Below are positions 1 through 50,762 of a stretch of DNA of 50,762 bases, one piece after another (the first letter of the stretch is position 1; every line of letters starts with the position of its first letter). This DNA is from a virus. The notes below the pieces were generated by a model. That model made no database searches. It was not told where the DNA came from and saw only the letters and a list, made by a program, of their open reading frames with translations. Position numbers and translations under genes: made by a program. Location: IMG/VR virus record IMGVR_UViG_3300041407_000073, positions 1 to 50,762 of that record; one strand, written 5' to 3'.

Positions 1-127
1 GTCTCCTGCTCTGAGTCATACCATGCTAGAGCGAAAGCCCCGCACAAACTCTTAACAGTGTCATCAACCCCAATCATGGACATGGAGTGGAAAATGTTAT
101 CACTGTCCACCTCAAACTTCTGATGGT
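1..127. repeat. direct terminal overlap, left copy
   Basis: These 127 bases are identical to the last 127 bases of the window (50636-50762). An exact overlap of 127 is typical of a de Bruijn assembler closing a circle at k=127. It therefore probably marks a complete circular or terminally redundant genome rather than a biological repeat. It lies inside a gene whose frame continues correctly across the join. Confidence 0.95.
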
Positions 128-470
128 CAATCAGGAGAGATTGGTTACGCAGCGTACCATTATGTACACCAGTGATGTGGTCGTGCTCAAACGGGTGAGC
201 ATTGACCGAGTTGATCTTACCCTTGGTAGCCCAACGATTATGCCCCAGCAGCACTGTAAGGCGCTTACGGAAGATTTCATCGAAGGACTTGTACTCATAC
301 AAGTCCCAAGGCGTTCCCACTTTCTTTACAACTGATGTCTGACCCCTTGCATCCACCCCAAGAATCCCGGTGGAGTGTGGGCCACGGATGGTATCAATCT
401 CCAGCAAACGCTTGAAGACGCCCTCTTCTTTCCCGCCGATTTCACCGGCCACTCCGACGATGCCACAAAT
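1..470 (-). CDS. class II glutamine amidotransferase, 5' part (continues at 50762..49732)
   Basis: This is the N-terminal part of a 457-residue protein that crosses the circular join. The glutaminase domain (N-terminal nucleophile hydrolase, GlmS/asparagine-synthase type) would release ammonia from glutamine. Numbered from the ATT codon at 470, it shows the nucleophile in MCGIVG (C2), RWATKG (R79, W80, T82), H92, HNG (N104, G105) and VDSD (D122-D124), all matching conserved GlmS positions. The only upstream in-frame ATG (491) has no ribosome site. GGAGG lies 8 nt before ATT, and only the ATT start puts the cysteine at residue 2. A promoter-like motif ends about 35 nt upstream. Neighbours are a class I amidotransferase upstream and two amidoligases downstream. 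The domain call is secure; the start is inferred. Confidence 0.9.
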   Translation of the reverse strand, partial: MCGIVGVAGEIGGKEEGVFKRLLEIDTIRGPHSTGILGVDARGQTSVVKKVGTPWDLYEYKSFDEIFRKRLTVLLGHNRWATKGKINSVNAHPFEHDHITGVHNGTLRNQSLLIDHQKFEVDSDNIFHSMSMIGVDDTVKSLCGAFALAWYDSEQE

Positions 471-504
471 TTGACTATCCTCCAGACTCATCAGAGTCGA
501 AACT

Positions 505-535
505 ATTTTCTAAAATTAATTCAACGGGCTAGCAT
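505..535 (-). promoter_or_regulatory. candidate phage promoter upstream of the class II amidotransferase
   Basis: Read leftward, AATGCTAGCCC (CTAG at 532-529) is followed after 16 nt by TAGAAAATA (512-504). The arrangement and sequence match the element at 46077-46109 almost exactly and four to five others before leftward genes. Predicted transcription would begin near 500, leaving almost no leader for the ATG at 491. The function is inferred from recurrence. Confidence 0.55.
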
Positions 536-539
536 TTAC

Positions 540-635
540 TTACTGTACTTGCAGACCAACCGCCAGTACAAATGCAGCACACACAATGAACGTGCAAATA
601 ACCCAAGTCGCACAGACAGTGTATAGTGGTCTCAT
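540..635 (-). CDS. 31-residue membrane peptide
   Basis: This short gene is coupled to the preceding class I amidotransferase through an ATGA overlap (ATG at 635-633, TGA at 634-632). The product is almost one hydrophobic helix (roughly residues 5-28) with a basic start, MRPLY, suggesting an inner-membrane peptide. No family is recognised. It belongs to a set of very short one-helix proteins in this genome, each coupled to its neighbour. Confidence 0.5.
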   Translation of the reverse strand: MRPLYTVCATWVICTFIVCAAFVLAVGLQVQ

Positions 636-1267
636 GCTCGCAGCCCATGGCAGCGTTCAATCAGCTCGAAGTAGTACTCAAAGCATTCATGACCATAGTC
701 GAAGAATTCCGGGTGGGGTTGGAAGCACAAGGCCTTAGTACTGTCGTAATACACAACCTCTACGTCAATACCAACACCAGCGCGTTGTACAGCACCCTCA
801 TCATCAACGTACTCCTTGTCGCCGCCAAGGTTAGCCTCAGCAAGCAACACACCATCAGCGCCAATACGCATCATCTGATGGTGGGTGGAGCTTACGTCAA
901 TGGTACGGCCAGTAGCCAAATCAGTGAGGGGGTGGTTACGACCTGTAGCATGAGCACTAACATGCTGGTACATACTGCCCCCAGACATAACGTTAAGGAA
1001 CTGACCACCACGACAAATGCCCGCCATAGGAATGCCCATGCGCTGAGCAATGGCAAAGTAACCAGCTTCGAAGAGGTCACGTTTGACAGAGTTGCCAGTG
1101 TAAGGGTGTTGACCCTCACCATATAGCGCAGGGGTGACGTCCTCACCACCAGTGAATTGAATCAAGTCAGCTTGCAAGAAGTTGTCACTCAACTCCCAGC
1201 CAGCGTTCAGGAACATTTGACCATAGCCGCTGTGGTTACCACCGACAATGTAAACTTTAGGCTGCAT
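632..1267 (-). CDS. class I glutamine amidotransferase (peptidase C26-like)
   Basis: A 211-residue protein of the gamma-glutamyl-GABA hydrolase/class I amidotransferase fold. It shows the nucleophile elbow GICRGGQ (C85) and the catalytic pair in QPHPEF (H185, E187), with TGGEDV near residue 40 typical of the C26 family. It could hydrolyse gamma-glutamyl bonds or supply ammonia. Its place next to a class II amidotransferase and upstream of ATP-grasp and COOH-NH2 ligases suggests a role in making or trimming an amide-linked product. The start at 1267 is chosen because GGAG lies 7 nt upstream; a longer in-frame extension to 1357 lacks a site. It overlaps the upstream gene by 11 nt. Confidence 0.85.
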   Translation of the reverse strand: MQPKVYIVGGNHSGYGQMFLNAGWELSDNFLQADLIQFTGGEDVTPALYGEGQHPYTGNSVKRDLFEAGYFAIAQRMGIPMAGICRGGQFLNVMSGGSMYQHVSAHATGRNHPLTDLATGRTIDVSSTHHQMMRIGADGVLLAEANLGGDKEYVDDEGAVQRAGVGIDVEVVYYDSTKALCFQPHPEFFDYGHECFEYYFELIERCHGLRA

Positions 1268-2150
1268 TAATCTTCTCCATGAGGGTTGTGTTAGCCCACT
1301 TAGCCATAACTTCAATGGCTTTAGCGTAAGGCACCTGATTGTTATCTTTAACAGCAATGGCCTTGACGAAGGGGTTGAGGTTTACTTTAACTTCACCACG
1401 ACACAGGGCGTAAGGAAAGTTGTCTTGAACAAACTTGTAATAACTCCCGACCCTGTCCTCTCCATACATGGCGTCGTAGCCTTCATAGTTATAGCCAGCA
1501 GACAATAGGCCATTAGGCTTAGTCACCTTATGGTTAAGGAAGTTTTGCATGTTCTTCCAACCCATTACAGCAGGGTTAATAGAGCAGTGACCAGAGGACA
1601 GGCCAGTCCATGACGTAGCTGAGCCCTCATGTGGGTTGTTACTACAACTAACCGTGTGCCCAAGGAGGAAGGCAAGGTCTTCGTTAACCCCAGCCTTAGC
1701 CAAACTGTATGTAGCAGCAGCCACATACGTGTACTCCCACAAGCGTCTGAGAGCCACCATACCAGCCGCTACGAGGTTAGACGGGTGGTCACCAGAGGAC
1801 ACAGTGTATCGTTGCTCCAGCGCCTTCTCAGCGTCCTTGGTGATGAAGGTTTCAGCGTAGGGGCTACGGTTAAGTATGTAATCAACAAACCACAGCTCAA
1901 CTTCCTTGTCCAACACACGACCTGTGGCATAAACTTCACCTGTCATCAGCGCATTCACTATACGCTTAGAGTGGGTTAAGGAGGACAAGCCAGCATGACA
2001 AGCGTGGTTATTACTGAACTTGTGTACGCTGTCGTCCTTCTCAAACACTCCGACAATGGCAGTGTTCTCGCCCCACTTACCATTGCCGTCAAGCTTATCA
2101 ATCAAAGCCTTGGCAGCAACCTCTGTCCTTGCATCAAGTGACAAATCCAT
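1257..2150 (-). CDS. conserved-looking 297-residue protein of unknown function
   Basis: I do not recognise a family. The protein is soluble, with aromatic- and glycine-rich stretches and several cysteines and histidines in the middle (HTVSCSNNPHEG, SGHCSINP), but no classical metal or nucleotide motif. A GAGGG site precedes the ATG. It overlaps the class I amidotransferase by 11 nt, so the two are probably translated together. It may therefore act in, or be a substrate of, the amidoligase pathway; that is inference from position only. Confidence 0.7.
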   Translation of the reverse strand: MDLSLDARTEVAAKALIDKLDGNGKWGENTAIVGVFEKDDSVHKFSNNHACHAGLSSLTHSKRIVNALMTGEVYATGRVLDKEVELWFVDYILNRSPYAETFITKDAEKALEQRYTVSSGDHPSNLVAAGMVALRRLWEYTYVAAATYSLAKAGVNEDLAFLLGHTVSCSNNPHEGSATSWTGLSSGHCSINPAVMGWKNMQNFLNHKVTKPNGLLSAGYNYEGYDAMYGEDRVGSYYKFVQDNFPYALCRGEVKVNLNPFVKAIAVKDNNQVPYAKAIEVMAKWANTTLMEKINAA

Positions 2151-2179
2151 AACACCCTCTCAATATTTGTCTGTGTGAG

Positions 2180-2359
2180 TTAGCCGTGAATGGCTACAAC
2201 GTTAGCGTTCCCTTCGTGATGCCCAGCCTCAGCTAGTACATCCTCAAGGGCCTCAATCTTGTACGCCCATACTGCTGCTTCAACATAGTCCTCATTGTAA
2301 GCAGCCTCAGCTTGGTTACGGCGTGCTTGATCAAGCTGGGCTAAGACGATTTGATTCAT
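2180..2359 (-). CDS. small acidic protein, 59 aa
   Basis: An alanine- and glutamate-rich, probably helical protein with no recognised family. The ATG at 2359 overlaps the upstream stop as TGATG and has GGAGG 7 nt before it. The GTG one codon earlier is too close to that site. Confidence 0.6.
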   Translation of the reverse strand: MNQIVLAQLDQARRNQAEAAYNEDYVEAAVWAYKIEALEDVLAEAGHHEGNANVVAIHG

Positions 2360-2544
2360 CACAGCACCTCCACAATCTGCTCTACTATCCAGCCACGTTT
2401 GTAACCCATAGCTGTAGCGTCACTGATGGCCACCTTAATGGCGTTATCCCCATCTGTAGCGTTCACAACAAAGCTACGAGAGGGGAGCATAGGACAAAAC
2501 TCACCCCCGAATATGAGGGTGACTTGGAACTTCCGGTAGCTCAT
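2359..2544 (-). CDS. small hypothetical protein, 61 aa
   Basis: No family is recognised. It begins in an ATGA overlap with the preceding gene and has AAGGA upstream. The residues look like a small alpha/beta fold, with a beta-rich first half and a helix containing DNAIKVAIS. It is part of the run of short leftward early genes. Confidence 0.6.
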   Translation of the reverse strand: MSYRKFQVTLIFGGEFCPMLPSRSFVVNATDGDNAIKVAISDATAMGYKRGWIVEQIVEVL

Positions 2545-2726
2545 GACTGAGTGTCCTTGAACTCCAAGTCGAAGTCCAATAAAGCATCATTGGCTTGACG
2601 CTTGGCACTAATGTTATCTGTACCATTACGCTTACAAGCAACATAGACCGACTTCCAAAAGGACTGTCGATCCAATTCCTTAGCTACACCTACCCGGCGT
2701 GCATAATCATCGTTAGGCCATGCCAT
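2541..2726 (-). CDS. small hypothetical protein, 61 aa
   Basis: A charged, probably helical protein with no recognised family. GAGG lies 6 nt upstream of ATG. It overlaps the preceding gene as TAATG and the following one as ATGA, so all are likely on one message. Confidence 0.6.
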   Translation of the reverse strand: MAWPNDDYARRVGVAKELDRQSFWKSVYVACKRNGTDNISAKRQANDALLDFDLEFKDTQS

Positions 2727-2863
2727 TACACACCTCGCTCATTAAAGGCGTCACTCTTACTACGTGCCACCCATTTGAAATAGTGAGGGCCACTCACAAT
2801 TTTGTTAGCAGCCACTTCGTACACCCACCAACCTTGTGAGTTGTAACGTATGCCATACTTCAT
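2726..2863 (-). CDS. small aromatic-rich protein, 45 aa
   Basis: A 45-codon frame starting ATG at 2863 with GGAGG 5 nt upstream. It overlaps the preceding stop (ATGA) and the next start (TAATG). It contains GWWVYEVA and HYFKWVAR. Repeated WWVYE- and KWVA-like strands suggest a tiny beta-sheet protein; the function is unknown. Confidence 0.55.
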   Translation of the reverse strand: MKYGIRYNSQGWWVYEVAANKIVSGPHYFKWVARSKSDAFNERGV

Positions 2864-3057
2864 ACTGACCTCCGCCAGAATGGGTAGGAGGTAGGCCACC
2901 ACTTAGGAGCTTCAATCGAATGAAGTTCCCAGTTACGTCTGAAGTGGGACCACACCAACACCAATCCACGGGAGTTAGTGTCCTCAGAGGTTGGCAAACG
3001 GTCACGAGTACACACAGGACGACCAAACTTTACATCTTTAACCCGAAAGTTACCCAT
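2860..3057 (-). CDS. small basic, tryptophan-rich protein, 65 aa
   Basis: GAGG lies 6 nt before the ATG, and the stop overlaps the next start as ATGA. The protein is basic with five tryptophans, mostly in the second half. No family is recognised. A short AT-rich promoter-like stretch lies upstream (3090-3110, leftward reading GGGCTAATACATTAAAAC), but the match to the phage motif is poor. Confidence 0.55.
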   Translation of the reverse strand: MGNFRVKDVKFGRPVCTRDRLPTSEDTNSRGLVLVWSHFRRNWELHSIEAPKWWPTSYPFWRRSV

Positions 3058-3124
3058 ACAATACCTCTATGAGCTCCTGTGAGCTCGTGTGGGACGTTTT
3101 AATGTATTAGCCCACCCTACCCTA

Positions 3125-3421
3125 CTAGGTCTGGTGTGTAATGAGCTTAGGAGAGCTTAGAGACGCCATGAGGTTATCAAAGGTCATCTCACCTGGGGTG
3201 TGTTTTTTACGCAGAGAAGACTCAAGCCACCCATCCACCGCTTGGTCTTCTATACCCTCTAGCAAGTACAGGTAACCTCCATCAGGCAGCACTTCCCCCG
3301 TTGCTACGTCAAGAATCTCTGAGTAGAAAGTCCGGGACTCAACTACGTAGTCTCCTGCAAGCTCAGGACGCATCTTACTGGCGAGTATCACAACCTCTCC
3401 GACCTCATACTTAGGACGCAT
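3125..3421 (-). CDS. hypothetical protein, 98 aa
   Basis: The sequence MRPKYEVGEVVIL suggests a small beta-barrel of KOW/SH3-like character, followed by a helical C-terminus. GGAGG stands 5 nt before ATG at 3421; the four-codon upstream extension would overlap that site. A promoter-like element lies immediately upstream (3437-3468). The function is unknown. Confidence 0.65.
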   Translation of the reverse strand: MRPKYEVGEVVILASKMRPELAGDYVVESRTFYSEILDVATGEVLPDGGYLYLLEGIEDQAVDGWLESSLRKKHTPGEMTFDNLMASLSSPKLITHQT

Positions 3422-3436
3422 ACAAACCTCCAAACC

Positions 3437-3468
3437 AGTTTCTGGCGTTTAATGTACCCTCTAGCATT
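3437..3468 (-). promoter_or_regulatory. candidate phage promoter (weaker match)
   Basis: Leftward, AATGCTAGAGGG (CTAG 3464-3461) is followed after 16 nt by CAGAAACT (3444-3437). Spacing agrees with the other elements, but the CCC after CTAG and the first base of the downstream box differ. Confidence 0.35.
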
Positions 3469-3480
3469 TGCTTAAGCGCA

Positions 3481-3628
3481 CATATTTAATTTATTTTCAC
3501 TATGCTTTGTAGCCTTTCTTCTCAAAAAAGAGTATACTATAGTAAACTTAGTAGTAATTAGAAGAACATAATAGTGAGCGCAGCGAACATTATTAGTAAT
3601 AAGAAGAAAGAGTATACACTTAGTATAC
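3481..3628. repeat. AT-rich intergenic element with a copy at 16737-16800
   Basis: This 195-nt gap between two leftward genes is very AT-rich. It contains repeated AGTATAC/TATACTT words and a TCTCAAAAAAGAGTATA core. The stretch 3510-3545 closely matches 16737-16771 in the late region, both starting GTAGCCTTT. An imperfect hairpin (ATAATAGT...ACATTAT) with a GC-rich loop follows near 3569-3594. No gene was found in it. It may act in termination, as an origin, or as a protein-binding site. Confidence 0.5.
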
Positions 3629-3934
3629 TTATAGCGGTTTTGGTATTGCCACTCTGACTGAGTGTATCTTAACCCACACACCTTGACCTTCTGGTGTGTT
3701 AGCCCAGACAAAGCACTTGTCGATATCAATACGATAGTGATCGTCTTCCTTAGCAGCTTTAGAGAAGAGATAGCCGTCGAAGCCCCCTTTCTCTTTGTCC
3801 TTCATGTAACCATTACAAGCGTTAGTGTAAGCGGCCAGAAGCAAGGCTTCACACTCTTCCTTGTTCTTGGCGTTAAGTTCACACCATTGTCTGACTTGTG
3901 CCGCAGCACGAGTTTCAAGAAACAAATTGTACAT
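3629..3934 (-). CDS. hypothetical protein, 101 aa
   Basis: The sequence after the start is helical and charged, ending in a beta-rich tail (VWVKIHSVRVAIP). GAGG lies 6 nt before ATG at 3934; the ATG at 3946 has no site. No family is recognised. It is the first gene downstream of the tRNA-like gene. Confidence 0.6.
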   Translation of the reverse strand: MYNLFLETRAAAQVRQWCELNAKNKEECEALLLAAYTNACNGYMKDKEKGGFDGYLFSKAAKEDDHYRIDIDKCFVWANTPEGQGVWVKIHSVRVAIPKPL

Positions 3935-3970
3935 ACGCCACCTCATTCTGTACGTTAAGCGTTCTAGCCT

Positions 3971-4049
3971 GCTCTCTGGTAGGATTCGAACCTACACCAC
4001 TTAAGACTCTTTGGGAGTTGCCTATGCCATTCAAGGCGCTACAAAGAGC
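3971..4049 (-). tRNA. tRNA-like gene, anticodon uncertain
   Basis: Leftward, the sequence forms an acceptor stem CTCTTTG/CAGAGAG (7 bp, plus a further flanking G-C pair), T8-A9, and a standard T arm GTAGG-TTCGAAT-CCTAC. The D region contains GG and a 3-bp GCC/GGC stem. The anticodon arm is poor: the only 7-nt loop with some stem (ACT/AGT) is CCCAAAG. That would read CAA (Leu) but lacks T33 and a full stem. No CCA is encoded. It may be an atypical or decaying tRNA. Confidence 0.6.
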
Positions 4050-4061
4050 AGGGTACAACTC

Positions 4062-4223
4062 TTAGAAACGTTTCTTGAACTTACCTGCTACGCCAATGGT
4101 AGACAACTTGTCACTGGCCCGCTTCGAAGCAGTCCAGTTATGCTGCCAAGCCTTCACGTCCTCTGGCGTGAGCTGGTAGTCATATTGTGGCATGAGCATG
4201 GTGCTACGAGCATGACGGTACAT
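4062..4223 (-). CDS. small hypothetical protein, 53 aa
   Basis: The ATG at 4223 follows the upstream stop closely (TGATATG) and has AAGG 8 nt before it. The product is basic towards its C-terminus (KFKKRF) and contains YDYQLTPEDVKAW, a short helical segment. No family is recognised. It ends just before the tRNA-like gene. Confidence 0.55.
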   Translation of the reverse strand: MYRHARSTMLMPQYDYQLTPEDVKAWQHNWTASKRASDKLSTIGVAGKFKKRF

Positions 4224-4224
4224 A

Positions 4225-4557
4225 TCATTCACCTTTAAAGTTTGGGTAATGTTTCAACACCTCAGCGGTCAGATAACCAATGAGGTAGCAGAATTGCTCT
4301 TGTTCCTTGATGATGTCACCTAATTGAACACGGCCAGCAACCATGAGACATACATGCGCTAGCTCGTGAACTGTGACATTCATGTTATTGGTAAAGATAC
4401 CGACGTAATAGTTACCGTCGAGGTTATCGTACGTGAGCCCCTCTGAGCTCGTGTGTGGTTCGTTACCACTGAGCCTTACATAGTGCTTATTCCACTCTTC
4501 TCTGTCGTCTGTAACGTACAGGATGCAGCCATAGGGCACAATGTTAATACGCTTCAT
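4225..4557 (-). CDS. small protein with HExxH motif, possible metallopeptidase fold
   Basis: This 110-residue protein contains VTVHELAHVCLMVAGR near residues 63-78, matching the zinc-binding HExxH helix of minimal metallopeptidases. The third ligand is not obvious. GAGG lies 8 nt upstream of ATG at 4557; the longer GTG start overlaps the site. It may be an early host-directed protease or an inactive relative. The motif is seen; activity is inferred. Confidence 0.6.
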   Translation of the reverse strand: MKRINIVPYGCILYVTDDREEWNKHYVRLSGNEPHTSSEGLTYDNLDGNYYVGIFTNNMNVTVHELAHVCLMVAGRVQLGDIIKEQEQFCYLIGYLTAEVLKHYPNFKGE

Positions 4558-4577
4558 GGCTGTCACCTCACGTTAGG

Positions 4578-4787
4578 TTAGTCTACTAGTTGATAGATGG
4601 TGTTAAGAGTCTCCACCTCACGCTTAGAGAGGCGTTGTTCAACAATGCGACTTGTGAGGACTTTACCAGCACCCTCACCCAATACCGGGTGCTTAGATGC
4701 CAGCTCACCTGACAACCTCATAGCACCTAGCTCACCAACAGCTTGGACAATACGAGCGTTACGAATCTGTACAATTGGCTTAGGCAT
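4578..4787 (-). CDS. small hypothetical protein, 69 aa
   Basis: A mostly helical basic protein with no recognised family. GAGG lies 8 nt before the ATG. A promoter-like element (4809-4838) precedes it. The gene is first in its local unit, followed leftward by the HExxH gene. Confidence 0.6.
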   Translation of the reverse strand: MPKPIVQIRNARIVQAVGELGAMRLSGELASKHPVLGEGAGKVLTSRIVEQRLSKREVETLNTIYQLVD

Positions 4788-4808
4788 GAGTCCAACCTCT
4801 GAAATTAG

Positions 4809-4839
4809 TCTCTAGTGTTAACGCCAGTGGGCAAGCATT
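4809..4839 (-). promoter_or_regulatory. candidate phage promoter
   Basis: Leftward, AATGCTTGCCC is followed by TAGAGACTAAT with a 17-nt gap from CTTG. The element resembles those at 505-535, 5609-5640, 6452-6483 and 46077-46109, with one change in the upstream box. Confidence 0.4.
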
Positions 4840-4842
4840 CCC

Positions 4843-4980
4843 TTACGCTGCATACCTGCGTCGATAGAAGTCAGCTTGCCCCAGTGCATCGTTCTTAGTG
4901 TCCGCTGTACTAAGTAACACACCATTACACAACACCCACCAACAAACCCTAGCGGGGCTTCTTACCACTTCAAAGTTCAT
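4843..4980 (-). CDS. small hypothetical protein, 45 aa
   Basis: A 45-codon frame with ATG at 4980 and GAGG 9 nt upstream. It overlaps the end of the preceding membrane peptide. It contains VCWWVLCNGVLLSTAD, a short beta hairpin-like core. No family is recognised. Confidence 0.5.
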   Translation of the reverse strand: MNFEVVRSPARVCWWVLCNGVLLSTADTKNDALGQADFYRRRYAA

Positions 4981-5068
4981 GCGGATCATCCTCGAATAGA
5001 ATGGAGCACGTCCCTACTATCAGCATGAACACGCCGACTAGGAACAAAAAGATTTGTAAGGCGTTCAT
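4970..5068 (-). CDS. 32-residue membrane peptide
   Basis: ATG at 5068 overlaps the stop of the preceding gene (ATGA) and has AAGG 7 nt upstream. The product is a single hydrophobic helix over about residues 4-25 with an acidic tail (FEDDPHEL). No family is recognised. Confidence 0.5.
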   Translation of the reverse strand: MNALQIFLFLVGVFMLIVGTCSILFEDDPHEL

Positions 5069-5310
5069 ATACTCACCTTCAAACGTAAGACACAAGAATC
5101 AACCGAAAATATGTAGCTCGGGCCATCCTCAGCGACAGCTAATGCAGCTTCCTCACACGCTGCTAGGGAGGCTTCGACATTATCTGAGTACATAGTACTA
5201 GTGTCGATGGGAACGTGCCTTGTAGGTGCCTTAGAGGGGCTACTAGAGGCTACATAGAACACAATGATGGCAATGATGCAGACAAGGTTAGATAACATCG
5301 CATGTCTCAT
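5065..5310 (-). CDS. membrane-anchored or secreted small protein, 81 aa
   Basis: The N-terminus is MRHAMLSN followed by a strongly hydrophobic helix (about residues 9-26) and SSSPSKAP, so it looks like a signal anchor or an uncleaved signal peptide. The remainder is soluble and probably periplasmic. GGAG lies 8 nt before ATG at 5310; an upstream GTG would overlap the site. The function is unknown. Confidence 0.6.
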   Translation of the reverse strand: MRHAMLSNLVCIIAIIVFYVASSSPSKAPTRHVPIDTSTMYSDNVEASLAACEEAALAVAEDGPSYIFSVDSCVLRLKVSI

Positions 5311-5354
5311 GGCTTCCACTCCAATTTGTTTGTTGTGTCTGGAATGTTATTCAG

Positions 5355-5382
5355 TGATGCAACTAGGCAACTAGCTGCATCA
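5355..5382 (-). other. intergenic RNA hairpin
   Basis: Leftward, TGATGCAGCTAG and CTAGTTGCATCA form a 12-bp stem (one G-U pair) around a TTGC loop. No T-run follows, so it is not a typical terminator. A processing site or a message stabiliser is possible. Confidence 0.45.
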
Positions 5383-5392
5383 AGCATACCAC

Positions 5393-5578
5393 TTAGACTG
5401 GGGTAGTGCTCACACGCTTACCGTCACGCAAGCGAACTTGGACGTAACCCTTACCGCTCCCCAACGACTCATACACACGAGTATTAGGGCCTTGGTTACG
5501 TTCACTACGTTGGCGAGCTTGACGATTGCCTTGACGAACTTCACGTTTTGCTTGCTGGCGTTCGGCTTTATGGTTCAT
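5393..5578 (-). CDS. small very basic protein, 61 aa
   Basis: The first half is arginine/glutamine-rich and helical (KREVRQGNRQARQRS). The second half reads GSGKGYVQVRLRDGKRV, beta-like. GAGG lies 7 nt upstream. A good promoter-like element precedes it (5609-5640). It may bind nucleic acid; no family is recognised. Confidence 0.6.
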   Translation of the reverse strand: MNHKAERQQAKREVRQGNRQARQRSERNQGPNTRVYESLGSGKGYVQVRLRDGKRVSTTPV

Positions 5579-5608
5579 GGTGAATCCTCTACTTGGTTTG
5601 GTTAAGTT

Positions 5609-5640
5609 ATTGTCTAGTGTGAATGGGAGGGGCTAGTATT
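5609..5640 (-). promoter_or_regulatory. candidate phage promoter
   Basis: Leftward, AATACTAGCCCC (CTAG 5636-5633) is followed 16 nt later by TAGACAAT (5616-5609). Predicted start of transcription is near 5604, about 26 nt before the ATG of the 61-residue basic protein. Confidence 0.55.
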
Positions 5641-5784
5641 TCACAAGCCCCACAGTCTACCGAAACATACAGGGGAGTAAGGGCCATGGTCACCAATGGC
5701 ATAGAAGGGCTTAAACTCACAAGCCCTATCAACACGCATGAATATGACCATACGTTCTGTATGCACCATAGTGTTAACTAACAT
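5641..5784 (-). CDS. small hypothetical protein, 47 aa
   Basis: ATG at 5784 has AAGG 7 nt upstream and begins 5 nt after the stop of a membrane peptide. Longer in-frame starts exist, to 5835, but lack a site. The product contains CEFKPFYAIGDHGPYSP. No family is recognised. Confidence 0.45.
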   Translation of the reverse strand: MLVNTMVHTERMVIFMRVDRACEFKPFYAIGDHGPYSPVCFGRLWGL

Positions 5785-5788
5785 GGCC

Positions 5789-5881
5789 CTACCTTCGGTT
5801 ATCCTCACAGTCGAATGCATAACAGACGAATGCAAATAGCCCGCCTGCTATGCACACAATGCCAATGGCGCTGACTAGCAT
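5789..5881 (-). CDS. 30-residue membrane peptide
   Basis: The ATG overlaps the stop of the 183-residue gene as TAATG, indicating translational coupling. The product is a single hydrophobic helix (residues 2-24) with the tail DCEDNRR. A weak GGCGGA site is upstream. Confidence 0.45.
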   Translation of the reverse strand: MLVSAIGIVCIAGGLFAFVCYAFDCEDNRR

Positions 5882-6432
5882 TAAGCAGCGTCCGCCACGT
5901 CAACTTCATGTTCGCCAATGATGGTATCGAAGTTGCACAGCTTAAGCACAGCTTGAATGGTTGCATCGTTAACAACCATCTTAACCTTCGCCTTGTCATC
6001 GTCAGTCATGCCAATGACCTTTTCCTGTATGGCGTTGTGGTCTTTGATAACCTTTTGCAAGGCCGCTTCAAGGTCAAAGCCTTTGAATGGGCTAGCCGCT
6101 TTCAGTTCCCACCACATGCCAGCCTTGGCCTTCTCGAAGTTGTCTTCGATATGCTTAGCGCCAGACCAGCCAGTGAAGCCAGTGTCATCAGTCTTGAGGC
6201 CACCATACAACTTGAACCACTCGACCAAGGCCTTTCCGTTGATGGTGTTGCCCAACGCTGTTACCAGCTTGCCAGCATAGGTCCAGTCACCATGTTCAAA
6301 AGCGTGACGGATGGTAGCTACAGCAGCAATCTGGACAGACACACGGGCATTCTGCACAGACTTAACGGCGGACGCTTGAATCTTTTCCAGACCAGCAACG
6401 TCTTTAGCGAATACGTATTTGATAGCTTTCAT
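5881..6432 (-). CDS. hypothetical early protein, 183 aa
   Basis: The protein is helical and soluble, beginning MKAIKYVFAKDVAGLEKIQ. Sequence such as GDWTYAGKLVTALGNTINGKALVEWFKLYGG resembles phage early proteins of unknown function found in several podoviruses. GGAG lies 8 nt upstream, and one of the best promoter-like elements is just upstream (6452-6483), suggesting high expression. The function is not recognised. Confidence 0.65.
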   Translation of the reverse strand: MKAIKYVFAKDVAGLEKIQASAVKSVQNARVSVQIAAVATIRHAFEHGDWTYAGKLVTALGNTINGKALVEWFKLYGGLKTDDTGFTGWSGAKHIEDNFEKAKAGMWWELKAASPFKGFDLEAALQKVIKDHNAIQEKVIGMTDDDKAKVKMVVNDATIQAVLKLCNFDTIIGEHEVDVADAA

Positions 6433-6451
6433 GGTTGTAACTCCAAAAATG

Positions 6452-6483
6452 ATTATCTAGTGTGAATCAAGGGGGCTAGCATC
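6452..6483 (-). promoter_or_regulatory. candidate phage promoter
   Basis: Leftward, GATGCTAGCCCC (CTAG 6479-6476) is followed after 16 nt by TAGATAAT (6459-6452). Two short GC hairpins (6483-6511, TCGGC-TTT-GCCGA and GGCTGC-TAT-GCAGCC) lie directly upstream and may insulate it from read-through. Confidence 0.55.
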
Positions 6484-6523
6484 GGCTTTGCCGACGGCTG
6501 CTATGCAGCCATATGCGTTAGGC

Positions 6524-6601
6524 TTAGCGTGTTATGAGCCAGAACCCATAACAAAGGAGAGCGAGAGCTGCGATACGTTCTACATACCAAAGGTCAGGCA
6601 T
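6524..6601 (-). CDS. 25-residue membrane peptide (tentative)
   Basis: A 25-codon frame overlaps the end of the preceding gene by 8 nt, with AAGGGG about 10 nt upstream of the ATG. The product reads as one hydrophobic helix ending in WLITR. It is tentative because of its size. Confidence 0.35.
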   Translation of the reverse strand: MPDLWYVERIAALALLCYGFWLITR

Positions 6602-6815
6602 TACACGTTAACCCCTTACCAGTTGGCTTGTACCATTCCTTGAGGTTAGAGCGGGCACCACGATAGACCTTATCGTTCATTTTCTTCAAGGCCTTACGGG
6701 CTTCGACGCTATCCTCAGCCTTGAGTGCTAGCACACGTTCTTCACGCATTACAAGCTTGGAAGCTTTAGGCCGTGAGTCAGTGTGATTGATGCGTTGTTT
6801 CTTCTGGAAGCTCAT
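6594..6815 (-). CDS. small basic protein, 73 aa
   Basis: The protein is lysine/arginine-rich and helical (MSFQKKQRINHTDSRPK). It starts at ATG 6815 with GGAG 6 nt upstream and overlaps the preceding stop as ATGA. Nucleic-acid binding is plausible; no family is recognised. Confidence 0.55.
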   Translation of the reverse strand: MSFQKKQRINHTDSRPKASKLVMREERVLALKAEDSVEARKALKKMNDKVYRGARSNLKEWYKPTGKGLTCNA

Positions 6816-6946
6816 GGTTGTCTCCAATAGGTAAGCATTAGTGTTTGATGGTTGACGCTGAACTTATATCCTTCACGCCGACTCATCTCCATTACTTCCC
6901 TCACCTCAATCCAGCTACGGCACTGGACATAACAATATTGAATCAT
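6812..6946 (-). CDS. small hypothetical protein, 44 aa
   Basis: ATG at 6946 has GGGAG 7 nt upstream, and the stop overlaps the next start as ATGA. It follows directly after a striking 19-bp inverted repeat (6962-7032) whose RNA could control access to its ribosome site. The product is charged, with REVMEMSRREGYKF. No family is recognised. Confidence 0.5.
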   Translation of the reverse strand: MIQYCYVQCRSWIEVREVMEMSRREGYKFSVNHQTLMLTYWRQP

Positions 6947-6961
6947 GTCTGTTCTCCCGTT

Positions 6962-7044
6962 GGTTTACTTAAGACTACTGAGCTCGGTTTAAGTATCAAG
7001 CCATGGGATAACCCAGTAGTCTTAAGTAAACCTTTCGGTTTACT
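6962..7044 (-). promoter_or_regulatory. leader RNA with two mutually exclusive hairpins
   Basis: Leftward, GGTTTACTTAAGACTACTG (7032-7014) pairs perfectly over 19 bp with its complement at 6980-6962 around a 33-nt loop. The first eight bases of the upstream arm can instead pair with AGTAAACC at 7044-7037, giving an 8-bp hairpin capped by a GAAA (GNRA) tetraloop. The two folds compete. The long stem ends 7 nt before the GGGAG site of the 44-residue gene. An attenuator or translational switch is inferred. Confidence 0.5.
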
Positions 7045-7453
7045 CCGAGGGACTTAGCGTGTGCTAGGTCAACTCGGGTCAGTAGCTCCCTAGCTAGATG
7101 GTTGCTAATCATCATCACTAGTCGGCATTATGGGCACTGACTGGCCCCGTGCTTAACTATCCCAAGCAATCGATATGGAGCTACATTATTCGCTTGTAGC
7201 ATAGCGGGCTGGTCTACAATCCATCAGCGCGGACTACTTAGCTTTCTCGGGCTAGACTACACACATTTAAGGTTCGCCTTGGCCGTACACTTTACTTTGT
7301 AGCGCCCCCTAGTGGGACATACAGTTGGCTAGTTTCAGCTAGGCCCGTTTGCCTGTTTGTGTTGCTTGGTGCCCATGTTACGGTGATTCAGTGTTGCTGT
7401 CAAGCGGTTGTTGAAATCATTTTCTACTACTTACCAGCTAGGCTTGCATTGCA
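7045..7453. other. non-coding stretch
   Basis: I found no frame with a start and ribosome site on either strand. Stop codons are frequent (many CTAG/TTAG words). Nothing else in it could be assigned. It is presumably leader or structural DNA of the early region. Confidence 0.5.
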
Positions 7454-7573
7454 TTAGCTCAAGGCCAACACAGCGCCAACAATAACACTTACTACAGCAG
7501 ACAATATGAATAGGGACATTGCCAACTCAAAGGGGCTAATGTCTTGCTTATCATAGATGCTCTTACGTTTCAT
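7454..7573 (-). CDS. 39-residue membrane peptide
   Basis: ATG at 7573 has AGG 8 nt upstream. A charged N-terminus (MKRKSIYDKQDISPFE) precedes a hydrophobic helix over about residues 17-38, so the N-terminus is likely cytoplasmic. It is isolated in otherwise non-coding early DNA. The function is unknown. Confidence 0.5.
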   Translation of the reverse strand: MKRKSIYDKQDISPFELAMSLFILSAVVSVIVGAVLALS

Positions 7574-7762
7574 GCTAGTTACCTGTAGTCAGTGATTGTG
7601 CCTTACGTTGTTGCTTGCGCTAGAGGTAGTCCCTAACATGGCGAACCATGCTAAGCCCTTGCTAGCTAACCCCTCGCTCCAAGAGCTTGTTAGGTATGGG
7701 CCTATCTAATCATGTAGCTGTGTTGCTTGTCAATCCAGCAGTCTGCTGTAGTGTAGCACCTG
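7574..7762. other. non-coding stretch with a UUCG hairpin
   Basis: No supported gene. Leftward, TAGCATGG-TTCG-CCATGTTA (7653-7634) forms an 8-bp stem with a UUCG tetraloop, a typical stable RNA cap. A short GCACC/GGTGC hairpin overlaps the end of the next gene upstream. Confidence 0.4.
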
Positions 7763-7963
7763 TCACAAGGTGCCGCACTTAGCCTTATCATCCATCACCC
7801 TAGCTACCGTTGTCAAGTGCATCCCGCTCATACGTTTAGAGCCTTTGCGGATTGCCTTACAGTCTCGGTTGCCACGGCCTTGGCTAAGCAACTCATTTGC
7901 AAACATAGACATGCCATTGTTTGCACAAGCGCCAGCCAATACAACGATTGGATTTACGAACAT
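7763..7963 (-). CDS. first leftward gene, 66 aa hypothetical
   Basis: ATG at 7963 has AGGAGG 7 nt upstream, the strongest site in the early region. The N-terminus is hydrophobic and glycine/alanine-rich (FVNPIVVLAGACANNG) and the rest is basic. It is the first gene after the promoter and boxA-like region and so is probably expressed immediately after infection. The function is unknown. Confidence 0.6.
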   Translation of the reverse strand: MFVNPIVVLAGACANNGMSMFANELLSQGRGNRDCKAIRKGSKRMSGMHLTTVARVMDDKAKCGTL

Positions 7964-8005
7964 GGTAGTGCCTCCTATGTGGGTACACTACAGCAGACTA
8001 CAGAT

Positions 8006-8017
8006 TGTTAAAGAGCG
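8006..8017 (-). promoter_or_regulatory. boxA-like antitermination site
   Basis: Leftward, CGCTCTTTAACA matches the ribosomal-operon boxA (TGCTCTTTAACA) at 11 of 12 bases. BoxA is the RNA site bound by NusB/S10. It lies 43 nt before the first leftward gene. It overlaps the predicted start of the adjacent promoter-like element, so both may not operate in one transcript. Confidence 0.4.
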
Positions 8018-8049
8018 GTTGTACATGAAACTGGCGTGGCTAGTATTGC
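8018..8049 (-). promoter_or_regulatory. candidate phage promoter before first leftward gene
   Basis: Leftward, AATACTAGCC (CTAG 8043-8040) is followed after 16 nt by TACAAC (8023-8018). Spacing agrees with the family, but the downstream box is a weaker match. Confidence 0.35.
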
Positions 8050-8437
8050 ATAAGCCTGTCGGTTTGGGAAGTCCCTGCATAGGCGAACCTATGACAAGCC
8101 CCGAACAACCTAGGAAGGTAATACCTTACGGTCTTACATGTTGCTTCCATGGATTGAAGACTACAGGTATGAGCTTAGGTAGTCAATGACCATTCGTCGG
8201 CCTAGGCTTACTAGGTAGTCACACCCACTACCAGGCACACAACCATAGTGCCGACACAACCTGGCTTTATCAGTGACTCAATGGTTAACGAACCGGGCGT
8301 ACGTGAGCCTTATACCTACACGTAGCACTAAGCGTGCCAATAGACATGCCCCTACGTGTACTCGTATGCAATACGTTTGTTAATACTAAACGTGGGCTAC
8401 GCCCACCATGTCCCTAAACGCATAACATCAAGTGCTC

Positions 8438-8451
8438 GTCCGTCAGGACGT
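8438..8451. repeat. hairpin repeat, copy 1
   Basis: GTCCGTCAGGACGT forms a short GTCC-GTCA-GGAC stem-loop and recurs identically at 8810-8823, enclosing the G-quadruplex and palindrome region. Confidence 0.6.
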
Positions 8452-8576
8452 ATAGGAACATGAGCCAATGAATACAGGGCATGTAGCTTAGTTATGTAAT
8501 GAATGTATGCCTAGTTGTAATGTGAACATGCACGAACAAAGGCAATGCAACTAACCAACCCCCTCTTAGTTCATGT

Positions 8577-8590
8577 AGAACGATCGTTCT
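8577..8590. promoter_or_regulatory. 14-bp perfect palindrome, possible operator
   Basis: AGAACGATCGTTCT is a perfect 14-bp palindrome in non-coding DNA, followed within 20 nt by the shorter palindromic words TGTATATACA and TGTACA. A binding site for a dimeric regulator or host protein is possible. Confidence 0.4.
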
Positions 8591-8627
8591 CCTTGCTTGT
8601 ATATACATGTACACTTGCAACTAAGGT

Positions 8628-8653
8628 GGGTGGGCAGGGGGTTAGGGGAGGGG
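8628..8653 (+). other. G-quadruplex motif
   Basis: Five runs of three to five guanines (8628-8630, 8632-8634, 8637-8641, 8645-8648, 8650-8653) are separated by loops of one to three bases. This fits the standard four-tract G-quadruplex rule with a spare tract. Confidence 0.6.
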
Positions 8654-8759
8654 TGTGTATACTTGCATTGTACCTTAAGAATTTCTAGTAGTAATACGAG
8701 GCTCTGAAGAAGGGCCCGTCAAGGTTCTCTCCGTATAGAAGAGGGAATGTCTAGGTGGG

Positions 8760-8784
8760 CTCCCTTGTCATGATGGCAGGGGAG
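8760..8784 (+). other. leader hairpin upstream of the late genes
   Basis: The 25 nt from CTCCC to GGGAG fold into an 11-bp stem with a TGA loop, including two G-T pairs. No T-run follows. It lies about 95 nt before the first late gene. Confidence 0.4.
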
Positions 8785-8809
8785 TACTAATACGCATAGA
8801 GGGCCTCCT

Positions 8810-8834
8810 GTCCGTCAGGACGTTTAGCTAAACG
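8810..8834. repeat. hairpin repeat copy 2 joined to a 14-bp palindrome
   Basis: The 14-mer GTCCGTCAGGACGT (8810-8823) repeats the site at 8438. It overlaps CGTTTAGCTAAACG (8821-8834), a perfect 14-bp palindrome. An AT-rich, promoter-like stretch (GTATAAATATGAATATTAAT) follows before the ribosome site of the first late gene. Confidence 0.5.
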
Positions 8835-8878
8835 CATGAGTATAAATATGAATATTAATAAAAGGGAGGTTCGGTAGT

Positions 8879-9526
8879 ATGACAGACATAGTTCTCATAC
8901 CCATCACCTCTGGATACAATCTGTCGAAGATCAATGGTAACTTTGTAGAGATACAAAATACTATTAACAGTGATGTCCTGCACGTACAAGGTGGTAACAA
9001 CACCATGTACCAAGACTTGGACATGAATGGTAATGCCCTCCTTAACTTAGCTACAGACCCAAGTAACCCCGGCAGTCTCCTCACTGTGGCTGATGGGGAT
9101 GTTCGGTACTACAACGTCTTAGGGGACACCTTAGAGGGTCCCATGGATGTTGATGGTAATATGGTTACAGGGCTTAGAGAACCTGTAGGCCCTACAGAGG
9201 CGGTAAGGAAGCAAGAGTTTGATGAGGAGGTTGACGCTAGGGTTGACGCTGACATTAGTCTACAAGACCAACTCAATGGCACCAACCCACCAATGGGTAG
9301 TGCGTTCAGTATAGTGAGTTGGCATGGTCAGCTTATAGCTAACTCTATAGCCATCCCAGACAATGTTAATGCGTGGTCCTTTGGGCCTACCATTACTATT
9401 GGCGTAGGGCAAGTGGTAGAGGTTGGTGCTAACTCTTTCTGGACTATAGCTAATGGTGCCACTACAGGCGATGGTACCCTCAACCCAGAGATTCCTAGCC
9501 CACTTGATATGGGAGTTTTAACATGA
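8879..9526 (+). CDS. tail fibre protein, N-terminal adaptor-like
   Basis: A 215-residue protein. YNLSKINGNFVEIQNTIN and DLDMNGNALLNLATDPSNPGSL are typical of phage tail-fibre N-terminal regions that dock on the tail. GGGAGG precedes the ATG by 9 nt. It ends in an ATGA overlap with the next fibre gene, so the two probably form a multi-part fibre in which this subunit attaches to the virion. It heads the late operon. Confidence 0.75.
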   Translation: MTDIVLIPITSGYNLSKINGNFVEIQNTINSDVLHVQGGNNTMYQDLDMNGNALLNLATDPSNPGSLLTVADGDVRYYNVLGDTLEGPMDVDGNMVTGLREPVGPTEAVRKQEFDEEVDARVDADISLQDQLNGTNPPMGSAFSIVSWHGQLIANSIAIPDNVNAWSFGPTITIGVGQVVEVGANSFWTIANGATTGDGTLNPEIPSPLDMGVLT

Positions 9527-10758
9527 GTGAAGATGTCTTCCAACTCAAGCGAGGCACTACAGCGGCTGTAAATGCGTACCTACCCGCTGCCGGTGAGCCT
9601 GTCTATGATGTGACACTAAAGCAACTTAAGGTAGGTGATGGCGTCACCTTAGGGGGCACTGACCCTAGCCTCTCCAATGCGAACCTTAGTGCCTTAGCGG
9701 GCCTGACAGGGGCTGCTGATCGATTGGCGTACTTCACAGGTGTAGGTGCGATGGCGCTTACCCCTCTGACGGCTGTAGCTCGGGCGTTGCTGGATGACAC
9801 TACTGTTGCGGCTCAGCGGACTACGCTTGGGCTCGGCACTGTGGCCACGTCCGATGTAACCACGTCGGCTACGGATACCACAGCAGGCAGGATTCTGAAG
9901 GTTGGGGACTTCGGGGTCGGGGGCTCAACCCTATCCTCTATCGCAGACCTAGATGCCTTGCGCGCTGATAGCAGTGTGCAGATTACGAGCACCGTGGCTA
10001 CTTCCGCAGGCCTGCCACTTGGGGTTGGGTATTCGGTTAAACACGTCGGTGGAACGTCGTCTGCTAGCGGACACCATCAGTTTGCCTCCCCTATCACGTC
10101 CGTTGCCGCTAACCGAAACAAAGTGTTCCACCGACAGTTGTTCGGGGGTGCATGGTCCGCATGGGAAGAATTCGCTTACGGCGGCGCTAACTCCAGCATC
10201 ACCAGCCTAACCGGCCTGACTACTGCGCTTAGTGTGTTGCAGGGTGGCACTGGGGTAACGACTTCGACTGGTACAGGGGCCGGCGTTCACGCTACCTCGC
10301 CAGCGCTTACCGGGACGCCAACAGCGCCTACGGCAGCAGTAGGCACGAACACTACACAGCTCGCAACAGCTGCGATGGTCCAGGCGGAGATTGCCAACAA
10401 ACGTACTTGGGCGGCATACACACCTACAGTGACTTCTGTTAGTGGTACATTCACTTCTATAAGTGCTACAGGTAAGTTTATGGTTGCTTTCGGCATCTGC
10501 CACTTTCAAGTGGTGGTTACAGTGACAACAAAAGGGACTGGAGTTAGGCCAATTGTATCTCTCCCAGTCGCCGCCTTAGCTGGTAGCCAGGGAGCTCCTA
10601 TCCCTGCAAGAGAGGGGGTATTGACAGGTAAGTCGGGGGTAGCACGTATTACGACAGGGTTATTGACGGCGGAGACAGCTGACTACACCGGTACTGGCGA
10701 CCTAGCTACGGCTGATGGCGCTATAATTTATATTAGCGGCAGCTACCCAGTCGCATAA
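9523..10758 (+). CDS. tail fibre protein, receptor-binding candidate
   Basis: 411 residues. The N-terminus (FQLKRGTTAAVNAYLPAAGEP, then LKVGDGVTLGG) resembles the short beta domain at the start of many fibres and of the Bordetella phage Mtd. The middle carries fibre-repeat sequence (RTTLGLGTVAT; LQGGTGVTTSTGTG; GTPTAPTAAVGTNTTQLATA) common in Pseudomonas and enterobacterial phage tails. The C-terminal ~120 residues look like a separate beta-rich tip. The centre of the gene is visibly richer in G and C than its neighbours, suggesting recent exchange. GGGAG lies 7 nt before ATG. Confidence 0.8.
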   Translation: MSEDVFQLKRGTTAAVNAYLPAAGEPVYDVTLKQLKVGDGVTLGGTDPSLSNANLSALAGLTGAADRLAYFTGVGAMALTPLTAVARALLDDTTVAAQRTTLGLGTVATSDVTTSATDTTAGRILKVGDFGVGGSTLSSIADLDALRADSSVQITSTVATSAGLPLGVGYSVKHVGGTSSASGHHQFASPITSVAANRNKVFHRQLFGGAWSAWEEFAYGGANSSITSLTGLTTALSVLQGGTGVTTSTGTGAGVHATSPALTGTPTAPTAAVGTNTTQLATAAMVQAEIANKRTWAAYTPTVTSVSGTFTSISATGKFMVAFGICHFQVVVTVTTKGTGVRPIVSLPVAALAGSQGAPIPAREGVLTGKSGVARITTGLLTAETADYTGTGDLATADGAIIYISGSYPVA

Positions 10759-10767
10759 GGAGTTTAA

Positions 10768-12510
10768 ATGAGTACTTTAAGAACTGATACACTAGAGTCA
10801 ACTGACAGCACTTTCTCTATTGATGTGAAGGACTTAGCCCCAGTAAAGAGCGTAGACTCTATTGCTGCCCTTAAGCTCCTGCTGAGCGTCAATAGCAGCG
10901 CTGCACAAGTGACTGGCTACTACACTGCTGGCGACGGTGGTGGTGGCCTATACAAGTTAGACCCCCTAGACGTCACCACCCCTGATAACAAGGGGACAGT
11001 CATTGTAGCTAATGATGGTGGTCGATGGAAGCTCACATACCAAGGAGCCTTGAATGTAAGGCAATTTGGCGCTAAGTGCGATGGCGTGACTGATGACTAC
11101 CTTGCCATCCTTGCTGCCCACTCTGCGTCTGCTGAAGTTGTCTACCCTACCGCCACCATAGTCTGTAGCCAACAAGTTGTTGTACCAGCCCCTTTTGGGT
11201 TTAGGGGGGATGGCATCAATAAGACAGTGATCCTGTTCACTGGTGCCACAAAAGGGTTCCGTGTCACACAGGCATCAAGCGCTCAGGGAATTGTCTTTGA
11301 TGGGGCATCCTTGCAGACAAATACAGATAGCCTTACTACTGTAGCCCTGATGCTTGATGGGTCCTCTCAGTACACTGGGGATGACACTGTACTCCGCATC
11401 ATTGGCGACCGAACCAGCTACCGTTGCCGAGTAGAGAACGTAGACTGTCGAGGCTCCACTGACTCCTCCGGCTGGGGTATGGGCGTACAGTTCCACTCCG
11501 TCATCAACTTCTCTTCAGAGAACATTGTCTATCGTGGCGTAATACCAGCTAACCCAAGCCTTGACAACCTTAAAGGCTACGGCATTGTAGTTAGTGGTAA
11601 CGGGGCTGTGGTTGACTTTAGCATCCGCCGCTACTGGGGATTCTATGCTGAAGTTGGCATCCTGATGCCGGACTATTTGGAAGGTGGTCATATTTATGAC
11701 TATGAGATGGTAGCTGTAAAATACGGCATCCTCTCTAGGTTTACCCCTGGGGTGAGTGTTTTGCCAGCGGGTCTTTGTGGGTCTTTGGGCATGCACTTGG
11801 GTAACGGTCATGTGAATTGCCAGATTGCTGGCATCTTACTAGAGAAGACTAACCAAGCGCATATCACCAACCAGAATATCTACTTGCAGACAAGGGCCAT
11901 CGACGCCCCAGCCATCTGTCTACAGATAACATCTGGGAACTGGAGTACGATTGACTCTATATTCTGCAATGGGGATTCGGCACTAAACACCAAGACACTG
12001 AACTCCGGCGTGATCTTATCTGCGACTGGGCTTAGCAATGTCACTAACATCTCTGGCAGTAGCTTGCTTAGCGCTGTGACGCTAATCGAGTCAAGTGGGA
12101 ATGACTTAGATAATCTTCGCTCGGCATTTTGCACCTATGTTATTAACGGTGATGGGACCTCGACTAATAATTATGTTGGCAAGCGTAGGGCGCAGTCTAA
12201 CACAGGTGCTAAGTATAGCTTAGGTGTAGGTAACAACATCCACATGGATGAATTCTCTACCACATTCTTACAACCTTTCTCCAGCCAGAGTAGCTTTACG
12301 ATTGATGTAGCAGTTCCGGCTGGTGTGTTCTCAGAGGCCCCTTTGTTCGCCAGTCTTGTCGCGGACAGTGGTGCTATCTCCTTTAACTCTCAGTACTCAT
12401 ATGACACTTCAACTGCGACTAGCGTAAAATTCTTTGTAACCCCACAGCCCCCTGCTGTTAACCTTGGCGTAGCCACTATCAGGTTCTCCATGAACAGTAA
12501 AGGTAACTAA
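10768..12510 (+). CDS. tail spike with pectate-lyase-like beta-helix
   Basis: 580 residues. After an N-terminal linker comes GYYTAGDGGGGLYKLDP (about 50-66) and NVRQFGAKCDGVTDDYLAI (about 96-114), the usual entry into a pectate-lyase-3 right-handed beta-helix. The remainder is beta-helical in character and ends in a short trimerisation-like beta domain. Such proteins are often polysaccharide depolymerases; catalytic residues cannot be identified by eye. AAGGAG precedes the ATG. Confidence 0.8.
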   Translation: MSTLRTDTLESTDSTFSIDVKDLAPVKSVDSIAALKLLLSVNSSAAQVTGYYTAGDGGGGLYKLDPLDVTTPDNKGTVIVANDGGRWKLTYQGALNVRQFGAKCDGVTDDYLAILAAHSASAEVVYPTATIVCSQQVVVPAPFGFRGDGINKTVILFTGATKGFRVTQASSAQGIVFDGASLQTNTDSLTTVALMLDGSSQYTGDDTVLRIIGDRTSYRCRVENVDCRGSTDSSGWGMGVQFHSVINFSSENIVYRGVIPANPSLDNLKGYGIVVSGNGAVVDFSIRRYWGFYAEVGILMPDYLEGGHIYDYEMVAVKYGILSRFTPGVSVLPAGLCGSLGMHLGNGHVNCQIAGILLEKTNQAHITNQNIYLQTRAIDAPAICLQITSGNWSTIDSIFCNGDSALNTKTLNSGVILSATGLSNVTNISGSSLLSAVTLIESSGNDLDNLRSAFCTYVINGDGTSTNNYVGKRRAQSNTGAKYSLGVGNNIHMDEFSTTFLQPFSSQSSFTIDVAVPAGVFSEAPLFASLVADSGAISFNSQYSYDTSTATSVKFFVTPQPPAVNLGVATIRFSMNSKGN

Positions 12511-12517
12511 CTCTCAA

Positions 12518-13042
12518 ATGGGCCAAGGACGGCCACCGAGGACTCTTATGATCAATAAAGAGCAGCTACAAGATACAATGGGCAGGCCTTTAACACAGAG
12601 CTTATTCCTAGAGCTTGGGTATTCAGAGTACTCTGTCTACACGCTCAAGGAACAAGACTATGCCTACAAAGGTAAGAACTACCCATCTCTCAAACGTCTC
12701 TACCTCAAAGAGGAAGATGTCACTGAGTATGAATTCGCCACTAAGCACCTGCTTGGTTGGCAACACTGGAAGCGCCTCTGTGAGAACAAACAGATCCGTA
12801 AGCACATTGATGATTGGCGAGAAGAGCTAGAACTTAAGATTCGCTCTCAGGCCATACGAGATATGCAGGGCCTGTGTGCCTCTGAGAACGGCAACTTCTC
12901 TGCCGCTAAGTTTCTAGCTGACCGTGGTTGGGAGAAGCGTGCTCCGGGACGCCCTAGTAAGCATGACAAAGAGAAAGAAGACCGACTGGCAGACCGCCTC
13001 TCAGACGAATTTAGTGCGGACATCATCCGACTTAAGGTGTAA
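12518..13042 (+). CDS. terS: terminase small subunit
   Basis: 174 residues, helical, with AAKFLADRGWEKRAPGRPSK near the C-terminus, a signature of small terminase (DNA maturase A) proteins of T7-like podoviruses. It lies directly upstream of the large subunit. The ATG at 12518 has a poor ribosome site. ATG at 12548 has GAGG 6 nt upstream and may be the true start (164 residues). Confidence 0.75.
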   Translation: MGQGRPPRTLMINKEQLQDTMGRPLTQSLFLELGYSEYSVYTLKEQDYAYKGKNYPSLKRLYLKEEDVTEYEFATKHLLGWQHWKRLCENKQIRKHIDDWREELELKIRSQAIRDMQGLCASENGNFSAAKFLADRGWEKRAPGRPSKHDKEKEDRLADRLSDEFSADIIRLKV

Positions 13043-13045
13043 GTA

Positions 13046-14653
13046 ATGGAAGAAGATTGGCTCATAGAGGCTGAGAAGAAGCTCAAGCGTATGCCGGCTC
13101 AGGCTCGTGAAGTCAGAGAGCGTGCAGAAAGCGACTTGTTCTTCTTTGCTAAGCTAGTTAATCCCGGCTACATGTATGGCAAAGTGCATGAAGAAATCTT
13201 CAGGTGGATGCAAGAGTACGATTTGTTTGGGCAAGGTGCACAACTGTGTTCTAACAAACTTATTATGCTCCCACGAGCCCACCTGAAGAGCCATATGGTA
13301 GCGACTTGGTGTGCATGGATAGTAACCCGTCACCCTGAAGTTACAATGCTCTACGTGAGTGCTACAGCCACTCTGGCTGAAACTCAGCTCTACGCTGTAA
13401 AGAACATCCTTGGCTCTAGCTTGTACATGCGTTACTGGCCTGAGTACATCAACCCACAAGAAGGTAAACGCGAGAAGTGGTCCTCGACTAACATGTCTGT
13501 AGACCACGCTAAGCGTCGTAAGGAAGGTATCCGAGATGCAACCATCAGTACAGCAGGGCTCACAACTAACACTACTGGATGGCACGCAGACATCGTTGTT
13601 GCCGACGACCTCGTCGTTCCCGAGAATGCCTATACTGAAGACGGGCGAGAGTCTGTTTCTAAGAAAGCTTCCCAGTTCACCTCCATCCGGAACGCCGGTG
13701 GGTTTACTATGGCTTGCGGGACTAGATACCACCCAGTAGACATCTACAACACTTGGAAGGCTCAAGTGTATGATGAGTACGACGACGAAGGCATCAAGGT
13801 TAACGTACTGCCAGTCTGGGAAGTTAAAGAGTACAAGGTAGAAGCTGACAACATCTTCGTATGGCCACGTACTATCCGTGATGATGGGAAGGCGTTCGGG
13901 TTTGACATTCGTGTCCTTAGCCGCATCAGAGCTGAATACTCTGACCGAGTGCAGTTCTTCGCTCAGTACTACAACGATCCTAACGATCCCGGTAGTGATC
14001 GCATCAACCGTGAGAAGTTTCAATACTGGAACCCTCGGGCCCTGAAGAAGGAAGGTAGTAAGTGGTTCTACGCTGATCGTAAGCTTAACGTATACGCAGC
14101 AGTCGACTTTGCATTCTCCCTCTCCAAGTCTGCGGACTATACAGCTATTGTCGTTATTGGTATTGACTGTGACAATAACATCTACGTATTGGATATTGAT
14201 CGCTTCAAGACTGACAAGACGTTAGAGTACTTCGAACACATCAAGGAGCTTCACTCTAAATGGAACTTCAATAAGTTTAGGGCAGAAGTTACCGTCGCCC
14301 AGAAGGTGATCGTTAACGCAATCAAGGACTACGTGCAGAAGGATGGTTTGAGACTCGCTGTAGAAGAGTATCGCCCCAACCGCACCGAGGGCTCTAAGGA
14401 AGAGCGAATTGCTGCCACCCTCGAACATAAGTATGACAACCTTGAGATGTGGCATCTGGAGGGTGGCTGGACCACCGTGCTTGAAGAAGAGCTGGTTCTT
14501 AGTAGGCCACCACACGATGACATCAAGGACGCCTTAGCGAGTGCTGTAGGCATTGCTGTACCTCCAATGAAAAGTAGGTCGTCCACTATCAAGGACTTCT
14601 TTACCCCAAGTAAACAAACCACTCGCTTCGGCGGGGTTGCATTCCGCCAATAA
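13046..14653 (+). CDS. terL: terminase large subunit
   Basis: 535 residues, the DNA-packaging motor and nuclease. The ATPase has PRAHLKSH (76-83) as its Walker A-type loop, IVVADDL (183-189) as Walker B with the catalytic acid, and a YVSATATLAET coupling region. The C-terminal nuclease has AAVDFAFSLSKSADYTAI, an RNase H-like acidic site. AAGG lies 8 nt before ATG. It pairs with the small subunit just upstream and the portal downstream. Confidence 0.92.
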   Translation: MEEDWLIEAEKKLKRMPAQAREVRERAESDLFFFAKLVNPGYMYGKVHEEIFRWMQEYDLFGQGAQLCSNKLIMLPRAHLKSHMVATWCAWIVTRHPEVTMLYVSATATLAETQLYAVKNILGSSLYMRYWPEYINPQEGKREKWSSTNMSVDHAKRRKEGIRDATISTAGLTTNTTGWHADIVVADDLVVPENAYTEDGRESVSKKASQFTSIRNAGGFTMACGTRYHPVDIYNTWKAQVYDEYDDEGIKVNVLPVWEVKEYKVEADNIFVWPRTIRDDGKAFGFDIRVLSRIRAEYSDRVQFFAQYYNDPNDPGSDRINREKFQYWNPRALKKEGSKWFYADRKLNVYAAVDFAFSLSKSADYTAIVVIGIDCDNNIYVLDIDRFKTDKTLEYFEHIKELHSKWNFNKFRAEVTVAQKVIVNAIKDYVQKDGLRLAVEEYRPNRTEGSKEERIAATLEHKYDNLEMWHLEGGWTTVLEEELVLSRPPHDDIKDALASAVGIAVPPMKSRSSTIKDFFTPSKQTTRFGGVAFRQ

Positions 14654-14662
14654 GGAAAAGAC

Positions 14663-16417
14663 ATGAGTACTGCCGTTGCTGAGCTAAAGACTGTACTAGT
14701 ACAAGATGACTACAGTGGTTGGGTAAGTTGGTTGTGGAACGATTACAACAACCAGCGTCGTGGTAAGATTGATGAGTGGAAAGAGTTGCGTAACTATGTG
14801 TTCGCCACTGATACCTCCACAACCTCTAACTCCACACTACCTTGGAAGAACTCCACAACCACCCCTAAGCTGTGCCAGATCAGAGACAACCTCCACTCCA
14901 ACTACCTGTCCGCCCTCTTCCCTAACGACGACTGGCTGCGTTGGGCGGGCTACACCAAGGATGACTCGCTGAAGCAGAAGGCTGCCACCATCGAAGCCTA
15001 CATGTCTAACAAGTGTCGAGAGGGCCATTTCCGCACCACAATGTCTAAGTTGATCTATGACTACATCGACTATGGCAATGCCTTCGCCACTGTAGCCTTT
15101 GAGGCGAAGTACAAGGAGATGCCAGACCAAACCTTGGTCCCAGACTACATTGGCCCTAAGGCCGTCCGCATCAGCCCTATGGACATTGTGTTCAACCCAC
15201 TTGCCGATGACTTCATGAACTCGTTCAAGGTTGTCCGCTCTGTGAAGACTGTGGGTGAGCTTAAGAAGTTGGCACAGGATGAGCCTGAACAAGCGTTCTG
15301 GACCAAGGGCCTTGAGCGTCGGGAGCGTATCCAACGCATGCTTGGTGGTTACTCCATCGAAGACTTCGATAAGGCTTGTGGTTATAGCGCTGATGGCTTT
15401 GGTAATATGTACTCCTACTTCATGGGAGACTTCGTAGAGATTCTTGAGTTCTATGGCGACTACCATGACCACTCAACAGGTGAGCTAAGCACCAACCGCA
15501 TGATCACAGTCGTAGACCGTGGCTGTTGTGTGCGTGACGAAGCCATCCCTAGCTGGATGGGAGGCGCTCCAATCTTCCACGTAGGTTGGAGGTTCCGTCA
15601 AGACAACCTGTGGGCTATGGGCCCTCTGGACAACCTTGTAGGTATGCAATACCGCATTGACCACCTTGAGAACTTGAAGGCGGACGCAATGGACTTGGTA
15701 GTGCACCCACCGTTAGCTATCCAAGGTGAAGTTGAAGAGTTCACTTGGGGACCCGGTGCAGAGATTCACTTTGATGAAGGTGGCTCTGTGGGTTTGCTCT
15801 CTCAAGATATGAACAGTCTTATCATGGCCAACAACGAGATTCAAATGTTGGAAGATAAGATGGAACTGTACGCTGGTGCCCCCCGTGAGGCTATGGGTGT
15901 ACGCACTCCGGGAGAGAAGACAGCACTAGAGGTTCAAACGCTCTCTAACGCTGCTGGTCGCATTTTCCAAGAGAAGGCTACCTCCTTTGAGATCGAACTA
16001 CTCGAACGCACCCTGAACGCCATGCTAGAGTCTGCTAGACGTAACCTAGACGGCAGTGACACCATTCGAGTGATGGATGATGACATTGGCGTACAACAGT
16101 TCATGAGTATTACCAAGGATGATATCACTGCCAATGGTAAGATTCGTCCTGTAGGTGCCCGGCACTTCGCTAAGCAAGCTCAGGACTTGCAGAACATCAT
16201 TGGTGTGTTCGCCTCTCCTATTGGGCAGATGATTGCCCCTCACACCTCTAGTAAGGCTATGACTCAGTTCGTAGCTGACGTTACAGGGTTGAAGGGTTAT
16301 GACATCTTCCGTCCTAACGTTGCTGTGGCGGAACAACAAGAGACAGCAGCCTTGGTTAACCAAGCACAAGAAGATAACCAGATGGCTGCTACAGCGCCTG
16401 TAGAGGGTGGCTTGTAA
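14663..16417 (+). CDS. portal (head-tail connector) protein
   Basis: 584 residues, similar in size and style to T7 gp8-type connectors. Landmarks are NDDWLRWAGYT, MDIVFNPLADDF, QDNLWAMGPLDNLVGMQYRID and MELYAGAPREAMGVRTPGEKTALEV; the last is a portal-family hallmark. It forms the dodecameric ring for DNA entry. AAGGAA precedes the ATG. Its position between terminase and scaffold is standard. Confidence 0.9.
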   Translation: MSTAVAELKTVLVQDDYSGWVSWLWNDYNNQRRGKIDEWKELRNYVFATDTSTTSNSTLPWKNSTTTPKLCQIRDNLHSNYLSALFPNDDWLRWAGYTKDDSLKQKAATIEAYMSNKCREGHFRTTMSKLIYDYIDYGNAFATVAFEAKYKEMPDQTLVPDYIGPKAVRISPMDIVFNPLADDFMNSFKVVRSVKTVGELKKLAQDEPEQAFWTKGLERRERIQRMLGGYSIEDFDKACGYSADGFGNMYSYFMGDFVEILEFYGDYHDHSTGELSTNRMITVVDRGCCVRDEAIPSWMGGAPIFHVGWRFRQDNLWAMGPLDNLVGMQYRIDHLENLKADAMDLVVHPPLAIQGEVEEFTWGPGAEIHFDEGGSVGLLSQDMNSLIMANNEIQMLEDKMELYAGAPREAMGVRTPGEKTALEVQTLSNAAGRIFQEKATSFEIELLERTLNAMLESARRNLDGSDTIRVMDDDIGVQQFMSITKDDITANGKIRPVGARHFAKQAQDLQNIIGVFASPIGQMIAPHTSSKAMTQFVADVTGLKGYDIFRPNVAVAEQQETAALVNQAQEDNQMAATAPVEGGL

Positions 16418-16491
16418 CATACCCCTAACGTTGGTATTACTTTTCTCCTAGGGCCTCCCACAGAGGCTCTCAGGAGCTCACAGGACTATTC

Positions 16492-16740
16492 ATGAAGCAA
16501 TCTTGGACTAGCGGGCTCAATAAGGAGCTTGCAACGGATGTAAGAACTAATTTCAGAGAGTCGCTAGTGGTCCGTAGACGCCTAGTGAAAATGCTCAACG
16601 ATAAGATTAACGCATCAACCAAAGAGGGGCGCTCTAAACTCTTGTACGATAACCCTAACTGGGCGCTTCTACAAGCCGACCAAAGGGGGTACGAAAGGGC
16701 CTTTGCAGAAATAATTGAATTAATTTCAGATGGCGTGTAG
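16492..16740 (+). CDS. small virion-region protein, 82 aa
   Basis: A charged, helical protein (VRTNFRESLVVRRRLVKMLNDKINAS; DNPNWALLQADQRGYERAFAEII) similar in style to small phage proteins found between portal and scaffold genes. AGGA lies 6 nt before the ATG. A GCCTC-ccaca-GAGGC hairpin is upstream (16452-16467). The function is unknown. Confidence 0.6.
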   Translation: MKQSWTSGLNKELATDVRTNFRESLVVRRRLVKMLNDKINASTKEGRSKLLYDNPNWALLQADQRGYERAFAEIIELISDGV

Positions 16741-16909
16741 CCTTTTCTCTCAAAAAAGAGTATAGTATATACTACTACTAAGTATACTTACTAATACTTA
16801 AGATAACTAATTTCTTCTTCTTTCTTTTATTATGCTCTTAAAGCTTTTGATCTTGATCTATAATAGCGTAATAGAAGAATACTTATAATACTAATATAGG
16901 AAATACACA
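16737..16909. repeat. AT-rich intergenic element, second copy
   Basis: The gap before the scaffold gene is about 80 percent A+T by eye and repeats the core seen at 3510-3545 (GTAGCCTTT, then TCTCAAAAAAGAGTATA). It also has TATAATAGCG and TATAATACTAATATAGG near the gene start, which may form a promoter for the scaffold and capsid genes. No gene was found. Confidence 0.5.
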
Positions 16910-17656
16910 GTGACTGACCAGTCCGTGTTTACAGAACAGAATCAGGCTACCCAGCCACCAGTAGTGCCACAGGCCGCCCCTAATGCGTATGAGGACCTCC
17001 TCAAGGGCATTAAGAATGAGGCAGGCTTGCCTAAGTACGCTACCCTTGAAGATGCGTTGAATGCTCTCAAGCACTCGCAGGATTACATCCCACAGGTTAA
17101 GTCGCAACTGTCCCAAAAGGATCAGGAGCTTGCTGACCTTCGAGCTAAGCTAGAGCAACATCAGTCTCTTGAAGACGTAGTGTCTAGACTCACTAAACCG
17201 ACTCAGGCCGATAACAAGGACGACCATCCTAGCGTTAGTGGACTTGATGAGAGTGCAGTGATGAAACTTGTACAGCAACAGTTGGAGCGTAACCAGCAGG
17301 TACAATCTGCCACTGCCAACCAACAACAAGTTGAAAACGCCCTTAAAGCTAAGTACGGTGACAAGACTGCTGACGTTGTTAAACAACGTGCTGCTGAACT
17401 TGGCCTCACCCCACAAGCTCTGGGTGAACTGTCAAGCAAGAGCCCTCAAGCGGTTCTAGCTCTTTTCAATACTCAAGGGTCCTCGGGACCTAAGCCCACT
17501 ACTTCTAGCGTAAACACTTCTAGCTTCAGTCAAACTCAGCCTACACTTGAACGCCCTCCTAAGTCTCTACTCACAGGTGCTAGCTCAAGAGAACAAGCCG
17601 CGTACATGACTAAGATTCGAGAAGAAGTTTATCGTAAGAATGGTATTGACCAATAA
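16910..17656 (+). CDS. scaffolding protein
   Basis: 248 residues, acidic and glutamine-rich. It has a coiled-coil stretch (QLSQKDQELADLRAKLEQHQS, about 65-85), a helical centre and a basic helical C-terminus (TKIREEVYRKN), as is usual for podovirus scaffolds. The start is GTG, with AGGA 8 nt upstream. It lies directly before the capsid gene. Confidence 0.8.
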   Translation: MTDQSVFTEQNQATQPPVVPQAAPNAYEDLLKGIKNEAGLPKYATLEDALNALKHSQDYIPQVKSQLSQKDQELADLRAKLEQHQSLEDVVSRLTKPTQADNKDDHPSVSGLDESAVMKLVQQQLERNQQVQSATANQQQVENALKAKYGDKTADVVKQRAAELGLTPQALGELSSKSPQAVLALFNTQGSSGPKPTTSSVNTSSFSQTQPTLERPPKSLLTGASSREQAAYMTKIREEVYRKNGIDQ

Positions 17657-17666
17657 AGGATAAGAA

Positions 17667-18626
17667 ATGCAACTTACCGATAATACTCGCGCGTTTATCG
17701 AGAGTGAACAGTATTCCCAGTTCATTCTGATGAACCTGCATGATGGCTTGCTGCCTGAAACCTTCTGGCGTAACGTAGCAGACTTCGGCTCTGGCTCTGT
17801 ACTGAACATCAAGACCATTGGTAGCGTAACTCTGCAAGAAGCAGAAGAAGATGCTCCACTGATCTACGAACCAATCGAGTCTGGTAACATCACCTTCCGC
17901 ATCACCGAATACAAAGGTGACGCTTGGTATGTGACTGATGACCTCCGTGAAGACGGCGCTCAGATTGATCAACTCATGGCCGCTCGTGCTGCTGAGTCCA
18001 CCCGCGCTATCCAAGAGACGTTTGAAACCGACTTCTTGGCAACTGCTGGTGACTACTTCGCAACTAACACTGGCCCTAACAACGTCAACGGCTTCCCTCA
18101 CCTCATCGTGTCGGCTGCCACTGGCAACGTCATCCAACTGCAACACTTCCTCCGTATGCGTCTGGCTTTCGATAAAGCTAACGTCCCTGCTGAAGGCCGT
18201 GTAGCTATTGTTGACCCAGTTGTTGAAACCACTCTGGCTGGTTATGTAACCCTGACTTCCGACATCACCCCTTACGCTGTTGCTATCATCGAAGGTGGTC
18301 TTGCTCGCGGTCAACGCTTCGTACACAAAATGTACGGCTGGGATATCATCACCTCCAACCGCCTCCCTGTACGCACTTACAACGATGGTACCACTACCCT
18401 CGTAGGTGGCGTAGGTAACATCTTCATGTCCGTCTTGGACGACCAGACTAAGCCTATCATGGGTGCATGGCGTCGTATGCCTAAGTCGGAAGGTGAGCGT
18501 AACAAGGATCGTGCTCGTGATGAGTTCGTTGTCCGTTGCCGCTATGGCTTTGGTATTCAACGTGTTGATACCCTCGCGATTGTCGCTACGAGCGCTACCA
18601 ACATCACCCCTGACACCACTCCTTAA
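17667..18626 (+). CDS. major capsid protein
   Basis: 319 residues with HK97-type capsid features: an N-terminal helix, acidic loop, AGYVTLTSDITPYAVAIIEGGLARG, GWDIITSNRLP and a beta-rich end. AAAGGA precedes the ATG. It sits between the scaffold and a decoration protein, followed by a terminator, the same arrangement as gene 10 of T7. Codon use is biased as expected for a highly expressed gene. Confidence 0.88.
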   Translation: MQLTDNTRAFIESEQYSQFILMNLHDGLLPETFWRNVADFGSGSVLNIKTIGSVTLQEAEEDAPLIYEPIESGNITFRITEYKGDAWYVTDDLREDGAQIDQLMAARAAESTRAIQETFETDFLATAGDYFATNTGPNNVNGFPHLIVSAATGNVIQLQHFLRMRLAFDKANVPAEGRVAIVDPVVETTLAGYVTLTSDITPYAVAIIEGGLARGQRFVHKMYGWDIITSNRLPVRTYNDGTTTLVGGVGNIFMSVLDDQTKPIMGAWRRMPKSEGERNKDRARDEFVVRCRYGFGIQRVDTLAIVATSATNITPDTTP

Positions 18627-18636
18627 GGAATAGATA

Positions 18637-19281
18637 ATGCCTTACGAAAACTCTGCGGGCCTTAACGTCTCGAATCACTACGGCGTTCGCGTCACTGGCG
18701 GTGGCCAAGGTGTTATCAAGACTGAAGGCTACACCAACCAATACACTGTAGACGGGGCCTCTCAAGGCCTCACCTTCCTTCACCCTCGTGGTGATGGTGT
18801 ATGGGTATACGGTCACGACTTCACCTTTGCTGTAGGTACTGTTACCTCCATCACCATTGGTGGTGTTGAAGTGATTGGTGCTACTGAAGCTGCTCCTATC
18901 CGCCTGTTCAAAGAGAACACCGGGGAAGTGGTAGTTACTGGCATGACCTCCGGTAAAACCATGATCCTGTACAAGAACGTCGCTGGTGACAAGGATGCTA
19001 CTTATCCTGCGTTCCCTAACGATGGCCTCCCAGCAGTATTGACGGTGACCACTCTGCCAGCCTCTGACACCATCGCTGTTGCTGAACAGCTCCAACTCAC
19101 CACTGTTGCTACTCCAGAAGGTGCCTCGCAAGTCTTCACCTATGTCTCTAGTGATCCTACTAAGGCTACCGTGAACGCTCAGGGTGTTGTAACTGGTGTT
19201 GCTGCTGGTGCCACTACCATCACTGTTAGTGCTGTTAATGACTACACTAAGTTCGACACTGTCGCAATTACTGTAGCTTAA
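18637..19281 (+). CDS. capsid decoration protein with Ig-like (Big_2) domain
   Basis: 214 residues. Residues 1-125 form a beta-rich head-associated domain. Residues 132-214 match a bacterial Ig-like group 2 domain, with the hallmark DPTKATVNAQGVVTGVAAGATTITV. Such domains decorate phage heads and may bind carbohydrate on cells or mucus. It is the last gene before a strong terminator, so it is probably made in amounts close to capsid protein. Confidence 0.75.
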   Translation: MPYENSAGLNVSNHYGVRVTGGGQGVIKTEGYTNQYTVDGASQGLTFLHPRGDGVWVYGHDFTFAVGTVTSITIGGVEVIGATEAAPIRLFKENTGEVVVTGMTSGKTMILYKNVAGDKDATYPAFPNDGLPAVLTVTTLPASDTIAVAEQLQLTTVATPEGASQVFTYVSSDPTKATVNAQGVVTGVAAGATTITVSAVNDYTKFDTVAITVA

Positions 19282-19340
19282 TAACAATAGTGTAAGGCCT
19301 TGATAACCTCGGAGTTGTATCACGGGAGGCAAGGCCACTT

Positions 19341-19376
19341 AAGCCAGTCATTCAGCAATGGGTGGCTGGCTTTTTT
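19341..19376 (+). terminator. Rho-independent terminator after the capsid genes
   Basis: AAGCCAG (19341-19347) pairs with CTGGCTT around an internal loop and is followed by six T. It lies after the capsid and decoration genes, matching the position of the main T7 late terminator, and would lower expression of the tail genes beyond. Confidence 0.75.
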
Positions 19377-19400
19377 ATTGTCCACGATAAGGAGAACAGT

Positions 19401-20030
19401 ATGGTGGAGCACGTAAGCATCGCTGATGCTGACAGACATGAAGTAAAACATGCGTCAACAGGGGTGCTCAATCAGGCTCTCTTGTCAAATGGGGATGGTA
19501 CTACCCGGTTCGCTTTCCCGTCCTATGACGACCTGGCCGACAAACCTACAGTAGTGGGGTATCAGCAAGTCTTGTCTGGTTTCTCTACGGCAGGGTTACA
19601 AAACCCCAGTGCAGTAGACACGCCCCTACAGGTTGAGTTTGGGGCAGGTAGTATTACGGCTGACGCTACGTTGGCTGCCAATGGGACCTTAACTTTCAAC
19701 GTGGCGGGGGATTACTTTGTAACCCTCTTCCTACGTTTTGGTCGCACCTCAGGTGTAGGTACTTCCATCCTACTTAACCGGTTCCTTATTAATGGCGTGC
19801 AAGGCCTTAACTCTAACGCAGTTAAGTTGCCTGATCAAGACTCGGTTATACCATTCTCCACCTCACTTAACGTCGCTGCAACCGCTGGTATGACTTTTCA
19901 GCTACAGATTATGCGTGACTCTGCTGGCATTAACAATGGAGGCCTCACTCGTATTCTCCCCACAGTCGCTGGGTGGAACTTGTGCCCATCAGCCACCATA
20001 GTTGTTAGTAAGTATATTGGGGTGGTATAA
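19401..20030 (+). CDS. virion surface/fibre-like protein
   Basis: 209 residues. The N-terminal 60 residues resemble a fibre linker (STGVLNQALLSNGDGTTRFAFPSYDDLADKP). The remaining ~140 are consistent with a jelly-roll domain (FNVAGDYFVTLFLRFGRTSGVGTSILLNRFLINGV). AAGGAG lies 6 nt before ATG at 19401; the earlier GTG lies inside the terminator. A head fibre or collar decoration is likely; the exact role is unknown. Confidence 0.6.
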   Translation: MVEHVSIADADRHEVKHASTGVLNQALLSNGDGTTRFAFPSYDDLADKPTVVGYQQVLSGFSTAGLQNPSAVDTPLQVEFGAGSITADATLAANGTLTFNVAGDYFVTLFLRFGRTSGVGTSILLNRFLINGVQGLNSNAVKLPDQDSVIPFSTSLNVAATAGMTFQLQIMRDSAGINNGGLTRILPTVAGWNLCPSATIVVSKYIGVV

Positions 20031-20824
20031 TGGCCGCTAAGATGAGCTTAATCGAGATGGTGCAGGACATCCTCTCGGATATGGACGGAGACGAGGTCAA
20101 CAGCATTGATGACACTGTAGAGTCCACCCAAGTAGCACAGATTGTAAAAGCCACCTACCAAGCGATGATGAGCAACCGTAACTGGCCTCACCAGAAGCGT
20201 CTCCTTACCCTCACCCCATCAGGTGATGATACTCTCCCTACGCACGTAACTATGCAGGAAGAGATCAAGGAGATGGTCGGGGTTAAGTACAACTGCGCTA
20301 AGGTTGGTGACACCAGACGCCTTTACCAAACTATTAATTGGGTTGAACCTGATGACTTCTTACGTATCAGTAACGGACGTAATAGCGACGATGCTAACAT
20401 TGACATCATTGTTAGTGATTATAATGTTGAGCTGCTGATTCGTACAGACCAACCCCCTCGTTACTACACTAGCTTCAACGACAATGTACTGATCTTCGAT
20501 TCGTACGACAAGGCAGTTGATGACACCATCCAAGCTTCTAAGATACAGGCTACGGCCTATGTGATGCTTGAGTGGGTGCATGCTGACGATGCCATCCCAG
20601 ACCTCCCAGCAGAGGCCTTCACAGCCCTCCTAGAGGAGGCTAAGAGTCGCTGCTTCGTTAAGCTTAAGCAACAGACTGACCCCACTGCTGCTGCTGAGGC
20701 TAGGCGCCAACAAGCATGGCTCTCCCGTAAAGCATGGCGTGCTGGTGGTGGAGTTAAGTACCCCAGCTTTGGTCGTGGTAGAGTTAAAGATGCCCGTGAC
20801 CCAACCTTCAGGAATGACAACTAA
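20030..20824 (+). CDS. tail tubular protein A (adaptor)
   Basis: 264 residues. TYQAMMSNRNWPHQKRLLTL and the C-terminal ARRQQAWLSRKAWRAGG match the style of podovirus gatekeeper or tail tube A proteins that connect portal and nozzle. The start overlaps the preceding stop as TAATG with GGGGTGG upstream. It is followed by tail tube B after a 63-residue gene. Confidence 0.8.
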   Translation: MAAKMSLIEMVQDILSDMDGDEVNSIDDTVESTQVAQIVKATYQAMMSNRNWPHQKRLLTLTPSGDDTLPTHVTMQEEIKEMVGVKYNCAKVGDTRRLYQTINWVEPDDFLRISNGRNSDDANIDIIVSDYNVELLIRTDQPPRYYTSFNDNVLIFDSYDKAVDDTIQASKIQATAYVMLEWVHADDAIPDLPAEAFTALLEEAKSRCFVKLKQQTDPTAAAEARRQQAWLSRKAWRAGGGVKYPSFGRGRVKDARDPTFRNDN

Positions 20825-21015
20825 TGAGCGAGTCTGAGTACAACGGGTATAAGATTGTGGGTGATGGCACCTACGGCTATAAGGAAATTAAGCAGCTCGG
20901 TCGGGGCGCCATTCATCTATCATTACGTGGCAAGTACACTACGGAGAAAGTGGCTCGTCAAGCTATCGACCAACACTTAGCCTCCAAGGTGGACAAAGAT
21001 GACAAGGCAGATTAA
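20824..21015 (+). CDS. small hypothetical protein, 63 aa
   Basis: It overlaps the preceding gene by a base (TAATG) and the following gene by 17 nt. The protein is charged, with a beta-rich first half and a helical tail (QAIDQHLASKVDKDDKAD). A virion or chaperone role is only inferred from position. Confidence 0.55.
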   Translation: MSESEYNGYKIVGDGTYGYKEIKQLGRGAIHLSLRGKYTTEKVARQAIDQHLASKVDKDDKAD

Positions 21016-23317
21016 CCCAGTAGAGGTAAACACTTTTGTAGCTGGTCTTATCACAGAGGCCAGCCCACTCACCTTCCCAGCTAACGCCTCCTTAGATGAA
21101 GACAACTTCGTACTTAACAGAGACGGGTCTAGACAGCGTAGGTTGGGAATGGACCTCGAAGAGGGCTCCATCTCAATCTCCACTGGTGTTGTCCTTCCTA
21201 CGGATGGTAACATCGCCACTAGCTCTGTCCGTTGGAGTAATGCTGGTGGTAACCCTGACAAGGATATCATTGTATTTCAGATAGGAAATGAGATAAGATT
21301 CTTCGACGCCGATTCCGATCCAATCTCCTCTGGGCTAATGAATGCTCACACCTTCGGGGCTGCTAGCAGTACTAAACAGTTCTCTTACGCAGTGGTAGAT
21401 GGAACTTTAGTGGTTGTTACTGGACTTAAAGAGGTTACAGTCTTTAAATTCGTGGGGGGAGCAATCTCCGGGCAAAACTCCTTGTTGTACATACGTGACC
21501 AGTTCGGTGTCACTGATGTAGCAGCGGGTGTGAATTTGCGACAGGGCACTGGTATCACCATCCGACCCACTGTTAAGACAGACACCCATGTCTACAACTT
21601 ACGTAACCAAACCTTTGCCCAACCTCGTAAGATTATAGGTCCTGAGACTATCAAAGACCCTATCCAAGAGTTTGTGGATAAGGCCGCTGGTAAGTACCCG
21701 TCCAACTCTGACACAGTTACCTACGCTCTTTACTCTGATACCAACGACGGAGATGATCGTAACTCTGAGCGGTTTAATGCCGCAGATGTTGTCAGTAGTC
21801 CTGTGGGCACCTTCCCCGCACCCAAGGGCTACTTCATTATTGACGCCATGGCCCGTGGAACTAGCAGGTTGTCTGAGTATGGTAAGCTAATGGCTCAATA
21901 TCCTGAGCTCACTGTTAGCATTGCTAGCCTACCTATTGACACCACTCCCGGTGGACCCACCGTAGTAAGTGAGTATGCTGGCAGGGTGTTCTACTCAGGA
22001 TTCTCTGGAGAGATCGTAGGTCCTGATGAGAACTCACCTCGGATGTCTTCTTATGTCTTGTTCAGCCAGCTTGTAGAAGACCCCACAGACATCACTACTT
22101 GCTATCAAGATGGTGACCCAACCTCTAAAGAGACACCAGATCTACTCGACACAGATGGCGGCTTCATACGTATTGAGGGGGCGTATAACATTGTACGTCT
22201 CATAAACGTTGGTAACGCCTTGGCAGTACTGGCAGCTAACGGTGTGTGGCTGATCCAAGGTGGTAGTGACTACGGGTTTAAAGCTACCAACTACATGACT
22301 ACCAAAGTGACAAACCACGGTTGTGACAGCCCCGGCTCTGTTGTTGTTGTAGATAACACTTTTATGTTCTGGTCTGACGATGGAATTTATAATGTAGCCC
22401 CTAACCAATTTGGGGACTATATCGCGGAGAACATCACTCAGAAAACAGTGCAGAAGTTCTATGACCTGATTGACGGGTTGGATCGTCGGGCATGCAAAGG
22501 TGTGTATGACACCTACGAGAAGAAGATCCGTTGGCTGTACGGCGGCAGGATTAATAGTGGGATTAAGGCCAGAGAGTTGGTTTTAGACACCACTATTGGG
22601 GCGTTCTACCCGGCCACTATTGGTCAGGTTAATGAGGGTAGCAGATTACCCCTCCCCTTGACTGGAGTGATAGTCCCACCATTCCGCACCCTAGAGGTTA
22701 ACGTACCAGTCACCGTAAATACAGTTCCTGTTACTGTTATCGGCCAACCTGTTACGATTGTCGATAACATTACACAATCTACAACTAAGGAAGTTATCTA
22801 CGCTATCCTTACAGGTATTGCCCCAACGCTCTCTTTCACCTTCGGCTCTTATAGGGACCAAGGCCACAGGGATTGGCGTAGTGTTAATGGTACGGGTGTT
22901 GATGCAGAGTCCTTCCTTCTCACAGGGTACATCTCTGGTGGGGATTACCAAAGGGCTAAGCAAGTGCCCTACATTACAACACACTTCAACAAGACAGAAG
23001 ACGGGTTCTCCACTGACGCCAATGGTGACCTGTTCCCAACTAACCCATCGTCTTGCTTAATGCAAGTGCAATGGGATTGGGCTAACAGCGCTAACTCTGG
23101 CAAGTGGGGAAGGGAGTTTCAAGCGTACAAGTTCCGTAGGCACTACATGCCACTTAACGATGCTGATACCTTTGACAATGGCTATGCCACTGTCCAATCT
23201 AGGAACAAGTTGAGGGGTCAAGGTAAAGTCCTGTCTCTTCTGTTTAAGTCAGAGCCAGACAAGCACATGCACCTATTAGGTTGGTCTATGATTATGGGGA
23301 ACAACAGTAATGTATAA
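20999..23317 (+). CDS. tail tubular protein B (nozzle)
   Basis: 772 residues, the size of T7 gp12-type nozzle proteins. The N-terminus NTFVAGLITEASPLTFPANASLDEDNFVLNRDGSRQRR is the family hallmark. VVVVDNTFMFWSDDGIYNV and YDTYEKKIRWLYGGR occur in the beta-propeller region. AAGG lies 9 nt upstream. It caps the short tail and binds fibres. Confidence 0.88.
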   Translation: MTRQINPVEVNTFVAGLITEASPLTFPANASLDEDNFVLNRDGSRQRRLGMDLEEGSISISTGVVLPTDGNIATSSVRWSNAGGNPDKDIIVFQIGNEIRFFDADSDPISSGLMNAHTFGAASSTKQFSYAVVDGTLVVVTGLKEVTVFKFVGGAISGQNSLLYIRDQFGVTDVAAGVNLRQGTGITIRPTVKTDTHVYNLRNQTFAQPRKIIGPETIKDPIQEFVDKAAGKYPSNSDTVTYALYSDTNDGDDRNSERFNAADVVSSPVGTFPAPKGYFIIDAMARGTSRLSEYGKLMAQYPELTVSIASLPIDTTPGGPTVVSEYAGRVFYSGFSGEIVGPDENSPRMSSYVLFSQLVEDPTDITTCYQDGDPTSKETPDLLDTDGGFIRIEGAYNIVRLINVGNALAVLAANGVWLIQGGSDYGFKATNYMTTKVTNHGCDSPGSVVVVDNTFMFWSDDGIYNVAPNQFGDYIAENITQKTVQKFYDLIDGLDRRACKGVYDTYEKKIRWLYGGRINSGIKARELVLDTTIGAFYPATIGQVNEGSRLPLPLTGVIVPPFRTLEVNVPVTVNTVPVTVIGQPVTIVDNITQSTTKEVIYAILTGIAPTLSFTFGSYRDQGHRDWRSVNGTGVDAESFLLTGYISGGDYQRAKQVPYITTHFNKTEDGFSTDANGDLFPTNPSSCLMQVQWDWANSANSGKWGREFQAYKFRRHYMPLNDADTFDNGYATVQSRNKLRGQGKVLSLLFKSEPDKHMHLLGWSMIMGNNSNV

Positions 23318-23612
23318 TGCCGTTACAGCGTATGAGGATGAGGCTTTTAAGGCTGACGTGGACTTCCATGACGGCCTAGCCTTCTTCCATGTTGAAGTGA
23401 AGGGGGAGTTGGGTAAAGCTGAAATTAAGTTTGCCCGACAAGCCTTCCAAGAGATTAAGAAGAGTCTTGAGACTATGGGCTATGAGCGCCTCTTCGCCTA
23501 CACACCTAGTAGACATTTTGCTAGGTTGGTGGGTGGGGGCTTTATTGATATCCCCGTACCAGAGGCTGATGAGAACATGCAGCTTATAGTGTGGGAATTG
23601 AGGGAGGTGTAA
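23310..23612 (+). CDS. small GNAT-like virion-region protein
   Basis: 100 residues. FFHVEVKGELGKAEIKFARQAFQEIKKSLETMGYERLFAY followed by RHFARLVGGGF resembles part of an N-acetyltransferase fold and the small acetyltransferase-like proteins near T7 gene 13 in podoviruses. The acetyl-CoA loop is not obvious, so it may be structural. It overlaps the nozzle gene by 8 nt. Confidence 0.5.
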   Translation: MYNAVTAYEDEAFKADVDFHDGLAFFHVEVKGELGKAEIKFARQAFQEIKKSLETMGYERLFAYTPSRHFARLVGGGFIDIPVPEADENMQLIVWELREV

Positions 23613-23613
23613 G

Positions 23614-24132
23614 ATGGCTGTAGGTGCAGCAATCGCAGCAGTTGTAGTTACAGCAGCTTCTGCATACCAACAGAATAGACAAGCTAAGGCAGCGGCCAAG
23701 GATAGGAAAGAGGCTGCTCAAGTGAGTCAAGCGGAACAGGCCGCCCAACAGAATCAGAGTAGACGTGCTCAAATCAGAGAGGAACGAGTCCGACGGGCTC
23801 AAGTGCTTCAATCCTCTCAGAATACAGGGGTGAGTCAAAGCTCCGGAGAGTTGGGCGCCACTAGTGCCCTCGGGACACTGATTGGTGGTAACTTAGCTGG
23901 CATGCAGCGCCAACAGAATTCTGCTGGTGCTATAGGTGGGTTGACCCAATCCGCAGCGGATGCTGACATGAAAGGGGCAACTTGGGGTGCAATTGGACAA
24001 GTGTCTGGCAGCATCTTTGGGGCTGCTATTGGGCAGATTGGTTCAGGTAGCCCTAACATCAATCCACCAGTTGGGCAGAGCTCCTCTCCAGCGACCGCCC
24101 CTCAGACTCGCTCACAAAGTATCTTTGGTTAA
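23614..24132 (+). CDS. internal virion protein (gp14-like)
   Basis: 172 residues. It has a hydrophobic N-terminal helix (AVGAAIAAVVVTAASAY), a long basic/glutamine-rich coiled coil (residues 20-70), and a glycine-rich second membrane-active segment (WGAIGQVSGSIFGAAIGQIGSG). This matches podovirus ejection proteins that enter the host envelope. GGGAGG lies 6 nt upstream. Confidence 0.7.
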   Translation: MAVGAAIAAVVVTAASAYQQNRQAKAAAKDRKEAAQVSQAEQAAQQNQSRRAQIREERVRRAQVLQSSQNTGVSQSSGELGATSALGTLIGGNLAGMQRQQNSAGAIGGLTQSAADADMKGATWGAIGQVSGSIFGAAIGQIGSGSPNINPPVGQSSSPATAPQTRSQSIFG

Positions 24133-24143
24133 TAAGGAAATGT

Positions 24144-27100
24144 ATGGCTAGCTTAGATGATTTCAGCAGCACATTTACTCCGGGGTTGGACGACTTCGTA
24201 ACTAGTAAAGACTCTGTAGCTCCAGTGGTAAGTGGCTCGTCTATCAACAATCTAGCCACCCACGTTGCTGCAATGTCGGCAGACCCTACAGAGGCGGTAG
24301 ACAAGTACCGTCAAGTCAGCTCTGAGCTTACCATGGAAGGTAAGTCTCAAGCCTCTGACGATTTGGTCAACTACGCCCGTACTCAACAGTTTGAGAAGAG
24401 CAGAGCAGCTTTGGTTGACGTAATGGTTGACCCTACCATCTCTGATGATGTTAAGCGTCAAGCAGCAATGAACGTATACGATGACACCAGCGCCATGTAC
24501 AACACCCGTAACATCCTCTCTCAGCAAGCCCTAGAGGCTGATGCTGGTCATGAGTCTGTAGAGCAAGAGGTTGTACGTGTGTCTTTGGCCGACTCCCTGC
24601 ATGAGATTAACAACTATAAACTCATGCAACAAGAGGTATTGAACCAGTCCGCTGCTACGAAGAACCCAGACGCTACTAAGGCGTTCTCTGACATCTTCGA
24701 TATGTTCGTACCATACGTAGAGCAGAAGTATGTAGCCACCATCCAGAAGGACTTGGGCGCTGGGACAGCTGGGGCTTATGGCTCCGCCCTCACCTTGCTT
24801 GGTTCGTCCAAGAAGAGTATTAAGGATATGTTGGTGGGCTTGCCCATTGACCAACGTATTGAGATGACTGAGAAGATCATCAACGCAGTTAACGCCAACA
24901 GTGCAATCGTCTCACCAGATTCTAACGAATATGCCAAGGTACAGTACCTACAAACTGTCCTGCAAGATGGTGCGTATGATGACGTAGACAAGTGGGTTGA
25001 CAACGCTGTGAGCGTACTGGACCTCACTGTACTGGGTGGTATTGCTGCTCGTGGTGTTAAGGCTGTAGGACGTGCCTTCCGTGGGGCTGAGCTCACTGAG
25101 TCTGCCATTCGTGACACTGTACGTCAGTCTGCACGCTCTCAAGTGCAGCCTACTACTGTCAGTCAGAACTACAAGGACACCAACCCAGCTAAGGCTGCTG
25201 CCACACATGAGATGGCCGCTGCTGATGAGACTGGGGAGGCCTCAGAGGCCCTCTATGGCACTAGCAGAGCTGATGCTGTAGGTAACGACATTGCCCCTGA
25301 GATCAGTGGTGTAGAAGGTGCTGTACGCAATAAAGTAGGTAACCCTGAGCGCATTCACGATCAAGAGGTTACTCCTGACGCTGGTGTTATGGATTTTGTG
25401 GAGAATCGTGGCGATATCTTCTACGACAAGACTGAGAAGGTTGCCACTCGTGCTGCTGTAGTTAACGACTTCTATTCGGCTCACGGTTTAGTGGCTCGGA
25501 AAGAGATGTTTAACATTGAGCACTTGGATGATGGTGTTGGTATCAAGGCTATCTATGGCCCACCCCAAGGTGGCTTTAGCACAGCTAAAGACGCCATTGA
25601 CATGGCTCAGTGGGCTATGCGTGACTACGGCATTCCTGAAGAAGCTGTGACGCTCCTGAGACGCGAAGGGACTAACTACGTACCCGTGCCCAAGGAAGAG
25701 CTGCAAGGCCTCGTAGAGGGCAAGGTAGTGGCTCAGAAACGCATTGAGCTGGCAGGGCAGGAACCCTCCCTAGTCACTTCGACAGATGCTGCTGGTAATG
25801 TTGTCACTCAAACTGACATTGGCTCTCGTGTTACTGTTAAGCGTAAGAGTGACTACTTGATCCAAGTGGATCACAAGTATAAGTTCTCCCCTGCTGACGT
25901 AACTGAGTGGGCTAAGTTCGATGTCAACTATAACATCTTTGACCGCATCTTCTCTAGCTATAATGGTCCTAGTCTGTCTTCGTTGGGTGCTGGTAGCCTA
26001 CAACGTCATGTGATTGATGCTGCCTCTATGTTCCGTCCTGAGGTTACCAAGGGGGCCGCTGTTGCAGTGGATCGCTCTGCTAACCTTGAGAAGAAGCTCA
26101 TTGAGATTGGGGATGACTTTGCTCAGACAATGAAGTCCATTCCTGTTGATCGTCAAGCTGCTGTAGAGACAATCATCCGTGAGGCTAACGCCCAAGGTCT
26201 TGACCTCAACTACAGTAAGATGGTGGCTGATGGCTTCCGCCCTAAAGAGATTGAGGCTCTGAAGTCTTGGCGTAACTACTGGGACACTGTGTACCATTTG
26301 GAGAACGCTGACCTCGCTAAGAGCCTGCGTAACCGTGGATATAAAGAGTTCATTGACGCTGAGCATGACACACGGCTGTTCGCTAAGCCTGTAGCTCGTA
26401 ACCAAGTGGGTAGCTCTGTCAAGGTGTACGATCACACCACTGGTGAGATTAAGCACTTAGGCAAGCAAGACATTGCTGAGCTGTACGCTAAGGAAGGGGA
26501 GATTGCCCAACTACGTCAACCAATGCAAGTTGGTGATGATGCTGCGGAGTTTGTGATTAATACTAACAAGCCGGGCAAGAACTATATGCGTGGCATTAAC
26601 AACAGCACGGACGTCTTGGCTTACCGTAAGGGTTACTACTCTGTCAACTACATCGACCCTCACTTCATTATTAAGAAGGTGAAGAACTCTAAGGGTGAAG
26701 TGTTGTACGAGAAAGCCGTAGCCACTGCTAAGAACAAGAAGCAAGCTGACATTCTCACTGCTCGTATGTACGCCACTGATGGTGGTGAGTACTACAATCG
26801 GTTGGACTTGAAAGCGGCTAACACTTCTAGTGATGAGTACTGGGATATTGCACAGGCTCGTGGGCGCTCTGCTCAACGTACTCGTGGCCAACGCCTTGAG
26901 GACGCTACCAGCAGCATCGACCCTAGCCAAGCTAACATCATGAGTCCTGTAGACGCTCTTGTGCACTCTGCTCGTAGCATTGGCAGACGTGTTGAGATGC
27001 GTGACATGATTGATGCTGGTAAGCAACGTGCCTTGAATCAGTACAGTGAGTTCTTCCCTGACGGCAAGTATGGACAGAAAGTCTACCCCGGCAACGTGGC

Positions 27101-28919
27101 TGACATTCAATACCGTGGGGGTGGAGCTAAGGACGCTAAGAAGTTGGCTGATGCACGCTCTACCTTCGAGTACTTCAAGTACCTTGAGGACGGCTACATC
27201 AACCACATTGACGATGTGTATAAGTCGTCTCTGAAGTTCTTGGCTGAAGCTGCTGGTAACAAGCACTTGTCTAAAGCTGAAGCTGCTGCTCGTTGGATGG
27301 GTGATGCTCGTGGCCCTAGCGCCATGGGTAAATCCCTTGCGTTCAACCTGTACTTGGCTCTTAACCCTTTCCGTCAGTTCGTGGTACAGAGTCATCAGGC
27401 CGTGCAACTCTTTGCAATTAACCCAACGTGGTTCTTGCGGGGCAGGGCCGTGCCACAGATAACTCTCATCACAGCCAAGGAGTTGGGTATTGAAGTGTCT
27501 GAGAGCCTGCTGAAGGGGAGTGGTTGGACTAAGGAAATGGCTGAAGCTGCCTTCAAGAACTTCAGTGACACAGGCCTTGTAGCGTCCATTGACAAGCAGA
27601 ACTTGGTACGTGGTAGTTTGATTAACCTCGCTGACCAGACTGCTGCTAGCCGCTTGAAGAGTGCCGTTACAGCGCCAATCACTTGGTCCCGTAAGGTTGG
27701 CTTTGACTCGGGGGAGTATGTTAACACCCTGTCAGCTTACTTGTCTTTCTATGACCAAGCGTTCCGTAAGGGTGCTGATATGAATAGCCAAGAGGTGTTG
27801 CAGAACATCTCAGCAGCCTCTCGTAACTTCACTTACAACATGAACGCTGCTGGTGATTTGCCATACAACCAGAACGCCCTTAGTACGGTGTTCCAGTTTA
27901 TGCAAGTGCCACACAAGGCCATGTTGACAATGACCACTAACCGTAACTTAACTAAGCAACAGAAGATTAGGTTGGCTGCTTTCAACTCAATCATGTACAC
28001 CCTACCTCCTGCTGCCATGTACAACGTCTTTGGAGACGCTCTGCCAGACGACCCGGGTACAAGGGATGTGGTGGTACAGGGTCTTGAGGGAGCCGTCTTT
28101 AACAAGCTCCTGAGCCTCTCTACAGGTGAAGACGTTAACATTGACTTCTCTGGCCTAGCCCCGTTGGACATGTTTGGTACTTACGAGTTCATCCACTCCC
28201 TGTTCTCAACAGATGTGGGCACTATCGTAAGCTCTACGCCTAGTGGTCAGTTGCTCTTTGGCAACAACCCACGCTTGACTAACTTTGCTAAGACAGCGGC
28301 TAAGTACTTCAACTTGACTGATGACTATGATGACCCAACCAAGTTCTCTGAGGTAGCTCAGGAGTTTGCTAAGTTGTCCTCTGGTTATTCTAATGCGTTC
28401 AAGGCAGCTTATGCTATGAAGTACCAACAGAAGATCAATACTATGGGTGGCATCACTGACCCACAAGTAGCATCTGCTGAAGCCCTAGCTCAGATATTTG
28501 GTTTCCCAACCATGGATGAGACTCAGCGCTTCTATGTCAATGACAAGTCTTACAAGGCCTCTAAGGCCTACGAGGATGACGTTAAGAAGTGGTATGGTGA
28601 CTACAAGAAGCACTTAGTACGCCAAGGCATCAAACCAGCAGAAGCTTCAGGCATCACTCGCGTATACACTGAGGCTTGGAGACATTGGGGTAATGATGAC
28701 TTCCGTGCTAAGGAGATTGTGAACCAATTGTTACGTCAGGATGTTATGAACGGAGACGCTCGTATGTATCAGAGCGTTGTTCGGATGACTGGCATGCAAG
28801 ATGCTGGGGAGACTAAGGCTTTGATTAAGGCGTTGCCTAACATTAACGAAGAGAAGCGTAAACAACTAATGGACTCTGTTGACTTCATCAACAGCTACAA
28901 AGACCCAGAGGGAGAATAA
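24144..28919 (+). CDS. large internal (ejection) virion protein
   Basis: 1591 residues, the largest gene. It is mostly helical, with hydrophobic patches in the last third (FVVQSHQAVQLFAINPTWFL; MYTLPPAAMYNVFG). Length and position between a gp14-like protein and another ejection protein fit a gp15/gp16-type channel protein. I see no clear transglycosylase or peptidase motif, unlike T7 gp16. AAGGAA precedes the ATG. Confidence 0.75.
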   Translation: MASLDDFSSTFTPGLDDFVTSKDSVAPVVSGSSINNLATHVAAMSADPTEAVDKYRQVSSELTMEGKSQASDDLVNYARTQQFEKSRAALVDVMVDPTISDDVKRQAAMNVYDDTSAMYNTRNILSQQALEADAGHESVEQEVVRVSLADSLHEINNYKLMQQEVLNQSAATKNPDATKAFSDIFDMFVPYVEQKYVATIQKDLGAGTAGAYGSALTLLGSSKKSIKDMLVGLPIDQRIEMTEKIINAVNANSAIVSPDSNEYAKVQYLQTVLQDGAYDDVDKWVDNAVSVLDLTVLGGIAARGVKAVGRAFRGAELTESAIRDTVRQSARSQVQPTTVSQNYKDTNPAKAAATHEMAAADETGEASEALYGTSRADAVGNDIAPEISGVEGAVRNKVGNPERIHDQEVTPDAGVMDFVENRGDIFYDKTEKVATRAAVVNDFYSAHGLVARKEMFNIEHLDDGVGIKAIYGPPQGGFSTAKDAIDMAQWAMRDYGIPEEAVTLLRREGTNYVPVPKEELQGLVEGKVVAQKRIELAGQEPSLVTSTDAAGNVVTQTDIGSRVTVKRKSDYLIQVDHKYKFSPADVTEWAKFDVNYNIFDRIFSSYNGPSLSSLGAGSLQRHVIDAASMFRPEVTKGAAVAVDRSANLEKKLIEIGDDFAQTMKSIPVDRQAAVETIIREANAQGLDLNYSKMVADGFRPKEIEALKSWRNYWDTVYHLENADLAKSLRNRGYKEFIDAEHDTRLFAKPVARNQVGSSVKVYDHTTGEIKHLGKQDIAELYAKEGEIAQLRQPMQVGDDAAEFVINTNKPGKNYMRGINNSTDVLAYRKGYYSVNYIDPHFIIKKVKNSKGEVLYEKAVATAKNKKQADILTARMYATDGGEYYNRLDLKAANTSSDEYWDIAQARGRSAQRTRGQRLEDATSSIDPSQANIMSPVDALVHSARSIGRRVEMRDMIDAGKQRALNQYSEFFPDGKYGQKVYPGNVADIQYRGGGAKDAKKLADARSTFEYFKYLEDGYINHIDDVYKSSLKFLAEAAGNKHLSKAEAAARWMGDARGPSAMGKSLAFNLYLALNPFRQFVVQSHQAVQLFAINPTWFLRGRAVPQITLITAKELGIEVSESLLKGSGWTKEMAEAAFKNFSDTGLVASIDKQNLVRGSLINLADQTAASRLKSAVTAPITWSRKVGFDSGEYVNTLSAYLSFYDQAFRKGADMNSQEVLQNISAASRNFTYNMNAAGDLPYNQNALSTVFQFMQVPHKAMLTMTTNRNLTKQQKIRLAAFNSIMYTLPPAAMYNVFGDALPDDPGTRDVVVQGLEGAVFNKLLSLSTGEDVNIDFSGLAPLDMFGTYEFIHSLFSTDVGTIVSSTPSGQLLFGNNPRLTNFAKTAAKYFNLTDDYDDPTKFSEVAQEFAKLSSGYSNAFKAAYAMKYQQKINTMGGITDPQVASAEALAQIFGFPTMDETQRFYVNDKSYKASKAYEDDVKKWYGDYKKHLVRQGIKPAEASGITRVYTEAWRHWGNDDFRAKEIVNQLLRQDVMNGDARMYQSVVRMTGMQDAGETKALIKALPNINEEKRKQLMDSVDFINSYKDPEGE

Positions 28920-28921
28920 CT

Positions 28922-30754
28922 TTGGCCGACTTTAGTACTCCAATTAGCGGGCCCCCTCAGGGGTCCGTTACTCCAGCACAACCAGTCACTGACAATAGCT
29001 CTCTGATTGCCATCAACTCTTTGGCTAACATTGGGTCTAAGTTGTTGTCCGCTGGCGCTACAGTGATTCAAAACAAACAGAAGGTTGACCAAGAGAACAA
29101 CCTCAATAACGTTGTCACCTCCTTCAGCCAGAAGCAACTTAAGCTGGCCGATGCTGTAGAGCAAGGGGCTATGTCTTCTCAAGAAGCTCGTATGCGTATG
29201 CGTAAGAACTATACTGATGAGATTAGTAACAACCCTAGCCTCACTAAGATTCTTGCCTCTACACAAGCGGACATCATCAACACTGCTGGCCTTGGTAAGA
29301 TTGTTGCTGAGGGCACTGAGCAAGAGAAGATTAATGTTGCTTTGCAGAAGGAAGCTAGCCTAGCTGGTTGGATTAAGCCTACTGCAAGCCCTGAGGAACA
29401 ACAGGCTGGTATTGCTGCTTACTCTCAGTTCAAGCGTCATGAGGCTGACATCAACGCTCAACAGAACGCTCTCCAGCTAGCGAGCGCTCAGGTTGGTTTT
29501 CAACGGGCTAAGATTGGCCTAGCTACTGACCGTATCCAACAGGTGACTGCTGGGTATAGCCAACAAACTGCTAAGATTAACTTGGTGGAAGCTCGTCAAC
29601 AACAACAGTCCCGTCAAGCTGTAGGTGGTATTGCTGACAGCTATAACTTCAAGTTCAACCAAGACTTGCAGCAGATTGAGGACAAGCTGTCTCGTAACGA
29701 GATTACTAGACAGGAAGCTATCCAACTTGCTGATCAACAGTACGCTACCATCACTCAGCTCACCTCTAGTGTAGGTCGAGATGCTGGTGGGGATTACGTT
29801 AACAACATCACAGCCCCTATGCGTATGCGCTACGAGAACTCCATTAAGTTCTTCAATGGTGAGATTGATAAGCAAATCTTGAGCAACGAGAACGAGCGTA
29901 CTGTAGCTCTCCAGATGAAGAACCAACTCGGTGACCCTAAGGTTGCTCAGGTGGTGGCTACTAGCCGTCTGTTAGGTAACGCTAACCTTGCTCTGATCCC
30001 CGGTGTTAACGAAGCTGTCATGTCCATCTTGGACAAGAACAACAACGTAGAGACTAAGCCTGCTGATGTGCTGCCAGACACTCCAGAGGAGAAGGCTGAC
30101 GTAGGTAACTACTTAGGCATCCTCAAGAGCTCTATGAGCAGCTACGACACTGGTGTTACACAAGGGCCTAAGGAAGAGACTCAAGAGCAGCTTAATGCTA
30201 ACATCACTAACGTGCTTAAAGGTATTGATGTACACAGCGTAGCAGTTAACAACCCTGCTGAGTATAATCAAGTGGTTGACTTCTTGGCCAGCCCTGAGTT
30301 CGGCAAGTTCACTAGCAAGGGTGGTGGCGTGTATCAAGACGCTGCTCAAAACGCTAGTACCATCTTGCAGACTCAATACATTGACCAAGTGTTGCCTTTG
30401 CTCAAGAAGGAGTATGAGTCTACTTACATTCCTTCGCGTAGCTCTAGTACATACCAAGCAGCAACTGGTCCTGTGAATGACACTCAGCCATCCTCGGCTA
30501 CCCCTACTACTTCACAAATTAAGCCTTTCTTCTCGGGAGGTGGTGTGGTGTTCCGTGCTGAAGGTCCTGGTGCTAATAGCCCTCAGGTTAGGAACAAGGT
30601 GAAAGACCTTAATGCTAAGGTTGGGAGCGTGATGAACAAGCTGCTTCGGATGGACGCTCACTTGAGTGGTAATACAAACTACAAGGCCTCTTACGACAAG
30701 TACTCTGAGGCTATCTTTGGTGTTAAACAAGACGCTACTAAAGGTGAAGAATAA
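28922..30754 (+). CDS. internal virion protein
   Basis: 610 residues, helical and glutamine-rich with long coiled-coil stretches (about 40-110 and 200-270) and a low-complexity linker (PSSATPTTSQ) before a C-terminal domain. The start is TTG at 28922, with GGGAG 7 nt upstream; no ATG fits. It is probably ejected with DNA or forms the internal core. Confidence 0.7.
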   Translation: MADFSTPISGPPQGSVTPAQPVTDNSSLIAINSLANIGSKLLSAGATVIQNKQKVDQENNLNNVVTSFSQKQLKLADAVEQGAMSSQEARMRMRKNYTDEISNNPSLTKILASTQADIINTAGLGKIVAEGTEQEKINVALQKEASLAGWIKPTASPEEQQAGIAAYSQFKRHEADINAQQNALQLASAQVGFQRAKIGLATDRIQQVTAGYSQQTAKINLVEARQQQQSRQAVGGIADSYNFKFNQDLQQIEDKLSRNEITRQEAIQLADQQYATITQLTSSVGRDAGGDYVNNITAPMRMRYENSIKFFNGEIDKQILSNENERTVALQMKNQLGDPKVAQVVATSRLLGNANLALIPGVNEAVMSILDKNNNVETKPADVLPDTPEEKADVGNYLGILKSSMSSYDTGVTQGPKEETQEQLNANITNVLKGIDVHSVAVNNPAEYNQVVDFLASPEFGKFTSKGGGVYQDAAQNASTILQTQYIDQVLPLLKKEYESTYIPSRSSSTYQAATGPVNDTQPSSATPTTSQIKPFFSGGGVVFRAEGPGANSPQVRNKVKDLNAKVGSVMNKLLRMDAHLSGNTNYKASYDKYSEAIFGVKQDATKGEE

Positions 30755-30855
30755 TGGCTGCTAAGAAGAAAGCCCCTAAAGGTTTTGTCCCGTTTGGTAA
30801 GGGTGGTTACAAGGGTAAGGATAAAGCTAAGGCGAAACCTAAAGGTAAGAAATGA
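30754..30855 (+). CDS. 33-residue lysine-rich peptide
   Basis: A 33-codon gene coupled at both ends (TAATG with the ejection protein, ATGA with the lysozyme) and preceded by AAAGG. More than a third of the residues are lysine and the rest mostly G, A and P (MAAKKKAPKGFVPFGKGG). It may bind DNA inside the capsid or anionic membrane. No family is recognised. Confidence 0.6.
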   Translation: MAAKKKAPKGFVPFGKGGYKGKDKAKAKPKGKK

Positions 30856-31277
30856 TTACTCAAAACAAACAAGCAATCAAGACTGCCGAAGGGCTACGCC
30901 TTACAGCGTACAAGGATGGTGGTGGTGTGTGGACCATTGGCTATGGTCACACAGGGGCTGATGTAAGGGAGGGGCTAACCATTCCCCTCTCTGAGGCTGA
31001 GAGACTCCTCACACGCGACCTCAGGGTCGCTGAGGGGCATGTCAATGAGGCAGTTAAGGTTAAGTTGACACAGAATCAGTTTGACGCTCTAGTAAGCTTT
31101 GTCTACAACGTGGGGGGAGGTGCGTTCCGATCCTCAACTCTTCTCAAGTTGTTGAACGCTGGAGATTACGAGGGTGCCGCTAACCAACTTCCAAGGTGGA
31201 ACAAGGATAACGGCAAAGTGGTTAATGGTTTGACTAACCGTAGACATGAGGAACGAGAGTTGTTCCTGAGGAGTTAA
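30852..31277 (+). CDS. endolysin, T4-type lysozyme (GH24)
   Basis: 141 residues. It has the catalytic triad of the muramidase family: E13 in KTAEG, D22 in YKDGGG, and T28 in WTIGYGHTG. FVYNVGGGAFRSSTLLKLLN and PRWNKDNGKVVNGLTNRR are further family hallmarks. No signal peptide or SAR helix is visible, so it relies on the holin to reach peptidoglycan. Confidence 0.92.
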   Translation: MITQNKQAIKTAEGLRLTAYKDGGGVWTIGYGHTGADVREGLTIPLSEAERLLTRDLRVAEGHVNEAVKVKLTQNQFDALVSFVYNVGGGAFRSSTLLKLLNAGDYEGAANQLPRWNKDNGKVVNGLTNRRHEERELFLRS

Positions 31278-31278
31278 C

Positions 31279-31641
31279 ATGTGGTTTACAGCTCTACTTG
31301 GCCCGCTAGGTGGTATTGTTACCACATGGCTTGAGGGCAAACAGAAGATACAGGAAGCTACAATCTCTAAGGAAGTTACTCAGCTAACCAATGAAGCTAA
31401 CTGGGATAACATACAAGCGGAGGCTAGTAAGTCTAGCTGGAAGGATGAGTGGCTTACCATCCTTGTTTCCATCCCTATGATTCTAGCGTTCATTCCGGGA
31501 ATGAAGGAGACAGTACAGAGTGGGTTTGTTACACTCTCAGAGTGCCCTGAATGGTATCAATACCTCATTGGGGTAGTGTTCGCAGCGTCCTTTGGTATCA
31601 AGAAGGTTACAGACATCTTCGCTAGTAAGCGAGGTAAGTGA
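31279..31641 (+). CDS. holin, three-helix type
   Basis: 120 residues. A first hydrophobic segment (MWFTALLGPLGGIVTTWL), then WKDEWLTILVSIPMILAFIPG, then WYQYLIGVVFAASFG match the 3TM holin family seen in phages and gene-transfer agents. GAGGAG lies upstream. It sits between lysozyme and a membrane/coiled-coil protein, a typical lysis cassette. Confidence 0.8.
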   Translation: MWFTALLGPLGGIVTTWLEGKQKIQEATISKEVTQLTNEANWDNIQAEASKSSWKDEWLTILVSIPMILAFIPGMKETVQSGFVTLSECPEWYQYLIGVVFAASFGIKKVTDIFASKRGK

Positions 31642-31925
31642 TGACAGACTTTACTTCGAAGGTGTCAGGCTGGACTCAGACTTTTGTAGCAGTGGGGAGT
31701 TTGGTGTTTGGCGTGGGGATGTTGTACGGAGATGTGCAAGACATCAAGAGGGACGTTAGTCAAACCAAGGACCTTAGCGTTCAAACTAAGGTCTTGGAGA
31801 CTAAGCTAGCGAACCAAGAGAAGGTGCAGGATGCAACCCTCTCGGTCCTCAAGGACTTAACTAGCACTGTAGATAGGTTGTCTAACAGTGTAACTAAGTT
31901 GGAAGTACAGATAAGTAAGCGGTAA
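31641..31925 (+). CDS. membrane-anchored coiled-coil protein, spanin-like
   Basis: 94 residues. One N-terminal transmembrane helix (about 11-27) is followed by a long coiled coil to the C-terminus, the layout of inner-membrane spanins. No lipoprotein partner was recognised. The ATG at 31641 overlaps the holin stop as TGATG, with GAGG 6 nt upstream. Confidence 0.6.
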   Translation: MTDFTSKVSGWTQTFVAVGSLVFGVGMLYGDVQDIKRDVSQTKDLSVQTKVLETKLANQEKVQDATLSVLKDLTSTVDRLSNSVTKLEVQISKR

Positions 31926-31930
31926 AAGTC

Positions 31931-31956
31931 AAGCCCCTTAATTGGGGCTTTTCTTT
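31931..31956 (+). terminator. Rho-independent terminator ending the late block
   Basis: AAGCCCC-TTAATT-GGGGCTT followed by TTCTTT forms a strong terminator just after the lysis genes and between the converging gene blocks. Confidence 0.8.
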
Positions 31957-31985
31957 GCCTAAAGGAAACTCAGCCCTCTAGCATT
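31954..31985 (-). promoter_or_regulatory. promoter-like element pointing into the lysis cassette (tentative)
   Basis: Leftward, AATGCTAGAGGG (CTAG 31981-31978) plus 16 nt plus TAGGCAAA has the family spacing. It would give RNA antisense to the lysis genes. It may be coincidental. Confidence 0.25.
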
Positions 31986-31988
31986 GCA

Positions 31989-32204
31989 CTAGTCATCATC
32001 ATAGTCCCCATTCATCAGAGAGTGTTTGAACTGCTCTACTAACATCAGCAGCTCCGCCTTGTCACCAAGCCCTGTAGAGGCCCTCACCTCCATATAGCCC
32101 TCATGGTTATACCCTAGGATCAACACCTCCTTGAAGGCCTTAACGGCCTCCTTAAGTACAGTGTCAGGATTTGATGCAGGGTTTAAGTCAACTACTTCAC
32201 CCAT
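31989..32204 (-). CDS. small acidic protein, 71 aa
   Basis: This is the last gene of the leftward block. It is acidic, ending GDYDDD, with a helical centre. GGAG lies 9 nt upstream. No family is recognised. Confidence 0.55.
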   Translation of the reverse strand: MGEVVDLNPASNPDTVLKEAVKAFKEVLILGYNHEGYMEVRASTGLGDKAELLMLVEQFKHSLMNGDYDDD

Positions 32205-32252
32205 TTAGGTGCACTCCAAAGGTTTATTGGTGGGAAGGTCATATCAGGCCAC

Positions 32253-34112
32253 TCACACCAGCTCACAGAACCCACCTGCACAGGCAAGCTCACCAGCAAG
32301 GTTGATTGCCTTGCCATCTTGTTCAAACACTTCGTCAATGTTGATTGCTTCGAGGTGGACGAGTAGTGACTCATATACTTCCTTGGTGCAGTCCTCGAAG
32401 GGCAACTGAGGGTAAGCCTCAGCACCAAAGTAAGGCAACACGCTAATGCCATTGTAATGCTCTCGGTTAATCCACATCCAATTGGTGAGTTCCTCCCACT
32501 CGTTGTCCTTCACGCTAATGGTGCAGGATACGTTGTGTCGATTGTCCCCTTTACCGTGTCCAGCATCAACCCACTCTTGACTCACCTTCTTAACCCGGTC
32601 CAGTAGGTTAAAGATGCTCTCAGAGCGCACACAAGCCCCGTCAGGAGCTTTCTGAGGGAAGGACAATACCACCTGATGGGGTACCATCACATCCTGCTCT
32701 ACGAGCGCTGGAGCCACCTTCATCATGTACTGAGCTAGTTCTTCGTCTTTGCCTGCACGCATGCGTCGGATATAGTAATCGTTATGCCAAGCATGAATAC
32801 CACTAGAGCAGCCGAGAACAAGGCTAGTAGTGCCAGCGGGCTTAACAGTAGTAATACGCTCAGCACGACGTATTCCGATGTCCTTTGCGACATTCCGGTT
32901 GGTTTGTTTAGCGACATTGGCCGCCTCTTTCATGTTAAGTTCTGTCACAGTTCGGCTGGCGATGCCAGTCATAGATACACCTAGAAGCGCACCACGTTCA
33001 CAAGTCTCCCGCCACTTGGGGTTAAGATAGTGGAAATCTGTGTAGCCGGCTTGGAGAGTGCCAATAAAAGCTGCGGCATGTGACGCCCCATTATAGTCTG
33101 ACTGGTCCCTGATAAGACTCGCATTGATCTCAGTGAGATTACACATCTGGTAGGGTTCAAGAGCAATCTCACAACAAGGGTTCGTCCCCCAGTCACGGTT
33201 GTTGTTCCAATAAACCCCCGGCTCGCCACAGCCAGAGGCTTCAACACGAGCCATAAGTCGGACGAACTGGTCAACTGTCACCTCCCCTCGTACGAGTACA
33301 GCACTGTTGTTAGAGCGTGCCCGATAAGGGTGTGTTTCCCACCAATTACCAGACTTACATGTAATCATCTCTTCATCACTAAGATCGAAGAGGCTGATCA
33401 TTGCAGCCCGTCGAATACCACCAGCCAATACAGCATCAGCAATTATACAAGCAGCGTCATGTACCTCAAGAGGGCGTAAACTGCGACCCACAGCACTGCT
33501 AAATACAACAATAAGCTTATCAACACAAGCACGCAGAGGATCAGGGCCGGGAGCTTGGCCTCCCGTCGTAACCAACTCAGATCCTTTCTCACGTATGTCT
33601 CGATAATCAAAAGCTGGTAATGCACCTCCACAGAGGAAGGCCTTAGCCACAACTTTAATTGCGTCAGCCCAACCGACAATAGAGTCTTGTACTTGGAACT
33701 TGTGGTAGTCACGGCTTTTAGGCTCCGTTACTGGAGGTAGTTTAGATACATGATGACGTTGAACACTGTAACCCATCCCAGTGCCGCCAAGCAAAAGGAA
33801 CATGAGCTCCGGGAAGAAGTGGTAATCTTCTGCTGGCATATAGGCGCAGTTGAAGATGCGATTATGAGCCAGCTCAATAGGACGCCCACCAAACTGGAGG
33901 CTACGCATAGAAGGAAGTACACGCTTGTTAAGTACGTAGTTAACATACACGTCCTCAATTTGCCCAGCTAGTTGGGGGTACTTACGTTGATGCATCTCTT
34001 TGTTGCGTGTTACAATTTCTTCGTAATTCTCTCGTCGGCCCTTAGCAGGGATGAACTTGGCATATTTATTAAACACCGTAATGTCGCTAAGGGCCTTCTT
34101 ATCAGCTTCCAT
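32253..34112 (-). CDS. nrdJ: ribonucleotide reductase, class II (adenosylcobalamin-dependent)
   Basis: 619 residues, making deoxynucleotides from ribonucleotides. It shows RIFNCAYMP (first redox cysteine), LGGTGMGYSVQ, NPCCEIALEP (the N-x-C-x-E active-site triad), CNLTEI, PAGTTSLVLGCSSGIH, and a C-terminal redox pair in CAGGFC. This form needs vitamin B12 and no separate radical subunit, and none is encoded nearby. ATG at 34112 has AAGGAGAATAAAGG upstream. It works with the diphosphohydrolase gene to shape nucleotide pools. Confidence 0.88.
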   Translation of the reverse strand: MEADKKALSDITVFNKYAKFIPAKGRRENYEEIVTRNKEMHQRKYPQLAGQIEDVYVNYVLNKRVLPSMRSLQFGGRPIELAHNRIFNCAYMPAEDYHFFPELMFLLLGGTGMGYSVQRHHVSKLPPVTEPKSRDYHKFQVQDSIVGWADAIKVVAKAFLCGGALPAFDYRDIREKGSELVTTGGQAPGPDPLRACVDKLIVVFSSAVGRSLRPLEVHDAACIIADAVLAGGIRRAAMISLFDLSDEEMITCKSGNWWETHPYRARSNNSAVLVRGEVTVDQFVRLMARVEASGCGEPGVYWNNNRDWGTNPCCEIALEPYQMCNLTEINASLIRDQSDYNGASHAAAFIGTLQAGYTDFHYLNPKWRETCERGALLGVSMTGIASRTVTELNMKEAANVAKQTNRNVAKDIGIRRAERITTVKPAGTTSLVLGCSSGIHAWHNDYYIRRMRAGKDEELAQYMMKVAPALVEQDVMVPHQVVLSFPQKAPDGACVRSESIFNLLDRVKKVSQEWVDAGHGKGDNRHNVSCTISVKDNEWEELTNWMWINREHYNGISVLPYFGAEAYPQLPFEDCTKEVYESLLVHLEAINIDEVFEQDGKAINLAGELACAGGFCELV

Positions 34113-34119
34113 CAAACCT

Positions 34120-34275
34120 TTATTCTCCTTGAGATTCTTCTTTTGGTGGTTCTTCTGTTGTTAGGTAGAGCAAAGGTAGCCAACCAAACCTAGCAAACAA
34201 GGCTAAGAATATGGCTACCGAGAGGCCTGTCAAAATACATGACAGCACCTCGTTGAAAGCACTAATAAGCCCCAT
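34120..34275 (-). CDS. 51-residue membrane protein
   Basis: The ATG overlaps the PhoH stop (TAATG). The product has a long hydrophobic helix (about residues 9-37) and a charged cytoplasmic-type tail rich in glutamate. It lies between PhoH and ribonucleotide reductase. The function is unknown. Confidence 0.55.
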   Translation of the reverse strand: MGLISAFNEVLSCILTGLSVAIFLALFARFGWLPLLYLTTEEPPKEESQGE

Positions 34276-34919
34276 TACTTACGTGCCTCCCAGTCTTCGA
34301 ACGCCCCAATGAACATCTTACATTGCTCAGAGCGTAACACATCATCACGAGTGAAGTGGATGGTATGCACTGGTAAGTCCAGACGTTCCACCATGTCAAC
34401 AAACTCAGCAAGCCCAGAGTTCTTAAACAAAGGACTGGTCTGTGCTACGTCCCCACACAATACAAGCTTACTGTACATGCCCATACGAGTAACCAGCACT
34501 TTAATCTGCTCAAAGGACATGTTCTGACATTCGTCAACAATGACGAGAGCATTGTCCCAAGTGAGGCCTTGAATGTGTTCAAGCATGTAGTATTGAATGC
34601 GTCGATTCTTCTCAAGGTCTTCTTGATGAGCGATACCCACCCCATGTGCAATGAAGTTCTGTTGGAGAGGGCGAATCCAAGGGAGGAGCTTCTCACGCTC
34701 CCCACCGGGAAGGAAGCCGTTAGTGTTGGCAAAGGAGACGTTAGGGCGTGCTAGGATCACTTGGCTCTTACGAGCCCCGTCAAGCCACTCTACAGCTCGA
34801 CCTACAGCACCATATGTCTTACCTGTCCCAGCGCTCCCATACGCCACTACAGGCATGTTCTTGCGGTCATGGAGGGCTACGTCGTAGAGCTCATGTTTCT
34901 TTGTTGGTTGTAGTTGCAT
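34275..34919 (-). CDS. phoH: PhoH-like ATPase
   Basis: 214 residues. Walker A GSAGTGKT (28-35) and Walker B VIVDECQN (126-133) lie in the PhoH arrangement, with ARPNV and LCGDVAQTSP between and after. PhoH proteins are common auxiliary phage genes of uncertain role, with RNA helicase-like folds. A weak GGTG site precedes the ATG. Confidence 0.88.
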   Translation of the reverse strand: MQLQPTKKHELYDVALHDRKNMPVVAYGSAGTGKTYGAVGRAVEWLDGARKSQVILARPNVSFANTNGFLPGGEREKLLPWIRPLQQNFIAHGVGIAHQEDLEKNRRIQYYMLEHIQGLTWDNALVIVDECQNMSFEQIKVLVTRMGMYSKLVLCGDVAQTSPLFKNSGLAEFVDMVERLDLPVHTIHFTRDDVLRSEQCKMFIGAFEDWEARK

Positions 34920-35063
34920 TTAAATCACCACATAGGAGAAGAAAAGAACTGACAAGAATGCAGTGTTAATTGCCAGCATGGCGACGGGGGATTGTTCCGA
35001 CAACCTTTGCTGGAAGACTATCACCACTAAGTTTGTTATTAACAAGGACATCAGTACCAGCAC
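34920..35063 (-). CDS. possible overlapping two-helix membrane protein, 47 aa
   Basis: In another frame over the 3' end of the 122-residue membrane gene, a GTG at 35063 follows GGGAGG by 4 nt. The frame runs to 34920 and encodes two hydrophobic helices (about 2-17 and 30-47). Its stop overlaps the PhoH start region. The short spacing and lack of ATG make it tentative. Confidence 0.35.
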   Translation of the reverse strand: MLVLMSLLITNLVVIVFQQRLSEQSPVAMLAINTAFLSVLFFSYVVI

Positions 35064-35334
35064 TGTTCCTCCCATCATACCACTGGTACAAGAAGTGGGC
35101 TGAGACAATACCTAAGCTGCCCCCAAACCCAGAGAAGGCCACTAAGGTTGGTATGCCTAAGTGGTTATTAGCAATGGCCCATGTGCCAGCCACTTGAGCG
35201 AAGGTTATACCCCAACTAGTGAAGAAGCTGAAGAACCATTTGTTGTCCCTCATTAGCTTACTTTGGAACCCCAGCAGCAGGACGTTACCGAACGCTGCTA
35301 GGAACACCATAAGGGCTTGTAAGTATGGGCTCAC
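34966..35334 (-). CDS. membrane protein, 122 aa
   Basis: Three hydrophobic segments (about 4-23, 33-55, 62-82) are followed by a soluble, basic tail. The start at 35334 overlaps the preceding stop. It is similar in layout to small phage membrane proteins of unknown function near PhoH. Confidence 0.6.
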   Translation of the reverse strand: MSPYLQALMVFLAAFGNVLLLGFQSKLMRDNKWFFSFFTSWGITFAQVAGTWAIANNHLGIPTLVAFSGFGGSLGIVSAHFLYQWYDGRNSAGTDVLVNNKLSGDSLPAKVVGTIPRRHAGN

Positions 35335-35513
35335 TTAGTCAATTTCTCACTGCACTTAAAAGTGATTAGGTCATCTGCCTCAATTCTATGAGTCACCTCT
35401 ATCTCCCTTCCATCCAGCTCAAATCTAACTGGAACCATGTAGAGTGGGATATGGTCTTTTCGGTAAGCCCTCTCATACTCTTTAAACAAACTTAGCCAGA
35501 ACGAAGCTTTCAT
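35331..35513 (-). CDS. small hypothetical protein, 60 aa
   Basis: ATGA overlap with the metallophosphoesterase stop, with GAGAGG about 11 nt upstream. It has a basic helical first half and a beta-rich second half (PVRFELDGREIEVTHRI). No family is recognised. Confidence 0.55.
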   Translation of the reverse strand: MKASFWLSLFKEYERAYRKDHIPLYMVPVRFELDGREIEVTHRIEADDLITFKCSEKLTK

Positions 35514-36277
35514 CTACCTAACAACCTCTCTACGCTAACTTGCTCAAGGTCATACATGCCGTCATGAACATTGTGCAACTTGAAACAACCCCTAAAATGA
35601 TTGTTGCCCTGAAAACCCTTATACTCTTCATCGTGAAGGTAACAAGAACCTCCGACGAGGGCTGAGATTTTCCGGCCATCATTGAGGTATTCTTGAGCGT
35701 ACTTAAATGTCTGTTCATGACCCTGAACAAAGGAGAGTTTAAGTTTATTAAGCCTATATTCAGCAGTGCCACCGATAGGTTTGCCAGACATAGCATTGTA
35801 AGCGTAGTGGACAAAATGTACTCCCTCAATTTCTACAGGCTTAAGGAATGGATGCACCTTAAAGCCAAACGCCTCAATCTCACCTGTTAAGTCCACTAGG
35901 CCCTTGAGCTCGTTGTAGCGCTCAACACGCTGTTCATGGTTACCTAAGGTGAAGTGCATCTCAGGGCGGTAGACTTTCTTTTTGTTAACCACTTGCTGGT
36001 ATTGTAGCCTAGCAAGATGCTTAGTCAAGTGGAACAGCCCCATGCGCCCTGCTTGTACATCTTCTAAAACCTCGGCCCCATCAAACACCATACGGTTGTT
36101 CTTAGGAAAGTCATAGTGACACAGACTCTTCATATCGAAGTGGTCACCAATGTGGACAATTACATCAGGGCGCCAGTCCACCACCAATTGACCAATCGCT
36201 GACAAAAGAGGTCGGTTCAGCTCCAAGTTGTCTGGTCGAATCTGTGTGTCCGGTATCACTAGAATGTTCTTTGGCAC
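35510..36277 (-). CDS. calcineurin-like metallophosphoesterase
   Basis: 255 residues with the canonical metal-binding series: DTQ (10-12), GDHFD (44-48), GNHE (112-115) and GHE (186-188). The likely role is hydrolysis of phosphodiesters or nucleotides. The start is GTG, with GAGG 9 nt upstream. It overlaps the diphosphohydrolase gene by 113 nt, an unusually long overlap. Confidence 0.85.
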   Translation of the reverse strand: MPKNILVIPDTQIRPDNLELNRPLLSAIGQLVVDWRPDVIVHIGDHFDMKSLCHYDFPKNNRMVFDGAEVLEDVQAGRMGLFHLTKHLARLQYQQVVNKKKVYRPEMHFTLGNHEQRVERYNELKGLVDLTGEIEAFGFKVHPFLKPVEIEGVHFVHYAYNAMSGKPIGGTAEYRLNKLKLSFVQGHEQTFKYAQEYLNDGRKISALVGGSCYLHDEEYKGFQGNNHFRGCFKLHNVHDGMYDLEQVSVERLLGR

Positions 36278-36698
36278 GTTTGAGTTCCTCGCTTCGATTA
36301 TCTAACTCAGGGTGGGTTCTATAACCTTCGGCTAAGAACATAGCGTTACAGAAGATGTGGTCTACGTGTGGTTTACCTGACTCAGGGTCAATATCCTCAC
36401 CGCTAAGGTAGGCTGAGATATGACGCAGAAGAGAGTCACAGATGTCAGCATGTGGCAGCCCTTTATGCCAGTTACCACGGTTGTATTTCTTAGCCCCAAA
36501 CTCTAGGACACCAGCCATGCCCTCCAAGGCATGACGGGCCTCAAGGACCATGGAGAGGGGAGACTTACCCGTATTGTAACGGGAAGCTAGCCCACTAGTG
36601 GGTAGGGAGTGGCCACACTGGTCTGGTTGACCATGTGCTTCAGCGTAACAAACCCCGCATTCGTCGCACCCAACGCCGAGACTGCACCCCCCACTCAT
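36165..36698 (-). CDS. dATP/dGTP diphosphohydrolase-like protein
   Basis: 177 residues. The core RYNTGKSPLSMVLEARHALEGMAGVLEFGAKKYNRGNWHKG with the helical HISAYLSGEDIDPESG and VDHIFCNAMFLAE matches the DUF5664 family, described as dATP/dGTP diphosphohydrolases. An N-terminal cysteine cluster (CSLGVGCDECGVC) may bind zinc. GGGAGG lies 7 nt before ATG at 36698, which overlaps the upstream stop as TAATG. The last ~38 residues are encoded by DNA shared with the metallophosphoesterase gene. Confidence 0.75.
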   Translation of the reverse strand: MSGGCSLGVGCDECGVCYAEAHGQPDQCGHSLPTSGLASRYNTGKSPLSMVLEARHALEGMAGVLEFGAKKYNRGNWHKGLPHADICDSLLRHISAYLSGEDIDPESGKPHVDHIFCNAMFLAEGYRTHPELDNRSEELKRAKEHSSDTGHTDSTRQLGAEPTSFVSDWSIGGGLAP

Positions 36699-36961
36699 TA
36701 CTGTACCTCCCAAAAGGCTATCTCTTCAGCATCTCGCTGGTCACACCACCTCTGCCCCATAGCCTCCTGTATTGTCTTCTCCCAAGTACCTAGCTTGGTG
36801 ATGTAAGAGCTAAGATTATTCAACCTTTCTACAGACTCTTCAATAAGGAAAAAGGAGTCATAGTTTCTGGCAACCTGACAAAATGCCCCATCTACCGTAC
36901 AGATACCACAGCTGTAGCCAACGCTCATGGCCATCTCATAATCTTCTGAGGCCTTACTCAT
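36698..36961 (-). CDS. small hypothetical protein, 87 aa
   Basis: Acidic and helical, with CGICTVDGAFC near the N-terminus. It is coupled to its neighbours by ATGA and TAATG overlaps. No family is recognised. Confidence 0.55.
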   Translation of the reverse strand: MSKASEDYEMAMSVGYSCGICTVDGAFCQVARNYDSFFLIEESVERLNNLSSYITKLGTWEKTIQEAMGQRWCDQRDAEEIAFWEVQ

Positions 36962-37236
36962 TGTGCAACCACTCGCTTATCCATTGCACCATTAGTTACT
37001 TCACAGCGTACATTGGTGTAACCCTTAACAGCAATGTAATCAAACATGGCCTTAATCTGTTTCTTACTTACGTCATCAAACTGGGCAACGTAGTTGCGGG
37101 CTTCTTCTTCCCCAACATCAGCACGTAGATTGAACACAATTGCGCAACGGTTCCATGTACGCAAGCAAACGTTCTGGACATCATCGAACTTAGGACTGTT
37201 ATTCTTCTTCAAAGCTGTCTTCCTCATCATCATCAT
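36958..37236 (-). CDS. hypothetical protein overlapping the HNH gene
   Basis: 92 residues if the first of four successive ATG codons (37236-37225) is used. A TTG at 37212 with AGGA 8 nt upstream is an alternative. It overlaps the end of the HNH gene in another frame. The second half is a plausible alpha/beta fold (AMFDYIAVKGYTNVRCEV). The function is unknown. Confidence 0.5.
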   Translation of the reverse strand: MMMMRKTALKKNNSPKFDDVQNVCLRTWNRCAIVFNLRADVGEEEARNYVAQFDDVSKKQIKAMFDYIAVKGYTNVRCEVTNGAMDKRVVAQ

Positions 37237-37657
37237 CGAATTGTTCTTCTTTGGCACGTCTCCGACGTTCCTTAGCAATACCAACTTCCTCAATAGACTT
37301 TTCCTTATGGCAATCGCCGCATAGGAGTTGTAAGTTACTTGAGTCACAGAACATACGCTCAATGCACTCATCCCAAGTTGTGAACCCTACAGCAGGGTCA
37401 ATGATAGGGACGATGTGGTCAATGAAGATGTTCTTAACGCGCTTACGTTTATCCTCGTCATAGATAGTTAGCGGAACCTCTAACCCGCAACCTTCGCACT
37501 TGTATAAACCCCTGCTGACGTGAGCACGTTTCTTACACTGCTGAATGGGTGCCCACTTACGTGTAGCACTCCGTAGGTTGTTCTTAATGAAACTATTGAA
37601 CTTGGCTTGGCTCCACTTGCCGTCACACTTGACAAGCTCGCCCATAGGTCTGCCCAA
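37199..37657 (-). CDS. HNH endonuclease
   Basis: 152 residues. Zinc pair CEGCG (54-58), DHIVPI with the catalytic histidine, NLQLLCGDCHKEKS closing the fold, then an acidic tail. The start is TTG at 37657, with AAGGAGG 5 nt upstream. The gene begins directly after the previous stop. It may be a homing nuclease or a resident T7 gp5.3-like enzyme. Confidence 0.85.
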   Translation of the reverse strand: MGRPMGELVKCDGKWSQAKFNSFIKNNLRSATRKWAPIQQCKKRAHVSRGLYKCEGCGLEVPLTIYDEDKRKRVKNIFIDHIVPIIDPAVGFTTWDECIERMFCDSSNLQLLCGDCHKEKSIEEVGIAKERRRRAKEEQFDDDDEEDSFEEE

Positions 37658-37801
37658 TCAATCCTCCTTAGGGTGAATCAAGTTCTCAAGCTCTTGTACA
37701 TGACGTCGAGCTTGTTGCTCAGTGATGCGGTAGAGGGCTTCGATGATGACCATCAACTCACCCTTGCTATACTCACTCAACTCTTTACCTTGCCACTTCA
37801 T
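37658..37801 (-). CDS. small helical protein, 47 aa
   Basis: ATG at 37801 has GGGAGG 7 nt upstream. The stop immediately precedes the TTG of the HNH gene and carries its ribosome site. The product is a helical hairpin (ELMVIIEALYRITEQQARRH). No family is recognised. Confidence 0.55.
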   Translation of the reverse strand: MKWQGKELSEYSKGELMVIIEALYRITEQQARRHVQELENLIHPKED

Positions 37802-37803
37802 TG

Positions 37804-37965
37804 TCATTCCTCCCACCAGCCGGTCACACTTGATAGTGTAAACACTGCTATGGTATTGTGTGAATAGTCGTAAATGTATAGGTACTTACGAAAGTGCTTG
37901 AAATTGTACTTACGCCCTGTCCCGAATCTATGCTCGTTGCCATCACACGTCTTTACTACGATCAT
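37804..37965 (-). CDS. small hypothetical protein, 53 aa
   Basis: ATGA overlap with the exonuclease stop, with GAGG 6 nt upstream. It is beta-rich and basic (RKYLYIYDYSHNTIAVF). No family is recognised. Confidence 0.55.
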   Translation of the reverse strand: MIVVKTCDGNEHRFGTGRKYNFKHFRKYLYIYDYSHNTIAVFTLSSVTGWWEE

Positions 37966-38861
37966 TGTCCACCTCGTTCGTCACACATAACGTACTTGAT
38001 TGGATTCCCTTCAGCGTCTAGCTCCTGAATCATCCATAGCAAATCACATTGCTCTCTCAACTCTGTTCTGTAACCTTCCCCATATTTCTTTTCATATAGG
38101 CCCGCCACACATTCAAACATTGCTTCTTCTGTGGTAAGGTCGTTAAGGGAGTTGAAAGCAAGAACCGGACCTCCACCCCGTAGTCCCGGAATGTTGTCAA
38201 CGGAGTCCCCTGTGATAAGTTGGCTATAAAAGAACTTAAGTCCAACCCCTTTGAGGATGTAACTGATCTTGCCGTCTTTACCTTGCGTCTCTTTGAGCGT
38301 GAGCGAGCCAATGTTGTCCACCCGTTTAGGGCCAAATTGTGGTTGTCTGCCACATTCCCAGCCAAAGTGCATGCCAGCGACCATACGTAAGTCTTTGTCT
38401 CTTGAACAACAGATTACGTCAAGCTTGTCGCCATTACGTTTGAGTTCCACACAGATCATATCGTCTGCTTCCATACCTTCAGCGACTACACACGGGTAGT
38501 TAGCCAGCATATACTCGCGGATGTTATTGTAGTGGAACGGTTTTTCTTGTTTACGTGTACCTTTGTAGTCTTTCTGCTTAGCCACTTCAAAGCGGAAGTT
38601 AGGTTTAAACTCAACCTCTGGCTTCCCTTCGTGCTTCAGCTTCTTGTTGACACTCTTAGTGAGCTTACGGTCACCAGTAAGGTAGAGGACACTGGGCTCT
38701 GTAGCCCAGCACTCCGCCTCAATCTCCTGAATCTTCTGGTCTAGTAGGCCAGCCACGAAGTCAAACTCTCGGACAACAAGTTCACCAGTGTCAGGGTCAG
38801 TGAACTGACCACAGTTAGCAATCTCATATACGAGAATGTCTGAGTCGATAAGACAACGCAT
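37962..38861 (-). CDS. 5'-3' exonuclease (T7 gp6-like)
   Basis: 299 residues of the FEN/PIN nuclease family. Acidic sites are IDSDIL at the N-terminus, EGMEADD (128-134), SRDKDLRM (153-160) and ITGDSVDNIPG (216-226); the last is the helix-hairpin-helix entry. It removes primers and degrades host DNA in T7-like replication. ATG at 38861 overlaps the upstream stop as TGATG, with GGAGG 4 nt upstream. Confidence 0.88.
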   Translation of the reverse strand: MRCLIDSDILVYEIANCGQFTDPDTGELVVREFDFVAGLLDQKIQEIEAECWATEPSVLYLTGDRKLTKSVNKKLKHEGKPEVEFKPNFRFEVAKQKDYKGTRKQEKPFHYNNIREYMLANYPCVVAEGMEADDMICVELKRNGDKLDVICCSRDKDLRMVAGMHFGWECGRQPQFGPKRVDNIGSLTLKETQGKDGKISYILKGVGLKFFYSQLITGDSVDNIPGLRGGGPVLAFNSLNDLTTEEAMFECVAGLYEKKYGEGYRTELREQCDLLWMIQELDAEGNPIKYVMCDERGGQ

Positions 38862-39151
38862 CACTCCTCCCCGCCGAAGTCCTCATTATAGATGGCAGTG
38901 AGGCGAACCTCCTCCTCATCAGTCACACGTACTAGGCTCTCACCACGCACCAAGAAGGGCTTCTCCTCAGCGTTAATGTGACCATCGTTAATACGTGCTG
39001 CTACAAACACTTTACGGTAGAGGTATGGGTCAACCTCTGACTCACGTACTAGCGTATCCCCTGCTAGGTAGAGTTGACTGCCCTGAGCAATGCCATCTTT
39101 CTCAAGAGTGTCTACAACTACTTCCACGAAATCGCCTGCTTTAACTTCCAC
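38861..39151 (-). CDS. hypothetical protein, 96 aa
   Basis: Beta-rich and acidic (GSQLYLAGDTLVRESEVDPY; KPFLVRGESLVRV). The start chosen is GTG at 39151 because GAGG stands 6 nt before it; the upstream TTG at 39163 has no site. The function is unknown. Confidence 0.55.
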   Translation of the reverse strand: MEVKAGDFVEVVVDTLEKDGIAQGSQLYLAGDTLVRESEVDPYLYRKVFVAARINDGHINAEEKPFLVRGESLVRVTDEEEVRLTAIYNEDFGGEE

Positions 39152-39230
39152 AAAATACCTCAACGTTCTTGTACATTAATAAGACGAATAGTAACAGTAT
39201 GGCTACAACACACCAGCCAACATCAGTCAC
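39141..39230 (-). CDS. 29-residue membrane peptide
   Basis: GTG at 39230 lies inside the end of the preceding gene, with GGAG 6 nt upstream. One hydrophobic helix (about residues 7-19) is followed by YKNVEV. It overlaps the next gene's start by 11 nt. Confidence 0.4.
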   Translation of the reverse strand: MTDVGWCVVAILLLFVLLMYKNVEVFCGS

Positions 39231-39402
39231 CAAGGGCTCCAGCTACTGCCTCAATCTCCCAAACAGTTAGGTCAGGGTAGTCCCACAGCTTGTCTATATT
39301 AACCCAGCGGCCGCCCTCTGGGGTGGTCATGTGCTCCATAGTAAAGCCGTGAGTCTCCCACTCGTAAATCCAGTTACCGTTAGGCCACACATAGATTAAC
39401 AT
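39223..39402 (-). CDS. small acidic protein, 59 aa
   Basis: ATG at 39402 has AAGGAG 4 nt upstream. The product is tryptophan-rich in its first half (VWPNGNWIYEWETHGF) and acidic. It lies just downstream of the SSB gene. No family is recognised. Confidence 0.55.
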   Translation of the reverse strand: MLIYVWPNGNWIYEWETHGFTMEHMTTPEGGRWVNIDKLWDYPDLTVWEIEAVAGALGD

Positions 39403-39410
39403 ACAACTCC

Positions 39411-40133
39411 TTACCAGATGGGGTTACCATCAGCATTCAATGGGACTTCTTCTTCACCTTCGTCTTCCTCTGCAGCAGGGGCTTGACGGTTAGGGTTAGG
39501 CTTAGCTGCTGGTTTAGCAACAGGCTTACCCCCATCACGCAGGGCTTCATCAAGAGGGCTGCCAGCGAACTCCAAACCTTTCTTAATCTTATCCTGTAGC
39601 CAATCTGGCAAGGACTTAAAGACTTCAAGGTCAGGGTTGTCAATGACAAACACCTTAGATGGGTTGACCAGCTCAGGTGCCTTAGCAGCTTCCTTAGGAC
39701 GCATAGCAGCTACAGAGCTCACACCATTACGCATCACACCCTTACTTTCGTATTGATTGATGGTGACCATCGCAGGGGCACTGGCAAGTAGTGTGAAGTC
39801 ACCACCGAAGACTTCTTCAGGATCTAGGGCGTAATAACGCTTGGTGGACTTAGCCAAGTCAGCCTCTAGGCTATACAGAGGAAAGGACTCAGACAACCAA
39901 CGTGGTTTGTCTTCTTGATCATTACCTTCTTCATCCTTGCAGAACTCGTCAAGGAACTCATAGGTAATCATAATCTCATGAGCTGGGGGCTTAGCTTCAC
40001 CTTTGAAGGGACGTTGCTCTTGGATGCCACAGTCAATGATCTGTACCACTCGTGCTGGGTATGTACCAGCGTCCATAGCTTCCTGCTGTGGGCCTTTAGC
40101 TTGTTGCTTAATGTTTCGTGCGTTCAACGACAT
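39411..40133 (-). CDS. single-stranded DNA-binding protein
   Basis: 240 residues. The N-terminal 170 residues have the character of podovirus SSB proteins (TYPARVVQIIDCGIQEQRPF; EIMITYEFLDEF). A proline/alanine-rich linker leads to an acidic tail (AEEDEGEEE), the feature SSBs use to bind replication partners. It lies between the polymerase and exonuclease genes. GAGG lies upstream. Confidence 0.78.
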   Translation of the reverse strand: MSLNARNIKQQAKGPQQEAMDAGTYPARVVQIIDCGIQEQRPFKGEAKPPAHEIMITYEFLDEFCKDEEGNDQEDKPRWLSESFPLYSLEADLAKSTKRYYALDPEEVFGGDFTLLASAPAMVTINQYESKGVMRNGVSSVAAMRPKEAAKAPELVNPSKVFVIDNPDLEVFKSLPDWLQDKIKKGLEFAGSPLDEALRDGGKPVAKPAAKPNPNRQAPAAEEDEGEEEVPLNADGNPIW

Positions 40134-40276
40134 CAGTTTGCTTCCTCTTCGTCATTAAGAATTTCCATGGCATAATCATAACCATCCCAGTTATCTACGC
40201 CAGCAGCCTCAAGGGCTTGTAGCTTATCTCGGGCATCAGTTAGCTTATTGTACTCTGCTTCAGTCAGCTGGATCAT
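40133..40276 (-). CDS. small acidic helical protein, 47 aa
   Basis: Coupled on both sides by TGATG overlaps, after DNA polymerase and before SSB. It is helical and acidic (LTEAEYNKLTDARDKLQALE). No family is recognised. Confidence 0.55.
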   Translation of the reverse strand: MIQLTEAEYNKLTDARDKLQALEAAGVDNWDGYDYAMEILNDEEEAN

Positions 40277-42150
40277 CAGTGTATGCTCGCATAGCTATCG
40301 CCGAATTGGACATCGACATCAAGCTCTCTGTTAAGTTTAAGTTCACCATTCACAACTACAATGGCGTCTTTGAGGAGCTTAACCACTTGCTCCCTGTACC
40401 CTTTCCTTACAGTCAGGATAACTTCATCGTGCATCTGTCCTGTCAATTGTGGACGAGTCTTCCTAAACTCCATAATCCACTTGTCAAAACAATACACACC
40501 AGTACCTTGGTTCAGTGTGGAGAACCTGTCCTTTTCATAGCGTAGGCTGTACCACAGCTCGCTGACAGGGTTGAACAACCACATACCACCTAAGCACTTC
40601 TTAACCACTTGTTCAGCGGCTATTGCCAGCACAGACCAATTACGTTTCCAATAAACCTCCTTGAGAGCTTCACCTTTCTGTTTGGTTTGTCCAGCAGCAC
40701 GCCCAATGGCTGCACCACCAGCGCCATACACAGCTGTGTAGTTCACCTTCTTACCTACAGCTCGAACCCTCTTCAGCCCTTTGTAGATTTCAGTGTGTTG
40801 AAACACCTCATCAGCGGCTTTGTAAAGCACACCATCTTCGTGTGACATCAGCCCGGCAAACACTGCAAGGTCAATGTGGGGATCGAAGTCAGGAGACAGC
40901 ATCTCTTTTACGTATTCAGGGTCATGAGGCCACATGTAATGTTGCTTGGTCCTGTCCTCCAAGGACATCATATCAGACCCAGCCAGCTCATAACCTTCAG
41001 GGCACACCAAACAACCACGTATATCAGCGCCATAAGGCTTATCAATACCCGGAAGGTTGACAACCACCCTGTGCTTGAAGCGTAACGTGTTGGTGAGTCC
41101 TTGTACTTGCGCTTGGACATAACCATCATCATCCACGTTAGCTAGGAAGCCGTTCAGCAGGGCAATACGGTGAGTAAGGATTGAGAGACCATCAAGTACT
41201 GCTAGGTTAGGTTCCTTCTTGAACAACTTCTTGATGGAAGGGCATACACCCTTGCCTTCTTTGAGGTTGATCTGAGGAATCTGCCTTACATCACCTGTTG
41301 CCTTATCCCGCTTAAACTCAAAGGTTATGGGCTCCCAGCCTAGGCTGTACAGCCACGCTTTGATTTGTGGTACAGACCCCGGATTAGGCTCATCCCAACC
41401 TACAATCTCCTCCACTACTCCTTCGTAATCCTTTGGTAGGCCTTGTGCTTCCAGTAAGGCGAACCAAGTTGCACCAGCTACAGACAGTTCCTTGTTAAGT
41501 TTGAATGGCTTCTTGGGTTTGAGTCGCTTAACGGTGTCAGCCACCTTAGGCATTACCAACCCAAGCTCCCTTACCTTCTCCTCTTTCAATGCAGACAAGC
41601 GTTGGCTTAGCTCTGTACACCTAGGTACGTCCAGGAGCCACCGTGAGGCCTCCTGCTCCCTCGCACAGTCCATCTTGAAGGTAAGGTAGTCTATCAACCT
41701 CCAAGCCTTCTCAGCGTCACCATAGAGCTTCAGGAGGTCCTTCCATATCTTCTCCCATAGCTTGGTATTAATCTTAACGTCTTCACGGCAACGATGGATA
41801 TAAGTCTCAATTGGTAGGTTGTCCCAATCCTCAACTACAGGCTTAGGTACACCAAACTCCTCTCCCCAATCATCCAAGCCATGCTTAGCTCGTTTAGGGT
41901 AGAGGTACCACGAAAGTGGTAAAGTATCTACCAACCGAGCGTTAATCTTAATGCCTAAGAGACGCTCAGTGTGTGGTATGTCAAACCTACAAATGTTATG
42001 CCCTATAAGGACATCAGCCTTGGTGAAGAAGGAACGCTCTCTGTCGTAGTCCGTCTCGTCATAGAGCTTACCTCCCACTTGCATAGCTACGCAGTGAATC
42101 TTCGTAGGGTTGAAGCCATCACACTCCAAATCAAATACGGCCTCTAACAC
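40276..42150 (-). CDS. DNA polymerase, family A (T7-type)
   Basis: 624 residues with both activities. The 3'-5' exonuclease has FDLECDG (6-12), GHNICRFDIPH and HRCREDVKIN. The polymerase has motif A (GSDMMSLEDR), motif B (VGKKVNYTAVYGAGG) and motif C (QMHDEVI, near 574). The start is GTG at 42150, with GGAGGG upstream. Its first six residues, MLEAVF, are the same as those of the HNH protein just upstream. Confidence 0.92.
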   Translation of the reverse strand: MLEAVFDLECDGFNPTKIHCVAMQVGGKLYDETDYDRERSFFTKADVLIGHNICRFDIPHTERLLGIKINARLVDTLPLSWYLYPKRAKHGLDDWGEEFGVPKPVVEDWDNLPIETYIHRCREDVKINTKLWEKIWKDLLKLYGDAEKAWRLIDYLTFKMDCAREQEASRWLLDVPRCTELSQRLSALKEEKVRELGLVMPKVADTVKRLKPKKPFKLNKELSVAGATWFALLEAQGLPKDYEGVVEEIVGWDEPNPGSVPQIKAWLYSLGWEPITFEFKRDKATGDVRQIPQINLKEGKGVCPSIKKLFKKEPNLAVLDGLSILTHRIALLNGFLANVDDDGYVQAQVQGLTNTLRFKHRVVVNLPGIDKPYGADIRGCLVCPEGYELAGSDMMSLEDRTKQHYMWPHDPEYVKEMLSPDFDPHIDLAVFAGLMSHEDGVLYKAADEVFQHTEIYKGLKRVRAVGKKVNYTAVYGAGGAAIGRAAGQTKQKGEALKEVYWKRNWSVLAIAAEQVVKKCLGGMWLFNPVSELWYSLRYEKDRFSTLNQGTGVYCFDKWIMEFRKTRPQLTGQMHDEVILTVRKGYREQVVKLLKDAIVVVNGELKLNRELDVDVQFGDSYASIH

Positions 42151-42566
42151 TTAGCCCTCCCTCCTGAGAGGCAGGCCTCCCTATTGTTATTGGCCTGTGT
42201 ATCTATCCGTACATTGCCAAGCTCATAGGCTCCAGAGTCATTAGTCCGGCACATAACTAGCCCACCAATCCCCCGATCCTCCCAGTGCGGCTCCCACAAT
42301 TGCCACCACTCCTCAAAGGATAGGTTGAAGTCTATACCACTTTGTTTTGCCCGGTGCTTGTGGTCAACCCACTTACCCTTAGGCGTAGCCCTGCGCTTGG
42401 CGTTAGTTGCCCTGCGGCTTTGCAAATATTTTTCACGGTTGAGTACGTTCCACTTCTCATTCCTTGCGTTGTTGCCACACCTTGTCGAACAATACTTCTT
42501 GTTTGTCCTTGTACCTTCAGGGTGTGGGGCTAGGCAATAGGGACAAGCAAAGACAGCTTCAAGCAC
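42144..42566 (-). CDS. HNH-type homing endonuclease-like protein
   Basis: 140 residues. An N-terminal zinc cluster (CPYC...YCSTRC, residues 8-30), a basic linker, then GGLVMCRTNDSGAYELGNVRI and TQANNNREA, as in phage HNH homing proteins. It starts at GTG 42566 and overlaps the polymerase start by 7 nt. Its first six codons encode MLEAVF like the polymerase, differing mainly at silent positions, which suggests insertion at the polymerase 5' end. Confidence 0.7.
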   Translation of the reverse strand: MLEAVFACPYCLAPHPEGTRTNKKYCSTRCGNNARNEKWNVLNREKYLQSRRATNAKRRATPKGKWVDHKHRAKQSGIDFNLSFEEWWQLWEPHWEDRGIGGLVMCRTNDSGAYELGNVRIDTQANNNREACLSGGRAKC

Positions 42567-42732
42567 TGTTAAGTGCTCTTGTCACTACGTAGTAGGTTAC
42601 ACTATCATCCGTGTCGGTGTTGAGTTCATAGCACTTTTTAGCTGCTGAAGACTCCTCTTGATATATGTCTAGTAGTTCGTCCCTAGACGCATTTTCATCG
42701 CTCTCGTACAGTAGATAGACTTTAAGTCCCAT
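42559..42732 (-). CDS. small acidic protein, 57 aa
   Basis: ATG at 42732 overlaps the sigma-factor stop region, with GGAG 4 nt upstream. Acidic, alpha/beta (MGLKVYLLYESDENASRDEL). It overlaps the HNH start. No family is recognised. Confidence 0.55.
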   Translation of the reverse strand: MGLKVYLLYESDENASRDELLDIYQEESSAAKKCYELNTDTDDSVTYYVVTRALNSA

Positions 42733-43204
42733 ACCTCTCCTTTACCTCAGCTTTGAAGCGTAACACCACTTGCTTAATAGTCTTCACCTTGTAAGGGGTG
42801 ATGTTAGCAATATCTTTAGGGGAGTAGTGTTTGTCGAAGTAGAGGAGGAGGATTTCTTGGTGAGGCTCAATCTTCCCATCAACTAGCTCATAGATTTTAC
42901 GTATGAGCTCATCTTCCTTGAGGGTCATCTCCTGAGGGTCATACTGTTCCTCATCAAACTCCTCTCCCATACCAAATAACCATTCGTCACGTTTGAAGTC
43001 ACGAAGGGAGTTCTTAAGGATGGTGGAGAACCAAGCCCCGAGTTCCTTATGCTCAGGGTCGAAGGTGTCCCAGTAGGTGAGGGCCCTCACAAAGGCCTCC
43101 TGAAGCACGTCCTCGGCGTTCCATTGAGTACCTGCTCCATAGCTAAGGCGCCGTACTAAGTCGTCCCTACGCTCCTTGTAGAACTCCTCAAGCACTGTGT
43201 TCAC
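42722..43204 (-). CDS. ECF-like sigma factor
   Basis: About 160 residues with the two-domain sigma-70 layout. Region 2 is AEDVLQEAFVRALTYWDTF then GAWFSTILKNSLRDFKRD. After an acidic linker, region 4 is EILLLYFDKHYSPKDIANITPYKVKTIKQVV, a helix-turn-helix. It would redirect host RNA polymerase to phage promoters, as gp36 of phiEco32 does; no phage RNA polymerase is present. GTG at 43204 is favoured by GGGGG 5 nt upstream; TTG at 43216 is an alternative. Confidence 0.85.
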   Translation of the reverse strand: MNTVLEEFYKERRDDLVRRLSYGAGTQWNAEDVLQEAFVRALTYWDTFDPEHKELGAWFSTILKNSLRDFKRDEWLFGMGEEFDEEQYDPQEMTLKEDELIRKIYELVDGKIEPHQEILLLYFDKHYSPKDIANITPYKVKTIKQVVLRFKAEVKERYGT

Positions 43205-43410
43205 AATCTCCCCCAAGTTTGATGATCAGCTTCTGTCATGTAGCCATCATCACGATGACCCCTTTCAAACTGCATCAACTCTCCTTGGTGCCCGTCACAA
43301 ACATACATGTTAGGCATACCAATGCCAGAGCTACGCCATTTAGCAGGTGTTGGCAGGGCGCAGAGTGAGCAAACAGCCTTTTTATATTCACCAACCTTTA
43401 TCTGCTTCAC
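43201..43410 (-). CDS. small zinc-finger-like protein, 69 aa
   Basis: CSLC (14-17) and a later CDGH suggest a Cys/His metal site. The start is GTG, with AAGGGG 6 nt upstream. It is coupled to the sigma factor by a GTGA overlap, so it may act with it; that is speculation. Confidence 0.6.
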   Translation of the reverse strand: MKQIKVGEYKKAVCSLCALPTPAKWRSSGIGMPNMYVCDGHQGELMQFERGHRDDGYMTEADHQTWGRL

Positions 43411-43559
43411 TCTTGTCCCCTTAGGATGGCTTCTCCAAGCTCAACCAGCTCCATCAGGGCTGATTGGCCATAAGGGTCCTCGCAGAACTCACACACCCCA
43501 CGATGATTAACCCTGCCGTACTGGAGACATTCAGTGCATTTCTTCTCTTCTTCATCCAC
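43407..43559 (-). CDS. small zinc-ribbon-like protein, 50 aa
   Basis: KCTEC (7-11) and VCEFCED (22-28) form two CxxC pairs. GTG at 43559 has GGAGG 6 nt upstream. The second half is helical and acidic. It is followed by another cysteine-rich small gene and then the sigma factor. Confidence 0.6.
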   Translation of the reverse strand: MDEEEKKCTECLQYGRVNHRGVCEFCEDPYGQSALMELVELGEAILRGQE

Positions 43560-43773
43560 GACTCACCTCCTTCAGCCGCTCGATCTCTTCCCTGCCTATT
43601 TTCGCTCCGGCCATCCAAGCTTCGTGACGGTCCGTCAATGCTTCAGTTACAAGCCGCTCGTTCTCCGCCGTCAGCCGTGCGATGGTGGCTTGCAGTTCGG
43701 CTAGTTCGGCTTGGACGGCGTTCGGCTTGCAGCTACACGGCAAACGGCCTTGATTGCAATCACACATACTCAT
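43552..43773 (-). CDS. small coiled-coil protein, 73 aa
   Basis: The N-terminus MSMCDCNQGRLPCSCK is cysteine-rich, followed by a leucine-zipper helix (AELAELQATIARLTAENERL) and a charged end. Small proteins of this type are frequent in Pseudomonas phages. The gene is clearly richer in G and C than its neighbours, suggesting recent acquisition. AAGGG lies 8 nt upstream. Confidence 0.65.
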   Translation of the reverse strand: MSMCDCNQGRLPCSCKPNAVQAELAELQATIARLTAENERLVTEALTDRHEAWMAGAKIGREEIERLKEVSRG

Positions 43774-43776
43774 AGC

Positions 43777-45495
43777 TTATTCCCTTTCATGGAAGTGGGT
43801 GTCGTTTTTATTCCAGTAGAGGGGGAAGTTACCCACCTCACCAAACTCTCGGTCTTCTAACAACTCAAGCTCACGCATATTACGTACGCCCTCTTGCAAG
43901 AGGGCGTCCTTGTTGCCCTTAAGCGCAAGCATGTAGTTACATGAACGCATCATAGCCCTAGAACCGGCGAATTGATTACTAGACACGTCCCCACCAAGCT
44001 CATGAGGACAATTGCCAAGGCCAATATATCTACCGTTCTCATACATCTTCAACCTTACGTCCTTGGAGATGTTACCCTCAGGCGCTTTCAAGTGGACAAA
44101 GATAAACACTACGAGGTTAAGGTCTAGGGCCATGGCAGCCAACTCTTGTGCAATCTCTTGCAGCTTGATGTTAGCCAAGGCAGCGTCCATACCGTTAGTC
44201 AAGTTGGTGATAGGATCAATGAAGATTACCTTCGCCCCCCAACTAGCTGCTGCATAGATGTCAGCCTTCAACGAGTCCCAACCTAAGTGCTGATACAAGT
44301 TAACCATTGCTAACTTGCCTTTAAGCACCTCACCCGCTTTGTCATAAGCTTCAAAGTCAAATTCACGATCAGGGTCGTGGAAGACTTTACCAACCACCTT
44401 ACCGGCCATAAGCTTGTAAGTTTTCTTGTTGGCCTCCTCTGGCTTGGCCATGAATACTTTAACGCCATGGTTAGTAATGAAGTGAGCACCCAGCTCGTTA
44501 AGGAGCTCGGATTTTCCCATCTTGACACCCGCACCAACATATATCGTTTCGCCATATCGGATGCCCCGTGTCTTCCTATTGATGTGGTCCCAAGGCCACG
44601 TTAGTTCACCATACTGAGCCACCTCACGAGCTGCCTCGTGTAGCCCCTCCCCAAAGACCAAGCGTGTGTTCTTAGGCACCTCCACGTTCCACTTAGCCGC
44701 CTTGTAAGCAGCCTTACCCTTGCCTTGGAGAATGCAATCGTTTGCATCTTTACAGGGGAGAGTAATTACAGTGGCACCGGGGAATATCTTAAGACACTCT
44801 TCCGTGGCCTTCTGCCCCGGCTCATCCGCATCGAAACAGAAGCTAACTTCCTTGAAGAACTTCTTAATCTTAGGGGCTAGCCGGGAGATGTCCTTGTGTG
44901 CTGACCCTGCCCCATGAGGGAGGCTACAAACCGCAGGGATGGTGTCCTTATACTCAGCTTTCTCATGGCCATCGAAGATGACCTTAAGAGCTACAGCGTC
45001 TAGTTCTCCTTCAACGATAATGAGACGTCTAGCTCCACTAGCCTTAGCTTGCTCCCAACCAAACAAATCCACTTCTGATTGGTCACCTACAGACCAGAAC
45101 TTCTTACCTTCAATGAGTTTAACTTTGTATGACTGTAGGACGTCATCGTTAGTGTATGGGAAATAGAGAAACTTAAGCGTCGCTCCATCTGCTTGGTCAT
45201 ACCCCACCTTGATTCCGTAGTACTCTAAGGGGCCAGCCCTCAGCCTACGGTCTTGCAGGTCTACAACCCCACACTCCCCAATCTCATCCAACTCCTGTTG
45301 AATTTCTTCACGAGACTTAGTGAGACGTTGAGCCTTGGGAATGTCCGCTAACTTTTTACCCACCCCTAATGGAGATGCCACATAAGAGTTACAACTAAAA
45401 CAGTAGCCCGTTATCGAGCCATCTTCTTCCTCATAGCACTGAAGACCCTGTCGGGTACCACAGCTATGAGCCGTCTTGAGAACGCACTGGCCCAA
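43777..45495 (-). CDS. DNA primase-helicase (T7 gp4-like)
   Basis: 572 residues. Zinc-type N-terminus (C20 and C32/C35, with C4 or C12); TOPRIM primase with IIVEGELDA (159-167) and FDADEP (221-226); RecA/DnaB-type helicase with Walker A GAGVKMGKSE (321-330), Walker B VIFIDP and VFIFVHLK. It unwinds DNA and makes primers at the fork. The start is TTG at 45495, with AGAGG 9 nt upstream. Confidence 0.9.
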   Translation of the reverse strand: MGQCVLKTAHSCGTRQGLQCYEEEDGSITGYCFSCNSYVASPLGVGKKLADIPKAQRLTKSREEIQQELDEIGECGVVDLQDRRLRAGPLEYYGIKVGYDQADGATLKFLYFPYTNDDVLQSYKVKLIEGKKFWSVGDQSEVDLFGWEQAKASGARRLIIVEGELDAVALKVIFDGHEKAEYKDTIPAVCSLPHGAGSAHKDISRLAPKIKKFFKEVSFCFDADEPGQKATEECLKIFPGATVITLPCKDANDCILQGKGKAAYKAAKWNVEVPKNTRLVFGEGLHEAAREVAQYGELTWPWDHINRKTRGIRYGETIYVGAGVKMGKSELLNELGAHFITNHGVKVFMAKPEEANKKTYKLMAGKVVGKVFHDPDREFDFEAYDKAGEVLKGKLAMVNLYQHLGWDSLKADIYAAASWGAKVIFIDPITNLTNGMDAALANIKLQEIAQELAAMALDLNLVVFIFVHLKAPEGNISKDVRLKMYENGRYIGLGNCPHELGGDVSSNQFAGSRAMMRSCNYMLALKGNKDALLQEGVRNMRELELLEDREFGEVGNFPLYWNKNDTHFHERE

Positions 45496-45517
45496 GTCTT
45501 TACACCTCTCTTAGTTA

Positions 45518-45703
45518 TTAACAGCTTTGATCGCAGGGGGCATAACTGCAAAGGTCGCAGTCCACAGGGCTGTAATTGCAGTGATCTACCGCACTGTACT
45601 CATTCCATTGGCTATTGTACACCACCCTCTCCCCACATTTAGGGCAGTTAGTATAGGACTCATCCGGCCCTCTTGGCATTGAGTCCCAGTTGTCACAACA
45701 CAT
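45518..45703 (-). CDS. small cysteine-rich protein, 61 aa
   Basis: NCPKCGERVVYN is a zinc-ribbon half, and a second cluster of five cysteines follows at the C-terminus. ATG at 45703 has GAGG 9 nt upstream; a longer upstream extension lacks a site. The function is unknown. Confidence 0.6.
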   Translation of the reverse strand: MCCDNWDSMPRGPDESYTNCPKCGERVVYNSQWNEYSAVDHCNYSPVDCDLCSYAPCDQSC

Positions 45704-45866
45704 CGTTATCCACCTCTTGGTTATACATATGATGCCAATGAGAGCGCTCAGCTCGGAGAATTTCAATCTCCTCTTCTACATCTGCCAACTTAACAAACTG
45801 ATGCTTAGCCAACTCCGTGTCAGCATAACGCAACTCAATGGTGTTGTAAGTTTGGAGAGGGTTCAT
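45693..45866 (-). CDS. small helical protein, 57 aa
   Basis: ATG at 45866 has AAGG 7 nt upstream and overlaps the preceding stop. Acidic helix (KLADVEEEIEILRAERSHWHH), probable coiled coil. No family is recognised. Confidence 0.55.
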   Translation of the reverse strand: MNPLQTYNTIELRYADTELAKHQFVKLADVEEEIEILRAERSHWHHMYNQEVDNDVL

Positions 45867-46057
45867 CGGACCACCTTCTTACCCACAAGTTCCCACTCTT
45901 CACGAATAATTTTAATGGGGGGATTAAAATCACCAATCCACTCAGCAAACATATTCTCCAGATACCAGCGCTTAGAGTCACGAGCTTGCTCTCGTGAATA
46001 GCATTGCTCCAAGTGCTTGCCATTCGCGTCTTCCACCAACCATTTCAACTTCTTCAT
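45863..46057 (-). CDS. small hypothetical protein, 64 aa
   Basis: KLKWLVEDANGKHLEQCYSREQARDSKRWYLEN has a WxxED/N-G style seen in small host-interaction proteins, but no family can be named. Of two ATG codons, 46057 has the better spacing from AAGG. A strong promoter-like element lies just upstream. Confidence 0.55.
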   Translation of the reverse strand: MKKLKWLVEDANGKHLEQCYSREQARDSKRWYLENMFAEWIGDFNPPIKIIREEWELVGKKVVR

Positions 46058-46076
46058 CATCACACCTTTGCTAAAT

Positions 46077-46109
46077 TATTTTCTACAGAAAACGTAAGGG
46101 GCTAGTATT
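46077..46109 (-). promoter_or_regulatory. candidate phage promoter
   Basis: Leftward, AATACTAGCCCC (CTAG 46105-46102) is followed after 16 nt by TAGAAAATA (46085-46077). It lies in the only sizeable gap between the amidoligase genes and the replication genes and would start the replication transcript. Confidence 0.6.
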
Positions 46110-46118
46110 CGCCTACTG

Positions 46119-47264
46119 TCAGAGTACTTCCTCATCTTCCGGTGGTTGCTCATCATGGTAGACAGCTTGAGCCCAAACAGGCACAGGGATTTTCTTAGCA
46201 CGGGGGATAGCAATACCAATGGCTTGCAGCTCTTCTAGGGCCTGTGGCTTAACAACCTCCACATCTCCTACAAAGCCCTTGGCGACCTCTTGTTGAGGGA
46301 GAGCCACCTCACCATTGACATACTGTCCAAAACGTCTCAGGTAGCCTTGCAGAGTCTCTCCTGCCAGCCCCGGGGCTGTGTTCACTTCCAACACATACGC
46401 TTTCTGTTCTTTATCGTTGAAGATGACGTCTACAGCACCGAAGTCAAGGCCCAATACCTTCACAGCGTCAACAGCCTGCTTGATTACGTCAGGAGGAGTG
46501 ATGCCGTCTTCGTTCCGAGCAAAGATGAAGCCATTGTCATGGTTACGAATCTTCCAGTTAATGGCGTCGTCTTCTACATCCTTACGGCGTGCCTTGCGCT
46601 GAATATCAACAGCCTCACCGCCACAGACGTGAATGCGGTATTCCTGTTTCTTAGGGACATACTTGACGAACAAGGGAGCTTTACGAATGGTGTTACGTTC
46701 CTCGTCCATATCTTCACCGGGCTTAACTGGTTCCACCAGACGGATGCCCGCTCCACTGTTACCGTTGAGGATGTGACGCTCTACAACAGTGAACCCTTGA
46801 CCTAACCATTGCATGGCCAAGTAACGGTCTGTAGTGAACTCTGGGGTACGTACAGAGTCGCCTAGTGCCGCAGGGGCCGGCTGCAATATGCTAATCAGGC
46901 CATACCGTGGGTGTTTAATGTCACCTACGAAGTCATCAGCCACCCCATCAAAGATGCCATGGTCAGGCTTCAGGTTGTGATTGGCTCCCGCAGCCCTTAC
47001 CTTACGATAGAGCTCTTTAGGGGGGTTCAGGGTTTGGAAGGCCTGAAGCTTATCACTGGCCCGAGCTACGGCTTGTGGGAGGTTCAAGATGGAGCACTTG
47101 CTCACCTCTTCACTCACCTTGCTGGCGCCCCAGTTGATAATTAGAGTGTCCTTCTTTCCTTTGAAGCGACTGTTCTTGTGGGCTACACGTTTGATGCCAA
47201 GACCAGCAGACAAGGCAGCTGACGACTCAGAGCCCGGTTTGTATGGGTAGATAAGGGCTTTCAC
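46119..47264 (-). CDS. ATP-grasp ligase (RimK-like)
   Basis: 381 residues. Gly-rich loop LNGNSGAGIRL (166-176), FVKYVP and EYRIHV (199-213), KARRKD, GLDFGAVDVIFN (272-283) and YVLEVNTAPG (290-299), the metal-binding end of an ATP-grasp site. These enzymes join a carboxylate to an amine through an acyl phosphate. The start is GTG, with GGAGG 7 nt upstream. It is last of the amide-forming genes in transcription order. Confidence 0.85.
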   Translation of the reverse strand: MKALIYPYKPGSESSAALSAGLGIKRVAHKNSRFKGKKDTLIINWGASKVSEEVSKCSILNLPQAVARASDKLQAFQTLNPPKELYRKVRAAGANHNLKPDHGIFDGVADDFVGDIKHPRYGLISILQPAPAALGDSVRTPEFTTDRYLAMQWLGQGFTVVERHILNGNSGAGIRLVEPVKPGEDMDEERNTIRKAPLFVKYVPKKQEYRIHVCGGEAVDIQRKARRKDVEDDAINWKIRNHDNGFIFARNEDGITPPDVIKQAVDAVKVLGLDFGAVDVIFNDKEQKAYVLEVNTAPGLAGETLQGYLRRFGQYVNGEVALPQQEVAKGFVGDVEVVKPQALEELQAIGIAIPRAKKIPVPVWAQAVYHDEQPPEDEEVL

Positions 47265-47431
47265 AGGTAATCCTCCTCAATGAAGCGTGATTGGAGACCC
47301 ACGCTATGTACAACGTGGTGGTCCCCTAAGGCCTTAACAAAGGTGTCAGCAGCCTCTCTGTTGTCAAAGGCTGCAACGACACAGTCCCAACCTAGGTCAG
47401 TAGATGTAACTACATAGATTGTAGGAAACAT
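47261..47431 (-). CDS. small hypothetical protein, 56 aa
   Basis: Alpha/beta and acidic ([21 protein letters not shown]). TAATG overlap with the amidoligase stop, with GGAGG 7 nt upstream. It also carries the ribosome site of the ATP-grasp gene. The function is unknown, possibly linked to the ligases. Confidence 0.55.
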   Translation of the reverse strand: MFPTIYVVTSTDLGWDCVVAAFDNREAADTFVKALGDHHVVHSVGLQSRFIEEDYL

Positions 47432-48318
47432 TAGTAGTCCTCCAGCGGTTCGTTCGGGAACTCCGTCCCAAGAGGGAACTCAAGCTCCCCAATCAGTTTC
47501 TTAGCCACCTCGTGGAAGTCTTCCCAGTCCACGCAGTAGGCTACGTCTTGAGCACGGCGCATACCGTCACACAACATACGTTCATAACCTTCGAACATAT
47601 ACTGCTCAGCATGTACGCCGAGGGCGTTAGTCAGGAAGGTACGTGCCTCACCTTCACTGAAACCCTCAATGATCTTGTCAGGGCTAGTGTATTGCTTAGC
47701 CACCTCACGGAGGTTCAACAGCACAGCAGCCCAATTATAGATGAGCTCAAGGTCACGTGTGCCACGCATGGCACGGAACTCAAGGCTACCATAGGTGCCT
47801 AAGGCCTTAACGTTCATTGACGAGTAGCGCAACTGGTCAGTGACCAATGACCGGAAGTTCTTGTCTTCAGCGGCATTTTGCAACTGAGAGAGAAGGTAGT
47901 CAGCGTCACCTGCCCGAAGGCAGAAGAGGTTCCCTTCACGGTGTTGACCACAATGCTTAACCAACACCTCTTCCAAGATGAGGTAGAGCGTCATGAAGTT
48001 ATACAACTCAATGATGTTTAGGTCTTGCACGTTAACGTGAACATGCACACCAGCACGCACTGAGTCATGCACATTGGAGTCGTACTTGTTGTACTGTACC
48101 GAGAGGTACTTAAGAGCAATACGAGCATCCTTGAGGCTCATAGGGCGTTCTAGGACATACTCAATGTTCTCCGGCCCACGCAACGAACCGTCATGCTCCA
48201 TCTTCCAGTACTTATCCAGCTTCGGAAGGCGTTCACCTTCTACTTCAATCTCGATGCCAACGTCCCCGTCGGTCTTATACTTACGCGGGAGATTGAACCA
48301 CTGCATAACTGTTTTCAT
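47431..48318 (-). CDS. amidoligase (COOH-NH2 ligase, glutamine-synthetase-like fold)
   Basis: 295 residues with family hallmarks: [10 protein letters not shown] (20-29), [20 protein letters not shown] (40-59), AGVHVHVNV (89-97) and [13 protein letters not shown] (177-189). These acidic and histidine residues bind metal and ATP in glutamine-synthetase-like ligases, which form amide bonds between a carboxylate and an amine. AAGGAG lies 10 nt upstream. It is one of two such ligases, with two amidotransferases upstream. Confidence 0.85.
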
Positions 48319-48319
48319 A

Positions 48320-48862
48320 CTATAGCGACTCCTTCAGTGCCTCTTTAAGGTATTGGTACTTACTGGACAATACAACCTGTCCGTTGTCCAAGACACCAAC
48401 AGGACGGTTACCTCCCTTGTGGAAGATTTGTAGCTGGCTATCAACAGCCCAATGGCGGTGCCATGCCATCGACTTAACCTTCTTCACAGCTTCAACAGCG
48501 CCATTGAAGGTTGGATAGTCCCCAAGGATGCACTGACGCAACACATCGTAAGGGATGCGGTTAGCGTCAACCCCACTAAGCGAAGTGAAGTTGCCTCGGC
48601 GCAGCCCTTGACGCCAGTCACGACGCATTGGGATGCGGGTGAGGTAGCAAGCCTGCTTGTTGTAGTTGCAGTAGCCCAAGGGCACAGGCTTGAGGTCCAG
48701 CTCTTCCGTTGTGCATGTCTTGATGGTGTTGAAGTCATCAAGAGTGGCGTAGTTAGTCACCATACCAATGCCAACCCGGAAGATGTATACAGGCTCACCC
48801 TTCAGCCTGACAATAGTCTCAGTCAGGCGGCTGTTGGCATACTCGTAATCATCTGAGTACAT
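48320..48862 (-). CDS. hypothetical protein between the two amidoligases, 180 aa
   Basis: No family is recognised. It is an alpha/beta protein with [26 protein letters not shown] and a C-terminal [23 protein letters not shown]. It lies one or two bases from each amidoligase gene, so it is probably part of the same pathway, as a partner or substrate carrier. AAGG lies 9 nt upstream. Confidence 0.65.
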
Positions 48863-48863
48863 G

Positions 48864-49721
48864 TTAGGCTACCTTCTCAAAGCCATCGTATACGCTGCGG
48901 GCCTTCTTAAAGCCCGGTGGAACTTCAATGCCCAGTCGGTCAAAGATGTAACGGATGTGGTACATGTTTGGGTGTACGTCCTTCATGGCCTTTTTAACCA
49001 AGTCCGAATGACCCTCGTACGCCGCGTAGCCTTCGAACAGGTCGTTAATACCTTTCTTGGTCATACGGTACACCCATGCCATGAGCTCCTCAGACTGCAA
49101 CCAGGCATTGCTGAGCACACGGTACTCTACACCGTAAGGCTTAGGACGGAATGCCCCAGCAGCACCGTACAGAGTGCGACGTTTGGTATCAGGGTCATAC
49201 AACAGGCTACCCAAGCCCAAGTAGTAGTCTAGCTGCTTGGCGGCCATGATGCATGCTTCACGGTGACCGGGGTCATTGACGTCAACGTCCTTAGTCCAGC
49301 CAATGTGAACGTGCCCAGCCCCTGTACGGAAGTTGACATCACCATTAGGACGTGGGTTGGCAGCCCCATCAAGCCACGCATTGAAGTCAGGCTCACAGCC
49401 CAACTCCTTAGCTTCCTTAGGCTGCTTCTTCATGTGAGCAGCAGTGAAGTTAGCTACAGGCACAGGCACCATCTCATAGCCCGGAACCATCTCACCCATG
49501 ATGCGCATCACTTCCGTAATGTTGGTGATGAACTCCTGCTCGTTCTTAGCCGGGTCAATGTTGAACTCCAACGCCATGCCATCTACTTGCACAGCACCTA
49601 GATGCACTTTGTGGGGGCTCTTCTTGTCGCCGGGTATAAGGCCATGCGCGGAGTGGAAGGATTTCTTACCAATCTTGCGGACAAAACATTCTGGGTCCGC
49701 GCCAACGAGAATGTCTAGCAT
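48864..49721 (-). CDS. amidoligase, phiEco32-like COOH-NH2 ligase type 2
   Basis: 285 residues. VGADPECF (6-13), QVDGMALEFNIDPA (45-58), RTGAGHVHIGW (132-142) and YGVEYRVLSNAWL (196-208) match the phage-type COOH-NH2 ligase family named after phiEco32. The acidic and HxH residues are the expected metal/ATP site. GAGG lies upstream. It follows directly after the class II amidotransferase. Confidence 0.85.
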   Translation of the reverse strand: MLDILVGADPECFVRKIGKKSFHSAHGLIPGDKKSPHKVHLGAVQVDGMALEFNIDPAKNEQEFITNITEVMRIMGEMVPGYEMVPVPVANFTAAHMKKQPKEAKELGCEPDFNAWLDGAANPRPNGDVNFRTGAGHVHIGWTKDVDVNDPGHREACIMAAKQLDYYLGLGSLLYDPDTKRRTLYGAAGAFRPKPYGVEYRVLSNAWLQSEELMAWVYRMTKKGINDLFEGYAAYEGHSDLVKKAMKDVHPNMYHIRYIFDRLGIEVPPGFKKARSVYDGFEKVA

Positions 49722-49731
49722 TTGTATTACC

Positions 49732-50762
49732 TCAATGTTTAACTTGGTTGCTTTTAAGGGACGCTTCGATAAACTCTTGCACTACAGGCAAATCTTTACA
49801 GTCTTGACAGATGAAGTTGGACTTATCCAACCATACAATCTCATCTGAGTCTTCGATGAACGCTATCTGTTTGCAGTTAGCACAACCACCACACACTGCA
49901 AGGTCAAACTCTTCTTCGTTTACAACCTTACCACCGTATACAATGGCACAGTCTGGGTCATCTTCAGGGACGTCAGAGCCAATCTCGGCGGTGGTTTCAG
50001 CAATGGTACGTGGGTCAATTACAGCATAGCTGAGGTCAGGGTTACCAGCCACAGACGAGAAACTGCGAATCTTCCCTTCAAAGTAGCAAGAGCCCCCAAC
50101 AAGCCAGTCCCACATCTTCTGGTCTTGCTCGCAGTAGACACGCAACTCTACGTTACAATCATCTTGTGTAGGGAAACACTGAACGTAACGTTGGCCGGTT
50201 GCAGTGCTACTTTCGGACGAGACGAAGAACTCTACCCGTTCCTGCATGATCAATTCGGACACCGTTACGTTCCCGGTCTTTTTTGTGTCAGTGCCCTCCT
50301 TGTTGCCCTTAGCTGCATCAAACACGTTACCAGTAGCAGACTTACCACCAGTAGCTGTGCTCCCTGATGTGCTGTACGTCTTTGGCGCAATGACGTATTT
50401 ATGCAGCTCAAGGTCACGCACCTTAGTATTGTCCAACTCCTTAGGTGAATAGCTCATTTGGATGTTGTAGCTCATCAACACACCAGAGGCTGGCTCGAAG
50501 ATTGGGTGGTGTTTGATGCCAGCAATGGCAAGAGTAACTTCCAACATCCATGACTCAGACGCCCAGAAGATTGTTTTACGGCTCTCGTTCATGCAGATGT
50601 ACAAGGGGCGCTCTGTATTGCGTACAAAGTTCATTGTCTCCTGCTCTGAGTCATACCATGCTAGAGCGAAAGCCCCGCACAAACTCTTAACAGTGTCATC
50701 AACCCCAATCATGGACATGGAGTGGAAAATGTTATCACTGTCCACCTCAAACTTCTGATGGT
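49732..50762 (-). CDS. class II glutamine amidotransferase, 3' part (begins at 470 across the join)
   Basis: The frame continues from position 1. This part holds the end of the glutaminase domain (GAFALAWYDSEQETMNFVRN; then a serine/threonine-rich linker TYSTSGSTATGG), followed by a C-terminal region of ~150 residues. That region has a zinc-finger-like end, CGGCANC and a later CQDC. The linker suggests two separable modules, and the tail may dock on a ligase or a substrate. It precedes the type 2 ligase by 10 nt. Confidence 0.88.
   Translation of the reverse strand, partial: HQKFEVDSDNIFHSMSMIGVDDTVKSLCGAFALAWYDSEQETMNFVRNTERPLYICMNESRKTIFWASESWMLEVTLAIAGIKHHPIFEPASGVLMSYNIQMSYSPKELDNTKVRDLELHKYVIAPKTYSTSGSTATGGKSATGNVFDAAKGNKEGTDTKKTGNVTVSELIMQERVEFFVSSESSTATGQRYVQCFPTQDDCNVELRVYCEQDQKMWDWLVGGSCYFEGKIRSFSSVAGNPDLSYAVIDPRTIAETTAEIGSDVPEDDPDCAIVYGGKVVNEEEFDLAVCGGCANCKQIAFIEDSDEIVWLDKSNFICQDCKDLPVVQEFIEASLKSNQVKH
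50636..50762. repeat. direct terminal overlap, right copy
   Basis: Identical to positions 1-127; see that entry. When the circle is closed, this copy should be removed. Confidence 0.95.

What the first reader, a model, noticed from the sequence alone, without database searches (positions are those of the whole stretch)
465..491. Probable ATT start codon exposing the catalytic cysteine
The in-frame ATG (491-489) has no ribosome site and lies only about 8 nt from a predicted transcription start. GGAGG stands 8 nt before ATT (470-468), which is followed directly by TGT. Starting there gives MCGIVG, the required Cys2 of class II amidotransferases. ATT starts are very rare (infC, pcnB) and subject to IF3 control.
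Basis: partly seen in the sequence, partly recalled or inferred. Interest (0 to 1): 0.7.

Follow-up and report, generated by a model that had tools for sequence, protein, structure and literature searches.

The report
Phage enzyme gene starts at AUU
A phage enzyme gene appears to start at the very rare codon AUU instead of AUG, and many distantly related phages do the same at the same spot, usually with a small RNA hairpin pressed against the ribosome-binding site, so current annotations cut off the enzyme's catalytic residue.

Summary
In detail: on the minus strand GGAGG (483-479), 8 nt, ATT (470-468), TGT (467-465), giving M-CGIVG of a class II glutamine amidotransferase. Comparison strongly supports an ATT start. 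Relatives, some with near-identical coding sequence to each other, have ATG, TTG or GTG exactly at this codon, or ATT/ATC with no other in-frame start before a stop. In a sample drawn without regard to start, 50 of 59 phage genes had ATG, 9 ATT/ATC, none anything else. Start type switches at least 6 times on well-supported branches. The spacer is 8 nt in 17 of 17 although 7-9 was allowed. In ATT/ATC loci without the hairpin the start often lies inside the end of the preceding gene. No true case was found in 84,980 prokaryote species. The same site occurs before other phage genes (csrA, virion genes), and homing-endonuclease genes often sit just upstream. I read it as an AUU/AUC initiation element made usable by hairpin, strong SD and fixed spacing. 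IF3 dependence and expression level are untested.

The parts
468..470 (-). ATT start codon of the class II glutamine amidotransferase
   Evidence: homologues carry ATG/TTG/GTG or ATT/ATC exactly here with no other start
465..467 (-). TGT, codon 2: catalytic Cys exposed after removal of fMet
   Evidence: Invariant C1-G2 in a 20-sequence alignment; aligned with residue 1 of the GlmS chain 1xff
479..483 (-). Shine-Dalgarno GGAGG, 8 nt before ATT
471..478 (-). 8-nt spacer ATAGTCAA; ATA after GGAGG is shared by most ATT/ATC loci
485..498 (-). Stem-loop GACTC-TGAT-GAGTC ending 1 nt before GGAGG
   Evidence: in the predicted minimum-energy fold; arms vary between loci while pairing is kept
489..491 (-). 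In-frame ATG, rejected as the start; it lies in the loop and 3' arm of the stem-loop
   Evidence: No SD; absent from relatives L001, L002, L003, which have no start here
504..514 (-). TTTAGAAAATA, an A-rich element shared upstream of this gene in several Zobellviridae; role unknown
1..470 (-). 5' part of the class II glutamine amidotransferase gene (GATase_6) from the ATT start
   Evidence: Pfam PF13522 E=2.6e-12; PDB GlmS E~1e-9
49732..50635 (-). Rest of the same gene across the circular junction of the record
540..635 (-). Small 31-codon ORF with a hydrophobic stretch between the two amidotransferase genes; its stop lies about 70 nt before ATT
   Evidence: Read directly
632..1276 (-). Upstream class I-type amidotransferase (peptidase C26) gene
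   Evidence: Pfam PF07722 E=3.3e-18

Best explanation
Translation of this phage class II glutamine amidotransferase begins at the AUU at 470-468, read by fMet-tRNA; deformylation and methionine removal expose the catalytic Cys. AUU is a poor start codon, and the site is built to make it usable: a strong SD (GGAGG), a spacer of exactly 8 nt, and a stem-loop whose base ends 0-2 nt before the SD. I infer that the hairpin keeps the SD free of competing pairing and, by abutting the SD/anti-SD helix, holds the 30S subunit in one register long enough for a near-cognate codon to be accepted; the output would be moderate and sensitive to IF3. Loci without the hairpin tend to place the ATT/ATC inside the 3' end of the previous gene, where terminating ribosomes could serve the same need. 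Shown by comparison: the start position, the recurrent use of ATT/ATC, the hairpin and the spacing. Inferred: how the hairpin acts, IF3 sensitivity, and any regulatory benefit. (The confidence below is for the ATT start; for the hairpin as a functional partner of the ATT start I would say 0.7, for the specific docking mechanism 0.35.)
For:: six relatives and some 17 non-redundant phage genes in all have ATT or ATC before TGY-GG with an in-frame stop 4-17 codons upstream and no ATG/GTG/TTG between; sample chosen on a distal motif, 59 resolved starts: ATG 50, ATT/ATC 9, other 0; stem score 6.4 in ATT/ATC loci against 1.55 in ATG loci (P=5e-9) and 2.3 in shuffles; spacer 8 nt in 17/17; in 2.1 Mb of phage DNA, hairpin+GGAGG with ATY peaks at spacing 8 (14 cases; 3 at spacing 5 are adjacent codons of the same sites); with ATG there are 6 scattered cases; start type changes at least 6 times on starred branches (19 on the best tree); hairpin goes with ATT/ATC in about 4 of 6 independent pairs and never the other way; arms pair 4/4 within a locus, 1.9/4 between loci; one site per genome, at this gene. 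E. coli infC has GGAGG-8 nt-ATT; same site before csrA and others.
Against: No protein or ribosome-profiling data. In the unbiased sample only about half of the distinct ATT/ATC loci have the hairpin. RNAalifold finds no common fold because the stems lie in different registers, single-sequence fold energies are not unusual, and some predicted folds draw SD bases into weak pairs. The conserved ATA after GGAGG is not explained. The sign test on independent pairs reaches only P=0.125. The phage's host and its IF3 are unknown; the phage encodes no IF3.
Confidence: 0.92

Rival explanations
1. Translation starts at ATG 491 (for instance as a leaderless message) and the short propeptide is removed to free the Cys, as in B. 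subtilis PurF.
For: The ATG is in frame and intact. Propeptide-bearing class II amidotransferases exist (general knowledge).
Against: No SD before it; no promoter found. Relatives L001, L002 and L003 have no ATG there, and GP100, PPAT, PA11 start directly at the Cys codon. The ATG lies in the hairpin. The extension is not conserved.
Confidence: 0.04
2. The hairpin-SD-ATT/ATC site is mainly a by-product of homing-endonuclease invasion: a gene inserted at the ATG takes over the old ribosome site and start, its 3' end supplies a new ribosome site, and the near-cognate codon is a leftover or spoils the endonuclease target. (This concerns origin and purpose; it is compatible with the ATT start.)
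For: HNH genes lie directly upstream in L041, L050, L036, Klyazma L266 and Vibrio 275E43-1 L267, and before the csrA (L237) and small-ORF (L254) cases; in L267 the endonuclease stop lies in the hairpin loop. FBPa8 against PPAT: a small ORF has taken the old SD and ATG, and the amidotransferase has hairpin+ATT.
Against: Most ATT/ATC loci, the window included, have no endonuclease directly upstream. Pairing is kept while arms diverge, which a relic would not do. Some endonuclease-bearing loci have ATG or TTG.
Confidence: 0.25
3. The ATT/ATC is used with termination-reinitiation from the preceding gene (translational coupling), and the hairpin is secondary.
For: Upstream stops lie at -7 in several loci and at +10 in L147, L148, L152; GGA-GGA-TAG/TAA gives a stop in one frame.
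Against: In the window, L026 and L036 the nearest upstream ORF ends 68-85 nt before the start; stop positions vary from -85 to +10.
Confidence: 0.2
4. ATT/ATC replaces ATG to avoid AUGUG: ATG before TGY always creates an overlapping out-of-frame GUG start.
For: AUGUG sites can start both frames in E. coli (PMC9841429); every ATG-start gene here has such a GUG frame.
Against: Most homologues keep ATG; ATT-TGY makes an overlapping UUG instead; the out-of-frame ORFs are short (mostly 8-16 codons); csrA and virion genes with ATT have no TGY codon 2.
Confidence: 0.08

Closest known systems
E. coli infC (IF3) AUU start
   Same: AUU start, GGAGG exactly 8 nt upstream
   Different: Cellular gene, autoregulated by its own product; no stem-loop abutting the SD; next residue unrelated
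E. coli pcnB AUU start
   Same: AUU start limiting translation (title of Binns & Masters 2002, cited in PMC13009471)
   Different: Weaker SD context, cellular gene
S. aureus infC (AUA), cvfC1 (AUU), ccpN (AUA) with extended SD (PMC13009471)
   Same: Strong SD motif directs initiation at AUU/AUA and is conserved among relatives
   Different: Extended SD pairing rather than a stem-loop; cellular genes
Aeromonas phage 25 seg43 (PMC2988022)
   Same: Stable RNA hairpin immediately upstream of the ribosome site that does not sequester it; phage gene; homing-endonuclease context
   Different: No AUU start reported in the passages read; single case, function undetermined
SD-sequestering hairpins of phage homing endonucleases (mobE, I-TevI; PMC2988022)
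   Same: Hairpin at a phage ribosome site
   Different: Here the stem ends before GGAGG instead of covering it

Membership tests
Class II (Ntn) glutamine amidotransferase | Cys directly after the initiator codon | tested here: met
Class II (Ntn) glutamine amidotransferase | Pfam domain and catalytic-pocket motifs (GHNR-AT, HNG, DS) | tested here: met
   PF13522 E=2.6e-12; invariant columns R78, A80, T81, H102-G104, D121-S122
Class II (Ntn) glutamine amidotransferase | Glutaminase activity | not testable with these tools
   Needs an assay
AUU-initiated genes (infC/pcnB type) | AUU in place of AUG with no usable alternative start | tested here: met
   the window itself has one unsupported in-frame ATG
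AUU-initiated genes (infC/pcnB type) | Strong SD at about 8 nt | tested here: met
AUU-initiated genes (infC/pcnB type) | Repression by excess IF3 | not testable with these tools
   Needs a reporter with IF3 levels changed
SD-sequestering translational hairpin (mobE type) | SD paired inside the hairpin | tested here: not met
   Stem ends 0-2 nt before GGAGG
Protein-bound translational operator (T4 gp43, MS2 type) | Conserved loop or stem sequence | tested here: not met
   17 distinct 3' arms in 21 loci, loops of 3-6 nt
Rfam-catalogued RNA element | Match to a covariance model | tested here: not met
   No hit up to E=1

The most novel reading that the evidence does not exclude
A recurrent phage translation-initiation element, stem-loop + GGAGG + 8 nt + AUU/AUC, in which a hairpin docked against the SD/anti-SD helix licenses initiation at a non-AUG codon; it is gained and lost repeatedly, partly through homing-endonuclease insertion at gene starts, and is hidden from annotation wherever no conserved N-terminus pins the start.
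Probability: 0.4. Interest if true: 0.8.

Novelty: new variant of a known kind. Interest (0 to 1): 0.62.

Why it matters
AUU starts are known for only a few bacterial genes. Here the catalytic N-terminal Cys pins the start, so one enzyme family acts as a natural reporter: about 15% (9 of 59) of the phage genes sampled start at ATT/ATC. Gene finders do not allow these codons, so several deposited phage records (K4, FBPa8, Asterion, Klyazma, 275E43-1) place the start 9-16 codons downstream and lose the catalytic residue. If the hairpin is what makes AUU usable, it is a simple, testable cis-element for non-AUG initiation.

Tried and rejected
Conserved propeptide: rejected. Upstream leader ORF ending in GGA-GGA-TAG as a general rule: rejected, stops vary from -85 to +10. 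SD-sequestering hairpin: rejected for most loci. Rfam: nothing. RNAalifold on the MAFFT alignment: no structure because stems are in different registers; replaced by stem statistics against ATG loci and shuffles and an arm-swap comparison. Prokaryote genomes: two pattern hits, both chance. Phage-encoded IF3: none. Frameshift from the overlapping UUG/CUG: short unrelated ORFs, not consistent. Profile search with the 20-protein alignment failed for lack of a conserved stretch, replaced by a DNA motif scan. csrA: only one phage with the site was found.

Full report
What is there. The minus strand at 500-462 reads TCGACTCTGATGAGTCTGGAGGATAGTCAAATTTGTGGC. The frame holds ATG (491-489), GGAGG (483-479), an 8-nt spacer, ATT (470-468) and TGT (467-465). 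The protein is a class II glutamine amidotransferase domain (Pfam GATase_6; GlmS and PurF structures aligned from their N-terminal Cys). The window is a whole circular phage record: its first 127 bases return at its end, and the gene continues into 50635-49732. The nearest named phages are Pseudomonas phage GP100 and the PA11/K4/O4 group, Zobellviridae.

Where translation starts. In relatives the codon directly before Cys is ATG (GP100, PPAT, Vibrio phages, CW02), TTG (PA11, HHBS10_2), GTG (KZY1), ATT (L001, FBPa8, Asterion) or ATC (L002, L003, K4). In the last two groups there is no ATG, GTG or TTG between the nearest in-frame stop and Cys. A pattern scan of 2.9 million viral contigs for SD + ATH + TGY-GG gave 27 loci, most of them true amidotransferase genes with no alternative start; with the window and two named phages they make 17 non-redundant sites. 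To avoid choosing on the start codon, I scanned for a distal motif (GHNR-AT-G...AHPF): of 59 resolved genes 50 start with ATG, 9 with ATT/ATC (one pair among the nine is a duplicate) and none otherwise. The corresponding scan of 84,980 bacterial and archaeal species gave two chance hits and no amidotransferase.

Directly before GGAGG stands a stem-loop, GACTC-TGAT-GAGTC (498-485). Sixteen of 17 non-redundant ATT/ATC loci from the SD-based scan have a stem of 4-6 pairs ending 0-2 nt before GGAGG; stem scores average 6.4 against 1.55 in 37 ATG-start amidotransferases with the same SD (Mann-Whitney P=5e-9) and 2.3 in shuffled flanks. Arms differ from locus to locus while pairing is kept: own arms pair 4 of 4, swapped arms 1.9 of 4, with 17 different 3' arms in 21 loci (the arms were picked for pairing, so this comparison shows sequence diversity, and the test against ATG loci carries the statistical weight). 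Asterion (AAAGCC-TGT-GGCTTT) and K4 (AACCTC-GTT-GAGGTT) are a direct compensatory pair in otherwise alignable sequence. The spacer is 8 nt in all 17 although 7-9 was allowed; ATG loci range from 4 to 9. In 2.1 Mb of phage DNA, hairpin+GGAGG followed by ATY piles up at spacing 8 (the set is enriched in amidotransferase loci). The window and 14 other phage genomes carry GGAGGRTA-N5-ATY exactly once each, always at this gene. In the unbiased sample, however, only about half of the distinct ATT/ATC loci have the hairpin; in three of the others (L147, L148, L152) the start lies inside the 3' end of the upstream class I amidotransferase gene.

History. On a tree of 86 amidotransferases the start type changes at least 6 times on well-supported branches and 19 times on the best tree; hairpin presence follows ATT/ATC in about four of six independent pairs, never the reverse (sign test P=0.125, too few pairs for significance). 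FBPa8 and PPAT have nearly identical coding sequences and flanks, but FBPa8 carries an extra small ORF that has taken the old SD and ATG, and its amidotransferase then starts at hairpin-GGAGG-ATT. HNH homing-endonuclease genes sit directly upstream in L041, L050, L036, Klyazma, Vibrio 275E43-1, WD615, T2S1 and UFV-P2 (Pfam HNH_3 for the first three). Klyazma and Asterion have the same hairpin-SD-start with and without the endonuclease. Of these eight, the first five use ATT/ATC, WD615 and T2S1 use TTG, and UFV-P2 uses ATG, so the link to non-ATG starts is suggestive but loose, and the eight were not sampled evenly.

Beyond this gene. Searching for AGGAGGATAGTNNCATT and TAGGAGGATAGNNNNATT without any protein constraint found further ATT starts with no other in-frame start: a phage CsrA (L237, hairpin; Pfam CsrA E=1.7e-24 when the ATT is read as Met), a virion-like ORF (L240, hairpin), two small Lys-rich ORFs (L254, L341, hairpins), tail-fibre-like proteins (L236, L319), and capsid-, tail- and portal-like ORFs (L287, L307, L285), the last groups without an abutting hairpin. 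Apart from CsrA these identities are by eye from the N-terminal sequence.

Mechanism. Shown by comparison: the start codon position, its recurrence, the hairpin and the fixed spacing. From established knowledge: AUU is accepted poorly because IF3 destabilises non-canonical start pairing (PMC2268962), infC uses AUU with the same 8-nt spacing, and strong SD contexts support AUU/AUA starts in S. aureus (PMC13009471). Inferred: the hairpin keeps the SD open and fixes the 30S register, so that a near-cognate codon is tolerated; IF3 sensitivity; any benefit to the phage. A hairpin standing just before a phage ribosome site without covering it has been noted for seg43 of Aeromonas phage 25, with function undetermined (PMC2988022).

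Verdict. The ATT start is very likely (0.92); the hairpin as its functional partner is likely (about 0.7); its exact action and the regulatory purpose are open. Novelty: a new variant of a known kind (non-AUG initiation), with an unrecognised structural partner and wide phage distribution. No paper describing it was found in the open-access library, which does not cover most subscription journals.

Noticed in passing
L237, contig IMGVR_UViG_3300014732_000049: Phage-encoded CsrA with hairpin GAGGC-GAAG-GCCTC, AGGAGGATAGTCCC and ATT start, directly after an HNH endonuclease gene whose stop lies in the SD.
   Followed up: partly
L236, L319, L287, L307, L285, L240, L254, L341: Further phage ORFs (tail-fibre-, capsid-, tail-, portal-like, small Lys-rich) whose only in-frame start is ATT 8 nt after GGAGG.
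   Followed up: partly
L266-L270 (Klyazma, 275E43-1, WD615, T2S1, UFV-P2): HNH homing-endonuclease genes repeatedly inserted just before the class II amidotransferase gene; the endonuclease 3' end often forms one arm or the loop of the hairpin.
   Followed up: partly
Public records of K4, FBPa8, Asterion, Klyazma, 275E43-1 (L008, L006, L014, L266, L267): Annotated start of the amidotransferase lies 9-16 codons downstream and omits the catalytic Cys.
   Followed up: yes
window 1-127 and 50636-50762: Exact 127-bp end repeat: the window is a complete circularly assembled phage genome.
   Followed up: yes
window 504-514 (minus): TTTAGAAAATA is shared before this gene by several Zobellviridae, in both ATG and ATT alleles; role unknown.
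   Followed up: no
L147, L148, L152: ATT/ATC starts without the hairpin but overlapping the 3' end of the upstream class I amidotransferase gene; shared AGGAGAGT-N5-ATY.
   Followed up: partly
ATT/ATC loci, just after GGAGG: ATA directly after GGAGG is conserved beyond what SD pairing explains.
   Followed up: no

Follow-up and report, generated by a model that had tools for sequence, protein, structure and literature searches.

The viral record IMGVR_UViG_3300041407_000073, analysed over its full length of 50,762 nt (the window), is a circular podovirus of the Zobellviridae type. Bases 1–127 are identical to the last 127 bases of the record (50636–50762), so the assembly is circularised at 50,635 bp, and the gene for a class II glutamine amidotransferase spans the join. 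This gene belongs to a leftward unit on the minus strand that also holds a C26-type enzyme, a COOH-NH2 ligase, an Amidoligase_2, an ATP-grasp ligase, two proteins without recognised function (U180 and U297, of 180 and 297 aa) and small ORFs. The unit begins with U297 (1257..2150), which lies directly upstream of the C26 gene (632..1267) and overlaps it by 11 nt. The C26 stop codon overlaps the start (ATGA) of a 31-aa hydrophobic ORF (540..635), recognised by sequence. Next come the class II gene (5′ part 470..1, 3′ part 50635..49732), a phiEco32-type COOH-NH2 ligase (48864..49721), U180 (48320..48862), Amidoligase_2 (47431..48318), a 56-aa ORF with a weak match to PHROG 14326 (47261..47431) that overlaps both neighbours, and the ATP-grasp ligase (46119..47264), which has a GTG start. 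Coupling is tight: U180, the amidoligase, the 56-aa ORF and the ATP-grasp gene abut or overlap by 1–4 nt. An Rfam search gave no match. A sequence-only reading of this DNA had proposed five enzyme classes in a tightly coupled leftward unit running from 1267 to 46119. The coupling is as it described, and Pfam, PHROG and RimK/MptN matches confirm the classes, their places and their strand; the unit is real, but its upstream end lies at 2150.

The ligase families were confirmed by profile searches. The Pfam matches of the COOH-NH2 ligase (COOH-NH2_lig, PF14395, 8.5e-08; PHROG 3815, 2.2e-85) and of Amidoligase_2 (PF12224, 3.4e-07; PHROG 7469, 9e-99) are above cut-off, and both proteins are assigned a glutamine-synthetase-like fold by family membership. 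A direct hhalign comparison of their own alignments detected no homology (2% probability), so the statement that they share a fold rests on Pfam and literature classification. Residues D9, E11, D47, E52, H137, H139, R192, E199 and R201 of the COOH-NH2 ligase are present in 20/20 sequences, as are E23, E25, E27, H92, H94, E180 and R182 of Amidoligase_2. The amidoligase also matched a glutathione S-transferase (E 0.006), which we regard as a chance hit. The ATP-grasp protein is sub-threshold in Pfam and was identified through PHROG 2599 (2.1e-84) and RimK/MptN families (~2e-07). It is closest to RimK/MptN-type alpha-L-glutamate ligases, with PDB matches to RimK (5zct, 4iwx), and its RimK/GshB-type motifs (E208-x-R210, metal-binding D279 and E293-x-N295) are found in all 20 sequences compared. 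Membership of the R2K ATP-grasp clade was rejected, R2K_2 scoring 21.4 bits where the cut-off is 26.2.

The class II protein matches GATase_6/7 in Pfam (3.6e-17) and has the N-terminal Cys of Ntn enzymes. Its gene starts with AUU (470–468), immediately followed by the catalytic Cys codon (467–465) and preceded, 8 nt upstream, by a GGAGG Shine-Dalgarno sequence; the sequence-only reading had missed this start. The glutamine-binding HNG motif and D129 occur in 22/22 class II proteins, and the N-terminal Cys in 19/22 as annotated. Two of the three exceptions, IME180 and Klyazma, lack the cysteine solely by a misplaced annotated start, which the AUU/AUC start explains. A C-terminal cysteine cluster (C418, C440, C443), probably a zinc ribbon, is kept in 19 of 22 relatives. 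AUU or AUC starts the class II gene in 26/85 relatives, this record included, and is almost never found in neighbouring cassette genes; in named phages the codon is AUG (GP100), UUG (PA11) or AUC (IME180 and O4). The type of start codon has switched at least 12 times on a tree. No earlier report of a recurrent AUU/AUC start in this gene was found in the literature, and such recurrence is an uncommon example of control exerted at the start codon, one that is simple to test.

The C26 protein matches Peptidase_C26/GATase in Pfam (PF07722, 4.7e-18; 66.2 bits against a cut-off of 20.5), and its Cys-His-Glu triad (C85, H185, E187) is intact in 12/12 proteins compared. Its nearest PDB relatives are Lin1909, the entries 7d4r/7d50/7d53, and PuuD, a gamma-glutamyl-GABA hydrolase. 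The three entries were deposited as probable glutamine amidotransferases; we take them to be SpuA of P. aeruginosa. The protein also resembles gamma-glutamyl-CDP-amidate hydrolase, and CPSase small subunit models match it weakly. Hence, what had been read as a class I amidotransferase would be better named a C26 gamma-glutamyl hydrolase. C26 domains occur in true amidotransferases too, which counts against a gamma-glutamyl reading.

The phages that carry the cassette offer a second view of this enzyme. A C26 protein or a GGCT-type gamma-glutamyl cyclotransferase is encoded by 16/16 cassette phages examined (GGCT only in 5, C26 only in 8, both in 3). Against this, both are absent from 1 of 56 upstream-eligible environmental loci. 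This record has no match to GGCT (PF06094) and carries C26 instead, as PA11-type phages do. By genus, GGCT and C26 records add up to the cassette records for Pseudomonas (105+16=121), Vibrio (7+15=22), Escherichia (93+0=93) and Klebsiella (0+3=3), these sums comparing totals per genus and not overlap record by record. GGCT presence was treated as a variant feature of the cassette, not a defining one. A few phages whose cassette status lies outside this comparison, Bacillus phages for example, encode GGCT as well, a point against the gamma-glutamyl reading. Two unrelated enzymes substituting for each other indicate a gamma-glutamyl amide; the cutting enzymes point to bonds of the glutamate side chain. 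With C26 hydrolase-like and replaced by GGCT elsewhere, the claim of two nitrogen-releasing enzymes gives way to a single ammonia-releasing one, the class II protein.

U180 and U297 are conserved, dedicated cassette proteins; the sequence-only reading had noted two unrecognised proteins without seeing that they are conserved members. U180 is present in 79/80 environmental loci, always between the two ligases, and is an invariant core gene of the cassette. Its relatives were found by an alignment-based scan, single-sequence scans having given nothing. The predicted model (pLDDT 97, pTM 0.89) has no confident match in the PDB, partial SH3/Tudor-like matches being ignored. An alignment of 40 rows gives C51, S96, R135, E139, G154 and H188 as conserved residues of U297, and its predicted model (pLDDT 90, pTM 0.90) has no match in the PDB. 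Its closest structural relatives among viral proteins, where named, come from cassette-bearing phages, and the fold is also found in RIO-1, LAh_8, GAP52 and CVT22. Comparison of U297 with the neighbour proteins of phiEco32 and LUZ24 is weak by profile (14% and 3%) and better by structure. Because the predicted folds match no solved structure, the roles of both proteins are guesses.

The linkage of the cassette is not chance. All 537 best family matches at the 80 environmental loci lie on one strand, and all five core families are found in 61 of the 62 loci with enough flank. Among these 61, the gene order is that of this record in 49; the remaining 12 have their best ATP-grasp match upstream, and it is weak. 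The genes are therefore linked rather than scattered, which supports the proposal of one pathway. Practically every cassette member compared keeps its catalytic residues. The four core enzymes match 312–342 annotated phage records with nearly identical genus counts. The cassette is present in several hundred phages with sequenced genomes, including many phages of Pseudomonas and E. coli. Among 84,980 species of bacteria and archaea scanned, only 10 relatives came up, mostly on short MAG contigs which themselves carry the cassette. PADLOC gave no match for the seven proteins, and anti-phage defence was set aside.

What might such a unit make? We give roughly even credence to a single glutamate-centred amide pathway that yields a gamma-glutamyl-linked compound or tag in mid infection. 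In it, the three ligases, two of glutamine-synthetase fold and one a RimK-like ATP-grasp enzyme, would spend ATP to join carboxyl to amino groups, with a gamma-glutamyl amide most likely among the bonds formed, and the class II amidotransferase would split glutamine to supply ammonia, or glutamate, for one step. C26 (GGCT in other phages) would then take off the gamma-glutamyl group, as PuuD does on PuuA products and BtrG on BtrJ products. U180 is probably a ligase partner, and U297, with its conserved Cys, Arg, Glu and His, is perhaps an enzyme. The product would be a cytoplasmic small compound or tag; we infer this chemistry, the order of steps and the timing for this phage. In phage PaP3, ORF40 is the primase/helicase, and ORFs 32–48 peak at 10–30 min (PMC4707531); PaP3p47, the U180 counterpart in the UFV-P2 table (PMC3890496), is presumably ORF47. 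A bolder version is possible, if on the doubtful side: by protect/deprotect logic the phage would make a novel metabolite or tag protected by a gamma-glutamyl group, using U180 and U297, two families not seen in cells, and its output would be set by AUU/AUC initiation of the class II amidotransferase that is weak and sensitive to IF3, a control that phages would have acquired or given up a dozen times or more.

There are several other explanations. First, the cassette could rewrite peptidoglycan peptides or precursors, giving a changed wall that blocks superinfection. This published hypothesis is stated in PMC5498523 and PMC11945000, which describe a putative peptidoglycan modification cassette, and, citing Iyer 2009, in PMC10580990. 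The set was already in the literature and is less novel than the sequence-only reading implied. The named hosts found are mostly Gram-negative, and the precursors of peptidoglycan, which contain a gamma-glutamyl bond, reside in the cytosol. However, GGCT acts only on L-gamma-glutamyl units whose alpha-amino group is free, and in the stem peptide L-Ala acylates the amino group of D-Glu, so that GGCT is unlikely to cut the stem bond itself. The timing in PaP3 points to the middle phase and not to the earliest one, and the cassette showed no component that is exported or resembles a Mur ligase. We consider a cell-wall role unlikely; with C26 and GGCT replacing each other, the chemistry is narrowed to gamma-glutamyl bonds, and the cell-wall label comes into question. 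Second, the ligases could place a glutamyl or peptide tag on a phage or host protein, as RimK does, with C26 or GGCT editing the tag. The ATP-grasp protein has RimK and graspetide ligases as its nearest matches, and phage ATP-grasp enzymes of the R2K clade have been proposed to act on proteins (PMC4431377). Nevertheless, the R2K_2 score falls short of the cut-off, nothing like a precursor or carrier protein was recognised, and two further ligases and an amidotransferase exceed what RimK tagging needs, making this quite improbable. Third, an auxiliary nitrogen or amino-acid salvage set (AMG) that boosts glutamate or ammonia supply, as proposed for Phage-ZRK32 (PMC10945688), is very unlikely: three ATP-consuming ligases, a fixed set and two dedicated proteins fit a specific product better, and relatives are scarce in the cellular species scanned. 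Finally, biosynthesis of a hypermodified DNA base was rejected as scarcely credible: the cassette adjoins primase-polymerase genes and amide-forming enzymes are known in some hypermodification pathways, but a thymidylate-synthase-type (hydroxymethylase) gene is absent from 17/17 cassette phages and no other base-modification gene was recognised in the proteins scanned. For the gamma-glutamyl pathway, the narrowed chemistry makes the question of the product directly testable by targeted metabolomics.

The unit is a further case of an already described cassette, to whose description this analysis adds the C26/GGCT replacement and the AUU/AUC start. A peptidoglycan modification cassette of RIO-1/PSA-HP1, phiEco32, 7-11, LUZ24, PA11 and CW02 was reportedly described by Hardies in 2013. 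The COOH-NH2 ligase, Amidoligase_2, ATP-grasp ligase and class II amidotransferase are linked on one strand here, as in phiEco32/RIO-1-type phages, and neighbourhood comparison bears out the link to that group: the cassette described for RIO-1/PSA-HP1 and the other phages just named has the same four core enzymes on one strand near primase/helicase, with the same gene at the U180 position between the two ligases. The cutting enzyme differs, this record and PA11-type phages having C26 without GGCT, whereas RIO-1, phiEco32 and LUZ24 have GGCT without C26. Paundecimvirus PA11, TC6, O4 and IME180 have the same genes as this record, and cassette genes have been annotated singly in PA11-type phages (PMC6209634). 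Pseudomonas phage GP100 has the same genes in the same order, with protein identities of 47–76%, but there, unlike in this record, an HNH gene separates the class II gene from the COOH-NH2 ligase. No biochemistry of any cassette member was found in the literature. The closest functional parallels are PuuA-PuuD and BtrJ-BtrG, in which a ligase makes a gamma-glutamyl amide and a C26 (or GGCT) enzyme removes it. The cassette may work alike, making and removing such an amide, but unlike these pairs it has two glutamine-synthetase-fold ligases together with an ATP-grasp ligase and a class II amidotransferase.

The first and last 127 bases of the window (1-127 and 50636-50762) proved on comparison to be an exact terminal repeat, so this IMG/VR virus record represents a circle of 50,635 bp, and the class II amidotransferase gene crosses its join. 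The plus strand carries the late genes, whose family matches are to terminase, head-tail adaptor, major head, tail and internal virion proteins; the minus strand carries the amide-chemistry cassette and replication genes. The sequence-only reading had called the virus a podovirus; this agrees with the late-gene families and with the closest annotated relatives, Pseudomonas phage GP100 (Zobellviridae) and the PA11/TC6/O4/IME180 group. A Sigma-70 region 2 protein (an ECF-like sigma factor; 42722-43216, minus strand) is encoded close to the primase gene, as it is in RIO-1, Klyazma and phiEco32-type phages.

The cassette lies wholly on the minus strand. Reading from 2150, its first gene encodes a 297-aa protein, U297 (1257-2150), followed by the Peptidase_C26 enzyme (C26; 632-1267), a 31-aa hydrophobic ORF that overlaps the C26 stop and is a possible single-span membrane peptide (540-635), the class II amidotransferase (470..1 and 50635..49732, over the join), the COOH-NH2 ligase (48864-49721), the 180-aa protein U180 between the two ligases (48320-48862), Amidoligase_2 (47431-48318), a 56-aa ORF (47261-47431) and the ATP-grasp ligase (46119-47264). 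The PHROG matched by the 56-aa ORF (1.4e-9) bears the label “RNA ligase”, which is probably misleading because the ORF is too short for a ligase. Family matches bear out every enzyme named from sequence alone, and alignments show active-site residues intact in essentially every member compared. U180 occurs in 79 of 80 environmental loci; its AlphaFold model (pLDDT 97, pTM 0.89) has no confident match in the PDB, and that of U297 (pLDDT 90, pTM 0.90) has no match there. Where named, the significant or near-significant viral-library matches of U297 are to the cassette phages CW02, CVT22, RIO-1, LAh_8, 4_4572 and Cronobacter GAP52, with weaker ones to Proteus 3H10_20, EP335 and PaP4. Its aligned conserved residues (C51, R135, E139, H188) are compatible with an enzyme.

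How constant is this set? Among 50,697 phage records, the class II amidotransferase matched 342, the COOH-NH2 ligase 316, the amidoligase 334 and ATP-grasp 312, with almost equal counts per genus. The environmental loci are the best 80 of 454 IMG/VR relatives confirmed by a profile-guided scan; being the most window-like, they represent the window's relatives rather than cassettes in general. In them, all 537 best family matches fall on one strand. With enough flank, 61 of 62 loci have all five core families, 49 of these in the order class II, COOH-NH2 ligase, U180, amidoligase, ATP-grasp. For the remaining 12 (L033, L036, L041, L047, L056-L058, L061, L066, L075, L076, L078), the top ATP-grasp match is low-scoring and upstream of the class II gene; these loci may have switched to another ATP-grasp enzyme. 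Annotation of more distant cassettes (phiEco32, LUZ24, 7-11, LAh_9, Slicky01 and others) shows a gene of ~200 aa retained between the two ligases. Rhizobium and Sinorhizobium phages (L009, 11807-12943; L024, 1916-3022) have, beside the ATP-grasp gene, a second class II-like amidotransferase lacking the C-terminal Cys cluster. When one genome from each of 84,980 species of bacteria and archaea was scanned, no more than 10 relatives turned up: seven MAG contigs with several cassette genes, one short MAG contig whose only further matches are marginal, and two remote matches (a Syntrophothermus MAG and Brevibacillus) without other cassette genes. Within the reach of that scan, the cassette is phage-borne.

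The most unexpected new element of the cassette is a recurrent AUU/AUC start. In Ntn-type class II amidotransferases, the mature protein must begin with the catalytic Cys, which identifies the codon just before it as the start. Across 85 phages or loci, that codon is ATG in 49, ATT in 20, TTG in 10 and ATC in 6. The window has ATT (470-468, minus strand) with GGAGG 8 nt upstream, and an ATG eight codons ahead of the Cys has no Shine-Dalgarno (SD) sequence. AUU or AUC directly before the Cys codon, with a good SD, is likewise found in L002, L012, L015, L016, L017, L028 and 19 other loci; for 22 of the 26 ATT/ATC genes, the stretch from the preceding in-frame stop to the Cys offers no ATG, GTG or TTG. 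When one rule was applied to every cassette gene, the only SD-preceded start found was non-canonical in 23 of 71 class II genes, versus 1/79 for COOH-NH2 ligase, 0/76 for U180, 0/43 for amidoligase, 1/63 for ATP-grasp and 0/66 for C26 (Fisher p ~5e-17, ignoring kinship). On a tree built from the two ligases, ATT/ATC requires at least 17 changes, 12 of which well-supported branches make unavoidable, so the start has switched many times. Assembly artefact is argued against by the ATC of the cultured phages O4/IME180 and Klyazma. Because of the AUC start, the database annotations of the class II enzyme in IME180 and Klyazma begin too late and miss the catalytic Cys (L002, 14014-15285; L012, 7336-8589). 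IF3 normally discriminates against AUU and AUC starts, as established for infC, and a simple reading is that translation of the class II enzyme would be weak or IF3-sensitive. We found no earlier report of this start in a search limited to open-access papers.

What might the cassette do? C26, taken as a class I amidotransferase in the sequence-only reading, is probably a gamma-glutamyl hydrolase, which makes that reading's count of nitrogen-releasing enzymes wrong. Among solved structures, C26 is nearest to Lin1909, to 7d4r/7d50/7d53 (SpuA of P. aeruginosa, entered in the PDB as probable glutamine amidotransferases) and to PuuD, the gamma-glutamyl-GABA hydrolase. Weak NCBIfam matches are to gamma-glutamyl-CDP-amidate hydrolase and also to CPSase small subunits. 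The stronger argument is replacement by gamma-glutamyl cyclotransferase (GGCT). Searches of 16 cassette phages (PF06094 for GGCT, PF07722 for C26) found C26 without GGCT in eight (the window, three IMG/VR relatives, GP100, IME180, BA6, Klyazma), GGCT without C26 in five (LUZ24, phiEco32, 7-11, LAh_9, RIO-1), both in three (a Rhizobium phage, CW02, an Alcaligenes phage) and neither in none. GGCT and C26 counts add up to the cassette records in Pseudomonas (105 + 16 = 121), Vibrio (7 + 15 = 22), Escherichia (93 + 0 = 93) and Klebsiella (0 + 3 = 3), an agreement of sums rather than record-by-record overlap. One or the other is present in 55 of 56 environmental loci with upstream flank. Thus, two unrelated enzymes whose common chemistry is gamma-glutamyl amide cleavage occupy one place in the cassette. 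The best-supported mechanism, which we consider to have an even chance of being right, is that the cassette enzymes would synthesise a glutamate-centred amide, from which C26 or GGCT would then remove the gamma-glutamyl group. A plain cell-wall reading, with peptidoglycan as the target, is doubted mainly because GGCT relies on attack by the glutamyl unit's own alpha-amino group, which must be free; D-Glu in the peptidoglycan stem has no free one.

Peptidoglycan does figure in earlier accounts: for PSA-HP1, the set was named a seven-gene peptidoglycan modification cassette, with PA11 among the listed carriers (PMC5498523). Cassette genes were also annotated in TC6 (PMC6209634) and UFV-P2 (PMC3890496), the cassette has been discussed in terms of superinfection exclusion (PMC10580990), and a different group interprets genes of this type as AMGs of nitrogen metabolism (PMC10945688); we found no experimentally established product in the literature. 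PaP3, a LUZ24-type phage whose ORF40 is the primase/helicase, shows peak expression of ORFs 32-48 at 10-30 min after infection (PMC4707531). Because the cassette sits just past primase/helicase, middle-phase expression is likely. The cassette of the window is already known in kind, and the window is a further member.
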